Source of the DNA: Aquimarina sp. AU58 | GTDB lineage: Bacteria; Bacteroidota; Bacteroidia; Flavobacteriales; Flavobacteriaceae | NCBI RefSeq assembly: GCF_900312745.1 | Contig: NZ_OMPD01000014.1 | Span: 3,224,001-3,288,000, forward strand | Direction: 5' to 3' | DNA: 64,000 bases | Shown here: in pieces, positions 1 through 64,000 of the stretch | Position numbering within the stretch: the first letter of the stretch is position 1 | Layout of the letters: every line of letters begins with the position of its first letter | Program-made: the position numbers and the translations under genes | The notes under the pieces: model-generated | Told to the model about the DNA's origin: nothing | Seen by the model: only the letters and a program-made list of their open reading frames with translations | Databases searched by the model: none

Positions 1-1
1 A

Positions 2-529
2 CGATTTACATCTGTAAGCGGAGCATCGGAGCCTATTGATACTGCCTGGCATTTTTTTGAAACCATGTATCAATCTGGGGTATATTGGAAATTTATTGGC
101 ATTGGCCAACTCATCGCAGGAGGTTTACTCATGACCCAAAGGTATGCTAAACTGGGAGCACTACTTAATCTACCTATAATCGCCAATATATTTATAATTA
201 CCTTATCCTATTACTTTGCCTACACGCCTGTAATTACAGGGTTAATGCTATTCGCAAATATGCTACTGATTATATGGGATTGGAATGCGCTAAAGGTTAT
301 AATCAACCTCCCTCCTATATTTGATAAAAAGAAAAGGTTTGAAAAAGATAAAATCTGGGAAATAACTGGGATCGCCCTATTCCTGTTCACTTTTATCTAT
401 AGATTACTGGTTGACGGTTATGCCCCTTTCTTTTGGGCAGGAGTTTGTTTTCTGGTTGGTATAGTCGGATTAATCATAGGACTAAAAAGAAAACGAATGT
501 ATTATCCCAAAGAGAATACCTCACAATAA
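2..529 (+). CDS. DoxX-like integral membrane protein, 5' end cut by the window edge
   Basis: The frame is already open at base 2, without a stop, upstream of the first ATG at 65. The gene therefore very probably starts outside the window, and the methionine at 65 is internal. The visible 175 residues contain about four hydrophobic segments with short loops (an IGIGQLIAGGLL-type helix, two central helices, and one near the C-terminus), ending in a basic tail. The length, the helix count and the GQLIAGGLL stretch resemble the DoxX/DoxD-like family of small membrane proteins of poorly defined role. I infer family membership only; no catalytic residues can be claimed. It converges on the minus-strand operon ending at 648. 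Confidence 0.6.
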   Translation, partial: RFTSVSGASEPIDTAWHFFETMYQSGVYWKFIGIGQLIAGGLLMTQRYAKLGALLNLPIIANIFIITLSYYFAYTPVITGLMLFANMLLIIWDWNALKVIINLPPIFDKKKRFEKDKIWEITGIALFLFTFIYRLLVDGYAPFFWAGVCFLVGIVGLIIGLKRKRMYYPKENTSQ

Positions 530-647
530 TACATTTCAAAAACGAATTGATCAAACCGGGCCTTCCTGGAAGTTTGTTTACTTATTTTGATGGTTATATA
601 GGTTTAGAAAAGCTCGGTCTGATACTAATACATTCTTTTTAAAAAAA

Positions 648-998
648 TTACTTGAGTCGTTTTTTTATACTACTCATTTTCTTATTCAGTTTTAAAATTT
701 CTTTCATAAGATGAACATTTTCAATTGCTCTGTACGAATCTGGACCTGGAGGTGGCGGTGGATCTGGTACTCCTCCCGGTGGTAACCCTCCATCAGGTCC
801 ATAAAACTGAGGTCTAAATTTAACTAAGATATCTATTAGTAATTGTGGGTCTTTTTCAAGATCAATAATGGGTCCATGCTTTTTTATAACATCCTTTATA
901 ATTTTCTCCTGGTTCTTTACAGAAACAATAAGGTTCTTGTCTCGTATATGAGATAGTTTAGAACCTTCGGCTTTTAAATTTTTGATTTTTTTTGTCAT
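648..998 (-). CDS. Small protein with central proline-rich segment; putative substrate of the upstream modification enzymes
   Basis: I do not recognise a family. I choose the ATG at 998 (116 aa) because the longer frame to 1094 would overlap the end of the dioxygenase gene, whereas 998 lies 22 nt after its stop, as expected in an operon. The N-terminal 60 residues are Lys-rich and probably helical. Residues 67-88 are low-complexity Gly/Pro/Asp with ten prolines, including five in a row (80-84). The C-terminal 28 residues are again basic and helical. There is no signal peptide, so it is likely cytosolic. As the third gene after a GT60-like glycosyltransferase and a prolyl-4-hydroxylase-like enzyme, it is an obvious candidate acceptor for proline hydroxylation and glycosylation. 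That is inference from context. Confidence 0.6.
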   Translation of the reverse strand: MTKKIKNLKAEGSKLSHIRDKNLIVSVKNQEKIIKDVIKKHGPIIDLEKDPQLLIDILVKFRPQFYGPDGGLPPGGVPDPPPPPGPDSYRAIENVHLMKEILKLNKKMSSIKKRLK

Positions 999-1020
999 AT
1001 GCGTTTCAATTTTAGAGTTT

Positions 1021-1617
1021 TTATCGTATTGCTTTTTGTCTTTCCCAGGTAACCAATGTTGTTTTTTTACCATTAATAATGGGTAATCCTGCATGCAACA
1101 TATTATAATTACAATTTCCGTCTGGCAGCAAATTATCCCAGACCAATAACCTTCCTTGTTTTGGTTTGACTTTGATATCTAAATTTTTGAAATGTGTAGC
1201 TCCTCCTTTTTTAGGTCTATTGAGGTATAACAAATAGGTTTTCTTTCGTTCTCCTGCATAATGCTCTCCCCAGGCCCCACTGTCATAGTGATAATCAAAC
1301 TTACCGTGTTTGGCATATTTTGTGGCTTGCCATTGCTCTAGTTTATTTAAGTTTACATCAAATAATGCCGTAATATCTTCCTCTATTTTCTTTACCACCC
1401 CTATAAGTGTATCTGTAAATAACTCCTGGTCTGCACTTTTACTAATCCGGGTGTTACTAAGATGACTCTTATGTATCCTTGGGTCTATTACCGTACTATG
1501 TTTCCAAAAAGAATATTCGAGTTCTTCTAATATTGTCGTACACATCGATGCAGGTACAAAATCATCAATACATACGATTTTATCTTTTTCTAATATTTCA
1601 GCTACAGATTGCTTCAT
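1021..1617 (-). CDS. Prolyl-4-hydroxylase-type 2-oxoglutarate/Fe(II) dioxygenase
   Basis: This 198-aa protein has the 2OG-Fe(II) oxygenase double-stranded beta-helix signatures. They are the iron ligands H110-x-D112 and H175, a 2-oxoglutarate-binding Lys at 184/185, and the prolyl-hydroxylase motif LLYLNRPKKGGATHF at 129-143. The C-terminal pattern VKP-G-LLVWDNLLPDG followed by LHAGLPIINGKK closely follows eukaryotic and bacterial P4H domains (P4Hc), which hydroxylate peptidyl proline using 2-oxoglutarate, O2 and ascorbate. There is no signal peptide. Its start overlaps the last 20 nt of the upstream glycosyltransferase gene and its stop is 22 nt from the proline-rich protein, indicating co-transcription and a shared function. 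The exact substrate is unknown. Confidence 0.85.
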   Translation of the reverse strand: MKQSVAEILEKDKIVCIDDFVPASMCTTILEELEYSFWKHSTVIDPRIHKSHLSNTRISKSADQELFTDTLIGVVKKIEEDITALFDVNLNKLEQWQATKYAKHGKFDYHYDSGAWGEHYAGERKKTYLLYLNRPKKGGATHFKNLDIKVKPKQGRLLVWDNLLPDGNCNYNMLHAGLPIINGKKTTLVTWERQKAIR

Positions 1618-2500
1618 TTTCTATACCATTATCATACAACTTAAGATCAATATGTTTTTCATACTCAATCACTTTCCTATCAGGACCAAGTATAGTATTA
1701 GAAGTCATGTTTGTTGTATAGATTATTTTCATTTTATTATAAGATATCTCCTCCTGTTCATACCATGAGGTATGATCATCCCAATGTGGTGTTCTTGTTT
1801 TTCTATCGTATAAATGCCACCCTAAAATAATATGAGGGTGAAATAAATCATATCCATACGTATATGCCCTAAGACTGGTTAATACCTCGTCTCCAAAAAA
1901 GTAGATCTCTGGATCAAAATGAATTTCTTTATTAAAGAACCCATCGGCAAACAAAAAGTGTAATGAGATGAATTGTGCAACAAGTGGTTTTTTAATTTTT
2001 TTCCAATGTGGAATAGGATAGCTTGTTAATTTAGTGAGAAGTCCTTTATCTCGTTCTAAAGGATAGATTTTAAGAGGGTATTTCATTCTTCCACCAGGTT
2101 CGTTTTCGGGATCATAAGAAGGGAGATATGCTGTGATAATTGGTTTTTTTATACCTTCATCTTTTAAGGCTTTAAACATTTTTATAGTTTCCTCATCCCA
2201 GTCTTTTACAAACCTATGATGAGAATCCAGATATAAAGTATAAGCTTCATTTTTCCATTGTTTCTGGAGTAAATTACGCGCCCAGTTACAACCTTTACTG
2301 TCTTTATAGTGAATATCAAGAATTTCGACATTACCGTAATCAAAAACTTCTTTTTTAAGTTGTTCTTTATTTCCATGTTGCCATGCAATTACGATTCTTA
2401 GTCTCTCGGGATGTTTAGCCTTTTTGTTAAGATCAATCACTGTGTTAGACAGCTCTTTATCCCGGTATGCTGGTATTTGTATGTATATCTTTTCGAGCAT
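1598..2500 (-). CDS. GlcNAc transferase, PF11397/GT60 type (Skp1 hydroxyproline GlcNAc-transferase-like)
   Basis: This 300-aa cytosolic protein lacks a signal peptide. The N-terminal IYIQIPAYRDKELSNTVIDL (residues 5-24), a following RIVIAWQ, GCNWARNLLQ around 70-79 and the metal-binding LYLDSHHRF (D92-S-H94) are the ordered landmarks of the PF11397 'Glycosyltransferase (GlcNAc)' family. Further on, a DGFF-to-GDE segment and a histidine-rich IILGWHLYDR also fit. In Dictyostelium and Toxoplasma the GT60 enzyme Gnt1 adds GlcNAc to 4-hydroxyproline made by a prolyl hydroxylase. Here the gene is first in an operon with exactly such a hydroxylase. Donor and acceptor are inferred, not shown. The last 20 nt overlap the hydroxylase start. 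Confidence 0.85.
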   Translation of the reverse strand: MLEKIYIQIPAYRDKELSNTVIDLNKKAKHPERLRIVIAWQHGNKEQLKKEVFDYGNVEILDIHYKDSKGCNWARNLLQKQWKNEAYTLYLDSHHRFVKDWDEETIKMFKALKDEGIKKPIITAYLPSYDPENEPGGRMKYPLKIYPLERDKGLLTKLTSYPIPHWKKIKKPLVAQFISLHFLFADGFFNKEIHFDPEIYFFGDEVLTSLRAYTYGYDLFHPHIILGWHLYDRKTRTPHWDDHTSWYEQEEISYNKMKIIYTTNMTSNTILGPDRKVIEYEKHIDLKLYDNGIENEAICS

Positions 2501-2833
2501 TATTATGTTCTTTTTAGTTGTATGTTGTATCGTTATACTTATCTATACAACTAAATTTTCATCAAGATACAATGGGTTCGCCTCTCAAAAAAGGGGGATT
2601 TACCTATTAATAGTCAGTGATTTACCCTTTTTAGGTATGATCTAATGAGATGTAACCTAGGAGAGATTAAAGTAGTGGTATGCTCTTATTAAGATGGGTT
2701 AGCCCGACTTTTGAGATCAGATTTAGAATCTATAATTGAATCAAAATATCTATTCAATCATACTACTTCTTTAGTATATTGCAAGTGCATCATTTTTTAA
2801 CTCAAAAAGACGGTTTGTTTAAGCATTTTTCAA
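2501..2833. other. Divergent intergenic region between the GT60/P4H operon and the Crp-like gene
   Basis: No convincing gene lies here. The region holds a G-run followed by two GATTTACC(T/C) elements at 2597-2605 and 2619-2627, spaced exactly 22 bp start to start. This arrangement suits a dimeric or tandem activator. The 17-mer AAAAGGGGGATTTACCT at 2589-2605 recurs in inverse orientation at 13743-13759. It presumably carries both divergent promoters, but I cannot place a clear TAnnTTTG box for either gene. Confidence 0.5.
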
Positions 2834-3394
2834 ATGATTAGGATCAATCAAGAATTATTAGATTTCTTTTCACAACTATCAGAGTCTTCTATAAGTACTA
2901 TGGTAAAAGAGAAGAAATTTATGTCAAAAGAAAAAATTATTATTCAGGGAAAATATGTACCCTCTATCTTTATCATAAAAAGTGGTGTAGTAAAATGTTA
3001 CGTAAACGAGGATAATGGTAGAGATTTTATCCAGGAGTTTTTTAGCACTGGTGAAATCCTTGGAGAATTAGAAATTTTTAATGATATTATTAGCTTTTGT
3101 AATGCAGAAGCAATAACAGAAGTTAAGGGATATGAGATTGATGCTAAAAATTTCTATACCCTACTAGAAAATCACCCAAAACTTAATTTATTACTTTTAA
3201 AAGCATTAGCCAATAAAGTAAGAGATACTGCGATTAGAGCATCCCAACAACAGTCATACCCTATTGCATATAACCTCAAAAAATTAATGAAATTTTCTTC
3301 TGATGAAGCTATGGCTTTTTCTAAACAAGATATAGCTGATTATTTAGGAATAACACTACGCAGTCTTAATAGAGCGCTACATGAGATATCTTAA
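2834..3394 (+). CDS. Crp/Fnr-family transcriptional regulator
   Basis: This 186-aa protein has an N-terminal cyclic-nucleotide-binding-type beta-roll (about 15-120, including IFIIKSGVVKCYV and EILGELEIF), a long dimerisation helix (about 125-150), and a C-terminal helix-turn-helix (about 160-184, KQDIADYLGITLRSLNRAL). It ends almost immediately after the recognition helix, so it lacks the winged beta-hairpin usual in 200-230-aa family members. That C-terminus is common among Bacteroidota Crp/Fnr paralogues. No Fnr-type cysteine cluster is visible. It is divergent from the GT60/P4H operon and could regulate it, but proximity is the only evidence. Confidence 0.8.
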   Translation: MIRINQELLDFFSQLSESSISTMVKEKKFMSKEKIIIQGKYVPSIFIIKSGVVKCYVNEDNGRDFIQEFFSTGEILGELEIFNDIISFCNAEAITEVKGYEIDAKNFYTLLENHPKLNLLLLKALANKVRDTAIRASQQQSYPIAYNLKKLMKFSSDEAMAFSKQDIADYLGITLRSLNRALHEIS

Positions 3395-3481
3395 TATAGT
3401 TAGTATATTTGGTGAAATTATGAGAATCCTGTATAGAAACCAATGTATCATTAAAGGTAAACACAAGTATTAAATTATTAA

Positions 3482-4624
3482 ATGGATAACTACGCTATTC
3501 TTAGCATTATAAGCCTGATGATTGTTTTTATATCATCGCTTTTTGCCATCTTCTTACTAACTGTAAAAACAAAAAACAAAACCAGTAATCGGCTTATTGC
3601 TGCTTTTCTTATTCTTGTAGCTATCGATATCAGCTCTTTTTTCTATCATAGATTTATAGATATGCCTCTTGTGCTGGAGATGCTACGAATGGATCTTCCA
3701 CTTTTCTCTAGTCCGGTACTTTATCTTTTTGTCTTATCGGTTATCTATATAGATTTTAAGCTGAAACCAAAACATCTGTTACATGGCCTTCCATTTGTAA
3801 TGAGTACTGTAGTATTTTTACCCAGGTTTTATTTAGCAAGCCCAGAAGCCAGATATTCATTTTTGAATAACTATATAGATACTCCAGAATCTTTATTCTC
3901 ACTAATCATTGGTCATATTCAGGTTATAGTATATATCGTTGCTATTTTTGTCATCTTAAAAAAATCTAAGAAGGTAATGCTGGAAAACTATTCTAATGCA
4001 ACCACGGCAAAACATAAATGGTTGTTTCAGTTAAACGTTATTTCTGCTGTTATCTTTGTGGTCACTACTTCTAAAACAATATTTAAATATTATAATGATG
4101 ATTTTCAAACCATAAATATTGCCAGGATTATTGTTGTGTTTCTGGTCCTGTGTTTTATATGTTGGTTAATTTTAAAAGCATTGTATGATCCTGGAATTTT
4201 TAGAGGAATCGATTCTAAACTCCTCCCAGTAGAAAATATGATCACAAAAAATGAAACAGTGATCGATCTTCCAGATGATAAAGGAATTCAAGATCAAATA
4301 CAGCAATTAAAAGCGTATATGATCGACCAAAAACCTTATCTGAATCCCACACTTACGATACAAAACTTGGCAGATGATCTGCAACTACCCGTTAGAGAAG
4401 TATCGATTCTGATCAACCATCACCTGGATCAGCACTTTTTCGATTTTGTAAATGAATATCGTATACAACATGCGATGGATATTTTAAAAGATCCTGCCAA
4501 AAAACAGCTAACTGTTCTCGAAATCTTATACGAAGTAGGTTTTAATTCTAAATCTTCTTTCAATACTTCTTTTAAAAAATACGCTGGCACCACCCCTACT
4601 CAATACAGAAAAAACAACTCATAA
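3482..4624 (+). CDS. AraC-family regulator with N-terminal membrane domain
   Basis: The 380-aa protein has about seven hydrophobic segments in the first 235 residues (starting IISLMIVFISSLFAIFLL). A linker follows, and then an AraC-type DNA-binding domain at about 285-380 with two helix-turn-helix units (LTIQNLADDLQLPVREVS and LTVLEILYEVGFNSKSSF) and the closing FKKYAGTTPTQYRK signature. Membrane-anchored AraC regulators of this layout are frequent in Flavobacteriia and probably sense an envelope signal. A pair of spaced direct repeats lies between its stop and the outer-membrane protein gene downstream, which is a plausible target. A paralogue of the same design lies at 61042-62100. Confidence 0.85.
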   Translation: MDNYAILSIISLMIVFISSLFAIFLLTVKTKNKTSNRLIAAFLILVAIDISSFFYHRFIDMPLVLEMLRMDLPLFSSPVLYLFVLSVIYIDFKLKPKHLLHGLPFVMSTVVFLPRFYLASPEARYSFLNNYIDTPESLFSLIIGHIQVIVYIVAIFVILKKSKKVMLENYSNATTAKHKWLFQLNVISAVIFVVTTSKTIFKYYNDDFQTINIARIIVVFLVLCFICWLILKALYDPGIFRGIDSKLLPVENMITKNETVIDLPDDKGIQDQIQQLKAYMIDQKPYLNPTLTIQNLADDLQLPVREVSILINHHLDQHFFDFVNEYRIQHAMDILKDPAKKQLTVLEILYEVGFNSKSSFNTSFKKYAGTTPTQYRKNNS

Positions 4625-4632
4625 TCAGGTAT

Positions 4633-4709
4633 TTGTAAAAAGTCGAACGTTTGGTTGTAAAAAGTCGAACTCATTTTTGGTGATCAAAAGCGTTCGATTA
4701 TTTTAATCG
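4633..4709 (+). promoter_or_regulatory. Direct-repeat operator candidate upstream of the outer-membrane protein gene
   Basis: The 16-mer TTGTAAAAAGTCGAAC occurs twice, at 4633-4648 and 4655-4670, 22 bp apart (two helical turns). An opposite-facing GTTCGA half-site lies at 4692-4697, and a small inverted repeat CGATTA-TTT-TAATCG lies at 4695-4709. The location, after an AraC-type regulator gene and about 65 bp before the next start, suggests AraC-dimer binding. This is inference. Confidence 0.55.
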
Positions 4710-4772
4710 GTCGCACAGGTTGTGTTCAAAAATGATATTTGCTTCATAATTAATCTTAAATATAAAATTGTG

Positions 4773-7157
4773 ATGCGATCTATTTTTATTTCTTTATTGT
4801 TTTTATGTCCCTTCTTATGCTTTTCTCAACTAGAAATCAAAGGAACGGTAATTAGTAAAACAGAAACCATAGCTTTTGCTAATGTTATTTTATCAACTCC
4901 AGGATCTGATGGAGCAGTAATTACGGGAGCAATTACTGATGAAAACGGAAACTTTATAATATCTGCAAAAGAAGGAACTTATACACTAGCAATACGTTTT
5001 ATGGGATATACCGAATGGCAAAAAGACATTGTATTAAATAACACCGTAGATTTAGGTACTATTACCCTCGAAAGTAGTACTACCAGTCTTGACGAAGTGG
5101 TGATTACCAAAACCAAAAAAGTAATTGAACGTAAACCCGATCGTTTGGTGTTTAATGTAGAAAATAGTATTGCAGCCAGTGGTGGAGATGCTTTAGATGC
5201 CCTTAAGATAGCACCGGGGGTTACGGTTCAGAATAATACCTTGAGTATGATTGGTAGAGGTGCATCGCGTGTAATGGTAGACGGAAGGATATTGCAGCTA
5301 TCTGGAGAAGAACTGATAGATTTTTTAAATGCTATAGCAGCAAGTGATATTAAGAAAATAGAAATCATTACGAACCCACCAGCCAAATATGAAGCTGCCG
5401 GAAATGGTGGACTTATTAATATTGTTTACAAAAAAGGAGCACGTAACTCATGGAAAAATACCACTACTCTGGCTTACAATCAGAATACATACAATTTTAC
5501 TACGCTTCGTAACAACTTTTTCTACAACAAAAACAAACTACGATTTTCTGTAACTGCTAATGGTACTAAAGGAAATAATAGAGAAATCGAAGAAGTAGAT
5601 GTCTATTACCCTAATGGTCCATGGGTGTTGGATATGGATAATAAAGCAAATAAAGACAATATATCAGGTCGTTTATCAATAGATTATGACATTACCGATA
5701 ATATAATCGTAGGTGCACAATACCTGGGTAATCAAAATACTCCCGATAATACTGTACAATCAACTACTCAAATTTTTAATGTAACCAACCAACTGGATTC
5801 TATATTGGATAATACAGGTTTTTTTGATAGAAAGGTAAAAAGCCACCTGTATAACCTACATATGATTACTACATTAGATACCCTGGACAGAAAGATTTCT
5901 TTTGATATTGATTATTTTGATTATGATAATACTCTGAAACAAGACAATGTAGTAAATACGTTATTACCAAACGGTGAATTTGTTGGGATTAACTATGCCG
6001 CTATGAATCTATCGGATCAACGTATTGATAATTTTAGTGCAAAAATAGATGTCGAGCACCCTTTTCCTTCTGTTAATTTATCATATGGTGGTAAACTTAG
6101 TTTTATCAAAACCATAAATGGATTACAAAACTTTACAACAGAGACTGGTACTCCGGTTTTTGACCCTATATCTTCCAACCAATTTGAATACACAGAAAAT
6201 ATTCAGGCATTATATGTAAATGCTTCTAAGAAGATCAATGACAAATGGGAGTTTCAACTGGGGTTACGAGTAGAAAACACACTTACAGAAGGCTTCTCAG
6301 AAACCCTAAACCAAACCAATACAAACGAATACTTAAAGTTTTTTCCGACAGCCTATATATCGTATCAAAAAAATGATAATAACATATTTTCGCTTAATTA
6401 CGGAAGACGTATTAACCGACCAGGTTTTAGAAATTTAAATCCATTCAGAATATATGTTAATAGCAATAGTTTCTCTGAAGGAAATCCATTTTTACAACCA
6501 TCATTTACAGACACTTTCGAATTTAACCATACCTACAATAATACATTAACTACCAATGCTTTCCTTAATATTACCACTGATGGTTTTGGTACTATTTTTA
6601 CAGCAGATCAGGAGACCGAAGTACAGGCAGTAATACGAGAAAACTATTATAAAAGTTATAATTGGGGAATTGGTGAAACCTTCTCATTTAGCACACTACC
6701 CTGGTGGAAAAGCCAGAACCAGGTATATGTTCTTGGATACAAAACTGTGATTGATGATGCTATAAACGCTAATGCCGAGGATGGGTTTCAGCTTTATCTA
6801 TCTACGAACAATACCTTTACATTAAGTAAAACCACCAAATTGCAGCTTAACTTTGTATATAATTCTCCGCATAAAGCAAACTTGTTTGATATTAGTGAAA
6901 CCTACAATCTTAATTTAGCACTAAAACAAAGCATGTTTAAGGATAAACTACAACTTTCGGTATTGGTAAATGATATATTAGATACATCGAGTTATAGTAG
7001 ATTAGCCTCTGTAGTAAATGGTATAGAAACAGTATATGCCCAAAATTATAGTCCTCGATTTGCCAGAATATCACTATCCTACACGTTTGGAAATAATAAG
7101 ATAAAAGGTAAGCAAAGAGGTTTTGGAAATGATGAGGAAAGAAATAGAAGTAACTAA
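4773..7157 (+). CDS. TonB-dependent-receptor-like outer-membrane beta-barrel protein with CarboxypepD_reg domain
   Basis: I start at the ATG at 4773 because it gives a clean signal peptide (MRSIFISLLFLCPFLCFSQ). The frame extends to 4722 but adds a non-signal stretch. The mature protein of about 775 aa begins with a carboxypeptidase-regulatory-like beta-sandwich (about 20-105: EIKGTVISKTETIAFANV). A plug-like domain follows (about 130-215, with ALKIAPGVTVQNNTLSMIGRG and ITNPPAKYEAAGNGGLINI), then a long barrel ending in an aromatic-rich SLSYTFG strand. This layout is the flavobacterial 'outer membrane beta-barrel' (OMP_b-brl_3) family; the substrate is unknown. It follows an AraC-type regulator and spaced repeats. 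It overlaps the convergent Lrp gene by 4 bp. Confidence 0.85.
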   Translation: MRSIFISLLFLCPFLCFSQLEIKGTVISKTETIAFANVILSTPGSDGAVITGAITDENGNFIISAKEGTYTLAIRFMGYTEWQKDIVLNNTVDLGTITLESSTTSLDEVVITKTKKVIERKPDRLVFNVENSIAASGGDALDALKIAPGVTVQNNTLSMIGRGASRVMVDGRILQLSGEELIDFLNAIAASDIKKIEIITNPPAKYEAAGNGGLINIVYKKGARNSWKNTTTLAYNQNTYNFTTLRNNFFYNKNKLRFSVTANGTKGNNREIEEVDVYYPNGPWVLDMDNKANKDNISGRLSIDYDITDNIIVGAQYLGNQNTPDNTVQSTTQIFNVTNQLDSILDNTGFFDRKVKSHLYNLHMITTLDTLDRKISFDIDYFDYDNTLKQDNVVNTLLPNGEFVGINYAAMNLSDQRIDNFSAKIDVEHPFPSVNLSYGGKLSFIKTINGLQNFTTETGTPVFDPISSNQFEYTENIQALYVNASKKINDKWEFQLGLRVENTLTEGFSETLNQTNTNEYLKFFPTAYISYQKNDNNIFSLNYGRRINRPGFRNLNPFRIYVNSNSFSEGNPFLQPSFTDTFEFNHTYNNTLTTNAFLNITTDGFGTIFTADQETEVQAVIRENYYKSYNWGIGETFSFSTLPWWKSQNQVYVLGYKTVIDDAINANAEDGFQLYLSTNNTFTLSKTTKLQLNFVYNSPHKANLFDISETYNLNLALKQSMFKDKLQLSVLVNDILDTSSYSRLASVVNGIETVYAQNYSPRFARISLSYTFGNNKIKGKQRGFGNDEERNRSN

Positions 7158-7603
7158 TGAGTATATCTTCCTATCGCACCATTTTTCATCAGCTCATTCA
7201 AAATCAATAATGTTGTTGGATCTCCATGTTGCGCTAAACGATTGATGACTTCTTCAAGATGTTTACTGTCCTTTACATGAAACTTCATAATTAAACAGTC
7301 TTTACCGGTGACTCTGGTGCATTCTACCATTTCAGGATACGCATCCGCATCCAGTGCATCGGTAAACGACTGAAAATTGATTCTATTTACACTCATCATA
7401 ATGAATGCAGAAAGAGACCATCCTAGTTTAGCAGGGTTTACCTGTGTCGTATATCCTGTGATCACTTCTGTATCTTCCAAACGTTGTACACGCTCTGCCA
7501 CGGCAGATGGAGAAAGCCCCACTACTCTACCTATGTGTGCAAATGGCAAACGTGCATTTTCCTGTAAGAGCTCTAAAATCTTCCAGTCTAAATCGTCTTT
7601 CAC
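7154..7603 (-). CDS. Lrp/AsnC-family transcriptional regulator
   Basis: An N-terminal winged helix (KDDLDWKILELLQENARLPF, then the HTH VGLSPSAVAERVQRLE) precedes an RAM/AsnC ligand domain (VECTRVTGKDCLIMKFHV). I choose the GTG at 7603 (150 aa) over an upstream ATG at 7666 for two reasons: family members begin at about this residue, and a TATCTTTG -7 box for this strand lies at 7653-7660, inside the longer frame. It is divergent from a LysE-type exporter, a classic Lrp-regulator/exporter pairing for amino-acid export. I infer that it senses an amino acid and controls that gene. Its 3' end overlaps the outer-membrane protein gene by 4 bp. Confidence 0.85.
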   Translation of the reverse strand: MKDDLDWKILELLQENARLPFAHIGRVVGLSPSAVAERVQRLEDTEVITGYTTQVNPAKLGWSLSAFIMMSVNRINFQSFTDALDADAYPEMVECTRVTGKDCLIMKFHVKDSKHLEEVINRLAQHGDPTTLLILNELMKNGAIGRYTH

Positions 7604-7652
7604 TATAATCGTCGGTTTTTGTTTATAATTAGGATATATTCTCCAGAAAAAA

Positions 7653-7706
7653 CAAAGATAAACCAATGATTTGTTTTCTAGGTCTCCTTTGTTTGGTATA
7701 ATTTTG
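7653..7706. promoter_or_regulatory. Divergent promoters for the Lrp and LysE genes
   Basis: A Bacteroidota -7 box reads TATCTTTG on the minus strand (7653-7660), and TAATTTTG reads on the plus strand (7699-7706). Each is 20-50 bp from its gene start. Neither -33 TTG is at the ideal distance, so strength is uncertain. Confidence 0.45.
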
Positions 7707-7728
7707 AATCAAAATCTAATACAATCCT

Positions 7729-8364
7729 ATGTTTGGCATTCTTAATTTTGGAACCTTTATTTTAGCAGGAATACTGCTTAACCTCACGCCTGGAGCAGAT
7801 ACTATATATATTTTAGGACGTAGCATTTCGCAAGGAAAAAAATCTGGAGTGATTTCTGCTCTTGGGATTTCTTCGGGAGCTCTTTTACATTGTATTTTTG
7901 CAGCACTTGGGTTATCTATTCTATTAGCAAAATCTGCTACTGCATTTAGTATCGTTAAATATGCTGGTGCTGCTTACCTAATGTATTTAGGAATTAAATC
8001 ATTATTAACAAAATCAACAGCTATTGCTGAAGTAATTAAAGAAAAAGAAACAGCAAAAAACTACAAAAAAGTATATATCTCGGGGGTTTTAACCAACCTA
8101 CTTAATCCAAAAGTTGCACTCTTTTTTTTGGCGTTCTTACCACAATTTATTAATCCGGATTACGCTAAAAATGCCATCCCTTTCTTAATTCTGGGGTTAA
8201 CTTTTGTGACTACAGGTACAATATGGTGCATGATACTGGCTTTCTTTTCTGCTAAGTTCGCTAACAAGATCAGAGAGAACAGTAAAGTGAAGTTTTGGAT
8301 GGATAAAACTACTGGGGTTCTCTTTATTTTACTAGGAATCAAATTAGCCTTAAGTAAAAAATAA
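7729..8364 (+). CDS. LysE/RhtB-family amino-acid exporter
   Basis: The 211-aa protein has about six membrane segments and the family signature near the N-terminus: LNLTPGADTIYILGRSISQGKKSGVISALGI, within residues 17-50. A central basic loop (KEKETAKNYKK) is followed by SGVLTNLLNPKVALFFLAFLPQFI, the second hallmark of LysE/RhtB exporters. It would extrude an amino acid or homoserine-like metabolite across the inner membrane using the proton gradient. The substrate cannot be assigned. It is transcribed divergently from the Lrp regulator, which supports ligand-controlled export. Confidence 0.88.
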   Translation: MFGILNFGTFILAGILLNLTPGADTIYILGRSISQGKKSGVISALGISSGALLHCIFAALGLSILLAKSATAFSIVKYAGAAYLMYLGIKSLLTKSTAIAEVIKEKETAKNYKKVYISGVLTNLLNPKVALFFLAFLPQFINPDYAKNAIPFLILGLTFVTTGTIWCMILAFFSAKFANKIRENSKVKFWMDKTTGVLFILLGIKLALSKK

Positions 8365-8647
8365 TACTTCAAATAAGTGTTAAAACCTTACATAACAGAA
8401 TGTAAGCAATTCTTAATAAACAATTAAAAACAATTAAAAAAAACAAAAAAAAGTAGGGTTTCGTATAAGTTAACCGTTATAATTAAGAGAAAGTAATTGG
8501 CTTTTGAGAATAAAGTTGGATATGTTGTTTTCTCATAAAAACATATAGAATAATTGATAGGTGAAATCACAACTATCAACTATCACACAAATCACTGACA
8601 ATCACTATCTTACATAGGGTTCAGTTATTGATTTAAAAAGAAATATT

Positions 8648-9778
8648 ATGAAAAGAATATCAAAATTAGCAAGTATTGTACTAATTTCATCCTTGCTATG
8701 GTTTTGTTCGGGAGATGATGATACTACAAATCCTGGTACAGATGAACCTGTAGAAGCAACAAAAATATTGGTAGAAACCTTAAGCGTTCCCTGGGAGCTA
8801 ATTTGGGGTCCTGATAATTTCTTGTGGGTAACCGAACGTAATGGAAAAATTAGCAGGATAAATCCCGACAGCGGAGAGCAACAATTGGTATATACGATTC
8901 CTAATGTATCTCAAGTTGGAGAAAGTGGGTTATTAGGTATGGTACTTCACCCCAATTTTGATACCAATCCATATGTATACGTTGTATACACCTATAACGG
9001 GGGAAGTGGCTTATTGGAACGATTGGTTCAGTTTACATATGCAAATAACACCTTGTCTAACGAAACTGTACTTATCGATCAAATTCCCGCCAACTCTAAT
9101 CACGATGGCTCTCGGTTATTGATCACACCAGATATGCATCTATTTATGACTACAGGCGATGCTGGTAATACCAACCTTTCTCAGGATATGAATTCTCTGG
9201 GAGGTAAAACACTAAGATTAAACTTAGATGGTAGTATCCCCGCCGATAATCCTTTTGCGAATAGTTATATCTATAGTTTAGGGCATAGAAATGCACAAGG
9301 ACTGGTATTGCATCCTAATGGTAAATTGTATAGTTCTGAGCATGGACCCAGTTCTGATGATGAAATAAATATCATACAATCTGGTAAAAATTATGGATGG
9401 CCTGCTGTAAAAGGTAAAATAGATACTCCCAACGAACAGACTTTTGCAGCGAGTACAGAGGTTATCGAATCCATTTTTGAATGGACACCCACCATTGCTC
9501 CCTCTGATCTGGTCTATTATACGGGTAATCGAATTCCTGAATGGACTAATAAACTACTGATGACAGTGCTAAAAGATCAAAGAATAATTGCGCTTACTCT
9601 AAACAGTGACGGAACTGCAATTACCAATGAAGAGGTATTCTTTAATGGTCAGTTTGGTCGTCTGAGAGATATCACTATTTCTCCTCAGGGACGTGTTTTT
9701 ATCGCTACCAACGGAAATTCGTATGGAGATACAAGTAGTACACATCGTATTATAGAGATTAATAAGATTGAAAAGTAA
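8648..9778 (+). CDS. PQQ-dependent sugar dehydrogenase-like lipoprotein (GSDH family)
   Basis: A lipoprotein signal (SLLWFC, Cys20) is followed by an Asp-rich linker. The six-bladed beta-propeller of soluble aldose/glucose dehydrogenases follows: LSVPWELIWGPDNFLWVTERNGKI, then a blade with NSNHDGSRLLITPDMHLFMTTGDAGN carrying the conserved catalytic His. Further on come LGHRNAQGLVLHPNGKLYSSEHGPSSDDEIN and NYGWP. Family members oxidise aldoses periplasmically with PQQ. Here the protein is probably tethered to the outer membrane. I see no PQQ biosynthesis genes in the window, so the cofactor would have to be scavenged or encoded elsewhere. It is preceded by about 280 bp and followed by about 900 bp of non-coding sequence. 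Confidence 0.85.
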   Translation: MKRISKLASIVLISSLLWFCSGDDDTTNPGTDEPVEATKILVETLSVPWELIWGPDNFLWVTERNGKISRINPDSGEQQLVYTIPNVSQVGESGLLGMVLHPNFDTNPYVYVVYTYNGGSGLLERLVQFTYANNTLSNETVLIDQIPANSNHDGSRLLITPDMHLFMTTGDAGNTNLSQDMNSLGGKTLRLNLDGSIPADNPFANSYIYSLGHRNAQGLVLHPNGKLYSSEHGPSSDDEINIIQSGKNYGWPAVKGKIDTPNEQTFAASTEVIESIFEWTPTIAPSDLVYYTGNRIPEWTNKLLMTVLKDQRIIALTLNSDGTAITNEEVFFNGQFGRLRDITISPQGRVFIATNGNSYGDTSSTHRIIEINKIEK

Positions 9779-10260
9779 CTCCTCAAAAAATATAATACTA
9801 AATCCCATTTATTTATGAGTGTTCTGTAATTACACTTCTTATGAAATTTATATACAGGTATTAGTTTTCTCATATAAAATTAAATACATTTTGTATAGTA
9901 ATAATACGCTATAATTAGTTTTGTTTTTCTCTAAATTAAGAACAGATTTCGCATCTATTTGACGTTTTTCATTTTCTTCATTATGGCTACCCCATAAAAA
10001 GGGTAGAACAAACCTAGAAAGGAATTCCTAGAATAAGTATTACCCAACAAATACAATCACATATGTATACATTCAAATAACTGGTTAAGAATTAATTAAC
10101 ATTGCTTTGTTATTAATTGATTAAATGTTAAATTTTTTATGAACAAACATGAGAAAAATTTATAAAACTAAGATATCTTTGAACCAGTAAAAAGTAAAGT
10201 TGAAACTTCATAATTAGTATAAGTTGAGTTTGTGTTAAATACCGATTATGTTTCAATTTA

Positions 10261-10310
10261 GGCCCTCTATAGGAGTAGTTAACCTAGAGGGCCGCTTTCT
10301 ATTAAAACTT
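10261..10310 (+). terminator. Intrinsic-terminator-like hairpin, orphan
   Basis: Perfect 9-bp arms GGCCCTCTA (10261-10269) and TAGAGGGCC (10285-10293) are followed by GCTTTCTATT. No plus-strand gene ends within 480 bp upstream, so it may terminate a short non-coding transcript. A TAnnTTTG match (TATCTTTG) lies about 85 bp upstream. Confidence 0.5.
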
Positions 10311-10613
10311 CTTTATTAGTTAGTTACAACTAAAATAAACAAAAATTCACAAGAACATATTTTTTTGTAGGATTTATTGTATTCCGACACAAGTTTTTTC
10401 TTACAAAAGGTAAAAAACAGGGTTAAATAAAAGCCTGTAGTAAGTATTTTACCTATACATCTTCATTTGTTAAAAAAACCATAATATTCTTATACTCAAT
10501 ATTAACCTTAAAGCTATTTAAAGCCTCTATGTTCTACAGCCAAATATATTCTTAAACAAGGGTTATTCTATATGTGCATTTTATTGTTCTTCAGTATATT
10601 ATACAATTTTCAC

Positions 10614-10644
10614 TTGCATATGTTACGGTTTTTCCGTAATTTTA
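10614..10644 (+). promoter_or_regulatory. Promoter with internal palindrome upstream of the 83-aa protein gene
   Basis: TTG at 10614-10616 and TAATTTTA at 10637-10644 (one mismatch to TAnnTTTG) are separated by 20 nt. The palindrome TTACGG-TTTTT-CCGTAA (10623-10639) sits between and overlaps the -7 box. That position suits a repressor site. Confidence 0.45.
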
Positions 10645-10672
10645 TCGTGCCTCATTATAAAATTAATAGCTT

Positions 10673-10924
10673 ATGCGCAAAATTACCCTTGAAGAAGAGT
10701 TTAATGCCCGACAATTAGATATCAAATACAAAGACCTCTGGGATCGAGGTATTCACCTCTTTACTATAAATGACCAGAATCGCGATTTTTACTATTCTAT
10801 TTACTACGTAGATTTATTGTTTGTTGAAGTGATTTATAATAAAATTACTGGTGATATCATTACTATCAAAAGTTTTACAGATAAAAGAAAACTCATGTTT
10901 TATCTTAGAGAAGACTTTTCTTAA
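10673..10924 (+). CDS. Small conserved-type hypothetical protein (83 aa)
   Basis: I do not recognise a family. The protein is acidic-to-neutral and rich in Tyr, Phe and Asp, with no signal peptide or membrane helix. The alternating hydrophobic pattern in the middle (HLFTINDQNRDFYYSIYYVD, then LFVEVIYNKITGDIITIKSF) suggests a small antiparallel beta-sheet, and the ends look helical. It has a good promoter-like sequence with a palindrome just upstream and ends 113 bp before the convergent EamA gene, so it looks like a real monocistronic gene. Function is unknown. Confidence 0.6.
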   Translation: MRKITLEEEFNARQLDIKYKDLWDRGIHLFTINDQNRDFYYSIYYVDLLFVEVIYNKITGDIITIKSFTDKRKLMFYLREDFS

Positions 10925-10962
10925 TTAAAGTTTTTTAGATACTTGCAAATACAGTAATCCGT

Positions 10963-11032
10963 TTTATACATTAGAAAATCTACTAAGTATTCAGGCTTTC
11001 TAGCCTTATAAAGAGAAGTTCTAATGTATAAA
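10963..11032. repeat. 70-bp nested inverted repeat between convergent genes
   Basis: Perfect 14-bp outer arms TTTATACATTAGAA (10963-10976) and TTCTAATGTATAAA (11019-11032) enclose an inner hairpin AGGCT-TTCT-AGCCT (10993-11006). It may be a bidirectional terminator or a miniature palindromic element. The long loop arm makes it atypical for a plain terminator. Confidence 0.6.
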
Positions 11033-11037
11033 TTAAA

Positions 11038-11868
11038 TTAACGTTGTCGATACCAAATGTTAAGGATTAACCCAGTGACCACTAATAAGGTACCTATAAT
11101 GCTTAGGACTGGATATATATCGGCAAACCAAAAAGTACCTGCAATCATTGTAAAAATAACTTCGACGTATTTTAAGGATACCACTTTATTTGTTGCTTGA
11201 GACTGAAATGCTTTGGTCATAAACAATTGCCCGAAATACCCAAAAACTCCTAAACTAAGTAGTAGTAACCACTCTATACCTTTTGGTGTGGTCCAGTTGA
11301 AAATAGAAAGAATACCTCCTACGGTAACAGAAATCCACATAAAATAGTTAACGATCACAACGGGATGATCTCTATGACCAATTTTATTTATTAGTACATA
11401 TACTGTTCCGCTAAATACTGCTGATCCCAGCACTAACAACAAACCAAAAGAATCAATATTAGGATCAAAACCTTTGATCATTAAAACACCGCTAAACGCC
11501 ATTAAAAAAAACAACCATTGTATTGGCTTTACCTGTTCTCTAAGAAAAAGTATAGCAAAAATAGTAGCAAATATTGGTGATAAATACCGTAATGATACTG
11601 CAGAACCAATAGGAAGGTAATTAACCGACATAAAGAATAACCCCATCGAGGTTACTCCTGCCAATCCTCTATAGATCAACAACCCTTTTTGGTTACCCAA
11701 TATTGGGATCTTATGCCATAACAAGTAACTCATCGTAAAAAATAACGAGCCAAATGCTCTAAAAAACACAAGCTGTGCCCCTCCAAAGTGTGCTAAATAC
11801 TTAACAAATAGGTTCATTGCTGTAAAAGACACAGCACTTAGAAGCATAAAGTATATAGCTTTCTTCAT
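11038..11868 (-). CDS. EamA/DMT-family permease
   Basis: The 276-aa protein has ten predicted membrane helices arranged as two EamA repeats. The first contains LRYLSPIFATIFAILFLREQVKPIQWL near the end of repeat one; the second contains SLKYVEVIFTMIAGTFWFADIYPVLSIIGTLLVVTG. This drug/metabolite transporter pattern indicates an inner-membrane exporter of a metabolite or amino acid; the substrate is unassigned. It begins 18 bp after the hipA-like gene and runs in the same direction, so it is probably the third gene of that operon. Such linkage is unusual and may be incidental. Confidence 0.85.
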   Translation of the reverse strand: MKKAIYFMLLSAVSFTAMNLFVKYLAHFGGAQLVFFRAFGSLFFTMSYLLWHKIPILGNQKGLLIYRGLAGVTSMGLFFMSVNYLPIGSAVSLRYLSPIFATIFAILFLREQVKPIQWLFFLMAFSGVLMIKGFDPNIDSFGLLLVLGSAVFSGTVYVLINKIGHRDHPVVIVNYFMWISVTVGGILSIFNWTTPKGIEWLLLLSLGVFGYFGQLFMTKAFQSQATNKVVSLKYVEVIFTMIAGTFWFADIYPVLSIIGTLLVVTGLILNIWYRQR

Positions 11869-11886
11869 TTTATCTAGTTAGAAGGA

Positions 11887-13173
11887 TCAAAGGTATAATC
11901 TAAATGGTTTTGCTAATGTATTACCTTGTGATTTTGGAATTCCTGTTTTCTGTACATAGTAATCCCAGTTAGAAACAACATCAATGATTTGTTGTATCGC
12001 TTCCTTATGATTTTTATAGCTAATCTTCTCTCCTACAGCAATCAGATCCTGTAATGTAAAATCATCTCGTTTACCATTAATTGACATCTGATGCATACTG
12101 GTCCAAATCCCTGATGGATTGTATGAATAGGTCACATCATATGCAGGCGAAAGTCTCCAAACTCCACGTTTATCCATCAAAAAAGAAATATTTTTGGTAT
12201 GATCATCCTGGTTACGGGCAATAACATTAAATACCATTCTTTTATACAGTTGTACGGCATCACTATGTGGTAACCGTAGTTGTCGCATTACTTCAAATGC
12301 ATTTTCATAAGAGTGTGCACCTGGAGATTTATAATCAAAATGTGCTATCGAACACAAGGTTTGCATGTGTATTTTTTCATTATTACCATGGCGATCAAAG
12401 CGTTTGGTCATAAAATGAGCTCTGTCATGTTCTTCAAAAAGCAAAGATTTTTCCATATTGATACCACAATCCAATGCCATTAAGTAATATGCATATTCGA
12501 TCCTACCATACCCTTGTGGATCACCAAGAGTAGTATCATCTACTCCATCAAACTTAAAAATATAATGTTCAAATCCGTGAGGAGCTATGGCCTGACCCGA
12601 CCGTATCTCATTTGTCGTAGAGTTATAAGCAATTATCGCCTTAGCTCTTTGCCCTCCTGCCGAAGTTCCTACTTTAATCAATTCATTAAGGTGTTCTGTT
12701 TCAGAAAGATTAAGTTCTAGTTTTTCTCGTGTATTAAGTATCTTTTCTGCCAGTTGTGCTAGTTTATCTACCTCTAATGTAGTAGTTTGTGCTTGCCCTA
12801 TATGTTTCGCAGGTTGAAACTCTAGTGCTCCCATACCGCGAGTGCCAATATAACATAAGCGATCTAGCGGGGTAAATTTGGATTTTGGAATATTATTAAG
12901 AGCAAGCCATTGGTCAATTAAACGATTCCCAAAATCATCGGGCAATACATCAGATAACATTCCTGGTAATCCACGGTAGGTGTCCTGATTTAGATTAGGA
13001 AAGCTATATATTTTTTTTGCAGAAGACTGTATCGGCATATGTATTGGTGAGACATCCTGATTTTTATTTAGGAATGAAGGAAAAAACTCAAAAGAAGCAA
13101 AGTTTTTTTGACCATCCCAACTCAATGCGCCCAATTCTTCTCCCCAAAGGGTAATTTTAATAACATCTACCAT
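11887..13173 (-). CDS. hipA: HipA-family serine/threonine kinase toxin
   Basis: The 428-aa length matches HipA (about 440). The N-terminal subdomain has LWGEELGALSWD and LSDVLPDDFGNRLID. A glycine-rich nucleotide loop (VGTSAGGQRAKAII) follows, then a conserved MTKRFDRHG. The kinase core carries the catalytic NVIARNQDDHTKNISFLMD and the metal-binding LSPAYDVTYS. In E. coli, HipA phosphorylates glutamyl-tRNA synthetase and induces persistence. The target here is not known. It overlaps the HipB-like antitoxin gene by 7 bp, and the whole ORF appears intact with all catalytic residues present. The symbol denotes family, not proven function. Confidence 0.88.
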   Translation of the reverse strand: MVDVIKITLWGEELGALSWDGQKNFASFEFFPSFLNKNQDVSPIHMPIQSSAKKIYSFPNLNQDTYRGLPGMLSDVLPDDFGNRLIDQWLALNNIPKSKFTPLDRLCYIGTRGMGALEFQPAKHIGQAQTTTLEVDKLAQLAEKILNTREKLELNLSETEHLNELIKVGTSAGGQRAKAIIAYNSTTNEIRSGQAIAPHGFEHYIFKFDGVDDTTLGDPQGYGRIEYAYYLMALDCGINMEKSLLFEEHDRAHFMTKRFDRHGNNEKIHMQTLCSIAHFDYKSPGAHSYENAFEVMRQLRLPHSDAVQLYKRMVFNVIARNQDDHTKNISFLMDKRGVWRLSPAYDVTYSYNPSGIWTSMHQMSINGKRDDFTLQDLIAVGEKISYKNHKEAIQQIIDVVSNWDYYVQKTGIPKSQGNTLAKPFRLYL

Positions 13174-13496
13174 AATGGATCTTCTTTTTGATTTTTAGAG
13201 CTACGCGATGCACGCTCACGTTCCTTTCCTTTTAGTTTTAATAGTTCTATGGGACTTATGCCCGGATCGGGAAATAAAGAGCTTAATGCGCTTAAATCTC
13301 CAAACGCTCGAAGTATCTGTATAAAAGTTAATAGCGTAGTTGTCTTTCCGGATTCAAAATTCTTAATCGTTTGCACATGCACTCCTGCCCTTTTAGAAAG
13401 TTCATCCTGAGTAATATTAAGATTAAGACGCCGTTGTTTTACTCTTTGAGTAAGTTCTGCCAGTATTTGTTCGTCTGAAAGATTATTTACATTCAT
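13167..13496 (-). CDS. hipB: HipB-like helix-turn-helix antitoxin
   Basis: The 109-aa protein starts at the ATG at 13496; a GTG one codon upstream is the alternative. A Cro/C1-type HTH spans about 8-65 (RLNLNITQDELSKRAGVHVQTIKNFESGKTT), followed by a basic, disordered tail of about 25 residues. HipB antitoxins bind operator palindromes and neutralise HipA. This gene precedes hipA with a 7-bp overlap, the standard order. Several AT-rich palindromes and repeats fill the 165 bp upstream, consistent with autoregulation. The tail is longer than in E. coli HipB (88 aa). Confidence 0.88.
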   Translation of the reverse strand: MNVNNLSDEQILAELTQRVKQRRLNLNITQDELSKRAGVHVQTIKNFESGKTTTLLTFIQILRAFGDLSALSSLFPDPGISPIELLKLKGKERERASRSSKNQKEDPLW

Positions 13497-13511
13497 CACA
13501 CAGAAATTTAG

Positions 13512-13663
13512 TTAATGTATACAAAAATATACATTAAAATCATAAAACGTAAATTATGTATATTTTAGTATACTTTATAATACAATTCTTTATTATATAC
13601 AATAAAGTATACTATAATATACACAAAATTATTAAAAATAAAATAAAGTATACTATAATATAC
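13512..13663 (-). promoter_or_regulatory. hipBA operator array
   Basis: A perfect inverted repeat with 10-bp arms TTAATGTATA (13512-13521) and TATACATTAA (13528-13537) lies 15 bp upstream of hipB. Farther out, a 22-bp sequence containing GTATACTATAATATAC is repeated exactly at 13601-13622 and 13642-13663, 41 bp apart. All copies share the TATAC core, which suggests cooperative HipB binding. The position is seen; the function is inferred. Confidence 0.6.
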
Positions 13664-13843
13664 CTTAAATATTATGATTAGATTTTAAACATCCTCATCA
13701 TTTATCGAAACTGAATTTTAGATATTTGTCTTCATAAAAAACAGGTAAATCCCCCTTTTATATCGTTTAAAATAGTATTATTTTTAACCTACTTAGCGAT
13801 CCCCCTCTAATCATATCGTCTGATTGTCTTAAAATCTAAGACA
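13664..13843. other. Intergenic stretch with a G-run/GATTTACCT element
   Basis: Beyond the hip repeats, the only notable item is AGGTAAATCCCCCTTTT at 13743-13759. It is the exact reverse complement of the 17-mer at 2589-2605 upstream of the Crp gene. A second C-run (ATCCCCCTC) lies near 13800-13807. Confidence 0.4.
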
Positions 13844-14167
13844 ATGAAACATTCTATCCGATTACAATACATAAGCATAGTACTGGCAATAACTATTTGT
13901 TGTACAAGCTGTATGTCTACACGAGTTGTAAGTCTTCATGACAGTGATGCTGTAGTTAAAAACACTAAAACCACCTGGAGCTTTGCCTGGGGGCTGGTTT
14001 CTCCTAAAGATATCAATGCCAGGTGTGAATCCAAACATTTAAGCTCAGCAACCAACACCACCAATTTTGGATACATTTTATTATCCACAATCACATTAGG
14101 CATTGTTGTACCGCAAACCATAACATGGGAATGCGCTCCACCAGACCCTCCAATAGAAGAATTATAG
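13844..14167 (+). CDS. Small putative lipoprotein
   Basis: The 107-aa protein has a type II signal peptide (hydrophobic YISIVLAITICC, lipid-accepting Cys at about 23 in CTSC). The short mature domain starts MSTRVVSLHD, includes a TTWSFAWGLVSP stretch and a hydrophobic GYILLSTITLGIVVPQTI segment, and ends in a Pro-rich tail. The general pattern recalls Bor-like small lipoproteins, but I cannot confirm the family. It precedes the FAD-dependent oxidase gene by about 130 bp on the same strand and may share a transcript with it. Confidence 0.65.
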   Translation: MKHSIRLQYISIVLAITICCTSCMSTRVVSLHDSDAVVKNTKTTWSFAWGLVSPKDINARCESKHLSSATNTTNFGYILLSTITLGIVVPQTITWECAPPDPPIEEL

Positions 14168-14299
14168 AGAAAACATATCATCTCTACTTGATCTATACCA
14201 ATAAAGACAGAAATCATATCTGGTATTGATATTGGCTTACTAACAGTACTACCTAAAAAAACAAAGAGCAGTTGTAATAAAATATTAAAAAACATAATC

Positions 14300-15913
14300 A
14301 TGGCGTTACCAAAAGGCATTGAAACATTACCCATAAGAAAATGGGAAAACAGGCATCAAAATTTTACACAAAAGCTAACACAAAACGCTTCTTTTAAAGT
14401 ACGTAATGATGATTCGCTAAGCAAAGGAGCGGATAAATATATTGCTACAACCAAAAACTTACAATGGTTGATAGGGCATGCAATTAATAACAATATTCGA
14501 TTACGTGCTATGGGTAGCGGCTGGTCATTTTCTAAGGTAGCGGTTTCTGAAGGCGGTATCTTAGATACTAAATCATTACGTCTAAGTTTTTCGGTTAGTA
14601 AGTCTAATATAAGCAACGAATACCTCGATAAAGGAGGGCTAGCCGACGATTTATTTTTTGTACAATGCGGTGTTTCTATATTGCAGCTCAACTCAAAATT
14701 AGAAAAAGAGAAACGTCCTAATCGCTCTATCAAAGCCTCGGGAGCTAGTAATGGTCAAACAGTAGCAGGAGCATTATCCACAGGTACACATGGCGCTGCT
14801 TTTAACGTAGGAGCAATACAGGATTTTGTAACAGGAATACATCTTATCGTTGGTCGCAATCGTCACGTATGGCTAGAGCGAAACTCTAATCCTGTAGTAT
14901 CAGATCGGTTTATTGATTGGTTAGGCGCAGATTTAATAAGAGACGACACTATGTTTAATGCCGCCTTGGTTAGTTTCGGAAGTTTTGGGATCATACATGG
15001 TATTATGATCGAAACAGAGCCCAAATTTCTACTTGAAGAGCATCGTATAGACAAAATTGCGTACAATAGTGAGCTTAAAAACACCATGAAAACATTAGAT
15101 TTTTCAGCAATTAATACTATACTCCCCTTTCCTCAACACTCTCCTGATCGAGAATTATATCATTTTGAAATACTAATAAACCCTTATGATTTTGAACCCG
15201 ATAACAATAATAAAGGTGTGTTTTTAAAAGTTTCCTATAAACGCAAATACAGGGATAACTACACCCGTAGAACTCCAGATGATAAAGGGTTAACCTATGG
15301 TGATGATCTACTGGGGTTAATACAAACAGTTATGGATAGTCTGGGAGGGTTATCGATTTTATTAGTCCCGAAATTAGTTAATATACTATTCCCCCTGGCC
15401 TACAAAGAAATCCCTCCTATGGAAGGAACTATAGGAGAAACATTTAGCAATACCAAATTTAGAGGTAAAGTTGCCAGTGCAGCTTTAGGAATAGATATTA
15501 AAGATAGTGTACGAGTTGTCGAAGAAATTATGATGATTATTGAAGATGGCGATCCTTTTCCTGGCGGAATATCATTACGATACGTAAAAGGAACCGAGGC
15601 ATTATTAGGGTTTACAAAATTTCCAGAAACCTGTGTGTTAGAATTAGATGGTGTAGATGCAGATATAACTCGTAAGTTCTATGAAAAAGTATGGAATCGA
15701 TTAGAAGCTATCAATATACCATATACCCTACATTGGGGAAAAATAAACTTCAACCTTAATTTTCAGCGAATCCAGAATATGTATGGTACCGCAACAGTAC
15801 AGCATTGGCTTGACACCCGTAACGACCTACTAGAACCAGAAGCAATGAATGTGTTTACCAATGGTTTTATTGAAAGATGTGGGCTAAATAAAGTAACTGG
15901 AGTAATTGTTTAA
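14300..15913 (+). CDS. FAD-linked oxidase, PCMH type (aldonolactone/cholesterol-oxidase-like)
   Basis: The 537-aa protein has a vanillyl-alcohol-oxidase-type FAD domain: TTKNLQWLIGHAINNNIRLRAMGSGWSFS at about 50-80 and IKASGASNGQTVAGALSTGTHGAA at about 148-171, which contacts the flavin. The larger C-terminal substrate domain ends with TLHWGKINFNLNFQRIQNMYG, where the HWGK motif is typical of D-arabinono-1,4-lactone oxidase-like enzymes. No signal peptide is seen. The substrate could be a sugar lactone, alditol or sterol; the sequence alone does not decide. No covalent-flavin His is obvious at the usual N-terminal position. Confidence 0.75.
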   Translation: MALPKGIETLPIRKWENRHQNFTQKLTQNASFKVRNDDSLSKGADKYIATTKNLQWLIGHAINNNIRLRAMGSGWSFSKVAVSEGGILDTKSLRLSFSVSKSNISNEYLDKGGLADDLFFVQCGVSILQLNSKLEKEKRPNRSIKASGASNGQTVAGALSTGTHGAAFNVGAIQDFVTGIHLIVGRNRHVWLERNSNPVVSDRFIDWLGADLIRDDTMFNAALVSFGSFGIIHGIMIETEPKFLLEEHRIDKIAYNSELKNTMKTLDFSAINTILPFPQHSPDRELYHFEILINPYDFEPDNNNKGVFLKVSYKRKYRDNYTRRTPDDKGLTYGDDLLGLIQTVMDSLGGLSILLVPKLVNILFPLAYKEIPPMEGTIGETFSNTKFRGKVASAALGIDIKDSVRVVEEIMMIIEDGDPFPGGISLRYVKGTEALLGFTKFPETCVLELDGVDADITRKFYEKVWNRLEAINIPYTLHWGKINFNLNFQRIQNMYGTATVQHWLDTRNDLLEPEAMNVFTNGFIERCGLNKVTGVIV

Positions 15914-16067
15914 ATAAAGACTGTAAAAATATAATTCACAAACACTTGGGGTAAAAAACTAGCTATGGATTAAAATAATTCTAATTATTATTGAAGCTCT
16001 TTGGCATGATAATCGTTCTAGTATAAATATATTTCATAACTTTATTTTTTTTAATCCCCATTACTCA

Positions 16068-17033
16068 ATGAAAAAGCTGTTCTCCCTACTACTGCTTTTT
16101 TTAGCACAAATTGTCTATTCGCAGACTTACACTGTACTTGATTCAGTACAAAATACACCTATACCATATGCCACAATTTCTTTTAGAAATGGAAGTGGAA
16201 CATTTGCTGATGCCGATGGTAATTTTCGATTCTCAAAAAAATGGTATTCCGACGTAGACTCCTTATACGTATCATCTATAGGGTACAAAGAATTAGCACT
16301 GCCTACTTCTGCCTTACCTCAAAAAATATGGTTAGTCCAGGATATTGCAGAACTTAAAGAGGTATATATTGTAGCAGAAAAGAAAAGAAAGTACAAAACC
16401 AAGAAATTGGCTTCAGAGGTACATAATGATTATTTTAAAAGTTGGCTCCCTACTGTAGAATCTGAAATTGCAGTTTTCTTCCCTAAAAATCCCGAGAAAT
16501 CTACCAAAATAGCTTCAGTATATCTACCTATTAAAACTGAATCTTCAAACCGAAATGCTAACAAAAAGGAATCATTTTCTACTTTATTCAAAATGCAGTT
16601 TTACAGTAATAACAATGGGTATCCAGGAAAAAGATTACCGTATGAAGATATTATATTTAAAGTAACCAACAAGGATAAATCTAATTTTGAACTGAACGTT
16701 TCAGAATATAAAGTTTTTATACCGAAAGAAGGTATTTTTGTTTCCATACAGGTATTAGGCTATACAGATAAGGACGGAAAACTACAGCAAACAAAAAAGT
16801 ATAGTGAGATTGAAACTCGAAAAGGTGTCGTTAAAGTATCTACCACTTTTAGACCCTTACTTCCATTTACAGACAAAATCAGTAGTTACAAAACTTTTAC
16901 CAGAAGAGTATTTTTTAAAAATAGAACCTGGCAGCGTTTTGACAGAGGATATAGTAAAAACAATAACCTGATTAAAAATAACAATACCAATTATGGCATG
17001 GGGTTAAAACTACATTTATACGAAGAGGATTAG
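16068..17033 (+). CDS. Secreted carboxypeptidase-regulatory-like domain protein
   Basis: The 321-aa protein begins with a signal peptide (KKLFSLLLLFLAQIVYSQ). One CarboxypepD_reg-like beta-sandwich follows (about 20-105, including TPIPYATISFRNGSGTFADADGNFRF and SIGYKELAL). The remaining 200 residues are basic and predicted beta-rich, with no recognised motif. Proteins of this size in Flavobacteriia are periplasmic or surface-exposed and of unknown role. It converges on the SulP gene, with only 7 bp between the stops. Confidence 0.7.
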   Translation: MKKLFSLLLLFLAQIVYSQTYTVLDSVQNTPIPYATISFRNGSGTFADADGNFRFSKKWYSDVDSLYVSSIGYKELALPTSALPQKIWLVQDIAELKEVYIVAEKKRKYKTKKLASEVHNDYFKSWLPTVESEIAVFFPKNPEKSTKIASVYLPIKTESSNRNANKKESFSTLFKMQFYSNNNGYPGKRLPYEDIIFKVTNKDKSNFELNVSEYKVFIPKEGIFVSIQVLGYTDKDGKLQQTKKYSEIETRKGVVKVSTTFRPLLPFTDKISSYKTFTRRVFFKNRTWQRFDRGYSKNNNLIKNNNTNYGMGLKLHLYEED

Positions 17034-17040
17034 AGCAACT

Positions 17041-18651
17041 TTAATCTAAAAAAGATTTTCTTTTCGTATTAAACTGTACTGCTGCTTCGTGTATTTCTTT
17101 ATGTTTAGCAGTTTGGTTTTCTGCATGATCTACCGCATCAGAAATTGTCAAATAATAATAGGTCGCCCCTAATCTATCTGTAAAACCAGATCGTTTTAAA
17201 AAGTCTCGAACAGGGCCTATTGTACCCACCATTAACAATTGAACTCCGACACCATCAAGATATTGCTGTATATCATCTAATACATGCAAGCCAGTACTAT
17301 CGATATCATGCATATTTGTATTATCAAGGATTAGAAATTCGGGCAACCGTTCTCGATCAGAAACATAGGCCAGAATAGCATCCTTAAAATAACTTGAATT
17401 ACCAAAATACAATTGATTATCAAATCTGATAATTAAATACACCTCTGATTGTATTGCATCTGGAAACCTATTAATATTTCTGTAATATTTGGTCCCTGGT
17501 ATATTTACTAATTCGGCAATATGAGGACGAGCGCTGTAATACTGTAGAAACACAAACGACAATATCACCCCAATAAAGATTCCATTTTCTACTCCAAAAA
17601 TCAATGTTCCTAAAAAAGTAATGATCATTACAATAAAATCTCGTCTTCTAAGTCGAAACAAGTATTTTGCTTCGCTAAAATTAATCAGGCCAAATACAGA
17701 AACCAATATAATTGCCGCCAGAACTGCTTTAGGGATATAATAAAAAAATGAAGTGAGAAAAAGCAAAGAAAACATCACCATTAATGCTGCTATAATAGAC
17801 GACACAGTGGTCTTCCCTCCTGCCTCATCATTAATTGCTGTTCTGCTATAACTTCCCGAAGAAGGTACTGCCTGAAAAAAAGCACCAATAACCTTAGCTA
17901 TGCCTAATGCGAATAATTCTTGATTAGGGCGTATGATATGGTCTCTCTTTTTCATTTCTATAGATTTAGCAATCCCAATACTCCCTACATACCCAATAAA
18001 AGTGACCGTTAATACAGATGGGATGAGTGCAACCATCGTATCATAATCCATATTCGGAATGCTAAAAGAAGGGAGTCCACTAGGCACATCTTTAATAATC
18101 GCCAATCCTTTCGCATTTAAATCAAAAATATAAGCTATAGAAGTTGTAATTACCAATACAGTAAGTGCTCCTGGGAAAGAGCGTTTCCATTTTTTAAGCA
18201 CATTAATAGTTATAATAGAGCATAAACAAATCCCAAGTGTAATCCAATTTACTTCAGCAAAGTGACTAATTGCATACCAAATTGTCTGGTGCGTGTATTT
18301 AAAATCCGGAATAGCAATCCCCAGCCCCTGATCTAATTGAGAAACAATGATAATTATTGCCGCTGCAGAGATAAATCCAGAAATTACAGGCTGAGAGATA
18401 AGATTTACCAAAAACCCCATACGCAACACACTCATAATAACCTGCAATATTCCTATCAAAAACCCCACAAACAGAACCAATTCTACAAACCTCTCTGTAA
18501 ATGGGTCTGCAAGTTGACTCACTCCACTCATTACTAATATTGCAGTAACAGCTACCGGCCCTATACTTAGTTGTCTGGATGTTCCAAAAAAGGCATAAAG
18601 CAACAAAGGAATAAGGCAAGCATACAGCCCATAAATTGGGGGTACCCCCAT
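17041..18651 (-). CDS. SulP-family anion permease with STAS domain; N-terminus lacks a canonical start
   Basis: About ten membrane helices (for example GLYACLIPLLLYAFFGTSRQLSIGPVAV and SGSYSRTAINDEAGGKT) are followed by a cytoplasmic STAS domain (about 415-515, FLILDNTNMHDIDSTGLHVLDDI). This is the SulP/SLC26 architecture for sulfate, bicarbonate or other anions. The first ATG (18651) would remove the first helix. The frame stays open upstream to 18828 and encodes conserved SulP sequence (ADCIAGITVGVILIPQAIAYALL). There is no in-frame ATG, GTG or TTG; a GTT codon at 18793-18795 sits where the start is expected. Either a rare start is used or the start codon has mutated. It is divergent from a TauE-like permease. 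Confidence 0.85.
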   Translation of the reverse strand: MGVPPIYGLYACLIPLLLYAFFGTSRQLSIGPVAVTAILVMSGVSQLADPFTERFVELVLFVGFLIGILQVIMSVLRMGFLVNLISQPVISGFISAAAIIIIVSQLDQGLGIAIPDFKYTHQTIWYAISHFAEVNWITLGICLCSIITINVLKKWKRSFPGALTVLVITTSIAYIFDLNAKGLAIIKDVPSGLPSFSIPNMDYDTMVALIPSVLTVTFIGYVGSIGIAKSIEMKKRDHIIRPNQELFALGIAKVIGAFFQAVPSSGSYSRTAINDEAGGKTTVSSIIAALMVMFSLLFLTSFFYYIPKAVLAAIILVSVFGLINFSEAKYLFRLRRRDFIVMIITFLGTLIFGVENGIFIGVILSFVFLQYYSARPHIAELVNIPGTKYYRNINRFPDAIQSEVYLIIRFDNQLYFGNSSYFKDAILAYVSDRERLPEFLILDNTNMHDIDSTGLHVLDDIQQYLDGVGVQLLMVGTIGPVRDFLKRSGFTDRLGATYYYLTISDAVDHAENQTAKHKEIHEAAVQFNTKRKSFLD

Positions 18652-18820
18652 AAGTAATGCATAAGCAATCGCTTGCGGTATAAGAATAACTCCTACTGTA
18701 ATACCTGCAATACAATCTGCCTTAAAGAAAGAGCTACTATACTTTTTATCTTTAAAAATCTGAAGAAACGGGACTATTTTATATAACTTTTTAACGTTAC
18801 CGAAGGTTTTTTGATTTATT

Positions 18821-18953
18821 AGGTAAATCTACAACAGTTTCAGAAGTTATACCAAAAGAATTTATAATTCATCTGTTCAAAATTGAATTCGTCTTATTTT
18901 GATAGAAATAACTAATTTTAATCAGGCGTATTATAGAGATTTACCTATTTTTG
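18821..18953. promoter_or_regulatory. Divergent control region for SulP and TauE genes
   Basis: Two GATTTACCTA elements face outward: the minus-strand copy is at 18821-18829 (TAGGTAAATC) and the plus-strand copy at 18938-18947. The plus copy overlaps a TATTTTTG -7 box at 18946-18953, upstream of the TauE start. A shared regulator for the two anion permeases is plausible. Confidence 0.45.
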
Positions 18954-19001
18954 AAACCAGCATCGTATACTTTTTTCTCTTAGCACTTTTCAAAAAACTC
19001 T

Positions 19002-19757
19002 ATGAACGAAACACTACTTCTTTTCATTTTAGCAATTATTGGATTTATAGCAGGAGTAATTAATACTATAGCTGGCGGCGGTTCTTTACTCACCTTACCT
19101 ATGTTAATTTTTATGGGACTCCCTCCTGCCGTTGCTAACGGCACAAATCGTATAGGAATTTTCATTCAATCTATCTCCTCTATTGCCGGTTTTAGGAGCA
19201 AAGGAGTTAAACCAGGTTCTTTTGGGATCTACCTGGGAATATCGGCTCTTGTTGGATCATTGATCGGGGCGCAGATTGCAATTGATATTAAAGGAGAAAC
19301 ATTTAATAAGATCCTTGCAATTGTAATGGTTATCGTAGTCCTTTTTATGGTTTTTAAGCCCAAAGTAAATCTTCAGGATGTGATAGAAAGAACACAGGGT
19401 AAACATCTTTGGATTTCGATTCTTACCTTTTTCTTTATCGGGGTTTATGGTGGGTTTATTCAGGCAGGTGTAGGAATATTTATCTTGTTAGCATTAACCT
19501 CTATAAATTACCTAAACCTTGTTACATCTAATGCGGTTAAAGTATTGATTGTTTTTATTTATACCATTGGGGCACTAGTCATTTTTGTATATAATAATCA
19601 GATCGACTACCTCTATGGTTTTGTTCTTGCAACAGGAAATGCTACAGGAGGATGGATTGCAAGCAGATGGTCTGTAAAAAAGGGAGATGGTTTGGTTAAA
19701 GTGTTTTTAATCATTATGGTTATTGCTATGGCTATTAAATTATGGATAGACAGTTAA
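19002..19757 (+). CDS. TauE/SafE-family anion permease
   Basis: The 251-aa protein has about eight membrane helices and the family's N-terminal signature IAGVINTIAGGGSLLTLPMLIFMGLPPAVANGTNRI (split across residues 16-51). The second half has the counterpart GVYGGFIQAGVGIFILLALTSINYLNLVTSNAVK. TauE/SafE proteins move sulfite, sulfoacetate or other organosulfur anions across the inner membrane. Placement next to a SulP transporter, with matched upstream elements, fits a joint role in sulfur-anion traffic. The substrate is not shown. Confidence 0.85.
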   Translation: MNETLLLFILAIIGFIAGVINTIAGGGSLLTLPMLIFMGLPPAVANGTNRIGIFIQSISSIAGFRSKGVKPGSFGIYLGISALVGSLIGAQIAIDIKGETFNKILAIVMVIVVLFMVFKPKVNLQDVIERTQGKHLWISILTFFFIGVYGGFIQAGVGIFILLALTSINYLNLVTSNAVKVLIVFIYTIGALVIFVYNNQIDYLYGFVLATGNATGGWIASRWSVKKGDGLVKVFLIIMVIAMAIKLWIDS

Positions 19758-19945
19758 TCGCATAGAAAATAAGCAATTTTTATTACACCTACCTTCTTCT
19801 CTTGTTTTATACTCTTTTACAATACATTACACAAAAAACAAGATATAACAATTACTCTATCTTCCCGGGATCATACAGCTTATCCCGTATATCTCACTCA
19901 ATATTCTTATCTTTTAGAACTAATAAACACAAAAATCACCATCTC

Positions 19946-20749
19946 ATGAAACTTTCCCCCGTATTCATTACACTGGTATGTCTTATTTTTTTAAACTGTA
20001 AATCACAAAAAAATGAAGACACCGAAGAAAACAACGAAACTATTACCGAAGCCCCAGAAGAGGCACCAAAAAAACCGATTAGTGATATCACTATCGACCC
20101 AATAGTTCATGCTACAGCTATTGTAGAGTGGAAAGAAAAAACTATTTATATAGATCCGGCAGGAGGAGTCAAAGCTTTTAAAGATAAGAAACTTGCAGAT
20201 CTTGTGCTTATCACAGATATACATGGCGACCATATGGATATTGAAACTTTGGATAGCCTGGATTTATCAAAAGCCGAAATTATAGCCCCCCAGGCAGTGG
20301 CCGAAAAACTTCCTGCACAATACACAGATCACTTGATTATTCTTAATAATGGAGAAACAAAAGAAGTACAAGGCATATCTATTGAAGCCATCCCGATGTA
20401 CAACCTAAGAGAAGAAGCCTTAAAATTTCATAATAAAGGAAGAGGCAATGGTTATGTAATCACTTTAGGAAAGAAACGACTTTATTTTTCGGGAGATACA
20501 GAAGATATTCCAGAAATGAGAGCATTACAATACATAGATATGGCATTTGTAACCATGAACCTACCCTATACCATGACCGTAGAAAGTGCAGCGAGTGCTG
20601 TTCTGGAGTTCAAACCTAAGCAAGTATACCCATATCATTATCGTGGAACCGAAGGACTAAGCGATGTTGCAAAGTTTAAAGAATTGGTGTCAAAAAATCC
20701 AGATATAGAAGTAATTCAATTAGATTGGTATCCCAATAACACCAAATAG
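19946..20749 (+). CDS. MBL-fold metallo-hydrolase lipoprotein (UlaG-like)
   Basis: I start at the ATG at 19946; the upstream extension to 19802 is unlike any protein, while 19946 gives a lipoprotein signal (FITLVCLIFLNC, Cys17). An acidic linker of about 30 residues precedes the beta-lactamase-fold domain. Visible signatures are TIYIDPAGG, LVLITDIHGDHMD (the H-x-D-H metal motif), LYFSGDTEDIPEM and YPYHYRGTEG (late His ligand). The fold matches UlaG-type hydrolases of lactones and nucleotides. The lipoprotein anchor suggests a periplasmic substrate, which is not identifiable here. A terminator follows. Confidence 0.8.
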   Translation: MKLSPVFITLVCLIFLNCKSQKNEDTEENNETITEAPEEAPKKPISDITIDPIVHATAIVEWKEKTIYIDPAGGVKAFKDKKLADLVLITDIHGDHMDIETLDSLDLSKAEIIAPQAVAEKLPAQYTDHLIILNNGETKEVQGISIEAIPMYNLREEALKFHNKGRGNGYVITLGKKRLYFSGDTEDIPEMRALQYIDMAFVTMNLPYTMTVESAASAVLEFKPKQVYPYHYRGTEGLSDVAKFKELVSKNPDIEVIQLDWYPNNTK

Positions 20750-20774
20750 TAAGTCAATAATACTATTCTAATGT

Positions 20775-20807
20775 AAAAAGGTCTGCAATAAATGCAGACC
20801 TTTTTTA
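20775..20807. terminator. Intrinsic terminator after the MBL lipoprotein gene
   Basis: Arms AAAAAGGTCTGCA and TGCAGACCTTTTTT (20775-20787 and 20793-20806) are separated by ATAAA. The T-run reads on both strands, so it can also serve the convergent cold-shock gene. Confidence 0.8.
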
Positions 20808-20833
20808 TGTGTTCTATGTAGATTATATAATAA

Positions 20834-21283
20834 TTATATCTTTTTTACTCTAACAGCATTCATTCCTTTCTGACCTCGCTCAAGCTCAAAAGTCACTCTA
20901 TCATTTTCTTTTATCTCTTGCATCAAACCATTCACATGTACAAAATATCGCTCCTGCGTTTCAGTATCATTAATAAAACCATATCCCTTAGAATCATTAA
21001 AAAACGCAACTTTTCCTTTTCTTACCGGATCAAATTCCTCTTTTTCTCTTTTAGGAACCCCAATCTCAATATTCTCTGCTTTGATTTTCTTCTTTTTGGT
21101 CGGATCTGGTGGAGCATCAGTGGTATACCCATTCTCATCAACATAAGCAATCATACTATCCAAGCCATTACCTTTATTAGAATTAGCTCTACGCTCCTGC
21201 TTCTTTTTTTGCTTTTCTTCTCTCTTTTTTAATTTCTTTTTCTCTTTTTCAATTTTACTAAAAGTCTGCTGTGATTTTGCCAT
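20834..21283 (-). CDS. Cold-shock-domain RNA-binding protein with basic N-terminal extension
   Basis: The 149-aa protein has a highly charged N-terminal half (about 1-50, Lys/Glu repeats of coiled-coil type), a linker containing DAPPDPTKKKK, and a C-terminal cold-shock domain (about 87-149). The nucleic-acid-binding motifs are visible: KGYGFI (RNP1) and RYFVHV (RNP2). Standard Csp proteins are about 65-70 aa; this extended form is common in Bacteroidota and likely acts as an RNA chaperone. It shares the terminator with the convergent lipoprotein gene. Confidence 0.85.
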   Translation of the reverse strand: MAKSQQTFSKIEKEKKKLKKREEKQKKKQERRANSNKGNGLDSMIAYVDENGYTTDAPPDPTKKKKIKAENIEIGVPKREKEEFDPVRKGKVAFFNDSKGYGFINDTETQERYFVHVNGLMQEIKENDRVTFELERGQKGMNAVRVKKI

Positions 21284-21611
21284 TCGCTATTTATACTTTG
21301 TTTTTTATTAAACCGATTTTTAACCTTAAAAATGGAGGTTGTCATTGAAATACTAAACGAATGATTGGAAAATAGCAATTTATAAGATTGATTTACCTAA
21401 TAATTTACCCAGTTGTTGCAATAACGCATACATCTAATATATAAATATTGATATACTGAATTTTTTACAAAGATAAGTTTTCATTTTTAATTTTAGAAAA
21501 GTATTTACCTGATTCATGGTTCTGTATGAAATTTTGGCCCTGATAAAACTAAATTCGTAAATTCGAAAACTCATTTTTTGCCTCTAAAACAGTAATTTCT
21601 ATATTTTTTGA
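21284..21611. other. Divergent intergenic region (cold-shock protein / pseudouridine synthase)
   Basis: No gene is seen. It holds GATTTACCTA at 21390-21399 with a second ATTTACCC at 21403-21410, and another ATTTACCT near 21501. These belong to the element shared with other intergenic regions of the window. The rest is AT-rich. Confidence 0.4.
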
Positions 21612-22202
21612 ATGAAAAACATTACCCACAAACAAAATCATCTACATTTCGCTATTTACAAACCTTATGGCTATCTAAGCCAGTTTATTAATAACGGACA
21701 AAAACAAAATTCAAAAAAACTATTAGGAGAGTTGTATAATTTTCCTGAAGGAACAATGGCTATTGGGCGACTGGATGAAAAATCAGAAGGACTATTATTA
21801 CTCACTACAGACGGAAAAACCAGTAACCATATCTGTAGTAGTCATGTAGAAAAAGAATACTATGTTCAAGTAAACGGTGATATTACTATAGATGCAATTG
21901 AATTATTAAGAAAAGGAGTTGAAATTGGCTTTGAAGGAAAAAAATATATCACTACACCTTGTAAAGCTTCCAAAATAGAAACCACCCCCACATTTCCCGA
22001 AAGGCCAAAAAAAATACGTGATGACAGGCATGGTCCTACCAGTTGGGTATCTATCACATTACAAGAAGGTAAATTTCGCCAAGTACGAAAAATGACATCT
22101 GCCGTTGGTTTTCCAACATTACGATTAGTACGAATAAGAGTTGGTAATATTTATTTAAATGAAATGAAAGCCGGAGAAGTGAGAGAACTATACACTTTAT
22201 AA
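21612..22202 (+). CDS. 23S rRNA pseudouridine synthase, RluE/RsuA type
   Basis: The 196-aa protein begins with FAIYKPYGYLSQF (KPxG motif), and GRLDEKSEGLLLLTTDG (about 52-68) includes the catalytic Asp55. FRQVRKMTSAVGFPTLRLVRIRVGNI near the C-terminus is the second hallmark of the RsuA/RluB/C/E family. There is no N-terminal S4 domain, and the length matches RluE (about 200 aa), which modifies U2457 of E. coli 23S rRNA. The exact site in this organism is inferred. It appears monocistronic. Confidence 0.85.
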   Translation: MKNITHKQNHLHFAIYKPYGYLSQFINNGQKQNSKKLLGELYNFPEGTMAIGRLDEKSEGLLLLTTDGKTSNHICSSHVEKEYYVQVNGDITIDAIELLRKGVEIGFEGKKYITTPCKASKIETTPTFPERPKKIRDDRHGPTSWVSITLQEGKFRQVRKMTSAVGFPTLRLVRIRVGNIYLNEMKAGEVRELYTL

Positions 22203-22430
22203 CCATACACCATAAATCTATACAATCACTACTATTTATAATTATTTGGATTAAATATTCTGTTTTCTTCCTATAACACATCTTTACTTTCCCTTTTATC
22301 ATTAATAAAAGTGATATATATAAGAATGATATTCTAAAAAGAGTGTTTTAATTATATACAGTTAGAATTAAAATCCAATAATACAACATAATAAAGACTA
22401 ATATTCTAAATTAAACTATATATTTAGAAT

Positions 22431-22461
22431 ATTTACCTACACTATGTAATTTTGAACAAAT
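22431..22461 (+). promoter_or_regulatory. Promoter-like region upstream of histidine decarboxylase
   Basis: ATTTACCTA at 22431-22439 is followed by a -7 box TAATTTTG (22447-22454). The decarboxylase start is at 22475. The arrangement parallels that upstream of the TauE gene. Confidence 0.4.
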
Positions 22462-22474
22462 TATTAAGCCTATT

Positions 22475-23596
22475 ATGAAATTACATACTACAGAACAACA
22501 ACAGCTTGAAGAATTATATCATAGCATCAAAAGTACAACACAAAATTTTTTAGGATACCCGGTTTCAAAAGATTTTGATTATTCAGAATTAATGCCATTT
22601 CTCCAGTTCCCTTTAAACAACTTAGGGGATCCGTTTAGTGAATCTACGTATCGTGTAGATTCTAGAGCCATGGAGCGTGAAGTTGTAAATTTCTTTGCCG
22701 GATTATTTAGAGCTCATGAAAATGATATTTGGGGATATGTAACCAATGGTGGTTCTGAAGGAAACTTATATAGCCTTTATGTAGCACGAGAATTACACCC
22801 AAAAGGAATGGTCTATTTTTCTGAAGCAACACATTACAGTATTCAGAAAAATGTAACCTTACTTAATATCAATTATGTGATTGTAAAGTCGCTTCCTAAT
22901 GGTGAGATGGATTATAATGATTTAAAAGAAGCTATTGGTTACAATAGACATAGACCAGCAATAGTAGTTGCAAATATTGGAACTACAATGACAGAGGCAA
23001 AAGACAATACCAAAAAAATTAAAGGAATTTTGGAAGACATGGCTATAGAGAAGCATTACATACATGCAGATGCTGCCTTAGCCGGGGGGTTTGCGCCCTT
23101 TGTTACTCCAAGGCCGCAATTTGATTTTGAAGATGGTATCGATAGCATCTCAATCAGTGGGCATAAATTTATAGGTTCTCCCATGCCGTCAGGGGTAGTT
23201 ATTGTAAAAAAGGATAACAGAGACCGAATTGCAAGAAGGATAGCATACATAGGTAGTTCTGATGCTACTATTACCGGATCAAGAAATGGACACACCCCAC
23301 TATTTTTGTGGTATGCTATAAAAAAATTAGGAGTCGAAGGGTTCAAAAAACGAACAGAACATAGTTTAAGTGTAGCTTCTTATACAGAAAAAAAACTCAA
23401 AGATCTTGGAATTGAAGCCTGGAGAAACCCTAATGCCATAACTATCGTTTTCCCTGCTCCCAGCACAGAAATTATAGATAAATGGCAATTAGCAACAGAA
23501 AATGGACAATCCCATATCATTTGCATGCCGAATGTATCTTACGAACAAATTGATAGTTTTATAGCAGATATTGAAGTAGAAATGTGTACCATCTAA
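22475..23596 (+). CDS. hdc: Pyridoxal-phosphate histidine decarboxylase
   Basis: The 373-aa protein belongs to the group II PLP decarboxylases and matches the Gram-negative histidine decarboxylase type (about 378 aa). VTNGGSEGNLYSLYVAREL (about 89-107), SEATHYSIQKN (His120 stacks on PLP), IHADAALAGGF (Asp199) and ISGHKFIGSPMPSGV (Lys231, Schiff base) are all present and in the expected order. It converts histidine to histamine and CO2 in the cytosol. No histidine/histamine antiporter lies beside it. Related decarboxylases of other amino acids cannot be fully excluded. Confidence 0.82.
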   Translation: MKLHTTEQQQLEELYHSIKSTTQNFLGYPVSKDFDYSELMPFLQFPLNNLGDPFSESTYRVDSRAMEREVVNFFAGLFRAHENDIWGYVTNGGSEGNLYSLYVARELHPKGMVYFSEATHYSIQKNVTLLNINYVIVKSLPNGEMDYNDLKEAIGYNRHRPAIVVANIGTTMTEAKDNTKKIKGILEDMAIEKHYIHADAALAGGFAPFVTPRPQFDFEDGIDSISISGHKFIGSPMPSGVVIVKKDNRDRIARRIAYIGSSDATITGSRNGHTPLFLWYAIKKLGVEGFKKRTEHSLSVASYTEKKLKDLGIEAWRNPNAITIVFPAPSTEIIDKWQLATENGQSHIICMPNVSYEQIDSFIADIEVEMCTI

Positions 23597-23931
23597 TATA
23601 AAATTAAAATCATACGATTATAACATAACATAATGGGGCATAACAAATTGTAATGATTCTTTCATGAGAAAACATACAATTTTATGGTATTTTCGTCAGT
23701 GAATTTGTGTAAAAAGTATATTGTTGTTTCCTATATAAAATACCCCATTCACTATTTAATATAATTCAACAATACTTTCTTATAATGTAATTAACTTATC
23801 ATTGCAAAGTACCACCGCCTTATGCGGTGGTATTCTGTTTTTATATTATTTTTGCGCCAGTTAAAAAACAATGGTTGTCTTTTTTGGTTAGAATAGCTAA
23901 CATGTAATAGAAAAATAGAATGTAATACACT
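23597..23931. other. Intergenic region between hdc and the DUF3050 gene
   Basis: No gene is seen. It contains a GC-rich hairpin terminator 215 bp after hdc (23811-23831). A TATTTTTG -7 box lies at about 23846-23853, roughly 80 bp before the DUF3050 start. Confidence 0.45.
23811..23842 (+). terminator. Hairpin terminator downstream of hdc
   Basis: Perfect 8-bp arms ACCACCGC (23811-23818) and GCGGTGGT (23824-23831) are followed by ATTCTGTTTTT. The distance from hdc (215 bp) implies a long 3' UTR or a separate short transcript. Confidence 0.65.
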
Positions 23932-24717
23932 ATGAATAGATTACAACACATAGAAAATGAACTTTTTGATTTAAGAGTACAATTACAAAACCATAAGCTC
24001 TATAAAAATTTAAGCCATATTGATGACATAAAAATATTTATGGAAAACCATGTTTTTGCAGTTTGGGATTTTATGTCTTTATTAAAAGCAATACAGATCA
24101 AATTAACTAACACCACTACTCCATGGACTCCAAGAAAAAACTCTGCATTATCAAGATTTATAAATGAAATAGTATATGCAGAAGAAAGTGATATTAATGA
24201 ATTAGGAGAACCCAAAAGTCATTTTGAAATGTATTTAGATGCCATGAAACAGATGAAGGCTGATACATCCAAAATTGATTCGTTAATTGATTTAATTGAA
24301 TCCGGAAATGATGTTAATGATGCATTAAGTCAATTACATATTGACCAACACGTAATAGATTTTGTTAAATTTTCTTTCGAAATTATAGAGACTGGCGAAT
24401 CTCACCGTATTGCATCTGCATTCACTTTTGGTAGAGAAGATGTTATTCCCGATATGTTTATTGAAATATTGAAAAAATCTGACTCAGAAAATAAACGATA
24501 CAACAAACTAACCTATTACCTGGAAAGACATATTGAACTTGACGGAGATGAACATGGACCGCTTTCATTAGAAATGATTTCTCAATTATGTGGCAATGAT
24601 TCAAAAAAGTGGGAAGAAACTTTGCAAGTCGCCAAGAGATCACTAATTCAAAGAATTAAGTTATGGGATTGCATTTCTGATTTAATCCAGAAGAAAAAGC
24701 TTATATACAGTACATAA
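23932..24717 (+). CDS. DUF3050 family protein (heme-oxygenase-like fold)
   Basis: The 261-aa all-helical protein has no signal peptide. [22 protein letters not shown] near the N-terminus, [29 protein letters not shown] and the late [17 protein letters not shown] carry regularly placed His/Glu residues, as in DUF3050 and related heme-oxygenase-like diiron proteins. The His/Glu pattern hints at a metal-dependent oxidase, but no reaction is established for the family. It follows hdc on the same strand but is separated by a terminator, so it is probably transcribed on its own. A second terminator follows. Confidence 0.75.
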
Positions 24718-24726
24718 AACAATAAA

Positions 24727-24764
24727 ACAAAAGCCTTACATTAAATATAAGGCTTTTGTTTTTC
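24727..24764. terminator. Bidirectional terminator
   Basis: 12-bp arms ACAAAAGCCTTA (24727-24738) and TAAGGCTTTTGT (24748-24759) are flanked by A/T runs. It sits between the DUF3050 gene and the convergent acetyltransferase gene. Confidence 0.85.
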
Positions 24765-24810
24765 TATAGTGATTACGGTCATAAAGAATTATTTTATGAT
24801 AAAAAATACA

Positions 24811-25440
24811 CTATTCATTCAATAACCGCTGAAACTCTTCGAGATAAAGACCAATATGGTATCCGTCCATAAGTCCATGATGTACATTAATAGCAATAGG
24901 CAAACTTAATTTACCATTTTCTTTGGTATATCTGCCAAAAGAGATTTTTGGTACACTATCCTTAAACTGAAAATGTCTAGCATGTGTAAGTCCTGTAAAA
25001 TCATACCAGGGAATAGATGAATAATGAATTGTATCTATACGCTTGGCATTATCTGTATGTCGTAATCCTGTACTTTTTTTAACAGCTTCAATTTCTTGTT
25101 GCGCTTTATTACAAAACATATCAAAATCATCATCATACTCCATAAATGAAAACCCAAATGTATGATCTTCTCTACCTATAGTTGGTGATGCATGAATTTT
25201 ATCATATACAAATACTTGATTATCCTCTATACGATATCTAAATGCTTCAATAGCGTTAGCTGCATGAAGAGATTTGTAGAGATAAAACAAAAAATAAGGA
25301 TATCCCAGATCTTCTATCTTTTGGTATCCTAATGTAAAATCTACAGTTGTAGTTATCCCAAAAAATGGTTCATCAAAACTACCAAAAAAATCAAAATGTT
25401 CTTTTCTGTTCCAGGTAGTAAGATCTAGTTTTGTTTTCAT
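24811..25440 (-). CDS. Chloramphenicol-acetyltransferase-like CoA acyltransferase
   Basis: The 209-aa length equals the classical CAT trimer subunit (about 213-219). The catalytic signature INVHHGLMDGYHIG includes HHxxxDG at 187-193; PYFLFYLYKSLHAAN and FGFSFMEYDDDFDMF are also typical of the CAT fold. Classical CAT acetylates chloramphenicol with acetyl-CoA. Many chromosomal flavobacterial homologues exist with no demonstrated resistance, so the native acceptor may differ. It is the last of three tightly spaced minus-strand genes (EttA, HAD, CAT), with 2-bp gaps. Confidence 0.8.
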   Translation of the reverse strand: MKTKLDLTTWNRKEHFDFFGSFDEPFFGITTTVDFTLGYQKIEDLGYPYFLFYLYKSLHAANAIEAFRYRIEDNQVFVYDKIHASPTIGREDHTFGFSFMEYDDDFDMFCNKAQQEIEAVKKSTGLRHTDNAKRIDTIHYSSIPWYDFTGLTHARHFQFKDSVPKISFGRYTKENGKLSLPIAINVHHGLMDGYHIGLYLEEFQRLLNE

Positions 25441-25442
25441 TT

Positions 25443-26135
25443 TTATAATATTTGCAATAACTCGCTAGCCTTTGCAAAACTTTTAAAATTTGGATGATCT
25501 ATTTTATCATCAACCATTTCATGAGCCCAGGTAGTATGAAATGGAATATGAAATGCATGTGCCCCAATGTTTAAAACGGGTAGAATATCAGATTTTAGAG
25601 AATTCCCGACCATTAAAAACTCATTTTCAGTAATATCCAGGTGTTTTACCAGTTTTTTATATTGTTTTTCTGTTTTATCAGAAACAATTTCAATGTGATG
25701 AAAATAATTCTCTAATCCAGACTTAATAAGTTTACGTTCCTGATCCAGTAAATCTCCCTTAGTCGCCATCACAAGTCGATATTTCTCTGATAACCGAAGT
25801 AATGTTTCATCAATCCCATCGATCAATTCTATGGGCTCCCGAAGCATTTCCTTTCCTTTTTCAATTAACCTCTGTACCAGGTCTATCGTCATATTTCCAT
25901 TAGAAATCTTGATCGCAGCTTCTATTAACGAAAGCGTAAATGGCTTAATCCCATAGCCATATAATGGCAGGTTTTGCATTTCGACATCAAAAAGTAATTT
26001 GTTTGCTTCTTCTTTAGGTAAATACTCTTCTAGTAACGTACAAAACTCTTCTTCTGCTTTTCTGAAAAAAGTTTCATTTACCCAGAGCGTATCGTCTGCA
26101 TCAAAAGCAATTACTTTAATTTTTTCTAAAGGCAT
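25443..26135 (-). CDS. HAD-superfamily hydrolase
   Basis: The 230-aa protein has motif I FDADDTLW (nucleophile D12 and D14), motif II VMATKGD, a Lys-containing VSDKTEKQYKKL, and MVGNSLKSDILPVLNIGAHAFHI carrying motif III/IV. An inserted helical cap spans about 20-95. This is the subfamily I HAD phosphatase pattern (phosphoglycolate- or YjjG-like); the substrate is unassigned. It begins 1 bp after ettA and precedes the CAT-like gene by 2 bp, so the three are co-transcribed. Confidence 0.82.
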   Translation of the reverse strand: MPLEKIKVIAFDADDTLWVNETFFRKAEEEFCTLLEEYLPKEEANKLLFDVEMQNLPLYGYGIKPFTLSLIEAAIKISNGNMTIDLVQRLIEKGKEMLREPIELIDGIDETLLRLSEKYRLVMATKGDLLDQERKLIKSGLENYFHHIEIVSDKTEKQYKKLVKHLDITENEFLMVGNSLKSDILPVLNIGAHAFHIPFHTTWAHEMVDDKIDHPNFKSFAKASELLQIL

Positions 26136-26136
26136 T

Positions 26137-27828
26137 TTATCTCACCAATTTTTTATACTTAATACGTTTTGGCATTAAATCACCACCTAAACGTTTCTTT
26201 TTATTCTCTTCATAATCAGAGAAACTTCCTTCAAAGAAATATACTTGCGAATCTCCTTCAAAAGCTAAAATATGAGTACAAACTCTATCGAGGAACCAAC
26301 GGTCGTGAGAAATTACCACGGCACATCCTGCAAAGTTTTCCAACCCTTCTTCCAAAGCTCTTAACGTATTGACATCAAGATCATTAGTAGGCTCATCTAA
26401 AAGTAATACATTACCCTCTTCTTTTAAGGTCATTGCCAGGTGTAATCGGTTACGTTCACCTCCGGAAAGAGCAGATACCATTTTATTTTGTTCGCTTCCG
26501 CTAAAATTAAAACGACTCAAATACGCTCTGGAATTTACTTGCCTTCCTCCCATTGTGACTAGCTCTTGTTCATCACTAAAGTTTTGCCAAATCGTCTTAT
26601 CAGGATCGATATTACTATGGCTTTGATCTACATAAGCAATCTTAGCAGTATCCCCGACAGCAAAGCTACCTTTATCTGGTTGCTCTTCTCCCATTATCAT
26701 TTTAAATATAGTAGTTTTACCAGCTCCGTTTGGACCAATAATTCCAACGATACCTGCCTGAGGAAGATTAAAATTTAAATCTTCATATAACAACTTATCA
26801 TCAAAAGCTTTACTTACTCCTGTAGCTTCGATTACATTAGTTCCTAATCTAGGACCATTGGGAATATAAATTTCAAGCTTTTCATCCACTTGTTTTTGAT
26901 CCTGACTAAGCAGTTTATCATAATTACTTAAACGTGCTTTTTGTTTTGCCTGACGGCCTTTTGGAGCCATACGAACCCATTCTAGCTCCCGTTCTAAAGT
27001 CTTTTGACGCTTAGAAGCTTGTTTTTGTTCTTGTGCTAGTCGTTTTGATTTTTGATCTAACCATGAAGAATAATTTCCTTTCCAGGGAATACCTTCTCCT
27101 CTATCAAGTTCTAATATCCACCCTGCTGCATTATCCAAAAAGTATCTATCGTGAGTTACAGCAATCACAGTACCTTTATATTGTTGTAGGTGATGCTCTA
27201 ACCAATGAACTGATTCTGCATCTAAATGGTTAGTAGGTTCATCTAATAGTAAAACATCTGGTTCTTGTAATAAAAGACGGCATAGCGCTACCCTTCTACG
27301 TTCACCACCAGATAGTACTCCGATTTTCTTATCAGATTCTGGAGTACGAAGTGCATCCATAGCTATTTCTAGCTTGGTATCCAGCTCCCATGCATTACTG
27401 GCATCAATCTGATCCTGCAGGTTGGCTTGTTTATCCATAAGTTCCTGCATTTTATCAGGATTCTCATAGACCTCTGGTAAACCAAACATATCATTGATCT
27501 TATTATACTCGTCTAAAATGGCAACAGTTTCTGCCACTCCTTCCTTTACTACTTCTAGTACAGTTTTTTCAGGATCCAGTTTTGGTTCTTGTTCTAACAA
27601 ACCAACTGTATATCCTGGAGCAAATACAACATCGCCCTGATAGTTTTTATCTATTCCTGCTATAATCTTAAGTAAAGTAGATTTTCCAGAACCATTAAGT
27701 CCCAGGATACCTATTTTAGCTCCATAAAAAAAGCTGAGATATATGTTTTTGAGAACCGGAGTATTTGCACTTTTGTACGTTTTACTCACTCCGGACATCG
27801 AAAAGATTACTTTTTTATCGTCTGACAT
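26137..27828 (-). CDS. ettA: Energy-dependent translational throttle protein EttA (ABC-F)
   Basis: The 563-aa protein carries two ABC ATPase cassettes: Walker A at about 43-50 (GLNGSGKS) and again near 365 (GPNGAGKT). Each has a signature, LSGGERRRVALCRLLL and LSGGERNRLHLAMTL, and a DEPTNHLD / DEPTNDLD Walker B. The arm and the P-site-tRNA-interaction linker are present (WVRMAPKGRQAKQKARLSNY), characteristic of EttA among ABC-F proteins. There are no membrane segments. EttA binds the ribosomal E site and gates entry into elongation according to the ATP/ADP ratio. It heads the ettA-HAD-CAT operon. Confidence 0.92.
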   Translation of the reverse strand: MSDDKKVIFSMSGVSKTYKSANTPVLKNIYLSFFYGAKIGILGLNGSGKSTLLKIIAGIDKNYQGDVVFAPGYTVGLLEQEPKLDPEKTVLEVVKEGVAETVAILDEYNKINDMFGLPEVYENPDKMQELMDKQANLQDQIDASNAWELDTKLEIAMDALRTPESDKKIGVLSGGERRRVALCRLLLQEPDVLLLDEPTNHLDAESVHWLEHHLQQYKGTVIAVTHDRYFLDNAAGWILELDRGEGIPWKGNYSSWLDQKSKRLAQEQKQASKRQKTLERELEWVRMAPKGRQAKQKARLSNYDKLLSQDQKQVDEKLEIYIPNGPRLGTNVIEATGVSKAFDDKLLYEDLNFNLPQAGIVGIIGPNGAGKTTIFKMIMGEEQPDKGSFAVGDTAKIAYVDQSHSNIDPDKTIWQNFSDEQELVTMGGRQVNSRAYLSRFNFSGSEQNKMVSALSGGERNRLHLAMTLKEEGNVLLLDEPTNDLDVNTLRALEEGLENFAGCAVVISHDRWFLDRVCTHILAFEGDSQVYFFEGSFSDYEENKKKRLGGDLMPKRIKYKKLVR

Positions 27829-27870
27829 AAGCCCTTAATTGTTATTTTTAGATTGTATAGTTTATAAGAG

Positions 27871-28053
27871 TTAAACTCTCCCTTTTAATGCATTAAAAAC
27901 CCAGGCAATTGCAAAAAAGCCCACTCCAACAGCCGCAAAACCATATCCCGATACATCTCTATATCTAAAAGCTCCTAATGCAATAAGTGCTAAACCAACT
28001 ATTATCATTATAAAAGTTGCCCAAGCCAACACTGTATTTTTATTCATTCCCAT
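27871..28053 (-). CDS. Small two-helix membrane protein (CAL67264-type)
   Basis: The 60-aa protein has two membrane helices (TFIMIIVGLALIALGAF and YGFAAVGVGFFAIAWVFNAL) joined by a short RYRDVSG loop. This matches the small Bacteroidota membrane protein usually found beside EttA and annotated as the CAL67264 family, of unknown function. It lies 42 bp upstream of ettA on the same strand and is probably co-transcribed. The assignment is from memory of the family. Confidence 0.7.
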   Translation of the reverse strand: MGMNKNTVLAWATFIMIIVGLALIALGAFRYRDVSGYGFAAVGVGFFAIAWVFNALKGRV

Positions 28054-28585
28054 AAATTATTTTTTTAGTTTAGTACGGTTACTCATGTTTTTATACATAA
28101 GCAAGTGCAAATATCGGTATTTTATCGTCAAAACACAGGTTTTTATAGAGTTGTTAAGACAAAAAAATAGTTTACCTATTGTCCTACAGTAAATTAAGAA
28201 TTTACTTTTATTTAAAAACAGATCTTCAAGAGTCTAGTCTCAACGCTAAAACATAGTCCTGGAGATTATTAATGACGTATGCACCTCTTTTTCTGATTCA
28301 AAATATTAGCATACTCATGATCATACTTCCTTAGATGTAAACAAAAGTTATGATCAAATTATTTTTCGGGTATTAAATTTAAGCACAAAAGAGTAGGAAT
28401 TTCTAATTATAGTTTTAGCACCTTCCGTTATTAAATCACTAAAAAACAACAAGTTAAATAACTTGAAAAGTAATATTCTAAAAACAAAATAATAGTACGG
28501 TTTAAATTGGTCTCCTATCCTTCATAAAATCTACGTTTTTTGTATTTTCGTGCAAACAATACACACAATATACACAATACACAAA
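28054..28585. other. Intergenic region, divergent
   Basis: About 530 bp without a supported gene. It holds a TTTACCTATT element near 28170-28180 and, just before the carboxylase gene, TATTTTCG (about 28539-28546), one mismatch from the TAnnTTTG box. No hairpin with a T-run is seen. Confidence 0.4.
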
Positions 28586-30214
28586 ATGGATATAAACTTC
28601 AACAAAAACGAAGATCATAATAAACTCTTAGTATCAGAATTACGACAACGCCTTGCCAAAGTAAAATTAGGAGGAGGCGAAAAACGTATCGAAAAACTTC
28701 ATGCCAAAGGCAAAATGACAGCAAGAGAAAGAATCGATTATTTATTAGATACAGATTCTAAATCTATAGAAATTGGCGCTTTTGCAGGAGAGGATATGTA
28801 TCATGATCATGGGGGATGTCCTAGTGGCGGTGTCGTTGTTAAGATTGGATATGTAAGTGGAAAACAATGTATTGTTGTGGCTAATGATGCAACAGTAAAG
28901 GCTGGTGCCTGGTTCCCTATTACAGGAAAGAAAAACTTAAGGGCCCAGGAATTATCTATTGAAAACAAATTACCTATTATCTATCTTGTTGATAGTGCGG
29001 GAGTATACCTACCAATGCAAGATGAAATCTTTCCCGACAAAGAACATTTTGGGAGGATATTTCGCAATAACGCAGTAATGAGTAGTATGGGAATTGTTCA
29101 AATCTCTGCAGTTATGGGGAGTTGTGTTGCCGGAGGTGCATATCTGCCAATCATGAGTGATGAAGCTCTAATTGTGGATAAAACAGGTAGTATATTCCTT
29201 GCAGGAAGTTATTTGGTAAAAGCAGCTATTGGAGAAAGTATTGATAATGAAACTCTGGGTGGTGCAACTACTCATTGTGAAATTTCTGGAGTAACCGATT
29301 ATAAGGCTAAAGATGATGCTGATGCTCTGGATACAATCAAAAATATAGTGTCAAAAATTGGAGATTTCGAAAGAGCCGGTTTTAATCGTAGTAAACCTGT
29401 TTCTCCAAAAGAAAATCAAGATGAAATCTATGGCATTTTACCAAAAGCAAGAAATGAACAATATGATATGATGGAAATCATCAATCGACTGGTTGATGGT
29501 TCTGATTTTGAAGAATACAAAGCCGGATACGGACAAACCATTTTAACTGGGTATGCACGTATCGACGGATGGGCCGTAGGCATTGTAGCAAATCAACGTA
29601 AAATAGTGAAGACTAAGAAAGGAGAAATGCAGTTTGGAGGTGTCATCTATTCTGACTCAGCAGATAAAGCGACCCGATTTATTGCCAATTGTAATCAAAA
29701 GAAAATACCATTGGTATTTCTACAGGATGTAACCGGATTTATGGTGGGTAGTAAAAGTGAGCATGGAGGTATTATTAAAGATGGTGCAAAAATGGTAAAT
29801 GCCGTGAGTAATAGTGTAGTACCAAAATTTACCATAGTAGTTGGTAATTCTTATGGTGCAGGTAATTATGCAATGTGTGGCAAAGCATACGATCCTAGAT
29901 TAATTGCTGCCTGGCCAAGTGCAGAATTAGCGGTAATGGGCGGCGCTCAAGCAGCAAAAGTATTGTTACAGATTGAAACGGCTTCTTTAAAAAAGAAAGG
30001 AGAGCAATTATCTGAAGAAGATGAGAAAGCGCTGTTTAATAAAATTAAAGCTCGATATGATAAACAAACTTCTCCGTATTATGCCGCTGCACGAATCTGG
30101 ACAGATGCTATCATAGATCCTTTAGATACGAGAAAATGGATTTCTATGGGTATAGAGGCTGCAGATCATTCTCCAATTGAAAAGAAATTTAATTTGGGAA
30201 TCATACAAGTGTAA
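28586..30214 (+). CDS. Acyl-CoA carboxylase, carboxyltransferase (beta) subunit
   Basis: I start at the ATG at 28586 (MDINFNKNEDHNKLLV), giving 542 aa; the frame extends to 28550 but begins with low-complexity THTIYTIHK-like sequence. Two crotonase-like domains are visible: GKMTARERIDYLLD at the N-terminus, PIIYLVDSAGVYLPMQDEIFPDKEHFGRIF, then VPLVFLQDVTGFMVG-type and VVGNSYGAGNYAMCGKAYDPRLIAAWPSAELAVMGG in the C-terminal half. This is the biotin-dependent methylcrotonyl/propionyl-CoA carboxylase beta pattern. No biotin-carboxylase subunit is adjacent; it must be encoded elsewhere. Substrate choice between methylcrotonyl, propionyl and geranyl-CoA is not resolved. Confidence 0.87.
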   Translation: MDINFNKNEDHNKLLVSELRQRLAKVKLGGGEKRIEKLHAKGKMTARERIDYLLDTDSKSIEIGAFAGEDMYHDHGGCPSGGVVVKIGYVSGKQCIVVANDATVKAGAWFPITGKKNLRAQELSIENKLPIIYLVDSAGVYLPMQDEIFPDKEHFGRIFRNNAVMSSMGIVQISAVMGSCVAGGAYLPIMSDEALIVDKTGSIFLAGSYLVKAAIGESIDNETLGGATTHCEISGVTDYKAKDDADALDTIKNIVSKIGDFERAGFNRSKPVSPKENQDEIYGILPKARNEQYDMMEIINRLVDGSDFEEYKAGYGQTILTGYARIDGWAVGIVANQRKIVKTKKGEMQFGGVIYSDSADKATRFIANCNQKKIPLVFLQDVTGFMVGSKSEHGGIIKDGAKMVNAVSNSVVPKFTIVVGNSYGAGNYAMCGKAYDPRLIAAWPSAELAVMGGAQAAKVLLQIETASLKKKGEQLSEEDEKALFNKIKARYDKQTSPYYAAARIWTDAIIDPLDTRKWISMGIEAADHSPIEKKFNLGIIQV

Positions 30215-30621
30215 ACTAAAAATATCTCGTATGTACTAATGATTTGCGTATTAAAAATGTATGTTTTTTGGTTTTTTAGAAAATTTAATTTTATAGCTTA
30301 ATTAACCATTTTAAATCTAGATAAGTTCATAATCCTTAAAAAAGAACAACAAAAGTCTATTAATGTAGGTTCATTTGATAGAGGGTGCCTTCAATTTCTA
30401 GTATGTTCGAAAGATAGTGACTGCCCTTGTAGAGGTTGTGGAGTAACAATCTCGGGCCACTAGTTGATGATTTATGTGCTTTTAAAGGAAAATAGAAATC
30501 CAGTCGATTCCTTAATTATACTAATATCTATTTTATAGATTAATAAAATATAATTAGTATTCAGTATATTTATTCATCTATTTGCATATCTTCATTTACG
30601 AAGAATGAACATACATCAGTT
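30215..30621. other. Intergenic region containing the RiPP-like frame
   Basis: Apart from the start-less frame at 30302-30463, the sequence is AT-rich and featureless. No terminator hairpin is seen after the carboxylase gene. Confidence 0.4.
30302..30463 (+). pseudogene. Start-less RiPP-precursor-like frame (Bacteroidota leader plus Cys-rich core)
   Basis: An open frame of 53 codons lies between stops at 30299 and 30461 and has no ATG, GTG or TTG. Its beginning (LNLDKFIILKKEQQKSINVG) matches the leader pattern of Bacteroidota lanthipeptide/rSAM-peptide precursors (LNLDKF-I-K, then a Gly-Gly-like site, here Gly-Ser). The core, about 30 residues, holds five cysteines: RGC, LVC, SDCPC and RGCG. 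An ATG would be expected at about 30302-30307, where TTAACC stands instead. I read it as a decayed or non-canonically started precursor. No modification enzyme lies nearby. Confidence 0.5.
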
Positions 30622-31863
30622 ATGAAATTATATGTCAACACGTTATACATACTCTTGATACTAAGCTTTATTTTTTTATTGAGTTGTCAGACTGCTAAAA
30701 AAGTTGCTTTCGAGGTCCCTGTAGATACTACTTCAAAAAAAATCAACTACCAAATTAAGCAAACATATACGTTAAAAGATATTGGTGTATATGCCAATAA
30801 TGAATTTGACGGAGCCCGTTTAAATGGATTTAGAAAGATAAATGATAGTACTGCAGCAGTTATTATAAATCCTGAAAATGCCCCTATAAATAAAAGTGCA
30901 TACTACGCCTTTAAAGCTTGGGCCGATACGCCTAAATCCTTTTATTTCCAGTTTCAATATCCCGATGGACATGAACACAGATATCTTCCACAGTTAAAAA
31001 TAAATAACGAGCAATGGAAAAGTATTGACTCTATTAATTTATATCAAACTAATGAAAATACTACGATAAAAATTAAACTAGATAAAACACCTTTATTAAT
31101 TGCTGCTCAGGAAATACATTCTTCTAAACATGTTAAGGATTGGTATACAAATTTGATTAAGGGAAAAGAGAATTATGTAAATCTGAGTGTATTCGGAACC
31201 TCTAAATTAGGTAGGGAATTACCCGTGTTAGACATTTTTAACGGAAATCCCGAAAATAAGGATATAATCGTTTTGTTAACGCGTCAGCATCCTCCAGAAG
31301 TTACTGGTTATTTTGCCTTTCGACACTTTGTACAAACTTTATTAGATGAAAACTCTGAGCTTTCAAAAGAATTTTTGAATAGGTATCGTGTATTAGCTTT
31401 TCCTATTATGAATCCAGATGGTGTAGATCTTGGTCATTGGAGACATAATGCTGGTGGTGTTGATACTAATCGAGATTGGTCTGCATACCGACAACCCGAA
31501 ATTAAGCAAACAGTACAGTTTATTTCTAAAACATTAAAAAGAAATAATTCGAAACTAATATTAGGTCTTGATTTTCATTCTACCTGGTATGATATATTTT
31601 ATACCAATGAAATACGAAAAGGTACTACTCTCCCCCATTTTATAGAGAATTGGTTTACCGCATTAGAAAACAATATTCCTGACTATGTTGTAAACGAAAA
31701 ACCAGGAAACAGCAAGAAACCGGTTTCTAAAGGATGGTTTCTATATGGACATAATGCTACAGGTGTAACTTATGAAATAGGTGATGATACTCCAAGAGAT
31801 AAAATAAAAGTTATCGGTACGATTACTGCACAACAAATGATGAAGATTTTGACCGATAAGTGA
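30622..31863 (+). CDS. M14-family zinc carboxypeptidase lipoprotein
   Basis: A lipoprotein signal (IFLLSCQ, Cys22) is followed by an N-terminal beta-domain of about 110 residues (similar to that of AGBL/Nna-type carboxypeptidases) and the M14 peptidase domain from about residue 175. Zinc ligands: HPPE (His and Glu of HxxE at about 222-225) and LDFHSTW (third His, about 318). The catalytic Glu lies in TYEIGDD near the C-terminus, and NPDGVDLGHWRHNAGGVDTNRDW is the conserved substrate pocket. It would remove C-terminal residues from peptides at the cell surface. The paired M24 peptidase converges just downstream. Confidence 0.85.
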   Translation: MKLYVNTLYILLILSFIFLLSCQTAKKVAFEVPVDTTSKKINYQIKQTYTLKDIGVYANNEFDGARLNGFRKINDSTAAVIINPENAPINKSAYYAFKAWADTPKSFYFQFQYPDGHEHRYLPQLKINNEQWKSIDSINLYQTNENTTIKIKLDKTPLLIAAQEIHSSKHVKDWYTNLIKGKENYVNLSVFGTSKLGRELPVLDIFNGNPENKDIIVLLTRQHPPEVTGYFAFRHFVQTLLDENSELSKEFLNRYRVLAFPIMNPDGVDLGHWRHNAGGVDTNRDWSAYRQPEIKQTVQFISKTLKRNNSKLILGLDFHSTWYDIFYTNEIRKGTTLPHFIENWFTALENNIPDYVVNEKPGNSKKPVSKGWFLYGHNATGVTYEIGDDTPRDKIKVIGTITAQQMMKILTDK

Positions 31864-31874
31864 TGTAATTCAAT

Positions 31875-33197
31875 TTACTTTCTTTTAGGAATTGTAATCA
31901 ATTCGGTCTGTCTATTATTCACATATTTAAAACCTGAGACACTCCAAAAACCTGCTTCTTCGAGCATAATACGAATATCTTTTTTCCATTCTGGGAGTGT
32001 TACTGTAGTATTTAGTTCGATAGCATACACAGTATTTTCATACAAGGGGTAATCTCCTGTTCCCGAGACTCCACCTTGTGCATCCCACATTCCTATTGTT
32101 GGGCCTGCAGAGTGGCCAAATACGCCTAATGGATGTGTGTATATTGACGGTTTAAGTCCTTCGGCTTTTGCTTGTTCAAGAGATTTTAATAAAATCTCAT
32201 TTCCAGTCTTACCAGTCTTAAAATTAGAAGTAAAAATGTCCTGTACTTTATTTCCATCTGCAAAAGCTTTTGTTAAAAACTCAGGAGGAGATATTTCTCC
32301 ATTTTTAAGAATATAGGCGTGTTGCTGGCAATCTGTATTTAATCGTAGATATGTAATCCCAAAATCACAATGAATCAAATCTCCCGGTCGAATTACTTTA
32401 TCTTTTGGTCGATCAGAAAAGGAAACAATATGGCTTTGTAATGCTTCACCCGAACGCTGAATATCTACCGTAGGATGAAACCAGGTTTTTAATCCCATAT
32501 CGGTTACCTTTTGCCTTAACCACCAAACTACATCATCTGTCGTAGTCGTTCCTGGCTGTATAACCGAAGTACTATATGCTTCATCAATAATATCATGAGT
32601 GATTTTTACCAACTCTTTATATATTTCCATTTCCTGTTGGGTACGTGTTTCTACCCACGCAATTGATAATTTTTCGGCAGAGGAAATTCTTGACTTATAT
32701 TCTTCTGGCAGCACATTCATCAACTCATCATAGTCTGTTTTTACTATACCATCCAGAATTCCGAAGTCTTTAGAATAATTAATTCCAATTTTTTTAGGAT
32801 CTCTTTTTGAAATTATATCAATAAGTGCTTTCCATTGATCTGGTTGTTCATCTTTGTCCCAGGCAGAATCAATATTTTTGCCTACATTATATCGAGCTAC
32901 CGCCAGTTTTTCTATTGTATTTTTAGCTTTATCCCTATAAAAAACCAATATAGTTCTCCGTCTGGCATTTAACCAGGTCGAAGGTAGCATTGTTTTAAGC
33001 ACAGGGTCTTCATTGTATTCTCTAGAAATCAAAATCCACATATCAAACTCTGTACGATCCATTAGTTGAGGTAAAAGATTATCGAATCGATCTTTTAAAA
33101 CCATATCAATTGCTGCTGCTCTTTCTCTTTGGTTTAGAATTTGAGATTGAATGGCAGTACTCAGAAAAAATAAGGTTATAATAAATAGGTTTTTCAT
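31875..33197 (-). CDS. Secreted M24-family metallopeptidase (Xaa-Pro aminopeptidase-like)
   Basis: A signal peptide (KNLFIITLFFLSTAIQSQ) is followed by a creatinase-like N-terminal domain and a pita-bread domain. Metal ligands are visible in order: HCDFG and LNTDCQQ (Asp pair), FGHSAGP (His), ELNTTV (Glu) and MLEEAGFW (Glu). The length of 440 aa fits PepP-like enzymes, though the signal peptide makes it periplasmic or surface-exposed. It is likely to act on peptides with a penultimate proline. It ends 12 bp from the convergent M14 peptidase. Confidence 0.83.
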   Translation of the reverse strand: MKNLFIITLFFLSTAIQSQILNQRERAAAIDMVLKDRFDNLLPQLMDRTEFDMWILISREYNEDPVLKTMLPSTWLNARRRTILVFYRDKAKNTIEKLAVARYNVGKNIDSAWDKDEQPDQWKALIDIISKRDPKKIGINYSKDFGILDGIVKTDYDELMNVLPEEYKSRISSAEKLSIAWVETRTQQEMEIYKELVKITHDIIDEAYSTSVIQPGTTTTDDVVWWLRQKVTDMGLKTWFHPTVDIQRSGEALQSHIVSFSDRPKDKVIRPGDLIHCDFGITYLRLNTDCQQHAYILKNGEISPPEFLTKAFADGNKVQDIFTSNFKTGKTGNEILLKSLEQAKAEGLKPSIYTHPLGVFGHSAGPTIGMWDAQGGVSGTGDYPLYENTVYAIELNTTVTLPEWKKDIRIMLEEAGFWSVSGFKYVNNRQTELITIPKRK

Positions 33198-33314
33198 TGT
33201 GTGATTAGTATGAGGGAATTAAATGTATAATTGAAATAAAAATATCACAAAAAAAGACACCTGCAAAACAATACAGACGCCTCTTTCTAACTTTAACAAT
33301 ACCTTTTGATTACT

Positions 33315-35399
33315 CTATAATCCCGGATAGCTATTCATAAGTCTTATAAATTCTGCTTTATATCCCTGGTCATCTTTTTCCTTATTCGTTTCGGCTAAAG
33401 CAATTATATCTTTAAGGTTTTGGTTTTCAATATATTTCGAACCTCTTAGTTTCATCCCAAACCAAGCGATTGACGCTACAAAATTAAAATCTTGTGAAGC
33501 AGAAGTTTTGGCACCTGTATGTAAAACATGAGTCATTTCAATACTCTTTTTCTCTTGTGGTTTTTTATATCTAAACTTAACAGTTAATAGTTCATCTCCA
33601 TATTCTTTATTAATCGTTGAATTGGTATATTTTAGATCTGCAATCTCTTTTAGATATTTGTTTTTTACTCCTACAGGAATTACCTCATATAGTGCGGTTA
33701 CTGTATGCCCGCTTCCCAATTCTCCTGCATCTTTAGTATCATCTATAAAATCCTCATCCGCCAAAAGTCTGTTTTCATATCCTATCAATCGATATGCCTG
33801 CACTTTCCCTGGATTAAATTCAACCTGAATTTTTACATCTTTAGCTATTGTATATAAAGTACCTCCGAATTCTTGCCCCAATACTCTTTGTGCTTCTTGC
33901 ATGGTATCAATATATGAATGGTTGCCATTACCGGTATCTGCCAATGTTTCTAGCTTACTATCCTTGTAGTTTCCCATCCCGAATCCCAGACATGTTAGAA
34001 ACACATTAGATTTACGTTTTTCTTCAATCAATTTTTTCATGTCTTTATCACTACTAATCCCAACATTAAAATCTCCATCGGTAGCCAGGATAACTCTATT
34101 ATTGCCATTCTTTATAAAATTTTCTTTTGCTATTTTATACGCCAACCTTATTCCTTCTCCTCCTGCCGTTGATCCTCCCGCTTCAAGGTTTTGCAATGCT
34201 TGATTAATTTCGTGCTTATTAGCTCCAGATGTGGGCTTTAATACCATTCCTGCTGCCCCTGCATATACAACTATAGAAACCTTGTCTTTTTCACGTAATT
34301 GATTAACCAAAAGTTTAAAAGCCTTTTTAAGTAGAGGTAACTTATTGCTGTTACTCATCGACCCTGATACATCAATTAAAAATACAAGGTTAGATGCGGG
34401 AATTTCATGTTGAGGAATTTCTTTTCCTTTTAATCCTATCTTAACCAATTGGGTTTTTGTATTCCAGGGAGTTGAAGCATACTCAGTATGAATTGCAAAA
34501 GGATGTTCGTCTTTGGGTTGTTCGTATTGATAATTAAAATAATTGATCATTTCTTCAATTTTAACGGCATCTGCAGGAACTTTAACTCCATTATTAATCA
34601 TTCTACGAATATTACTATAGGATGCTTTGTCTACATCAATAGAAAAAGTCGAGAGCGGGGCCATTTGAACTTTTTTAAAATCATTCTCAACAATTTCTCG
34701 GTATGACTCATCATTTTGTACTTTATAATTACCAGAATGCGTAGTAATTACAATGCATCCATGTTTAGCCTTAGCTCCATAAACCGAAGTTGCTTTTTTA
34801 TTTTTAAGCACTTCTACCTTTGCAATTTTTGTTGGATCTATTGCGTTAACTACGGCTATGTCTTTATTATCAACAGGTACTCCATCTACCACATACATCG
34901 GTTGTTTTGTCCCCGAAACCGAATTAACTCCTCTAACTTTTAATGTATTACCTGTATTAAAAACCCGTACCCCAGGCGACTTATTTACGTGCCTTTGCTT
35001 GTGTTTTCTCCCTTTCCTTCTTGGTCTATTACTAGATACAGCATAACTCATTGATTTTCTCACTCTATTTGATCCATATGCTGTAACAACCACTTCTTGT
35101 AATTCTGCTGAAGAAGGAATCAATTTAATATGCATAAAAGCCGAGGTAGCCGTTACTTTTTCTTCAGCGGTTTCGAATCCTATGTAAGAAAACAGTAGTG
35201 TATCTCCTATAGTAGCAAGAATAGTATAATTACCATCAAAATCTGTTTGCGTTCCGTTGGTGCTTCCTTTTATAACAATATTTACACCTGGTAAAGGCTG
35301 GTTTTGATCATCTGTTACCTTTCCTGTAACTTTTATGTCTTGTGCATTTGAAACCCCTGTTATAAGGAAGACAAATAAGATGTATTGTAATAGTCTCAT
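33315..35399 (-). CDS. Composite vWA protein: CarboxypepD_reg + TonB-plug-like + YfbK-type von Willebrand A
   Basis: The 694-aa protein begins with a signal peptide. A CarboxypepD_reg domain follows (about 22-105, KVTGKVTDDQNQPLPGVNI), then VVVTAYGSNRVRKS and a plug-like segment (about 150-225, LKVRGVNSVSG, YVVDGVPVDNKD, TSVYGAKAKHGCIVITT) as in SusC/TonB receptors. Next comes a YfbK N-terminal region and a vWA domain with MIDAS motif FLIDVSGSMS (about 342) and ATDGDFNVG, ending in the YfbK C-terminal region. The usual beta-barrel is absent. The domain set suggests a periplasmic metal-dependent binding protein. The function is unknown. Confidence 0.82.
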   Translation of the reverse strand: MRLLQYILFVFLITGVSNAQDIKVTGKVTDDQNQPLPGVNIVIKGSTNGTQTDFDGNYTILATIGDTLLFSYIGFETAEEKVTATSAFMHIKLIPSSAELQEVVVTAYGSNRVRKSMSYAVSSNRPRRKGRKHKQRHVNKSPGVRVFNTGNTLKVRGVNSVSGTKQPMYVVDGVPVDNKDIAVVNAIDPTKIAKVEVLKNKKATSVYGAKAKHGCIVITTHSGNYKVQNDESYREIVENDFKKVQMAPLSTFSIDVDKASYSNIRRMINNGVKVPADAVKIEEMINYFNYQYEQPKDEHPFAIHTEYASTPWNTKTQLVKIGLKGKEIPQHEIPASNLVFLIDVSGSMSNSNKLPLLKKAFKLLVNQLREKDKVSIVVYAGAAGMVLKPTSGANKHEINQALQNLEAGGSTAGGEGIRLAYKIAKENFIKNGNNRVILATDGDFNVGISSDKDMKKLIEEKRKSNVFLTCLGFGMGNYKDSKLETLADTGNGNHSYIDTMQEAQRVLGQEFGGTLYTIAKDVKIQVEFNPGKVQAYRLIGYENRLLADEDFIDDTKDAGELGSGHTVTALYEVIPVGVKNKYLKEIADLKYTNSTINKEYGDELLTVKFRYKKPQEKKSIEMTHVLHTGAKTSASQDFNFVASIAWFGMKLRGSKYIENQNLKDIIALAETNKEKDDQGYKAEFIRLMNSYPGL

Positions 35400-35591
35400 A
35401 GTTAATAGTTTTTAATTATAAACCAAAACTATGCGTTCTTATAAGCGATAACAATCAAGAATGAGTGAAGTCGTCTTTTTATTGAGTAAAAAGGAAAATA
35501 TTGGTTTTTATGTTTCAAGAAAATGTAAAAGAGAGAAGTTTATTATCTGAATTGATTGGTTAATACAATCTATACTTTAACCAGAAAAGCA

Positions 35592-36707
35592 TTACAATTT
35601 AGAATTCATAGCCAATTCTACGGTTTGTTTTCTTTGCACTTTTCCGTTCTCTGTTCCTATAAATTGAGGGATAAAATAAATCTCTTTCGGGATTTCGTAC
35701 TTATTTAAGGTATTTAAATTCTGTATCGCTTCTTGCAATGTTAGGTATGCAATTTTATCATACTCACGTTCTATTAGTAGGATTACTTTGTCACCAAGCG
35801 TATCATCGGGGATACTGGTAATAAAAAAACGATGTCCGATCAATAGTTGTAATTTTGTTTCTATCTCTTCTGGATATAACTTCACTCCTCCACTATTAAT
35901 TACATTATCATGACGTCCTTTCCACAAAAACTTTTTATATGTTTTTAGCTCTACCACATCATTAGTAATAATCGTCTCTTCATTTAGCTGCGGAGCTTTA
36001 ATAATCAAGCAATTTCTATTATCAATGCTTAGCGTAATATTAGGTAGAGCCTTAAAATAGTGAGCATCTTTTTTATCTTTTTTCTTCGGGTTTATTCTTC
36101 TTGCTGCTATATGAGAAACTGTTTCAGTCATACCATAGGTTTCAAATATTTTAGTCTTAAAACCTTGAACCAATTCTTTTAAGTTTTCTGAAACTGGGCC
36201 ACCTCCTACTATTAACTTTTTAATTAAATGAAGTCTATTAAGAGAGTTATCTAATTGTAGAGGTACCATTGCGCAAAAATCATATTGCTTATACACGGTA
36301 TCCAAAGGATTTGTTCTTGGAGGTACCAAATCTATTTTCCATCCCAGCACCATAGCTCTTACAAGCATCATTTTTCCTGCAATATAATTTGCAGGAAGGC
36401 ATAGCAGTGCGGTAGTTCCTTCTTCAGATTTAAAAAACTTTCCTGTTGCTATTGCACTATTGATCATGTGTTGTTTATATACCTTAATTTTTTTTGGTTT
36501 TCCTGTAGAACCCGAGGTTTGCACAACAATATGATCTTTTTCATTTAACCAATCTAACAAAAAACTTCCTGCTTCCTGTTCATATACCTCACCTTCCTTA
36601 ATAAAACTATAGGCTAAAGATTTTAGTCTTTCTTTATCAAAAGAACTTTTATTTATTGAGAAGCTTTGATGTATTTCGGGTATAGAAAATGTACTTTTCG
36701 TTTGCAT
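35592..36707 (-). CDS. menE: o-Succinylbenzoate--CoA ligase-like AMP-binding enzyme
   Basis: The start is the ATG at 36707; a TTG two codons upstream is less likely. The 371-aa protein is shorter than E. coli MenE (451) but typical for Bacteroidota. The nucleotide loop VQTSGSTGKPKKIKV (about 58-72), the adenylation motif FETYGMTETVSHIA and the hinge WKGRHDNVINSGGVKLYPEEIE are all present. It activates o-succinylbenzoate to its CoA thioester in menaquinone synthesis. Assignment as MenE rests on this plus menC and menA within 4 kb on the same strand. Confidence 0.85.
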   Translation of the reverse strand: MQTKSTFSIPEIHQSFSINKSSFDKERLKSLAYSFIKEGEVYEQEAGSFLLDWLNEKDHIVVQTSGSTGKPKKIKVYKQHMINSAIATGKFFKSEEGTTALLCLPANYIAGKMMLVRAMVLGWKIDLVPPRTNPLDTVYKQYDFCAMVPLQLDNSLNRLHLIKKLIVGGGPVSENLKELVQGFKTKIFETYGMTETVSHIAARRINPKKKDKKDAHYFKALPNITLSIDNRNCLIIKAPQLNEETIITNDVVELKTYKKFLWKGRHDNVINSGGVKLYPEEIETKLQLLIGHRFFITSIPDDTLGDKVILLIEREYDKIAYLTLQEAIQNLNTLNKYEIPKEIYFIPQFIGTENGKVQRKQTVELAMNSKL

Positions 36708-36777
36708 ATTCAAATTTCAATTTTCTAACATACTCATAAGTTATCAATATGTAAAGAGTGTGTTATTTCTTTGTTAG

Positions 36778-37716
36778 TTATTCTGAAATTGTATCAGGTT
36801 GTATGTTTCCAAAAAGTTTATCTTTCCATCCTGTCCATTTATATTTTTTAGCTAATATGAACAGATAAACAGGATATAATATAATAACTGGAAGTACAAT
36901 ATCAATACCTGCTGAAGGTTCTGATATATCTAAAAATATTGCATTGGTTTGAAAAGCGCTCCAGTCTGTTGTAACCAACATTGCAGCCATTATATTATTT
37001 GCTGCGTGAAAACCTAAGGCTAATTCCATACCATCGTCCATTAGAGTCATAATACCTAATAGAAGGCCAGTTCCTATATAAAATACCATCATAATATAGC
37101 CTAGTTTCTCAACTTCTGGATTTAAACCGTGAAGTAATCCAAACGTTACAGAAGTAATGATAAGTGGTAACCATTTATTCTTAGCTAAAACACCTATACC
37201 TTGCATTAAATACCCTCTAAACAAATACTCTTCAAAACTGGTTTGTAATGGTAACAAGAATAAAGAAATTAAAGCCAAGATTAAAAACGGAATCATTTCA
37301 AAATTAAGCTTATAAATTTCTGGTTCTACATAATAGCTAATCACAAAAAACACAATATTTATAGATGAAACAAGAAAGAATGTAAACCAAATACGTTTCC
37401 AATCAATCTTTTTTCTTGTTGTAGTCAATTCTCTAATCTTTTGTTTGTGAAGAAACTTAGCAGCTATAAATAACCCCAATAATCCAGATATAAAACTTAT
37501 AATTACTAAGGTTAGAAATAAATTAGAATTCATATCTAACGAGGTAAAGTTAGATTCTGCAGCAACCATCAACGTTTGTAAATCACCAGTATTTATAAAT
37601 GCTCCTATGAATAAAGGGATAATACCTATAAATTGCCAAAAAATAAAAATGATTACTAACCCGATTAAATATCTCCACCATTCATGTTTTATTTTAAGTG
37701 CTTGTGCTATATACAT
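36778..37716 (-). CDS. CPBP-family intramembrane metalloprotease
   Basis: The 312-aa protein has about eight membrane helices. The Abi/CPBP motifs appear in order: SFEEYLFRGYLMQGI (EExxxR), FGLLHGLNPE and LALGFHAANNIMAAML (late His). The family contains membrane CAAX-like proteases and many proteins of unknown role, some linked to bacteriocin immunity. It lies 7 bp downstream of menC and 70 bp upstream of menE on the same strand, so it is likely in the men operon. A role in the pathway is not implied. Confidence 0.82.
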   Translation of the reverse strand: MYIAQALKIKHEWWRYLIGLVIIFIFWQFIGIIPLFIGAFINTGDLQTLMVAAESNFTSLDMNSNLFLTLVIISFISGLLGLFIAAKFLHKQKIRELTTTRKKIDWKRIWFTFFLVSSINIVFFVISYYVEPEIYKLNFEMIPFLILALISLFLLPLQTSFEEYLFRGYLMQGIGVLAKNKWLPLIITSVTFGLLHGLNPEVEKLGYIMMVFYIGTGLLLGIMTLMDDGMELALGFHAANNIMAAMLVTTDWSAFQTNAIFLDISEPSAGIDIVLPVIILYPVYLFILAKKYKWTGWKDKLFGNIQPDTISE

Positions 37717-37722
37717 ATAATC

Positions 37723-38763
37723 TTAATTTAAATAATTTACGTTCCAGTTTATGTTATTATAATATCCCAAAGTTCCTTGACTAACAACCAAAGGTGAATC
37801 AATATTATTTGTATACAATCCTCCCGTTCCTAAGCCTTGAGGCATTTTGTTATTTAAGGTATATGTATATTGCGCAATAGCGTTTAATCCTATGTTGCTC
37901 TCCAGTGCGCTGGTAATCCACCACCCTATTCCAAAAGATTCTGCTATATCAATCCATTCTTTGGTTCCTTTAAAACCTCCTATCAAACTTGGTTTAAGAA
38001 TAATATATTGTGGTTGTATAGTTTGTAATAGTTTTTTCTTTTCTGTTACATCAAAAACACCAATTAACTCTTCATCTAGTGCTATTGGTAATGGGGTTTC
38101 TTTACATAAGTTTGCCATTTCGTTAAGCTGTCCTTGTCGTATAGGTTGCTCTATACTATGCAGATTAAATACAGAAAGCTGTTTTAGTTTATCTAAAGCG
38201 TCTTCTGGTTTAAACGCGCCATTAGCATCTACTCTTAATTCAATACTATCTGAAGAAAACTGAGATCGTATATAGGACAACAAATTTAATTCTGTTTCAA
38301 AATCAATAGCCCCAATTTTCATTTTTATGCAATCAAATCCATCATCTAATTTAGAGGTGATTTGTTGTCTCATAAATTCTTTATCTCCCATCCATATGAG
38401 TCCGTTGATAGAAATTTGTTCTTCACCACGGGTAAATGGTGAAGGAAACAGTAAAAAAGGAGAATTCCTTTCTAAAGATCTAAACGCCATCTCTACTCCA
38501 AATTGAATACTTGGAAACTCTATAAGTTCTTCCCAAAGCTTGTCTACACCTAAATGAATATTCTCACAGGTCCATTTTAATGTATCCTCATAATCTGGTC
38601 GGTCATCGATACTTAATGTTCTTAGAATTCCGCACTCTCCTATTCCTTTCTTTGTTCCGTCAGAAATCACGATAAACCAGGTTTCTTTGGTTTTTAGAAT
38701 CCCTCTCGAAGTACCGCTTGGTCTTTTAAACTGAAGGATATGCTTATAATATCTGGCATTCAT
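37723..38763 (-). CDS. menC: o-Succinylbenzoate synthase
   Basis: The 346-aa enolase-superfamily protein has an N-terminal capping domain and a barrel with CIKMKIGAIDF (catalytic Lys), LRVDANGAF (metal Asp), LHSIEQPI, PIALDEEL (metal Glu/Asp) and YIILKPSLIGGF (second Lys). This combination, plus neighbouring menE and menA, supports dehydration of SHCHC to o-succinylbenzoate. Paralogous dipeptide epimerases share the fold, so context helps the call. The ATG overlaps the stop of the upstream UPF0173 gene by 1 bp. Confidence 0.87.
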   Translation of the reverse strand: MNARYYKHILQFKRPSGTSRGILKTKETWFIVISDGTKKGIGECGILRTLSIDDRPDYEDTLKWTCENIHLGVDKLWEELIEFPSIQFGVEMAFRSLERNSPFLLFPSPFTRGEEQISINGLIWMGDKEFMRQQITSKLDDGFDCIKMKIGAIDFETELNLLSYIRSQFSSDSIELRVDANGAFKPEDALDKLKQLSVFNLHSIEQPIRQGQLNEMANLCKETPLPIALDEELIGVFDVTEKKKLLQTIQPQYIILKPSLIGGFKGTKEWIDIAESFGIGWWITSALESNIGLNAIAQYTYTLNNKMPQGLGTGGLYTNNIDSPLVVSQGTLGYYNNINWNVNYLN

Positions 38764-39443
38764 TATAATGTGATACTTTCTCCTATATCTAATAGCATAA
38801 GGTCTTTGTTTTTTTCAAAAAACTTTTGTTTGGCTTCATCATGATCAATTTCAATATATCCAAAAGTATCATAATGCACTCCTAATATTTTATCGCATTC
38901 TACAAAACCACTTGCAATAATAGCATCATCTACACCCATTGTAAAATTATCACCAATAGGTAGAATAGCAAGATCCAAAGTATTTCTCAACGGGATTAAT
39001 TTCATATCCATTGTTAATGCTGTATCACCAGCAATATAAATGGTTTTATGCTCTCCTTCAATAATAAACCCTCCTGGTTGCCCTCCATATGTTCCATCGG
39101 CGAAGCTACTGGTATGAATTGCATTCACATATTTTACTTTTCCAAATTCAAAACTCCAGGTTCCTCCATGATTCATAGGATGTATTTCGACACCTAGATT
39201 CTGGTAATATGTGGCAATTTCATGATTTGAGACAATCGTAGCATTATTATTTTTGGCTATAGCTTCTGCATCAAGAACATGATCTTGATGTGCATGAGTA
39301 AGCAATATATAATCTGCTTTAATTGTATTTATATCAATTTTATCCTTAGCTAACGGGTTACCCGAAATAAATGGATCTATCAGGATATTTGTTTCATTGA
39401 TTTCAATTAATAAAGTATTATGACCGTAAAAGGTGATTTTCAT
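38763..39443 (-). CDS. UPF0173-type MBL-fold metal-dependent hydrolase
   Basis: The 226-aa protein has the beta-lactamase fold and metal motif LLTHAHQDHVLDAEAI, LIDPFISGNPLAKDKI at the N-terminus, and IYIAGDTALTMDMKLI with a late IHYDTFGYIEID. These are the landmarks of UPF0173/YtkL-like hydrolases, cytosolic and of unknown substrate. It lies between menA and menC with a 1-bp overlap to menC, in the same operon. Such insertion of an MBL gene in men operons occurs in Flavobacteriaceae, to my recollection. Confidence 0.83.
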   Translation of the reverse strand: MKITFYGHNTLLIEINETNILIDPFISGNPLAKDKIDINTIKADYILLTHAHQDHVLDAEAIAKNNNATIVSNHEIATYYQNLGVEIHPMNHGGTWSFEFGKVKYVNAIHTSSFADGTYGGQPGGFIIEGEHKTIYIAGDTALTMDMKLIPLRNTLDLAILPIGDNFTMGVDDAIIASGFVECDKILGVHYDTFGYIEIDHDEAKQKFFEKNKDLMLLDIGESITL

Positions 39444-39548
39444 GTGTGAAAAATTTAAAACTAATTATATTACAAATAGGTTCTGAGATACAATAGAATG
39501 CTCACAAAAGCTACTATATATTATCTGCTATAACAGAGTTCGACTAAA

Positions 39549-40448
39549 TTATAAAATCTGCCCCAGACTAAATAAAATTGACAGTAAAAATGTTGTTAAA
39601 GCTATTTTTTTAAGCTCGGGATCTAATAGTTCTGAATTACTGGTTTTAGCAACTTTTCGTATATGAACAAGTAAAGGTATATAAGCAATCAAGAACAAAA
39701 AGTTCATAGGTGTTTTATAGGTAGCATATAAATATACTAACATGGATAGCATAGCTATAATTAGTAAGGTAAAATGATAAGTTCTTGCTCGATTAATTCC
39801 TAGTTTTACAACAAGTGTATTTTTACCTGCTTTTTTATCACTATGGTAATCTCTCATATTATTAAGATTTAACACTGTGGCACTCAATAATCCGATAGTG
39901 ATAGCAGGTAGGAAGACAAGAACATGTAGTTGTTTTGCAAACAAAAAGTAACACCCAACGACACTAACTAAGCCAAAAAAGATAAATACAAAAAAATCTC
40001 CTAAGCCTCTATAACCATACGCAGAGCTACCCATTGTGTATTTAATAGCAGCAGCTATAGCAGCAAGTCCTAATATGAAAAAGAATACAGAATAGAAAAA
40101 GTACTCTTTTCCGAAAGAAACATAAATTAAAGCAATAGCAACTCCTAAGGTGATTAATGCTGTAAGTACTATTCCTTTATACATTTCCTTTTTAGAAATG
40201 GTTCCACTTTGCAAAGCTCTTTGTGGCCCTACTCTATCTTCATTATCAGTTCCCTTTACTCCATCACCATAATCATTAGCGAAATTGGATAAAATTTGTA
40301 AACCTAATGTAGTAATAATAGCCAGCCAGAAGGTATTTGTTTCCAAAAAGTTCTTATAACCTAAAGCAGATCCAACAACTATTCCCGAAATCGATAGTGG
40401 TAACGTTCTTAATCTAGCTGCAGAGATCCATGCTTTGAATTTGGTCAT
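39549..40448 (-). CDS. menA: 1,4-Dihydroxy-2-naphthoate polyprenyltransferase
   Basis: The 299-aa UbiA-superfamily membrane protein has about nine helices. The first Asp-rich motif NFANDYGDGVKGTDNEDRVG (about 60-79), with the following PQRALQSG, and the second region NLNNMRDYHSDKKAGKNTL are diagnostic of MenA. It prenylates and decarboxylates DHNA in the inner membrane, the step after MenE/B/H in menaquinone synthesis. It is the first gene of the block menA-UPF0173-menC-CPBP-menE; other men genes are outside the window. Confidence 0.9.
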   Translation of the reverse strand: MTKFKAWISAARLRTLPLSISGIVVGSALGYKNFLETNTFWLAIITTLGLQILSNFANDYGDGVKGTDNEDRVGPQRALQSGTISKKEMYKGIVLTALITLGVAIALIYVSFGKEYFFYSVFFFILGLAAIAAAIKYTMGSSAYGYRGLGDFFVFIFFGLVSVVGCYFLFAKQLHVLVFLPAITIGLLSATVLNLNNMRDYHSDKKAGKNTLVVKLGINRARTYHFTLLIIAMLSMLVYLYATYKTPMNFLFLIAYIPLLVHIRKVAKTSNSELLDPELKKIALTTFLLSILFSLGQIL

Positions 40449-40644
40449 TTTTATAATTTTGACTTCAAAGGAACATTATTTTTATAGAAAAATGAAAATT
40501 AATTACATCAATTCTTTGCCTTAAGAGTTTACAAAAATGTGTAACAAATCATAATATCACTTATTTTTACAAATTTAGTAATTCATCTTACTCTAATTTT
40601 TATAAGACTTTTTATAGCTTAGCATTTTTAAATCCCTAAACACA

Positions 40645-42351
40645 ATGATTAAACATATAAAAACCTTTATTTTTTTGCTCTTATGCCTAATGATTGGATG
40701 TAAGGATGAGCCAAAGAAAAATGGTATTAATCAATCAAAATCCACTCAATCTGATATTCAAAAAGTAAAAAAAACAAAAAAACCTCCTTTTATTTGGGAA
40801 GGGTCTAATATCTATTTTTTATTAACCGACAGATTTAAAAATGGAGACCCAACAAACGACGAGGCTATAAAGCGAACTAATGAAACAGGCAAGTTAAGAG
40901 GTTTTGAAGGGGGTGATATCAAAGGCATTATTCAGAAAATAAAAGATGGGTATTTTAAAGCACTCGGAGTAAATGTTATATGGTTTAGTCCGATAGTAGA
41001 GCAAATACACGGAAGTGTAGATGAAGGTACAGGAAATACATATGCGTTTCATGGATATTGGACAAAGGATTGGACAAAAATTGATCCTAATTTTGGTACC
41101 TATAAAGAATTAAAAGAATTAGTAGATACAGCTCATAAGAATGATATTAGAATTCTAATGGATGTGGTAATGAATCATACAGGTCCTGTTACAGAGCAGG
41201 ATCCTGTCTGGCCTGATAGTTGGGTACGAACCTCGCCGCAATGTACTTATAAAGATTATGAAAGTACTATAAATTGTACGCTGGTAAAAAACCTCCCCGA
41301 TATTAAAACAGAGAATAATGAAAATGTAGAATTACCCGAAGCGCTAATAAATAAATGGAAAGCCGAAGGTCGATTAGAAATAGAACTTGCAGAGATAGAT
41401 GTTTTCTTTACCAAAACACGGTTAAAAAGATCTCCCAAGAATTATATTATCAAATGGTTAACTGATTATGTTAGAGAGCTAGGAATAGATGGATATCGTG
41501 TAGATACAGTAAAACATATTAAAGAAGATGCATGGAGTATATTGGCCGAACAAGCTAAGCTGGCATTCTTAGAATGGAAATCAAAAAACCCCGATAAAAC
41601 ACTAGATGATAATGAATTCTATATGTTGGGTGAATTATATGGCTATGGAATTGACGGGAAACGATATTATGATTTTGGGGATCGTAAAGTAGACTATTTT
41701 GCTCATGGATTTAACAATATGATCAATTTTCAGTTCAAATATGATGCTAATCAACTTGATTATGAAAAATTGTTTAGCAAATACAGTAAAGCTTTATATA
41801 CCAATTTAATTGGTAAAGGAATAACGAATTATATAAGTTCTCATGATGATGGTAACCCTTTTGACAAAAAAAGAAATAAAACGTATGAATCTGCCACCAA
41901 ACTGTTACTAACTCCTGGTATATCCCAGATATATTATGGAGATGAGATAGCTAGACCTTTAATTATCGACGAAACCAAAGGAGATGCCACACTTAGATCT
42001 AATATGAATTGGGATTCAATCGATAATGAGGATACCAAAACACTATTACAGCATTGGCAAAAACTAGGAGTTTTTAGAAAAAATCATCCCGCTGTAGGAG
42101 CAGGTAAGCACAAAATGATATCTCAAAAACCTTATGTATTCTCAAGAAAGTATCATAAAAATGGAGTATCAGACAAGGTGGTAATAGGATTAGGTCTTCC
42201 TATGGGCGAGAAAATAATTAAAATTAATTCGGTTTTTCCAGAGGGAGCTATTTTAATCGATGACTACTCGGGTAAAGAAGTTACAGTTTCTAATGATTCG
42301 GTAATGGTTGATTCTGAATATGAAATTGCTCTATTAACAGTGAAAAAGTAA
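40645..42351 (+). CDS. GH13 alpha-amylase-family lipoprotein
   Basis: A lipoprotein signal (LLLCLMIGCKD, Cys19) is followed by a Lys-rich linker and a complete (beta/alpha)8 barrel. Conserved regions: LMDVVMNHTG (region I), GIDGYRVDTVKHI (nucleophile Asp), YMLGELYGYG (acid/base Glu) and YISSHDDGNPF (transition-state Asp). NIYFLLTDRFKNGDP at the N-terminus is also typical. The C-terminal beta-domain is short. It hydrolyses or transfers alpha-1,4-glucans. The lipid anchor puts it at the outer membrane or periplasm. No SusC/D partner is adjacent. Confidence 0.87.
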   Translation: MIKHIKTFIFLLLCLMIGCKDEPKKNGINQSKSTQSDIQKVKKTKKPPFIWEGSNIYFLLTDRFKNGDPTNDEAIKRTNETGKLRGFEGGDIKGIIQKIKDGYFKALGVNVIWFSPIVEQIHGSVDEGTGNTYAFHGYWTKDWTKIDPNFGTYKELKELVDTAHKNDIRILMDVVMNHTGPVTEQDPVWPDSWVRTSPQCTYKDYESTINCTLVKNLPDIKTENNENVELPEALINKWKAEGRLEIELAEIDVFFTKTRLKRSPKNYIIKWLTDYVRELGIDGYRVDTVKHIKEDAWSILAEQAKLAFLEWKSKNPDKTLDDNEFYMLGELYGYGIDGKRYYDFGDRKVDYFAHGFNNMINFQFKYDANQLDYEKLFSKYSKALYTNLIGKGITNYISSHDDGNPFDKKRNKTYESATKLLLTPGISQIYYGDEIARPLIIDETKGDATLRSNMNWDSIDNEDTKTLLQHWQKLGVFRKNHPAVGAGKHKMISQKPYVFSRKYHKNGVSDKVVIGLGLPMGEKIIKINSVFPEGAILIDDYSGKEVTVSNDSVMVDSEYEIALLTVKK

Positions 42352-42873
42352 ATTAATAACAGAGAATTCTTTTTAAGTATCTATTGTAGTTAAATGACTA
42401 TTAATTTGGTTTACTTTTTTCTAATATTCAAAAATAATATATTTCAAGATTAGAACTATATAGCGATTGTATATATACATATGTACCATATATTTATATG
42501 AATCTAAAGTAAAAATTGGATCAGATATCAAGTAGTAAATTGCTAATTTATTTAAGTTCATAATACCCCATGAAGAACTTACCTCCTTAGGATAAGGAGG
42601 TAAGTGTTGGGGAAAACAAAAAAAGTAAGGGAAAAATTGTAATTGGAATACATGTCAAAGATAAAGAGGTTTGGTGCATATACGGTTACGGTTTTACCTC
42701 AAACTTTAGCCGGAATAGTAGTATGAATTGAAGATAAGCAAGTTAATCAACTGAAAAACAGTTGTTTATCATAAATTAACTCTGTATGTTAAATTATACT
42801 AAATAAAAAAAACAAATATCTGTATAAATAAATACCCGTAATTGATTTCTAATAATTCAAGAAAAATTTAAAT
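42352..42873. other. Intergenic region with an extended palindrome
   Basis: About 520 bp. The main feature is the hairpin CTTACCTCCTTA-GGA-TAAGGAGGTAAG (42578-42604). It is flanked by a second complementary pair CCCCA/TGGGG (42566-42570 and 42608-42612) and is not followed by a T-run. A 24-codon frame (42652-42726) is not supported. The rest is AT-rich. Confidence 0.5.
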
Positions 42874-43281
42874 TTGCAATCATTAGTAGTTAATCATCTT
42901 TATAATATTACCCATTTGGAAAATAAAAAAGCAATCAAGTTAATCGATAAAATTCTGGTAGACCTGGAAAAAACAGGTATCAACACAGATGCACTAATTG
43001 TAGACCTTAAAGAATTAAGGACTTATGCTTTAGAAGAGCAAATACCACTTGTAGTAAAGGTTCTTAGGTTTACTTATGAACATATAGAAGAAAATAATTC
43101 TTTTCTCATACCTATTCCGGATGATGAACCTATAGATGAGGACAACGAAATACCAAATAATGATGAAACCAAAGACCCCGTAGAGAGTCTTAAATATTTG
43201 GTATCGTTAACAAAAAGTCTAAAAAACAGAACAAATATTTCAGATTTAAAAGAGTACAGAGATGCTCTTATGGAATATTAA
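42874..43281 (+). CDS. Hypothetical acidic helical protein with TTG start
   Basis: No family is recognised. The frame has no ATG before its last three codons. A TTG at 42916 (MENKKAIKLIDKIL..., 121 aa) is my preferred start; TTG at 42874 is the alternative. The sequence reads as a real protein: amphipathic helices at about 1-60 and 85-121, joined by a strongly acidic linker (PIPDDEPIDEDNEIPNNDET). There is no signal peptide or membrane helix. A hairpin terminator follows at 43342-43378. The acidic linker could be a protein-interaction segment; function is unknown. Confidence 0.55.
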   Translation: MQSLVVNHLYNITHLENKKAIKLIDKILVDLEKTGINTDALIVDLKELRTYALEEQIPLVVKVLRFTYEHIEENNSFLIPIPDDEPIDEDNEIPNNDETKDPVESLKYLVSLTKSLKNRTNISDLKEYRDALMEY

Positions 43282-43341
43282 ATTATAGATTTTTGGTGAG
43301 TCGTTTTTCTGATTCAGTTTTTAAAAAATTATAGATCTTAT

Positions 43342-43385
43342 AGAAGCGTCATATCTTTTATGTAAGAATGGCGCTTCTCTTTTTA
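43342..43385 (+). terminator. Terminator after the TTG-start gene
   Basis: Arms AGAAGCGTCAT (43342-43352) and ATGGCGCTTCT (43368-43378) pair with one G-U wobble, followed by CTTTTTAATAG. Confidence 0.75.
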
Positions 43386-43391
43386 ATAGTA

Positions 43392-44195
43392 TCAATCATT
43401 TTTTAATATGCTATCAATCGTAGTAAGATACTCCTCAAATTTTATTAGATTATTATGCGATCCTTTTGGTATTGTGATCATTCTTTTGTTTGAAACTGTA
43501 ATACTATTAAATAATAGCTCTCCCGATGTATAAGGGACTACTCTATCATCGGTGCCGTGATAAATAGTAACATCACAAACTACATTTTGTATAAACTCAT
43601 GAGACGGAATTTTATATTGTAGCAATAGGTTTGTTGGAAAAATAGGTAACCAACTTTCTGCAACATCTTTCATATTATAATAGGGAGTTTCTAATATCAA
43701 ATGATTAGGTCGATTGTCTGAAGCTATTTTTACTGCTATTCCGGTTCCAATAGATCTTCCATAAATAGTTATTTGATCTTCGGGATATCGTTCTAAAACA
43801 TAATTATAGAACAATTGTGCATCTTCATATAATTTTTGTTCACTGATTTTCCCTGTACTTTTTCCATACCCCCGATAATCCATTATAATGACATCATATT
43901 TTTTTTGAGCAAAGAACATCGCTATTTCCCCCCAACGTTTCAGGCTTCCCTTATTTCCATGAAAATACAAAATCACCCCTTTGGGATCTTCATTAACAAA
44001 ACGAATAGCATTAAGACGACTATTATCTTTAGTTTCTAGAAAAAACTCTTCAAAAGGATGCGCAAATTGAAAAATAAAATCTGTAGAAAGTTTTTCTGGT
44101 TGAAAAATAATTTTTTCCTGAAAGAAATAAAGTAATACCACAATAATACTATACAATGCTATACTCCACAATAGTATTTTTTTAAGCTTGTGCAT
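43392..44195 (-). CDS. Alpha/beta hydrolase (BEM46/YfhR-like), second of a tandem pair
   Basis: I start at the ATG at 44195 (MHKLKKILLWSIAL, 267 aa). One N-terminal membrane anchor (about 5-22) is followed by the hydrolase domain. The oxyanion strand PKGVILYFHGNKGS is present, along with MDYRGYGKSTGKIS, the nucleophile elbow YGRSIGTG, the catalytic Asp in HGTDDRVVP and the His in PKGSHNNL. The family includes BEM46/ABHD13 serine hydrolases of unknown substrate. The start overlaps the end of the paralogue upstream by 14 bp. Confidence 0.8.
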   Translation of the reverse strand: MHKLKKILLWSIALYSIIVVLLYFFQEKIIFQPEKLSTDFIFQFAHPFEEFFLETKDNSRLNAIRFVNEDPKGVILYFHGNKGSLKRWGEIAMFFAQKKYDVIIMDYRGYGKSTGKISEQKLYEDAQLFYNYVLERYPEDQITIYGRSIGTGIAVKIASDNRPNHLILETPYYNMKDVAESWLPIFPTNLLLQYKIPSHEFIQNVVCDVTIYHGTDDRVVPYTSGELLFNSITVSNKRMITIPKGSHNNLIKFEEYLTTIDSILKND

Positions 44196-45057
44196 TTGCT
44201 TTTTTTGAAGAATGCATAACACCAATACTTGTATTAGAAAGATTTATCTTCCTCATTTTAGAATTGATAATTTCTCCAAGCATCTTATGATAAGATTCAA
44301 AATTATTCAAATTTTTATGCCCTCCTCCTATAACAGTATATAATCGCGTAAGTTTTGGTCGAATTTTTGATAATTTAATACTTGATTTAAAAGGAATCAA
44401 TTTATCATGGGTGCCGTGTATAATATGAATAGGGCAATTTACATACTTAAGCCATTTATAGGTCGGTATAGGGTACCTCATAATTAAAGAAATTGGCATA
44501 AAAGGTATAAACTTTGCAGCAACCTTATTTAGACTATAATAAGGAGCATCTAATATCAACATTTTAGGATTATTGATAGAGGCCAATTTTGTAGCAAATC
44601 CAGACCCCATTGAACGACCGTATAAAATAATATACTCTTCCTTTACTCTTTCTTTAATCTTATTATAGACAAACTGAAGATCTCTTTTTATTGCTTTAAA
44701 AGAACGTCTACCCGTACTTTTACCAAACCCTCTATAATCCAACATAAATACATCATACCCATGTCTTGTGAAGTCTACAGCAAATTTTCCCCAGCCTTTA
44801 ATGCTTTTAGAATTTCCTTTAAGATATAGAACAACACCTTTTGGGTTCTCTACTTTAAAATGAAGACCATTAAGTATAGCACCATCTCTTGTTTCCAGGT
44901 TGTATTCTTCTACAACCTGATTGTTATAATGAAACTCAAAATCCTTATCTAACTTCTCTGGTTTAAAAATGAAGTACTCCTGCAAGTAATACAAGCCTAC
45001 ACTTACAACGATATACATTGCAAGAACACTAATTGCTATATATCCCCAATATGACAT
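44182..45057 (-). CDS. Alpha/beta hydrolase (BEM46/YfhR-like), first of a tandem pair
   Basis: The 291-aa protein is organised exactly like its neighbour: an N-terminal membrane anchor (YIAISVLAMYIVVSVGLYYL), VENPKGVVLYLKGNSKSIKGWG, MLDYRGFGKSTGRR, the nucleophile elbow YGRSMGSG, Asp in HGTHDKLIP and His in GGGHKNL. In this copy the oxyanion strand reads LYLKGN rather than the usual LYFHGN; the His-to-Lys change may alter activity. The two genes overlap and must be translated together. They look like a tandem duplication that diverged. Confidence 0.8.
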   Translation of the reverse strand: MSYWGYIAISVLAMYIVVSVGLYYLQEYFIFKPEKLDKDFEFHYNNQVVEEYNLETRDGAILNGLHFKVENPKGVVLYLKGNSKSIKGWGKFAVDFTRHGYDVFMLDYRGFGKSTGRRSFKAIKRDLQFVYNKIKERVKEEYIILYGRSMGSGFATKLASINNPKMLILDAPYYSLNKVAAKFIPFMPISLIMRYPIPTYKWLKYVNCPIHIIHGTHDKLIPFKSSIKLSKIRPKLTRLYTVIGGGHKNLNNFESYHKMLGEIINSKMRKINLSNTSIGVMHSSKKANAQA

Positions 45058-45113
45058 CCAATTATTCTTTTTTGTAAGTATCTAATTTACAAAAAATTAA
45101 ATTGAGGTATAAA

Positions 45114-45137
45114 AAAATCCTGCTTTGGCAGGATTTT
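45114..45137 (-). terminator. Terminator after the outer-membrane protein gene
   Basis: AAAATCCTG (45114-45122) pairs with CAGGATTTT (45129-45137) around a short loop; the minus strand ends in a run of seven Ts. Confidence 0.75.
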
Positions 45138-45160
45138 AAATACGTATTATTTGTTAAAAT

Positions 45161-45751
45161 TTATCGTCGCGCATCATAAATTCTGAATCGAACTCCTACC
45201 CTTGCATAAATATCAAAGAATTTACTATTAGTATCGGTAATATTATCTACAAAATCGTTCATTACTCCTACTTCTGCCATAATATCGAACATCTCTCCTA
45301 CCATTTGAGAAAAACCAGCTCCGTACACACCACCAATAATCAACTTCTCATAGCCATCATCTTCTAATTCTACACCATTTATTTCAAATTTTGTATTTAC
45401 TCGAAAAGAAGGTCCGACATTAATAAAACCACGAAACCGATCTTTACCATCACCAGTTAAATATCTAAATTTTGGATTAAATCCAACCTGAAGCGTCTCT
45501 GCATCACCTGTTCCTTCTATTTCACTGGTACGCTGTAGAAGGTCTAAAGAAAAAACAATACTTGTTCTCGCTCTAACTCCCATTACATAACCATATCCGG
45601 CATTAACATAAAAACCTGTTCCGCCTGTAGTTTCGGTATTATCAAGGTTTAGTTTAGAAAAAGTAGCTCCAGCAGAAACTTCCCAGCGATATTGCCCATA
45701 AGAAACAACAGAAAGCGTTGCAAAAAGAATAAAAAAGACTATTTTTTTCAT
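45161..45751 (-). CDS. Outer-membrane beta-barrel protein, porin-family-like
   Basis: The 196-aa protein has a signal peptide (KKIVFFILFATLSVVSYGQ) followed by alternating beta-strands with aromatic girdle residues (YRWEVSAGATFSKLNL, GTGFYVNAGYGYVMGVRA, TSIVFSLDLLQR), ending in FDIYARVGVRFRIYDARR. The pattern is that of the 'outer membrane beta-barrel protein' domain (OMP_b-brl), an eight-strand barrel. The role is unknown; it may be structural or a small transporter. It is monocistronic between two terminators. Confidence 0.75.
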   Translation of the reverse strand: MKKIVFFILFATLSVVSYGQYRWEVSAGATFSKLNLDNTETTGGTGFYVNAGYGYVMGVRARTSIVFSLDLLQRTSEIEGTGDAETLQVGFNPKFRYLTGDGKDRFRGFINVGPSFRVNTKFEINGVELEDDGYEKLIIGGVYGAGFSQMVGEMFDIMAEVGVMNDFVDNITDTNSKFFDIYARVGVRFRIYDARR

Positions 45752-45810
45752 GATTTCGAATTTAAATTTGAGGTTGTAATAGAGCGAAAATACTAAAATT
45801 TAAAAAACGA

Positions 45811-45848
45811 CCATAAAAAAACCTGCCATATGACAGGTTTTTTTATGG
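45811..45848. terminator. Bidirectional terminator, 15-bp arms
   Basis: CCATAAAAAAACCTG (45811-45825) is the exact inverse complement of CAGGTTTTTTTATGG (45834-45848). It lies just after the ferredoxin gene on the minus strand. Confidence 0.8.
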
Positions 45849-45869
45849 TCTATATTGAGATAATATCTT

Positions 45870-46217
45870 TTATTTATGCATAAAACCTTGTTTTTGTAAT
45901 AAAAACTCTTCAGTTTCTACTATATCCTCATCAGGAATACAACAATCTACAGGACATACTGCAGCACATTGTGGTTCTTCATGAAACCCTTTACATTCTG
46001 TACATTTATCAGGAACAATATAATATACTTCATCACTAACGGGCTCTTGTGCCTCATCGGCATTTACACCTTTACCACCAGGAAGAACTACATCTCCTTC
46101 TAAATCTGTACCATCAGAATATCTCCAATCATCAGCCCCTTCATAAATTGCAGTATTTGGGCATTCTGGCTCACATGCACCGCAGTTTATACATTCATCT
46201 GTTATTATAATTGCCAT
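45870..46217 (-). CDS. 2[4Fe-4S] dicluster ferredoxin
   Basis: The 115-aa protein starts with the first cluster motif [16 protein letters not shown] (C9, C12, C15, C19). The second motif, [21 protein letters not shown] (about 71-91), has the wider spacing typical of the Alvin/YfhL-like ferredoxins. An acidic insert of about 35 residues separates them. It is a cytosolic low-potential electron carrier. It is divergent from an acyl-CoA reductase gene, and this neighbour order is conserved in Flavobacteriaceae to my knowledge, although a redox partnership is unproven. Confidence 0.9.
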
Positions 46218-46240
46218 AGCTCTTTTTTATTCTAAATTTG
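46211..46240 (+). promoter_or_regulatory. Promoter of the acyl-CoA reductase gene
   Basis: Consensus Bacteroidota promoter: TTG (46211-46213), 19-nt spacer, TAAATTTG (46233-46240). The gene begins at 46284. The -33 box overlaps the first codons of the divergent ferredoxin gene. Confidence 0.65.
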
Positions 46241-46283
46241 CAGCACAAAAATAGCTCGTAAACTAGTGATAAACAAATAAGAA

Positions 46284-47345
46284 ATGTTATTAAATGATCG
46301 TATCAAAGCTTTTTCTGAATTAGGAAAGTTTCTTAGTCAATTCAAATCCACTGGTTATGAGAAGGTTAATACCATTTATCATAACGATGATTTTTTTGAT
46401 AAAATGCTTCATAAAATTACTACTGCCGTACATCATAATGGGTGGTTTACAGAAGAAAATGTACTTTTTTCTCTAGAACAATGGAGTAATGCTCTTACCG
46501 AGAATAGTTTAAAAGATTGGTTGTCTCCTTATACATTAGAAAAAATAGAACCAAAAACTGTCGGTATTGTTATGGCAGGGAATATACCATTAGTAGGTTT
46601 TCATGATTTTCTTTCTGTATTAATTTCTGGGCATCACGTTTTGGTAAAACAATCTTCTAATGATAATCAGTTGTTACCTTTTTTAGCTTCGTATCTAATA
46701 GCGGTAGAACCTCGATTTGAGGCATCTATTAAATTTACTTCAGAAAAATTTAAAAATTTTGATGCAGTAATTGCCACCGGAAGTGATAATACTTCTCGAT
46801 ATTTTGAATATTACTTTGGTAAAGTACCCAACATCATACGCAAAAACAGAAATTCTGTTGCCATTTTAACAGGAAATGAGACCAAAGAACAACTCGAGGT
46901 ACTAGGTAAAGATATTTTTAGATATTATGGATTGGGATGTAGAAGTGTATCAAAACTAATGGTCCCAAAAGGGTATGATTTTGATTCTTTTTTTAAAGCT
47001 ATTTATCCATATCATGATGTCATTAATAGTGCAAAGTATGCTAATAATTATGATTACAATAAAGCAGTTTACTTAATGAGTAATTACAAATTATTTGAAA
47101 ACGGCTTTTTAATGCTCAAAGAAGACGAAAGCTATGCTTCCCCTATTGCAACCTTGTTTTATGAAACCTATGATTCTAAAGATCAGTTAAGCAAAAAAAT
47201 TAAGAGTGACAGCGAAAAGATCCAGTGTGTTGTAGGCCTTGATTTTTCTCCAGAATGTATTGAATTTGGAGAAACGCAAAGCCCTCAACTTTCAGATTAT
47301 GCAGATGGTATAGATATTATTGAGTTTTTGACAAAAATTAATTAA
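46284..47345 (+). CDS. LuxC-type acyl-CoA reductase
   Basis: The 353-aa protein of the aldehyde-dehydrogenase-like LuxC family (PF05893) has GIVMAGNIPLVGFHDFLSVLISGHHVLVKQSS (about 94-125, Gly-rich NAD(P) region), VIATGSDNTSRYFEYYF, and RYYGLGCRSVSKLMVP holding the nucleophilic Cys219. Family enzymes reduce fatty acyl-CoA/acyl esters to aldehydes. In Flavobacteriia this gene is not linked to luminescence and its physiological role is unknown. It precedes serC by about 230 bp on the same strand. Confidence 0.85.
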   Translation: MLLNDRIKAFSELGKFLSQFKSTGYEKVNTIYHNDDFFDKMLHKITTAVHHNGWFTEENVLFSLEQWSNALTENSLKDWLSPYTLEKIEPKTVGIVMAGNIPLVGFHDFLSVLISGHHVLVKQSSNDNQLLPFLASYLIAVEPRFEASIKFTSEKFKNFDAVIATGSDNTSRYFEYYFGKVPNIIRKNRNSVAILTGNETKEQLEVLGKDIFRYYGLGCRSVSKLMVPKGYDFDSFFKAIYPYHDVINSAKYANNYDYNKAVYLMSNYKLFENGFLMLKEDESYASPIATLFYETYDSKDQLSKKIKSDSEKIQCVVGLDFSPECIEFGETQSPQLSDYADGIDIIEFLTKIN

Positions 47346-47573
47346 ATAATTTATCATTTTGATAATGATTTTGTATCATATTATTAGCACCTTTGTAGCG
47401 TTTTTTCTAACGCTGTTTTTAGAGTAAAGAAAAAACAACGAAACCATACTATTTAACAACAATAAAACTACTAATGAAACTGATACAATTAGATAACCGT
47501 TAACGTAAATAGTTATACGAATTTTAATTGTTGAAGATTCCATGTGGCCATTAAAAACAACAAACATTAGCAC

Positions 47574-48638
47574 ATGAAAAAGCATAATTTTAGCGCTGGA
47601 CCCTGTATTTTACCACAAGAAGTATTTAAAGAAGCATCACAAGCAGTGTTAGATTTTAACAACTCTGGTCTTTCTATTCTGGAGATATCGCATCGTAGTA
47701 AGGATTTTGTAGATGTTATGGAAGAAGCCCGCAGTTTGGTTTTAGAATTACTAGGTTTAGAAGGAAAAGGGTATAAAACACTTTTTCTTCAAGGTGGAGC
47801 AAGTACTCAATTTCTTATGACTGCCTATAATTTATTACAAACAAAAGCCGGGTATCTAAATACAGGAACCTGGAGTGATAAAGCTGTAAAAGAAGCTAAG
47901 CTTTTTGGTGAGATCGTAGAAGTTGCTTCTTCAAAAGATTCAAATTTTAATTTTATTCCCAAAGGGTATAATATTCCTAAAGGATTAGATTATTTACACC
48001 TAACCAGTAATAATACTATTTTTGGTACACAACTTAAAGATTTTCCTTCTACCGATACGACTCTTGTATGTGATATGAGTAGCGATATCTTTTCTAGACA
48101 GATGGATTTTTCTCAATTTGATTTAATTTATGCTGGTGCTCAAAAAAATATGGGTCCTGCAGGAGCTACTGTTGTAGTAATTAAAGAAGATATTTTAGGA
48201 AAAGTAAACAGACAAATTCCTTCTATGCTTGATTATCAAACACATATTAGCAAAAGTAGTATGTTTAATACTCCGCCTGTGTTTTCGGTATACACATCAA
48301 TGCTAACCTTAAAATGGATTAAAAAATTAGGTGGTATTTCGGCAATAGAAGAACTTAATGAAAAGAAAGCTAAGCTTATTTACTCTGAAATAGATGTAAA
48401 TCCATTATTTGAAGGTTTTGCTGCAAAAGAAGATAGATCAATGATGAATGCTACATTTAAACTTTTAAATGATGATCTTAAAGAAACTTTTGATGCTATG
48501 TGGAAAGAAGCAGGAATTAACGGAATTAACGGTCACAGAAGTATTGGAGGATATAGAGCTAGTATGTACAACGCATTAAGCCTTGAAAGTGTTGCTACTC
48601 TTGTAGATGTAATGGGTGATCTAGAACGTAAAGCGTAA
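47574..48638 (+). CDS. serC: Phosphoserine aminotransferase
   Basis: The 354-aa class V aminotransferase begins NFSAGPCILPQEV (the SerC N-terminal motif). It also has ILEISHRSKDF, LFLQGGASTQFLMTAYNLL, DMSSDIFSRQMDFSQFDLIYAGAQKNMGPAG (PLP-Lys near 196, in AQKN) and GHRSIGGYRASMYNALS at the C-terminus. It converts 3-phosphohydroxypyruvate to phosphoserine. It is 72 bp upstream of the serA-like dehydrogenase gene; together they supply two steps of serine synthesis. Confidence 0.93.
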   Translation: MKKHNFSAGPCILPQEVFKEASQAVLDFNNSGLSILEISHRSKDFVDVMEEARSLVLELLGLEGKGYKTLFLQGGASTQFLMTAYNLLQTKAGYLNTGTWSDKAVKEAKLFGEIVEVASSKDSNFNFIPKGYNIPKGLDYLHLTSNNTIFGTQLKDFPSTDTTLVCDMSSDIFSRQMDFSQFDLIYAGAQKNMGPAGATVVVIKEDILGKVNRQIPSMLDYQTHISKSSMFNTPPVFSVYTSMLTLKWIKKLGGISAIEELNEKKAKLIYSEIDVNPLFEGFAAKEDRSMMNATFKLLNDDLKETFDAMWKEAGINGINGHRSIGGYRASMYNALSLESVATLVDVMGDLERKA

Positions 48639-48710
48639 AATATTCTAACAATAATCATTTAAGACAAGTCAAATTAATAGGACTTAATATTCAAAATTTA
48701 AAACTTGAAA

Positions 48711-49661
48711 ATGAAAGTATTAGCAAACGACGGAGTATCTCAAAGCGGAATTGAAGCTTTAGAAAAAAAAGGCTTCGAGGTTTTAACAACTACAGTAGCT
48801 CAAGATCAATTGGTTAATTATATTAACGAAAATGAAATTTCTGTACTACTTGTGCGTAGCGCAACAAAAGTAAGAACAGATATTATTGATAATTGTCCTT
48901 CTCTTAAGATTATTGGCCGTGGTGGTGTAGGAATGGATAATATTGATGTAGCATATGCCAGAGAAAAAGGATTACATGTAATTAATACTCCGGCAGCTTC
49001 TTCTGGGTCTGTAGCAGAGTTAGTTTTTGCACATTTATATGGTAGTGTGCGTTTTTTACATGATTCTAACCGTAATATGCCTCTCGAAGGAGATAGTAAA
49101 TTCAAAAACCTAAAAAAAGCATACGGTAGTGGTATCGAATTAAGAGGAAAAACCCTTGGAGTAATAGGTATTGGGCGAATCGGACAAGCAACTGCAAAAA
49201 TTGCAATTGGAGTTGGAATGAATGTTATTGCTTATGATCCTTTTATTGAGGAAGTAGAAATACCATTAGAGTTCTTTGATGGGCAATCATTAACGTTCAA
49301 AATCAAAACTGTATCCAAAGAAGAGGTGCTTAAAAATTCTGATTTTTTCACACTACACGTTCCTGCACAAAAAGAATATGTGATCGGGAGTTCTGAAATC
49401 GAACAAATGAAAGATGGTGCAGGAATCATTAATGCTGCAAGAGGCGGCGTAATCGATGAAGTAGCATTGGTAGAAGCCTTAGAAAAAGGAAAATTAGGTT
49501 TTGCAGGACTTGATGTATTTGAAAATGAACCTAGCCCGGCAATCAAAGTATTGATGAATAATAAAATATCGCTAACACCGCATATTGGTGCAGCTACAGG
49601 AGAGGCACAAGATCGTATTGGGCAAGAATTAGCTGAACAAATTATTAAGATTCTAAACTAG
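48711..49661 (+). CDS. serA: D-3-phosphoglycerate dehydrogenase-type 2-hydroxyacid dehydrogenase
   Basis: I start at the ATG at 48711 (MKVLANDGVSQSG, 316 aa); an upstream TTG at 48705 would add two residues. The Rossmann NAD loop GVIGIGRIGQATAK, catalytic Arg in NAARGGVIDEVALVEAL, Glu in FENEP and His in TPHIGAATGEAQ are all in place. The protein lacks the C-terminal ACT domain of E. coli SerA (410 aa), the short form usual in Bacteroidota. Position after serC supports phosphoglycerate as substrate. Confidence 0.9.
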   Translation: MKVLANDGVSQSGIEALEKKGFEVLTTTVAQDQLVNYINENEISVLLVRSATKVRTDIIDNCPSLKIIGRGGVGMDNIDVAYAREKGLHVINTPAASSGSVAELVFAHLYGSVRFLHDSNRNMPLEGDSKFKNLKKAYGSGIELRGKTLGVIGIGRIGQATAKIAIGVGMNVIAYDPFIEEVEIPLEFFDGQSLTFKIKTVSKEEVLKNSDFFTLHVPAQKEYVIGSSEIEQMKDGAGIINAARGGVIDEVALVEALEKGKLGFAGLDVFENEPSPAIKVLMNNKISLTPHIGAATGEAQDRIGQELAEQIIKILN

Positions 49662-49683
49662 ATATAAAATATAAATTGCATAA

Positions 49684-49724
49684 TAAAAGAGCCGTCTCAA
49701 TCATTGAGACGGCTCTTTTATTTA
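49684..49724. terminator. Strong bidirectional terminator after serA
   Basis: 18-bp perfect arms TAAAAGAGCCGTCTCAAT (49684-49701) and ATTGAGACGGCTCTTTTA (49703-49720) are flanked by A/T runs. Confidence 0.9.
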
Positions 49725-49837
49725 CTTTTTATCCTGTAAAATGGTTTTTTATCCCATTTTCATCAAAATAAAATGAGTTAATAATTCTAATTCTGGTATT
49801 AAAAATGTAAATTTAGATTCATTAAAAAATATTTACA

Positions 49838-50470
49838 ATGTCAGGAATTTTAGATCTATTAAATAGCCCAATGGGCAAGCAAATTATCAACGGTGTGAGC
49901 TCACAAACGGGTCAATCCCAAGATAAAACTGGGGACCTATTAAGTATGGCTATGCCGGTACTTATGGGTGCAATGCAACGAAATGCATCTACACCTGAAG
50001 GAGCTTCGGGATTATTAGGAGCATTAACTGGTAAGCATACAGGTGGGATTTTAGATAATTTAGGAGGTTTATTTGACGGTGGTGTTGATCAAAGTGTTAC
50101 TAATGATGGAGCTGGTATTCTAGGCCATATTCTTGGAAATAAACAACCTGCAGTAGAAAATGCTTTAAGTCAAAAATCAGGAATCGATGCTGGTTCTGTG
50201 GCTCAAATACTAAAAGTTGCCGCTCCAATTCTTTTAGGAGTATTAGGAAAACAAGCTAAACAAAATAATGTAAACGATGCTAGTGGATTATCAGGTTTAC
50301 TAGGTGGTATGTCTGGTGGTGGTACCAAGCAACAATCATTGATAGAATCTTTCTTAGATGCAGATGGTGACGGAAGTATTCTTGATGATGTTGCCGGAAT
50401 GCTATTAAGTAGTGGAGGAAAGAAAAAAGGAGGTCTTGGAGGGCTGCTTGGTGGTCTTTTTGGAAAATAA
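49838..50470 (+). CDS. DUF937 domain protein
   Basis: The 210-aa protein starts MSGILDLLNSPMGKQIINGVSSQTG and contains LLSMAMPVLMGAMQRNASTPEGASGLLGALTG. It is Gly/Ala/Leu-rich in the second half, ending GGLGGLLGGLFGK. These are features of DUF937 (YidB-like) proteins, small cytosolic proteins of unknown role. There is no signal peptide. A SLIESFLDADGDGSILDDVAGMLLS segment has an EF-hand-like DADGDGS loop, though calcium binding is unproven. It is monocistronic with terminators on both sides. Confidence 0.85.
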   Translation: MSGILDLLNSPMGKQIINGVSSQTGQSQDKTGDLLSMAMPVLMGAMQRNASTPEGASGLLGALTGKHTGGILDNLGGLFDGGVDQSVTNDGAGILGHILGNKQPAVENALSQKSGIDAGSVAQILKVAAPILLGVLGKQAKQNNVNDASGLSGLLGGMSGGGTKQQSLIESFLDADGDGSILDDVAGMLLSSGGKKKGGLGGLLGGLFGK

Positions 50471-50531
50471 TACTCCTATCCAATAAGTCAAATAATATAA
50501 TTTTTATTATTTTGATGTATCAAAAGAAAGG

Positions 50532-50569
50532 GCTTATTAAAGTTGTATCACTTTAATAAGCTTTTATTT
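50532..50569 (+). terminator. Terminator after the DUF937 gene
   Basis: GCTTATTAAAGT (50532-50543) pairs with ACTTTAATAAGC (50550-50561), followed by TTTTATTTT. Confidence 0.85.
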
Positions 50570-50587
50570 TAACCAACGATCTTCAAT

Positions 50588-51100
50588 ATGAAAAAATTAC
50601 TAATTTTAGTAGTGTTTCTATATTACACAAGCACTATTGCTCAAATCGATGCTAATGCACTACTAGGATTGCCAGGAGCTACCACAACCGATATAAATGG
50701 TATTAGTACGGCTACAATACAAGAAGGATCTTTAGTCTTCGATACAGTTAAAAAAAAGGTATTTCAATTTAATGGAACAGAATGGAAAGAATTACTCGAA
50801 TCTCCATCTGTATTCGCTAAAACCGGAAATTATACTCTTGTAGATACTGACAATCATAATATACTAACTTTTAATAGTACTACAGATGTTACATTAACAG
50901 TTCCTGCAGGACTTCCTATAGGGTATAATGTTAGTATCTATCAACTGGGAGCAGGAAAAGTAACTGTCACAGGAGCCGCGGGGGTTACTATAAAAAATAG
51001 ATTATTACGGTTTAAGACAGCAGGATTAGATGCAGGAGCCGGTATCGTATGCACAGCAACCAATACATTTCATATCACTGGGGATTTAAAAAGAAATTAA
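50588..51100 (+). CDS. Secreted hypothetical protein, phage-tail-fibre-like repeats
   Basis: The 170-aa protein has a signal peptide (KKLLILVVFLYYTSTIAQ). The sequence is beta-rich and Thr/Gly-rich: ATIQEGSLVFDTVKKKVFQFNGTEWKELL is the 'domain of unknown function' pattern often seen N-terminal to flavobacterial surface and tail-fibre-like proteins. It is followed by a GAGKVTVTGAAGVTIKNRLLRF beta segment. No enzyme motif is seen. It is 4 bp upstream of the ConA-like secreted protein and clearly co-transcribed with it. Confidence 0.6.
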   Translation: MKKLLILVVFLYYTSTIAQIDANALLGLPGATTTDINGISTATIQEGSLVFDTVKKKVFQFNGTEWKELLESPSVFAKTGNYTLVDTDNHNILTFNSTTDVTLTVPAGLPIGYNVSIYQLGAGKVTVTGAAGVTIKNRLLRFKTAGLDAGAGIVCTATNTFHITGDLKRN

Positions 51101-51104
51101 TGAC

Positions 51105-52001
51105 ATGGCAAGATTATTACTTTACATAGGCCTGTTTTTTTCTGGCCTTGGTTATTGTCAAATTGGTCAATACAATAACTTCCCTACGATGAGACCATCT
51201 CATATCCTAGATGAAAAACTTACCAATATTAGCTTTGCTTTTTCATTAAGGGTACTAGAATCTGATTATAATGGTCCTCTTATACGCCTAAGAAGAGATA
51301 GTGATAACGCCCAGCAAGATTTTGGTTGGGGCGATAATGATATTGTAGATGTAACAGCAATAGATGCCTGGAGAGGTGCTGCAAACGTATTTGTTGTTAC
51401 ATGGTACGATCAAAGTGGTTTGGGTAGAGACGCTATTCAGAACACCAATGCATTTCAACCTCGGTTTATAACCGATCCTGCTAGACCTTATTTTTTTGGA
51501 GATGGTAATAATGATCGATTAGATATTAATACAAGTATTCAAATTCTTACTAACGCAGGAGTTAACGGTTCTGTTTTTACAGTTTTATACTCTACTTCTA
51601 ATAATCAGTTTTCATTCGGTACCAGGCAACCTGGTGTTAATAGAAATCGATGGTCTATTCATGTAAACTGGACAAACAATAGAGTTTATTTTGATTCTGG
51701 AATTTGTTGTAGTGAACCTGTGCGGTGGGCCTCTAATACTAATAATCAATGGCAACAATTCTCTTTTATTCGCGCTAATGTTGTACAGACAATTCGACGA
51801 TCTGGTACTATTCTTAGGACCGGAAACTATACTTTGGGTCGTTGTACTGCAACAAATGGTGCTGGTATCCTATATTCTAATGGGGCCAATCGCGAATTTG
51901 CCACGAATCGATTTACCGAATTAGTTATGTATAGCATGGATATTAATCTCACCGACATTCAGGAAATTGAACAAGACCAGGTTGATTTCTGGAATTTATA
52001 A
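51105..52001 (+). CDS. Secreted GH54-like/ConA-fold arabinofuranosidase-B-type domain protein
   Basis: The 298-aa protein has a signal peptide (ARLLLYIGLFFSGLGYCQ). SFAFSLRVLESDYNGPLIRLRRDSDNAQQDFG and VVTWYDQSGLGRDAIQNTNAFQPRFI are close to the N-terminal catalytic fold of alpha-L-arabinofuranosidase B (GH54, PF09206). The C-terminal half continues as LamG/ConA-like strands. I could not place both catalytic carboxylates with confidence, so an enzymatic function is only a hypothesis. It shares a transcript with the upstream secreted protein. Confidence 0.65.
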   Translation: MARLLLYIGLFFSGLGYCQIGQYNNFPTMRPSHILDEKLTNISFAFSLRVLESDYNGPLIRLRRDSDNAQQDFGWGDNDIVDVTAIDAWRGAANVFVVTWYDQSGLGRDAIQNTNAFQPRFITDPARPYFFGDGNNDRLDINTSIQILTNAGVNGSVFTVLYSTSNNQFSFGTRQPGVNRNRWSIHVNWTNNRVYFDSGICCSEPVRWASNTNNQWQQFSFIRANVVQTIRRSGTILRTGNYTLGRCTATNGAGILYSNGANREFATNRFTELVMYSMDINLTDIQEIEQDQVDFWNL

Positions 52002-52176
52002 TTTCTACAACACTATCGTATTCTTTTTTTAGATATATTTATAAGATTATGAAATGAGCGTAAACAAATTTCATCATTGCATACCAACCGATATGATTAT
52101 ATTTTTTGTGCGAATTCCTGAATGTGCAGAAATTTTTAGTTTCTTCATTTTTAGTAAACTATAAAATTTTAAACAG

Positions 52177-52605
52177 ATGAAAAATTGTATTTATATATTA
52201 ATCATAGGAATATTCATTTATAGCTGTTCTACAACCAAAAACAGAAAAATTGATGTAGCTACTACCGATATTGCTTCGGATACCATAAGGATCGCAAATG
52301 ATAGCCTGGAATATGAAATTATTATCATCGAACCTGGGTTTAATGCATGGCTGGTAACTCAGAGACCAAGAGGTTTCTATTCTGAAACATTTTTAGAAAC
52401 CAGAAACCGTATCTATGTTACAGAATATAATCAAAGAGTGATGCAACCACAGCAATTTGATCCTAATTTATATCTTCAGCGAATCAATTATGAATATGCA
52501 ACTCATTATGGTTATGAAGTAAACTATCTTCTATATAATTACTTTCTATATTTTGAGCAGCGATATCGACAACGATTTATTGCAACAAGGGGGCGACGAT
52601 TTTGA
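52177..52605 (+). CDS. DUF6146-type lipoprotein
   Basis: The 142-aa protein has lipoprotein signal IIGIFIYSCST (Cys17). The mature domain YEIIIIEPGFNAWLVTQRPRGFYSETFLETRNRIYVTEYNQRV matches the DUF6146 family as I recall it. The C-terminus is rich in Tyr, Arg and Gln. It is presumably in the periplasm or outer membrane; function is unknown. The stop is 32 bp before the next gene. Confidence 0.65.
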   Translation: MKNCIYILIIGIFIYSCSTTKNRKIDVATTDIASDTIRIANDSLEYEIIIIEPGFNAWLVTQRPRGFYSETFLETRNRIYVTEYNQRVMQPQQFDPNLYLQRINYEYATHYGYEVNYLLYNYFLYFEQRYRQRFIATRGRRF

Positions 52606-52632
52606 TTTCCATTCTTTTTAGTTGTATTTTTG
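52604..52632 (+). promoter_or_regulatory. Promoter immediately before the DUF6787 gene
   Basis: TTG (about 52602-52604), 20-nt spacer, TATTTTTG (52625-52632). The ATG at 52637 lies only 5 bp after the -7 box, implying a leaderless or near-leaderless transcript. Confidence 0.5.
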
Positions 52633-52636
52633 TGAC

Positions 52637-53158
52637 ATGCAAAAATTTAAGGAACGTTGGGAAATAAAGGATAATTGGCAATTAATCTTTCCTATATTAG
52701 GACTGCTAAGTCTAGTATTCTCGTCTTATCTGATTGGAAAATATATTCTAAAATTATTACCAATTGCCCAAAACGATAGCATTTATATTGGTGTACTATC
52801 TGCGATAATAATTTTTCTATCTTCATTATTTCTTTTTATAACCTTAAAACTTTTTAATGTTCTCGAAACAAAATGGAATGTTTCTTATCGATGGGAACTT
52901 ATTGCCATTTTTATTGCGTTTGCTGTAACGGGTTCTACTGCTGCCCGTGTTTCTGATCCTATACTTACTTTTATAGGACTACATAGGGATACAACAAATG
53001 GTTGGTTGTATTGGCCTGCAAGAATATTATTGATATTTCCTGTATATCAAATATTACTTATTATCGTAGGGTGGCTCTTTGGGCAGTTTAAATTTTTCTG
53101 GGATTTTGAAAAAAAGATGTTAAGTAGAATGGGGTTTGCTCGTTTCTTTAAAGATTAA
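52637..53158 (+). CDS. DUF6787 membrane protein
   Basis: I start at the ATG at 52637 (MQKFKERWEIKDNWQLI, 173 aa); an upstream TTG at 52622 lies within the promoter. Four membrane helices surround a conserved AFAVTGSTAARVSDPI and RDTTNGWLYWPARIL, ending in GWLFGQFKFFWDFEKKMLSRMGF. The pattern agrees with DUF6787, a Bacteroidota-specific family of unknown function. It overlaps the convergent gene by 4 bp. Confidence 0.7.
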   Translation: MQKFKERWEIKDNWQLIFPILGLLSLVFSSYLIGKYILKLLPIAQNDSIYIGVLSAIIIFLSSLFLFITLKLFNVLETKWNVSYRWELIAIFIAFAVTGSTAARVSDPILTFIGLHRDTTNGWLYWPARILLIFPVYQILLIIVGWLFGQFKFFWDFEKKMLSRMGFARFFKD

Positions 53159-53454
53159 GAAATATCTACATCAATAATATCTTTTACTTTTTCTTTTTTA
53201 ACCACATACGTATATACCCACATAATAGTAAACGTTGGTATAATATCTAAACCTGGTAAAGCTTCTTCTACAAAGGTAAATACCCCAGCAGCCTTACCAA
53301 CATTACCTTTATACATTCTGGTCATTAACCAACCCGCCAAAGGAGCCCATATCACATCTGCAAACTCCCCTACTCCAGGAATCACATAGGTAATCATCCC
53401 TAAGCCATCGAAAAGTAAACTTAATCCAAGTTTTTTATATTTATCTTTTGCCAT
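53155..53454 (-). CDS. Small hypothetical membrane protein
   Basis: The 99-aa protein has two to three hydrophobic stretches (GLGMITYVIPGVGEFADVIWAPLAGWLM and IPTFTIMWVYTYVVKK) and basic flanks. The ending is KEKVKDIIDVDIS. Small proteins of this type are common in Flavobacteriaceae but I cannot name the family. It overlaps the DUF6787 gene by 4 bp and is 63 bp downstream of folE. Confidence 0.6.
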   Translation of the reverse strand: MAKDKYKKLGLSLLFDGLGMITYVIPGVGEFADVIWAPLAGWLMTRMYKGNVGKAAGVFTFVEEALPGLDIIPTFTIMWVYTYVVKKEKVKDIIDVDIS

Positions 53455-53517
53455 ATTTAATACATAATTTATAGTTTAATATACAATAAATAAAGCAAAG
53501 AGTATTCCAAAAATTTG

Positions 53518-54114
53518 TTATCCCAGATCTGCTGTAATTAATCTCAAAAACTCTGATCGGGTCTCTATTTTTTCAAATTGTCCTCTAAAACCAGAAGTAG
53601 TTGTTACAGAATTTTGTTTCTGTACTCCACGCATCATCATACACATATGAGAAGCTTCAATTACCACAGCAACACCTTTAGGTTTTAAGGTAGTATTGAT
53701 ACATTCTAAAATATCATGAGTAAGTCGTTCTTGCACTTGTAATCGTCTGGCAAAAACATCAACAATTCTAGGTAACTTACTTAGTCCAACTATATAACCA
53801 TCAGGAATGTAAGCAATATGCGCCTTACCAAAAAATGGTAGCATATGATGTTCACATAACGAATACAATTCAATATCTTTAACTATTACCATATCGTCAT
53901 AACCTTCCTTAAACATAGCGCTTCTCAGAATTTCGGCAGGATCCTGATGATATCCTTGTGTAAGAAATTGCATTGCCTTTGCTGCTCGCTCAGGAGTTTT
54001 AACTATCCCCTCTCTCTTTGTGTCTTCACCCAGATCTTCAATAATAGATTCAAATTTCTCTTTTACTTCTTCGGTTACTTTTATGTTATATTCCTCAAAA
54101 TTTTTATATAGCAT
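53518..54114 (-). CDS. folE: GTP cyclohydrolase I
   Basis: The 198-aa protein has [20 protein letters not shown] (zinc Cys and catalytic His), [23 protein letters not shown] and [20 protein letters not shown] (second zinc Cys). All are diagnostic of FolE. It converts GTP to 7,8-dihydroneopterin triphosphate, the first step of folate and pterin synthesis. It lies 11 bp downstream of msrA on the same strand and is probably cotranscribed. Confidence 0.93.
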
Positions 54115-54125
54115 AGCAATTAATT

Positions 54126-54677
54126 CTATTTTTCTTTTTTCAATTTGTTTTTAAAGGTAGTATTTAATTTATTAAGTTTTGGATTTATCACAAATTGACA
54201 ATATCCCTGGCTACTGTTTTGGTTATAATAATCCTGATGATATGTTTCGGCATTATAAAATGCTCCTAATGCCGTTACCTCTGTAACAATGGGATTATCA
54301 AAAACAGATTCATCCTCAAGTGTTCTAATTACTTGTTCTGCGGTCTGTTGCTGTTGTTCATTGATATAAAAGATAGCACTTCGATATTGTGTGCCGCGAT
54401 CTGCTCCCTGGCGATTTAAGGTTGTAGGATCATGTGTAGCAAAAAACACTTCAAGTAATTCTTGATAGCCGATACATTTGGGATCATATTCAATTTTAAT
54501 TGCTTCGGCATGCCCCGTTCTTCCTGTTGTTATTTCGCGGTATGCGGGATTCTTAATTGATCCTCCTGTATACCCAGATACCACTTTCACGACTCCTTTT
54601 AAACGCTGAAAAACTGCTTCTGTACACCAAAAACAGCCGCCAGCAAATACTGCTGTTTCAAAATTATTTTCTTCCAT
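54126..54677 (-). CDS. msrA: Peptide-methionine (S)-S-oxide reductase
   Basis: The 183-aa protein starts with [21 protein letters not shown], the catalytic GCFWC motif of Msr[34 protein letters not shown] and [23 protein letters not shown] are the further conserved blocks. It repairs methionine-S-sulfoxide in proteins. No signal peptide, so it is cytosolic. It starts an msrA-folE pair. Confidence 0.93.
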
Positions 54678-54820
54678 AACTATTTAGTCGTCTTTTTTTC
54701 AACGAAAATACATATATGCGACTCTATTTTTTGCTTTTTAACTTTTCGTTAGTACCACATCTCCTAATACAAGCCTAGTTTTGCAACTAATCAAAAAAGT
54801 AAGGTTTTTATTACAATTTT

Positions 54821-57256
54821 ATGAATATACAATTACATTCAAAAGCTTATGCTATACTTTTACTTTTCATTACATTACAATCTTTTGCTCAAGAAAGAAA
54901 GGAAATTATAGCAGAAAGAATAAATAATCCTCCAAAAATTGATGGTGTTCTTGATGATGATGTATGGAAAACCCTTCCGGCTCATGGTAATTTTCAGATG
55001 TGGCAACCCGGAAACGAGGGTGAAATACCAAAAGAGATACAATCTGAAGTAAAAATGGCGTATGACAATAAAGCTGTTTATTTTGGTGTCTACTTATATG
55101 ATGATCAACCCGATACAGTATTACGCCAATTTAGCCAGCGAGATGATATATTTGTTCAGACCGATCATTTTAGTATCGCAATAAACACCTACAATGATGG
55201 AGTTAATGAAACCCGTTTTTATATCACCAGTGCTGGTACTATTGGTGATGCTAGAGCAGATCAATTCAATGAAGATTTTAGTTATAATGTAGTTTTTGAT
55301 GCTAAAGTTTCTTTTGATGACCAAGGATGGTATGCAGAGTTTAAAATACCATATAATGCATTACGTTTCCCAGAAGTGGATATACAGGATTGGAGTATCA
55401 ACTTTTATAGAAGATCTCTGAGTCGAAATCAGACGCATACCTGGAACTTTATTGATAATAAAATTGGGCAACGTACACAATATAATGGTTTGGTTAAAGG
55501 CGTAGAGAATGTTAACCCTCCTGTAAGACTTACTTTTTTTCCATTTGTACAAGGTCTGGTATCACACTCTGATGGAGATACCGAAACTGATTTTAGTGCA
55601 GGGATGGATGTAAAATATGGGTTAAGTGATAGCTTTACATTAGATGCAACTCTAATCCCGGATTTTGGGCAAGCAGCTTTTGATGAAGTTCGTCTTAATT
55701 TAGGACCGTTCGAACAAACTTTTGGAGAAAACAGGCAATTCTTTACTGAAGGTACAGAATTATTTAACAAAGGAAATATTTTCTTTTCCAGAAGAGTTGG
55801 TGGTAAACCCTCTACATCTATATCAGACGATGACCTTAATACAAATGAAGTTGCAGAAGATACTCCTTCTAAAGTAAATCTCCTTAATGCCTTAAAAATT
55901 TCGGGAAGAACAAAAGGAAACCTAGGTATCGGTTTTTTTAATGCGATTACAGAAAAAACAGAAATTCGAATTACCGACACTATCACTGGCGCTGTTCGCA
56001 AAGAAATAGTTGAACCCATATCGAATTATAATATTTTTGTGTTGGACCAACAGTTTAATAAAAATTCTTCTGTTTCCTTAATTAATACCAATGTAACTCG
56101 TAGTGGTAGCAAGTTTAGAAATGCAAATGTAACTGGGTTGGTTTGGAATCTTGCCAATAAGGCAAACTCTTATCGCGTGACTGGAAGATCTTTGGTTAGT
56201 CACGTAAATTCTCCAGGAGACAATATTGGTGGTTTTGCGTCAGAGCTTGATTTTGATCGTATTAAGGGTAAATTTAGGTATGGTTTTGGCCATGATTTGG
56301 CAAATACGACGTACAACATTAATGATTTAGGAGTAAATTTCAGGAATAATTTTAATAATTTTAGAGTAAGCGCTTCCTACCAAATCTTTGAACCTAAAGG
56401 ATTATTTAATACCTATCGTATTAATGTTTTTGCAAGACATAGACGACTATATGATCCTAGTATCCAAACACAAAATTCTATAGGTGCAGATTGGTTTTTT
56501 GTGACCAGAAAACGATTTGGTTTTGGTGGAAGAGGATCTTACAACTCTAAAAATCAAAACTACTTTGAACCTCGTGTAGACGGAAGGTTTGTTACTTTTA
56601 GTCGAAGTATTGGTGGTAGAATGTTTGTTTCTTCTGATTATCGAAAAAAGTTCGCCTATGATATTAGTGCCGGAACAAGGCAATGGTTTGGTGATGGACA
56701 AAAGATATATAGAATAGAAATTTCTCCCAGATATCGATTTTCTGATAAATTATTAGTGATATGGAGATCAGAATACTATAATCGCCCAAATAATTTTGGA
56801 TATGTTGATGATGATGGCACAGATGTATTTCTAGGACAGCGAGATATTATTTCGCTAGAAAACTCTCTAAGTGCAAGTTATAATTTTGACCCATACAAAG
56901 CTGTAAATTTACGTTTCCGAAACTTCTGGAGTACTGCTGATTATTCTGATAATGTATTTTACATTTTGAACGAAAACGGATCCAGAACTCAAATTGATTA
57001 TGATATTTCAGAAGATAATCCCAATACCAATTTTAACATTTGGAATCTGGACTTAAGTTTTAATTGGAGATTCGCTCCTGGTAGTGAAGCTACTCTACTC
57101 TATCGCAATCAAATTTTTAATGATGATGAGTTATCTACCTTAAATTACACACAAAGCCTTGATAATTTGTTTAACAAACCTATTAAGCATACACTATCGC
57201 TAAGAGTGGTCTATTTTCTTGATGTGAATAATTTAAAGCGTTCTTCTAAAGGATAA
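54821..57256 (+). CDS. DUF5916 outer-membrane protein with CBM9-like N-terminus
   Basis: The 811-aa protein has a signal peptide ([16 protein letters not shown]). The N-terminal domain [35 protein letters not shown] resembles carbohydrate-binding family 9 (about 25-210). It is followed by the long DUF5916 region, beginning about 245 and including [44 protein letters not shown]. That region is predicted to form a beta-barrel through the C-terminus. Members are surface proteins of unknown cargo. It precedes the LolD-like gene by 55 bp on the same strand. Confidence 0.83.
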
Positions 57257-57311
57257 TCTTGGGGATTCTAATGATATTGATTACTTTCACTCCTTCAAGT
57301 ATAGAAAACGG

Positions 57312-57974
57312 ATGATCAAAGCTAATAATATTCATAAAAATTATGGAGACCTCCATGTGCTTAAAGGGGTAGATCTTCATATTAAACAAGGAGAAATTGT
57401 TTCTATCGTTGGTGCTTCTGGTGCAGGAAAAACGACATTGTTACAAATTTTGGGGACATTAGATCGTGTTAGCGAAAAAAAAGACTGTGAGTTATCGATT
57501 AATGAATCCAATATTAATACATTATCTCAGAAACAGCTTTCAAAATTTAGAAACGAACAACTTGGTTTTATTTTTCAATTTCACCAGTTATTACCAGAAT
57601 TTACTGCACTAGAAAATGTATGTATTCCTGCTTTCATAAAAAAAACTCCAAAAGCCAAGGTAGAAAAAAGAGCCAAAGAACTCTTAGATTTCTTAGGGCT
57701 TTCTCATCGATATGATCATAAACCTAGTGAATTGTCGGGAGGAGAACAACAACGAGTTGCAGTGGCCAGAGCACTAATCAATAATCCAAAAGTGATTTTT
57801 GCTGATGAGCCATCTGGAAATCTAGATAGTGAAGCTGCAGAAAATTTACATCAATTATTTTTTAAGCTTAGAGATGAATTTGGGCAAACCTTTGTTATTG
57901 TAACGCATAATCAAGAGTTAGCCGATATGGCGGATAGAAAGCTGGTTATGGTAGATGGTAAGATTGTAGGGTAA
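57312..57974 (+). CDS. LolD-like ABC transporter ATPase
   Basis: The 220-aa ATPase has Walker [13 protein letters not shown] (about 34-45), a Q-loop [20 protein letters not shown], signature [15 protein letters not shown] and Walker [13 protein letters not shown]. The PEFTALENV region is typical of the MacB/LolD/FtsE subfamily, which releases lipoproteins or drives mechanotransmission. No permease is adjacent. A bidirectional terminator follows at 58041. Confidence 0.87.
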
Positions 57975-58040
57975 ATCCGGTGGCATATAACAGACCATAT
58001 CTATACTATGAATATTATTTCAGGACGGGACAAAAAAAAT

Positions 58041-58076
58041 AAAAAGGCTGCATAATTAATTATACAGCCTTTTCTT
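58041..58076. terminator. Bidirectional terminator between lolD-like gene and M57 copy A
   Basis: AAAAAGGCTG...CAGCCTTTT stem (58041-58074) with one internal mismatch and a T-run on both strands. Confidence 0.75.
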
Positions 58077-58107
58077 AATAAATTTCAAAGTTCTTAATAA
58101 TTTTATA

Positions 58108-58941
58108 TTAGTATATATATTGGAGAGCAGCTACATCCCCACTACTAAAACGACCAGTAGCTCCAAATGCTCCACATGAAATCATGATTGATGATCTATC
58201 TACGCCTGTTGGAGTTCCTGGGATATGAATAGCACCATCTTGTCCTTGTCCTTCATTTTGACCATTATCACATGATCTAGCAAACCAGTCTGTATGACGT
58301 AAACCAATACAGTGCCCCATTTCGTGAGCAATAACATGTTTAGAATAAGTTACACCTCTACTACCTACACTAGGTCCGATTCTTGCCCACTTGTAAGGTC
58401 TTCCTCCTGAAGGAAATCCAGCTAATCCACCAGCACCTAGGTCTCCACGTACATAAACTACTATATCTGCTGCTTGATAATTAGTACCAAAACTAAGACT
58501 CATTCTAATCGTTAACCCTAAACTGTTATAGCTGTTTACCGCTTGTCTTAAACCTTCTTGTGCAGCTTGGTTTAATCCATTACCACCACCACCTGTGTAT
58601 CCTAATACTGTGATTGTACGGAGAGAAACAAGATTTCTTGTTCTATATTGCTTCATTCCATTATCCAAGGCCTCCAGGCTTGGCTGGTCTGCAAGTCCTG
58701 CAACTGGTATTCCTAGATCTGTACCATTAACGAAGTAGTCTTCACTACTCCCATCCAAATCTGTAACCGTTTTAACAGTCACATTATTTGTATTAACCCC
58801 CATGCTTTCTAACTTAAGAAGTTGTTCTTTTGTAGGAGTATTATTTATTTCATTTACTTCTGCAGCAACTTCTTCTTTTTGACAAGAAGTAATGCATCCT
58901 GCCACGATAGCGCTAAGCGCTAATAATTTGATAGTTTTCAT
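58108..58941 (-). CDS. M57-type (HEIGH-like) zinc metalloprotease lipoprotein, copy A
   Basis: The 277-aa protein has lipoprotein signal AIVAGC (Cys16; a second Cys20 is an alternative). A pro-domain-like region of about 90 residues is followed by the metzincin-type zinc motif HEMGHCIGLRH (H206, E207, H210, H216), preceded by KWARIGPSVGSRGVTYSKHVIA. The C-terminus has PGTPTGVDRSSIMISCGA. The fold class matches the dual-action HEIGH peptidase family (M57). The substrate is unknown. The neighbour at 59640 is a close paralogue with the same upstream region, so this is a tandem duplication. Confidence 0.82.
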   Translation of the reverse strand: MKTIKLLALSAIVAGCITSCQKEEVAAEVNEINNTPTKEQLLKLESMGVNTNNVTVKTVTDLDGSSEDYFVNGTDLGIPVAGLADQPSLEALDNGMKQYRTRNLVSLRTITVLGYTGGGGNGLNQAAQEGLRQAVNSYNSLGLTIRMSLSFGTNYQAADIVVYVRGDLGAGGLAGFPSGGRPYKWARIGPSVGSRGVTYSKHVIAHEMGHCIGLRHTDWFARSCDNGQNEGQGQDGAIHIPGTPTGVDRSSIMISCGAFGATGRFSSGDVAALQYIY

Positions 58942-59436
58942 ATTATTAAGTTTGTTAATTTGTGTGAGTCAACAAAAACCAAAAGGTTTTCTATCATCTC
59001 GATTAAAAAAATTAGGTATTAAGAACCTTGAAATCTTAATACTAGTTAGAGTATGTAATCTGTATTGTTCTAAATGAAGCTGTTTAAGCATATCGCTAAA
59101 CAACAAAGTATAAACCGGATAGAGGCTAAAACGACCTCATATGAATCAAAATTTGGAAAGTTACTTTTTGATTGTTCCTCAATAAGAATTTTTAAATCTC
59201 AACTTTTAGGTTTTCAAAATGGTCCCTAAGAATCCTAAAATTATATTTAAAAAAAATATTCCGGTTTATAACTTTGTAGCAACCAAGAATTTAATCTATA
59301 GCTATCCTATAGACTATTGCTTACATTAGTAAAAACAAAACTGGAATACTGTTGAATAGTGTTTTCATAAGTTGAATGTTTGTGTAAATTAGTTGATGCT
59401 AAATTCCACAAAAAAAGAACTCAAATCAATAATTAG

Positions 59437-59484
59437 ATGTCTTTAATCGTGATTTAAGACATCCTAAATCACGATTGAAGACAT
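59437..59484. promoter_or_regulatory. 48-bp palindrome between the M57 copies
   Basis: ATGTCTTTAATCGTGATTTA (59437-59456) pairs with TAAATCACGATTGAAGACAT (59465-59484) with a single mismatch around an 8-nt loop. It has no terminator tail. It lies upstream of copy A and may be an operator or a structured RNA. Confidence 0.55.
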
Positions 59485-59584
59485 TCATAAAAAAGCACTA
59501 AACATAGTAAAAATAAGAGGTAGAAGCGTTTTGATCAATTACAATAAACTTATGAAAAGGGAAACAAATTAAAACACGAAAAGA

Positions 59585-59605
59585 CTGCCTTTTCAGGCAG
59601 CCCAT
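59585..59605 (-). terminator. Short terminator after M57 copy B
   Basis: CTGCCT (59585-59590) pairs with AGGCAG (59595-59600); the minus strand continues TCTTTTCGTGTTTT. Confidence 0.55.
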
Positions 59606-59639
59606 TCTAAAAAAAATCAAAGTTCTTAATAACTTTATA

Positions 59640-60482
59640 TTAATACATGTACTCCAATGCAGTAACGTCATTTCTATTTAGAGTCCCATTTTGAGGGTTT
59701 CCTTGCGCTGGACAAGAAATCATCAAAGATGTGATATCCACTCCAGTTGGAGTTCCAGGAATATGAATAGCTCCATCTGCACCTTGACCTTCCGGTCTAC
59801 CATCACATACTCTTCGCTGCCAATCTGTATGACGTAATCCTATACAATGCCCCATTTCATGAGCAATAACATGTTGAGTATACGCAACTCCTCTATTTTT
59901 AACACTAGGCCCGATTCTCGCCCACTTGTATGGTCTTCCACCAGAAGGAAATCCCGCTAATCCGCCAGCTCCTAAGTCACTTCTTACGTATACTACTAAA
60001 TCAGCAGCCTGGTAATTGGTACCAAAAGTAAGTCTCATGTTAAGAGAAGTATTTAAACTATTGTATCTATTAACAGCTCTCTGTAATGCCTGTCTTCCTG
60101 TATTTGACAGTCCATTACCACCACCACCTGTATAACCCAATACATTAATTGTACGGTTATTACTAGAAACAAGGTTTCTTGTTCTATACTGCTTCATTCC
60201 GTTATCCATAACCCCTAAGCTTGGCTGATCTGCAAGTCCGGCAACTGGTATTCCTAGATCTGTACCATTAACAAAGTAGTCTGCACTACTTCCATCCAGG
60301 TCGGTTACCGATTTTATAGATACATCTTCTGTATTAACTCCCATGCTTTCTAACTTAAGAAGTTGTTCTTTTGTAGGAGTATTATTCATTTCGTTTACTT
60401 CTGCGGTAACTTCTTCTTTTTGACAAGAAGTAATGCACCCCGCGACTATAGCGCTTAGCGCTAATAATTTGATAGTTTTCAT
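59640..60482 (-). CDS. M57-type (HEIGH-like) zinc metalloprotease lipoprotein, copy B
   Basis: The 280-aa protein is nearly identical to copy A in its first 100 residues and in the zinc-site region (HEMGHCIGLRH, H208/E209/H212/H218). It differs mainly in the middle (NNRTINVLGYTGGGG and NTGRQALQRAVNRYNS) and in the C-terminus (PAQGNPQNGTLNRNDVTALEYMY). Lipoprotein Cys16 is conserved. The differences cluster around surface regions, suggesting different specificity rather than recent copying without selection. An AraC regulator gene lies upstream on the same strand. Confidence 0.82.
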   Translation of the reverse strand: MKTIKLLALSAIVAGCITSCQKEEVTAEVNEMNNTPTKEQLLKLESMGVNTEDVSIKSVTDLDGSSADYFVNGTDLGIPVAGLADQPSLGVMDNGMKQYRTRNLVSSNNRTINVLGYTGGGGNGLSNTGRQALQRAVNRYNSLNTSLNMRLTFGTNYQAADLVVYVRSDLGAGGLAGFPSGGRPYKWARIGPSVKNRGVAYTQHVIAHEMGHCIGLRHTDWQRRVCDGRPEGQGADGAIHIPGTPTGVDITSLMISCPAQGNPQNGTLNRNDVTALEYMY

Positions 60483-61041
60483 ATTTTAAGTTTGTTAATT
60501 TGTGTGAGTCAACAAAAACCAAAAGGTTTTCTATCATCTCGATTAAAAAAATAGATATTAAGAACTTTGAAATCTTAATACAATTAAGAATATGCATTCT
60601 GTATTGTTCTAAATAAGGCTATTTAGGCTATAGCCAAACAACAAAGCATAAACCGGATGAGGTTAAAAAGACCTCGTATGAATCAAAATTTGGAAAGTTT
60701 TTTGATTGTCACTCACTCAATAAGAAATTTTAAATCTCAACTTTTAGGCTTTCAAAATGATCCCTAAGAATCCTAAAATTATATTTAAAAAAAATCCGGT
60801 TTATAACTTTGTAGAAATCAATTATATAATCTATGATTTACCTTTAATAAATTCTTTAGTTTGTATAGGTAACTAGAATTGGAATACTGTTGAATAGTGT
60901 TTTCATAATAAGTCGATTGTTTGTGTAAAATTAGTTGATGCTAAATTCAAAAAAAAAAACGCACAAATCAACAAACAGGTGTCCCCTAACATGATATAGG
61001 ATGTCTTAAATCATAATAATAAACATATAAAAATAAGATAA
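60483..61041. repeat. Long non-coding upstream region of copy B
   Basis: Matches the upstream region of copy A over about 480 bp. It contains a GATTTACCTTT element at about 60836-60846 and ends 80 bp before the AraC-type gene. No gene is seen. Confidence 0.55.
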
Positions 61042-62100
61042 TCAGTCATCTGCGTTTTTTGCATATGATGAAGGGGAGACTCCAACAATATCTTTGAAAT
61101 TTTTGTAAAAAGATGCTCTAGAATTAAAACCTACCTCATTAGCTATTGCAGAAATGCTAAATTTTTTATGTCTATCCATAGACAAAAGCTGTTTAAATTC
61201 CTCTATCCTATAATAATTGATATAATTATTGAAATTTTTGTGTTCTATCTTATTAATTGCTTTAGAAATTAGCCTTTCTGGCAACTTTATCTCTTTGGCG
61301 AATGTTTTTAAGGTAATTGAAGGATTTAAATATGCTTTGGTTTCCATCATATATTCTTCAATAATCTTTACAATATTTTCTAATTCTGCCTTAGTTTCTT
61401 TTTCTTCTACTTTGGGAGAAATCATATTTATAATATTAACCTGTACCAGACTCGCAATGGTAACATAATAGAGAGAAAGTAAAAGAATAGTATTCATCAA
61501 ATACCTATAAGACTTTTCACTAATAAAAAAGTTCAATGAGTTCCCCGAAAGATTAAAAAGGATACAGATAATACAAAAAACAGTTAACCAATTTAATGAT
61601 TTGTTTTTGGTGATTTCATAATGATAAGGTAATTGTTTTTTATGTTTATTATTAATTTTAATAATCATAACAGACATCGTTACGATATAGATACCGCCAA
61701 CAATGTTCATTATTTTGCCAAAATACGTTTCTTTTAAAGTGGTATGTATTTCTGGGTTTTGCAGTACTAAAAGAAAAAATACTGACAAAAATAAGAACTC
61801 TATGATTGCAGGGATATAGTAATAAAATTTTCGCTTTATATAAATTCCTGCCGTTTCTACTGCATAGAAGAACAAAAAACTCATACTTAACAAGTTAAAT
61901 CGAAGTGGGTGATAATAAACAGCAGGATGTCTCACATATTTAAAAACAAAATACATTGACATCTCAACACATAAAGTAACAAAAAACAATCCCAGATATC
62001 TATTAATATGTACTTTTTTAGATCGGTAAAAAAGAAGAATAATAGTAATAACTAACGTTTGTAAGCCACTTATTAAAAATAAATAATCTATAATTTTCAT
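61042..62100 (-). CDS. AraC-family regulator with N-terminal membrane domain (second copy of this type)
   Basis: I start at the ATG at 62100 (MKIIDYLFLISGLQTL, 352 aa); ten codons upstream are a poor alternative. About seven membrane helices in the first 225 residues precede an AraC DNA-binding domain (about 265-350: LKTFAKEIKLPERLISKAI, ISAIANEVGFNSRASFYKNFKDIVGVSPSSYAK). It is the same architecture as the protein at 3482. It lies upstream of the M57 pair on the same strand and is a candidate regulator of both copies. Confidence 0.83.
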   Translation of the reverse strand: MKIIDYLFLISGLQTLVITIILLFYRSKKVHINRYLGLFFVTLCVEMSMYFVFKYVRHPAVYYHPLRFNLLSMSFLFFYAVETAGIYIKRKFYYYIPAIIEFLFLSVFFLLVLQNPEIHTTLKETYFGKIMNIVGGIYIVTMSVMIIKINNKHKKQLPYHYEITKNKSLNWLTVFCIICILFNLSGNSLNFFISEKSYRYLMNTILLLSLYYVTIASLVQVNIINMISPKVEEKETKAELENIVKIIEEYMMETKAYLNPSITLKTFAKEIKLPERLISKAINKIEHKNFNNYINYYRIEEFKQLLSMDRHKKFSISAIANEVGFNSRASFYKNFKDIVGVSPSSYAKNADD

Positions 62101-62355
62101 CTCAAGAATCTTTAAATAACAAAAAACCACTGACTGTTATTAATATAGATCAACAGAAATGCCTATATGTCTTGTAACATAATAAAAACTATCTTGTTAA
62201 TGGTATTAAAATAGATAAACTTTTTAACACATAAATTTATTGTACACAAAACTCAAATCTGTATTTTATTTAACCTTTTTCTTAAATATTAATAGATATT
62301 TATTAAAATTATCATCTTTGCTGATGATAAAACAATAAAATGATACTATATCCCC

Positions 62356-63129
62356 GTGAAGAAATTTAACCAAATCGAACTCAAAGATTTTCTGGATGAA
62401 AAGGCTTTTTACTACGAACAACCAAAATTTATTGAAACAGATCCGGTACAGATTCCTCATCTATATACTGAGAAAGAAGATATTGAAATCTCAGGATTTC
62501 TTACTGCCACTATTTCCTGGGGGAACCGAAAAAGCATATTAACCAATTCTCACAAATTAATGTCACTTTTAGGGAATAGCCCATATGATTTTATAATGAA
62601 TCATACCGAGATAAATCTTGAAGATTTTAATGGTTTTGTACATAGAACTTTTAATAGTATTGATCTCTCCTACTTCATCACAGCACTACGGCATATGTAT
62701 ACTAAATATGATGATATGGAAGCTTTTTTTAAATTGTATAAAGAAGAAGACAACTTTCAGACCGCAATTCATAACTTTAAAAAAGAATTCTTTTCCTTAC
62801 CGCATCCGATTAGAACAGAAAAACATGTTAGTGACCCTCATAAAAACTCTGCTGCCAAACGAATCAATATGTTTCTACGGTGGATGGTAAGGGATGCTTC
62901 TGCCGGAGTTGATTTAGGTATTTGGCGTAATCTCTCTCCTGCTCAATTATCATGCCCCTTAGACGTGCACTCGGGAAACGTTGCTCGCAAATTGGGATTG
63001 CTTACACGCAAACAAAATGATGGAAAAGCATTGTTAGAGCTTGATACAAAACTGAGGAGCTTAGATCCCATAGACCCGGTTAAGTATGATTACGCATTAT
63101 TTGGACTTGGAGTTTTTGAAAAATTTTAA
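62356..63129 (+). CDS. TIGR02757-family protein
   Basis: The 257-aa protein starts at GTG 62356. FLTATISWGNRKSILTNSHKLMSLLGNSPYDFIMNHTE, FLRWMVRDASAGVDLGIW, and CPLDVHSGNVARKLGLLTRKQNDGKALLELDTKLRSLDPIDPVKYDYALFGLGVF are the conserved blocks of TIGR02757. This Bacteroidota family resembles the HhH-GPD DNA-glycosylase fold (LxxLDPxDPxKYDxALFGLG), of unproven activity. There is no signal peptide. It appears monocistronic. Confidence 0.78.
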   Translation: MKKFNQIELKDFLDEKAFYYEQPKFIETDPVQIPHLYTEKEDIEISGFLTATISWGNRKSILTNSHKLMSLLGNSPYDFIMNHTEINLEDFNGFVHRTFNSIDLSYFITALRHMYTKYDDMEAFFKLYKEEDNFQTAIHNFKKEFFSLPHPIRTEKHVSDPHKNSAAKRINMFLRWMVRDASAGVDLGIWRNLSPAQLSCPLDVHSGNVARKLGLLTRKQNDGKALLELDTKLRSLDPIDPVKYDYALFGLGVFEKF

Positions 63130-63219
63130 GTTTAGAACCATTCTAAAGAGTAATCTTAACTTTACATTCTAAACATTTAGATGATATTTCTTTAATAAAC
63201 ATAAAACATCTTCATAAAG

Positions 63220-63248
63220 TTGTTGAGGTATGCCTTAAGCTAAATTTG
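63220..63248 (+). promoter_or_regulatory. Promoter of the right-edge lipoprotein gene
   Basis: TTG (63220-63222), 18-nt spacer, TAAATTTG (63241-63248), followed 23 bp later by the ATG at 63272. Confidence 0.6.
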
Positions 63249-63271
63249 TGGAAACAAAAATCCACACAATC

Positions 63272-64000
63272 ATGAAAAATTATCTTATTACTGCCTCTCT
63301 AGGTGCTGCATTACTATTGGCTTCCTGCAACCTAGACGATTACACAGGAGGTCCTACTAAGCCTCCAACAGGAAAAATTGAACTAAAAAATCATTCTATT
63401 TCTCCTGTTTTATTAGAAAAAACTCCCGAATTTTCTGATATAGAAATATACAATCTGCTTTCTTCTGAAGACACCTATATTCCTGATTTCACCTACGGTT
63501 CTATGGCAGATGGTGCAGGATTACTTCGTAATAAAAACGGAACATTTACTTTAATTAATAATATAGAAGCAGATTATTCTGTTGCCAGAATCACATTAGA
63601 CGAAACTTTTAAACCAATTAAAGGAGAACATATCCTTAATGCTGTGGCCACAGCAAATACTGCCCAGTGTTCTGGTTCACTAATTACCCCGTCTATACAT
63701 GGTTTCGGCCCTTTATATCTTTCTGGTGGTGAATGGGGAGGAAATTCTAAAGGTGTTTTTGCAACTAACCCATATAAGAATGCATCAGAAGCTTCTGCTC
63801 CCAGAATGTTACCTGCACTAGGGCAATGGTCTACCGAGAATGCTGTAGCGCTAAGCAGACGTGCATATCCGGGTAAAACTGTCGTTTTTATTGGTGATGA
63901 TAATAGTAATAACGAAGTTCCTTCGGGGCAATTAGGAATGTATGTTGGCAGACAAGGTGATCTTGAAGGAGGTAAATTATACGGGTTGAAAGTAACCTCT
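63272..64000 (+). CDS. Secreted lipoprotein, 3' end cut by the window edge
   Basis: The frame is open from the ATG at 63272 to the end of the window (243 codons, no stop). Lipoprotein signal AALLLASCNLDD (Cys20) is followed by a short Thr/Pro/Gly linker and a soluble domain. ARMLPALGQW-like, TENAVALSRRAYPGKTVVFIGDDNSNNEVPSGQLGMYVG recalls the PhoX/DUF839 'bacterial phosphatase' pattern, in which GDDN and the preceding segments surround the metal centre, but the truncation prevents a firm call. A good promoter is present upstream. Confidence 0.6.
   Translation, partial: MKNYLITASLGAALLLASCNLDDYTGGPTKPPTGKIELKNHSISPVLLEKTPEFSDIEIYNLLSSEDTYIPDFTYGSMADGAGLLRNKNGTFTLINNIEADYSVARITLDETFKPIKGEHILNAVATANTAQCSGSLITPSIHGFGPLYLSGGEWGGNSKGVFATNPYKNASEASAPRMLPALGQWSTENAVALSRRAYPGKTVVFIGDDNSNNEVPSGQLGMYVGRQGDLEGGKLYGLKVTS

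Follow-up and report, generated by a model that had tools for sequence, protein, structure and literature searches.

Gene content of the Aquimarina locus

Three minus-strand genes of an Aquimarina with a genome of 6.19 Mb, located in the 64-kb stretch of DNA that we analysed (the window), encode a GT60-family glycosyltransferase, a prolyl-4-hydroxylase (P4H)-like oxygenase and a small proline-rich protein (Table 1). All open reading frames are present with the spacing that an earlier note had described, i.e., an overlap of 20 bp (1598-1617) between the first two genes and a gap of 22 bp (999-1020) before the third, whose reading frame (648-998, minus strand) is open as far as 1094. The genome has a single GT60 gene, which the PF11397 search picked up as two segments of the same reading frame, and two places matching PF13640, one being the P4H of the trio. 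For all three genes dN/dS is far below 1, with medians of 0.058 for the GT60 (six Bacteroidota copies), 0.094 for the small protein and 0.128 for the P4H.

Table 1. Features of the locus, with positions in the window.
Feature	Position	Strand	Basis
GT60-family (PF11397) polypeptide glycosyltransferase, 300 aa	1598..2500	minus	DxH motif D92-S-H94; PF11397 match
Prolyl-4-hydroxylase (P4H)-like 2OG/Fe(II) oxygenase (PF13640), 198 aa	1021..1617	minus	H110-x-D112 / H175 / K185
Small proline-rich protein, 116 aa; probable substrate of both enzymes	648..998	minus	homologues adjoin GT60/P4H elsewhere
Codons of linker PDGGLPPGGVPDPPPPPGP, residues 68-86; putative hydroxylation and glycosylation site	741..797	minus	conserved DGG, Pro

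None of the three proteins matched NCBIfam at E<=1, an Rfam scan of the window returned no match, and promoter and terminator scans stayed at chance level, the promoter models being ones that do not cover Bacteroidota. PADLOC found no match for the GT60 or for the two small proteins given and, for both oxygenases given, only generic 2OG-oxygenase models labelled CRISPR-associated, so we dropped a role in anti-phage defence.

The two enzymes

The P4H matches PF13640 with an E-value of 2.4e-11 (44.9 bits against a cut-off of 27) and contains the landmarks previously assigned to it, namely H110-x-D112, H175, GGATHF and the VKPKQGRLLVWDNLLPDG block. H110, D112, H175 and K185 are invariant in an alignment of 11 P4Hs from cassettes of this kind; guided by the alignment to known P4Hs, we take HxD...H to be the Fe(II) triad and K185 the basic 2OG ligand. 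The active site is complete, with HxD...H...K intact. In the PDB, a profile of the cassette P4Hs (A3) best matches 3itq (E 6.2e-21), 2jig (3.9e-20) and 7zsc (1.1e-16), of which the first two stem from Bacillus anthracis and Chlamydomonas, and the relatives include collagen P4H-alpha2, 5hv0 and further P4H entries. Enzymes of the collagen type favour X-Pro-Gly or poly-Pro. The earlier note had drawn a parallel with PhyA. The best solved relatives are of the collagen/Bacillus type at 6e-21, and neither the 10 entries matched by phmmer nor the 12 matched by the profile (E<=1, in our PDB copy) include one named PHD, PHD2, PhyA or PPHD.

The first protein carries the expected GT60 landmarks (IYIQIPAYRDKELS and LYLDSHHRF), in agreement with its PF11397 match (E 1.3e-59, 202.9 bits against a cut-off of 21). 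A DxH motif takes the place of DxD (D92-S93-H94); D92 and H94 are invariant in a 50-row alignment, as is H229, a candidate metal-binding C-terminal histidine. AlphaFold2 predictions cover the GT60 and the small protein, and the GT60 model has a mean pLDDT of 92.8. In the VIA structure comparison its best 29 rows are all GalNAc-transferases with peptide acceptors, at Z 19.7-22.9 against 17.9 for the row below them, and these best matches suggest a GT-A fold close to GT27 among the families in the VIA list. A PDB sequence search with the 50-row GT60 profile found no relative; designed repeat proteins came up without a passing stretch and were taken as spurious. GT60 and GT27 share the DxH motif and a retaining mechanism, according to an excerpt of PMC7185993, in which they are also said, citing Heise 2009, to share polypeptide Ser/Thr O-glycosylation.

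Recurrence of the cassette

Across 160 GT60 loci (80 genomic and 80 viral), we found a P4H-like oxygenase in 14, and 13 of these fall into one clade of the GT60 tree (SH-aLRT 100) whose sole other locus stops at a contig edge. Outside the clade, the oxygenase profile detects such a gene in 1 of 66 genomic and 0 of 80 viral loci. The 13 of 14 clade loci with an oxygenase, compared to 1 of 66 outside, suggest that the GT60 depends on the oxygenase, while hydroxyproline would not be a general GT60 acceptor since most bacterial GT60s have no adjoining P4H. The profile covers all 160 loci and was trained on the oxygenases of the type I cassettes (built like the Aquimarina trio), the type II cassettes (see below) and L089, which are therefore bound to match, and it could miss more distant oxygenases at other loci. 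Independently of it, the Aquimarina P4H alone matches 11 type I loci and L089, and Pfam supports the oxygenases of L089 and of the type II loci L034 and L035. The tree has 97 rows (80 genomic loci, 14 of the 80 viral loci, L203, L204 and the Aquimarina copy) and is a quick one without bootstrap, in which the L046 row is under half filled; the 16 GT60s of cassettes cluster in it with the one at the contig end (17 rows in all, SH-aLRT 100).

The small protein is homologous across Bacteroidota, Actinomycetota and Cyanobacteriota and accompanies the GT60/P4H pair in each of these phyla, in one or the other of two gene orders, with homologues of 36-43% identity adjoining the pair in Mycobacterium, another actinomycete and a cyanobacterium. 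The earlier note had looked to Bacteroidota for conserved adjacency; it recurs in these actinomycetes and this cyanobacterium, and as a variant in Nocardioides and Paracoccus, but would almost have been missed in Bacteroidota, where the Aquimarina genome gave the only strong GT60 match among 395 genomes sampled and the small protein was seen only in Aquimarina and in one unclassified MAG. The pairing in distant phyla, the GT60 clade and the presence of only one GT60 gene and two PF13640 places in the Aquimarina genome led us to reject chance adjacency. The three genes are a real unit conserved far beyond the Aquimarina genome, and the cassette has probably spread horizontally.

The type II cassettes of Nocardioides and Paracoccus have GT60s of the same clade and an oxygenase that differs from the type I P4H, with PF13640 fused to a JmjC-type cupin (Pfam, L034 and L035). 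Their third protein contains three to four related proline-rich repeats resembling the DGG/Pro linker of type I. A model of the type I N-terminal part finds no type II protein at E<20, and an apparent match of the small-protein model to L035 was discarded because that model had been trained on L035. Type I and type II proteins resemble each other in the proline motif and are at most putative homologues.

By eye, we found no further conserved neighbours of the cassette across phyla. In closely related mycobacteria the gene after the P4H is MFS-like, and a few other GT60s adjoin PqqD-like genes (e.g., L064 and L082; both by eye). For Pfam scans of GT60 flanks, the transferase was located in 139 of 160 loci, and the 11 type I loci were deliberately set aside. 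The scans covered 86 of the 103 flanking ORFs listed from genomes and 83 of the 149 from viruses, the remainder being near-copies for the most part along with some other ORFs, and yielded the 25 commonest of 53 genomic and of 32 viral families.

The small protein and its proline-rich linker

The key to our interpretation is a feature absent from the earlier note, the proline-rich linker of the third protein, in which D69-G70-G71, P80, P81 and P83 are invariant in an 11-row alignment. At least one Pro-Gly occurs in each of the 11 type I small proteins; the cyanobacterial one has only five prolines, none directly after DGG. The linker lies between a helical N-terminal part and a C-terminal helix that is conserved in the same alignment. 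AlphaFold2 predicts helices at residues 13-41, 52-61 and 94-115 with a mean pLDDT of only 62.8, and values are largely under 50 in the linker and residues 11-25.

Known families offered little orientation. Pfam gave no match over the cut-off for the small protein and its relatives (11 scanned), the PDB held no convincing relative (best E 0.018, a coiled-coil stretch), plasmid sequences gave no match, and none of 600 IMG/VR stretches fitting the small-protein pattern was confirmed. Of six weak matches in Mycobacterium and cyanobacteria (L197 to L202), the three that were read, L197, L199 and L202, looked low-complexity or unrelated; a further weak match, L188, came from Aquimarina.

Because it is homologous across cassettes and carries the proline-rich motif, the third protein is probably the cognate substrate of P4H and GT60. 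Alternatively, the enzymes may modify another cytosolic protein, with the small protein as a recruiting or inhibiting adaptor or regulator. The modelled helix-linker-helix layout, at low confidence, fits an adaptor, and EF-Tu is an established target of a bacterial prolyl hydroxylase according to an excerpt of PMC7864055. However, the solved relatives listed for our P4H are no PHD or PPHD, and it is a proline motif that turns up repeatedly and is present in several copies in type II, which would be typical of a substrate. A cassette that occurs in several phyla with no further conserved genes noticed at its side is also easier to reconcile with a substrate of its own than with a protein of the host, so that we regard the adaptor as unlikely. 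Separately, P4H and small protein could also pair as enzyme and adaptor.

The small protein could also be a RiPP-like precursor. Its proline-rich core, once hydroxylated and glycosylated, would then be excised and leave the cell as a signal or antimicrobial peptide. This would be in line with its leader-core-follower layout, the repeated type II cores and the PqqD-like and MFS-like genes mentioned above. Yet no peptidase, transporter or RRE-bearing protein was seen to recur beside the cassettes across phyla (by eye, with poor gene calls in the GC-rich L032), and conservation of the C-terminal helix would be unusual in a discarded follower; we consider a precursor decidedly improbable.

Proposed mechanism

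Taking the small protein as the substrate, we think it probable, judging from sequence, that the P4H hydroxylates one or more linker prolines and that the GT60 then glycosylates the hydroxyproline. Both enzymes come from protein-modifying families and have intact motifs, and the trio would form a self-contained protein-modification cassette. The P4H would use O2, Fe(II) and 2-oxoglutarate to hydroxylate at least one proline of the DGG/poly-Pro linker. The GT60, as a retaining GT-A enzyme that acts on polypeptides in the manner of ppGalNAc-transferases, would then transfer a sugar to the resulting hydroxyproline; UDP-GlcNAc is the likeliest donor, which would leave alpha-GlcNAc. The gene content, the recurrence of the association, the intact catalytic motifs, the predicted GT fold and the low dN/dS are observations, and from them we infer the substrate, the sugar, the order of steps and the acceptor atom. 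The helical parts flanking the linker may serve recognition and the small protein's own function, and the presumed outcome is an oxygen-dependent change of this protein. Cytosolic action is plausible because no signal peptide or membrane segment was seen by eye in the trio proteins.

A point to weigh against a hydroxyproline acceptor is that the linkers of L026, the mycobacteria, L032 and L033 contain Ser or Thr, which might be the acceptor there. The GT60 may glycosylate Ser/Thr or another unmodified side chain, in the small or another protein, and hydroxylation would be a separate mark, as would suit the Ser/Thr activity ascribed to GT60 and GT27 and the likeness of the model to GT27 enzymes. 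We find this very unlikely, given that the Aquimarina linker has no Ser or Thr from D69 to P86 and that oxygenases are concentrated in the cassette clade.

The earlier proposal of a bacterial cytosolic hydroxyproline-glycosylation system therefore stands regarding the unit, the GT60 identity, the P4H active site, the adjacency and a plausible cytosolic location, and the pathway is probably no orthologue of PhyA-Gnt1-Skp1. More tentatively, and as an idea that may well prove too broad, bacteria might carry mobile hydroxyproline-O-glycosylation cassettes of hydroxylase, GT60 and their own proline-rich protein that act as an O2/2-oxoglutarate-gated, Skp1-like switch, with GT60s having joined forces with proline oxygenases repeatedly (the type I P4H, the fusion of PF13640 and JmjC-cupin in type II, and an independent case in Burkholderia dolosa).

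Significance and comparison with known systems

The glycosylation of hydroxyproline generally counts as a eukaryotic trait, and the other known cases of intracellular hydroxyproline-glycan tagging come from amoebae and parasites. We found no description of a bacterial GT60/P4H/small-protein cassette in the open-access literature searched. If our reading is true, a three-gene bacterial version with its own probable substrate would be a simple system for studying hydroxylase-GT60 cooperation, would bear on the origin of the Skp1 pathway and would mean that GT60 partners hydroxylases of different make. It would also suggest oxygen-dependent cytosolic glycosylation in bacteria, some mycobacteria included, and provide a compact means of producing defined Hyp-GlcNAc proteins in E. 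coli.

In Dictyostelium and Toxoplasma, PhyA hydroxylates a proline of Skp1 and the GT60 enzyme Gnt1 adds GlcNAc; an excerpt of PMC6939170 describes this Toxoplasma step as PhyA-dependent transfer of alpha-GlcNAc onto Skp1 hydroxyproline. The cassette resembles this pathway in combining a GT60 with a prolyl hydroxylase, in its probably cytosolic location and in a first sugar that is probably GlcNAc on hydroxyproline. It differs in that its genes are linked as one bacterial unit, that a small proline-rich protein stands in place of a Skp1-like one (no Pfam match over the cut-off) and that no genes for later sugars (PgtA and others) were noticed beside cassettes by eye. Since the P4H matches collagen-type entries and no PHD, PhyA or PPHD is listed, the cassette is probably no orthologue of PhyA-Gnt1-Skp1, and the small-protein Pfam scan likewise speaks against orthology with the whole pathway.

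Pseudomonas PPHD, which acts on EF-Tu, is likewise a case of bacterial protein prolyl hydroxylation, but this enzyme is PHD-like and has a housekeeping substrate, and the excerpt of PMC7864055 mentions no partner transferase. The Bacillus, Chlamydomonas and collagen P4Hs (3itq, 2jig and 7zsc) are the best sequence relatives of our enzyme in the PDB and share HxD...H...K. We know of no case in which these P4Hs have a GT60 and a substrate gene of their own as partners. The ppGalNAc-transferases (GT27), finally, provide the closest solved fold among the matches listed and share DxH and the retaining mechanism with GT60, although the model aligns with them at about 10-16% identity in the alignments listed; GT27 enzymes carry a lectin domain and modify Ser/Thr within the secretory pathway.

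The cassette and its neighbors in the window

By the identity of its GT60, the window belongs to an Aquimarina genome; it covers positions 3224001-3288000 in an assembly of 6.19 Mb. The three genes of the type I cassette, encoding a GT60 glycosyltransferase, a prolyl-4-hydroxylase (P4H) and a small proline-rich protein, are arranged with a 20 bp overlap between GT60 and P4H and a 22 bp gap between P4H and the small protein. The start of the latter was set at 998 because the first start past a stop in the homolog of L027, one of four Aquimarina loci and one unclassified Bacteroidia MAG (L023 to L027) with GT60s of 92% to 97% identity to that of the window, is the counterpart of this position. 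Aquimarina genome G697 has an 89% identical copy of the divergent Crp-type gene but, at that place, neither the cassette nor the next three genes past it, and the Crp-type gene is therefore not cassette-specific.

Features of the cassette region in the window
Feature	Position	Strand	Remarks
GT60	1598-2500	-	300 aa; PF11397, E 1.3e-59
P4H	1021-1617	-	198 aa; PF13640, E 2.4e-11
Small protein	648-998	-	116 aa; open frame reaches upstream to 1094
Crp-type regulator gene	2834-3394		divergent from cassette
Membrane-protein-like gene	end 529	+	convergent with cassette

Predicted enzymes of the cassette

A 50-row alignment of GT60s from bacteria and viruses shows no variation at residues D92, H94 and H229 of the GT60, the first two of which fit the DxH motif that PMC7185993 gives for GT27 and GT60. 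The AlphaFold2 model built from this alignment (mean pLDDT 92.8, pTM 0.92) has ppGalNAc-transferases as its top solved matches (Foldseek E 1.2e-10). Superposition on 6nqt gave a VIA-align Z of 22.9 (rmsd 3.8 over 271 residues, 14% identity), and the top row other than a GalNAc-transferase reached Z 17.9. The predicted fold speaks for a retaining transferase with a polypeptide acceptor.

In the P4H, residues H110, D112, H175 and K185 are retained in all 11 aligned cassette sequences. Its PDB matches comprise the P4H entries 3itq, 5hv0, 2jig and 5c5t, collagen P4H-alpha2 (7zsc), a transmembrane P4H (6tp5) and a few chance matches; no PHD, PhyA or PPHD entry is listed among the matches at E<=1. 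Collagen-type P4Hs target X-Pro-Gly or poly-Pro.

Type I cassettes in other bacteria

We searched the genomes of 84,980 species and the viral contigs of IMG/VR for GT60 and used the best 80 of 143 confirmed genomic and the best 80 of at least 574 confirmed viral loci, querying the ORFs of these 160 loci with the window's P4H and small protein by phmmer as well as with profiles. Within this set, phmmer matched both proteins in L023 to L027, in Mycobacterium and Mycolicibacterium (L028, L029, L030), in an Actinomycetales MAG (L032) and in Cyanobacteria FACHB-502 (L033), and also at a locus with broken small protein and GT (L046), while L089 was matched by the P4H query. In the broken mycobacterial copy (Mycobacterium sp. 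141, L046:5915-7205), the small protein is reduced to its start and the GT to about residue 99 onward, with the P4H open.

Outside Bacteroidota, identity to the window is 47% to 53% for the GT, 37% to 43% for the P4H and 36% to 43% for the small protein. L023 to L027, L032, L033 and G887 share the gene order GT-P4H-small. The remaining mycobacteria have small-GT-P4H; one of them, G831, came like G887 from the small-protein search and was hence preselected for this protein. Median dN/dS values (Nei-Gojobori) for GT, P4H and small protein are 0.058, 0.128 and 0.094 in Bacteroidota (n = 6; window and L023 to L027) and 0.061, 0.124 and 0.118 in mycobacteria (n = 4). By eye, no extra gene recurs beside the cassettes across phyla among the neighbors listed, with poor gene calls in L032, and transposase-like ORFs lie on both sides of the cyanobacterial cassette.

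A GT60 clade tied to the oxygenase

In a quick GT60 tree of 97 sequences, one branch (SH-aLRT 100, length 1.21 changes per column) holds 14 type I rows (the window, 11 loci and two further mycobacteria), two type II rows and L031. An oxygenase profile, trained on these same oxygenases and run over all frames of the 160 loci, detected a P4H-like oxygenase in 14 of them: 13 of the 14 clade loci, the exception being L031 with a contig edge directly behind the GT, versus 1/66 genomic loci outside the clade (L089, Burkholderia dolosa; best 80 of 143) and 0/80 viral loci (best 80 of at least 574). The oxygenase is therefore tied to this clade and not to bacterial GT60s generally.

The Bryobacterales MAG GT60 of L031 (6001-6864; 53% identity) ends a contig, and a full copy in Acidobacteriota, if found, would add one more phylum. 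L089 (5104-7350), outside the clade, is a separate, second case of a GT60-P4H pair: its P4H ends 39 bp upstream of the GT60, which belongs to the tree's Burkholderia group, and luxI- and luxR-like genes lie nearby (by eye).

Distribution and probable spread

The cassette is rare and patchily distributed. Among 56 relatives searched, the small protein was found in 5 of 33 Aquimarina genomes, with one more weak match (E 0.06), and the cassette is also present in G1911, a further genome of the window's own species. The Mycobacterium-genus sample yielded five complete small proteins and one fragment in 248 genomes, besides five weak matches, and the cyanobacteria one in 244 plus one weak match. 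With the GT clade profile, the starting genome alone was recovered from the actinomycete phylum sample (1/296) and the Paracoccus family sample (1/149). In L031's class, 12 of 240 genomes match at E<=1e-50, L031's own at 3.6e-143 and the remaining 11 at 1.4e-73 to 3.0e-67; placed by E value, off the tree, these 11 are taken for other GT60s. The window's genome holds the sole strong GT60 among 395 Bacteroidota genomes (the E values of ten further matches range from 6.5e-5 to 7.6e-4, and seven of these exceed the family cut-off) and stands with one weak match in the family sample of 299. Patchy presence in four phyla, counting the variant, and the altered gene order point to spread by horizontal transfer.

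A type II variant and a shared motif

Two GT60s of the same clade occur in Nocardioides astragali (L034) and a Paracoccus MAG (L035). Behind them stand proteins of 226 aa with four and 214 aa with three repeats, respectively, of the kind PPDGG(P/T)PEPG(V/T)PP(V/A)GP. Next comes an enzyme of 503 and 507 aa in which an oxygenase domain of family PF13640 (E 5.5e-15 and 3.5e-19) is joined to one of the Cupin_8/JmjC type (E 2.2e-38 and 4e-44). In Paracoccus (L035:3569-7148), the set is followed by a 1193-aa protein that, by eye, resembles a subtilisin-like protease and includes a part of von Willebrand A type.

Of 27,092 frames searched in all, 17 encode a small protein of type I or II, and 14 of these (12/15 with the doubly fetched G831 and G887 each counted once) match the pattern DGG-x-P-x(1,2)-G-[VTA], as do two frames of other kinds, in L045 and L051. 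The small proteins without it are those of L026, L033 and the broken L046. A motif is thus common to the linker of type I, PDGGLPPGGVPDPPPPPGP, and the repeats of type II. Beyond it, there is no demonstrable homology: a model of the type I N-terminal part did not find the type II proteins.

Proposed modification of the small protein

AlphaFold2 predicts helices at residues 13-41, 52-61 and 94-115 of the window's small protein and a low-confidence linker (mean pLDDT 62.8 with 11 sequences as input; residues 11-25 are also below 50). In the linker, DGG and, as aligned, three prolines are invariant, and at least one Pro-Gly is present in all 11 sequences. From this conservation, the preference of collagen-type P4Hs and the precedent of Toxoplasma Gnt1, a GT60 described in PMC6939170 as acting on Skp1 hydroxyproline after PhyA, we propose as candidate activities that the P4H would hydroxylate one or more linker prolines and that the GT60 would then add alpha-GlcNAc. 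The window's linker contains no Ser or Thr, so hydroxyproline would be the sole hydroxyl acceptor inside it; Ser or Thr is present in the linkers of L026, mycobacteria, L032 and L033, and this argument is thus valid for part of the family. Our first guess, made with low confidence, is that the modified small protein is an O2/2OG-dependent switch in its own binding or stability, and the second that it is an exported peptide.

Other GT60 contexts

Outside the clade, GT60 genes lie by T6SS genes and fimbrial-type proteins (partly by eye) or adjoin contractile-tail genes, and on phage genomes and contigs they stand by carbamoyltransferases, methyltransferases and other transferases. In L008 and L009 (annotated) and L063 and L006 (by eye), a run of T6SS genes closes with a gene for a fimbrial-type protein and, directly behind it, GT60; hosts of this arrangement are Burkholderia, Paraburkholderia and Cupriavidus, and the fimbrial-type protein is possibly glycosylated by the adjoining GT60. 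PqqD-like proteins adjoin GT60 in L082:5167-7278 and L064:243-2654 (by eye), and in Gemmatimonas (L082) the PqqD-like frame is extended by a long tail rich in Ser, Thr and Pro, a possible acceptor for the GT60. In IMG/VR, where at least 574 of the 600 stretches that fitted the search pattern were confirmed, GT60 is common in phage contigs (L103 to L182), and its neighbors there include FkbM methyltransferases and further glycosyltransferases besides carbamoyltransferases.

Comparison with known systems

Among the open-access papers searched by title and start of abstract, none describes such a bacterial system. The bacterial cassette, its hydroxylases and the proline-rich protein all appear to be undescribed, with an earlier mention in subscription literature possible; in eukaryotes, the same chemistry is already known.
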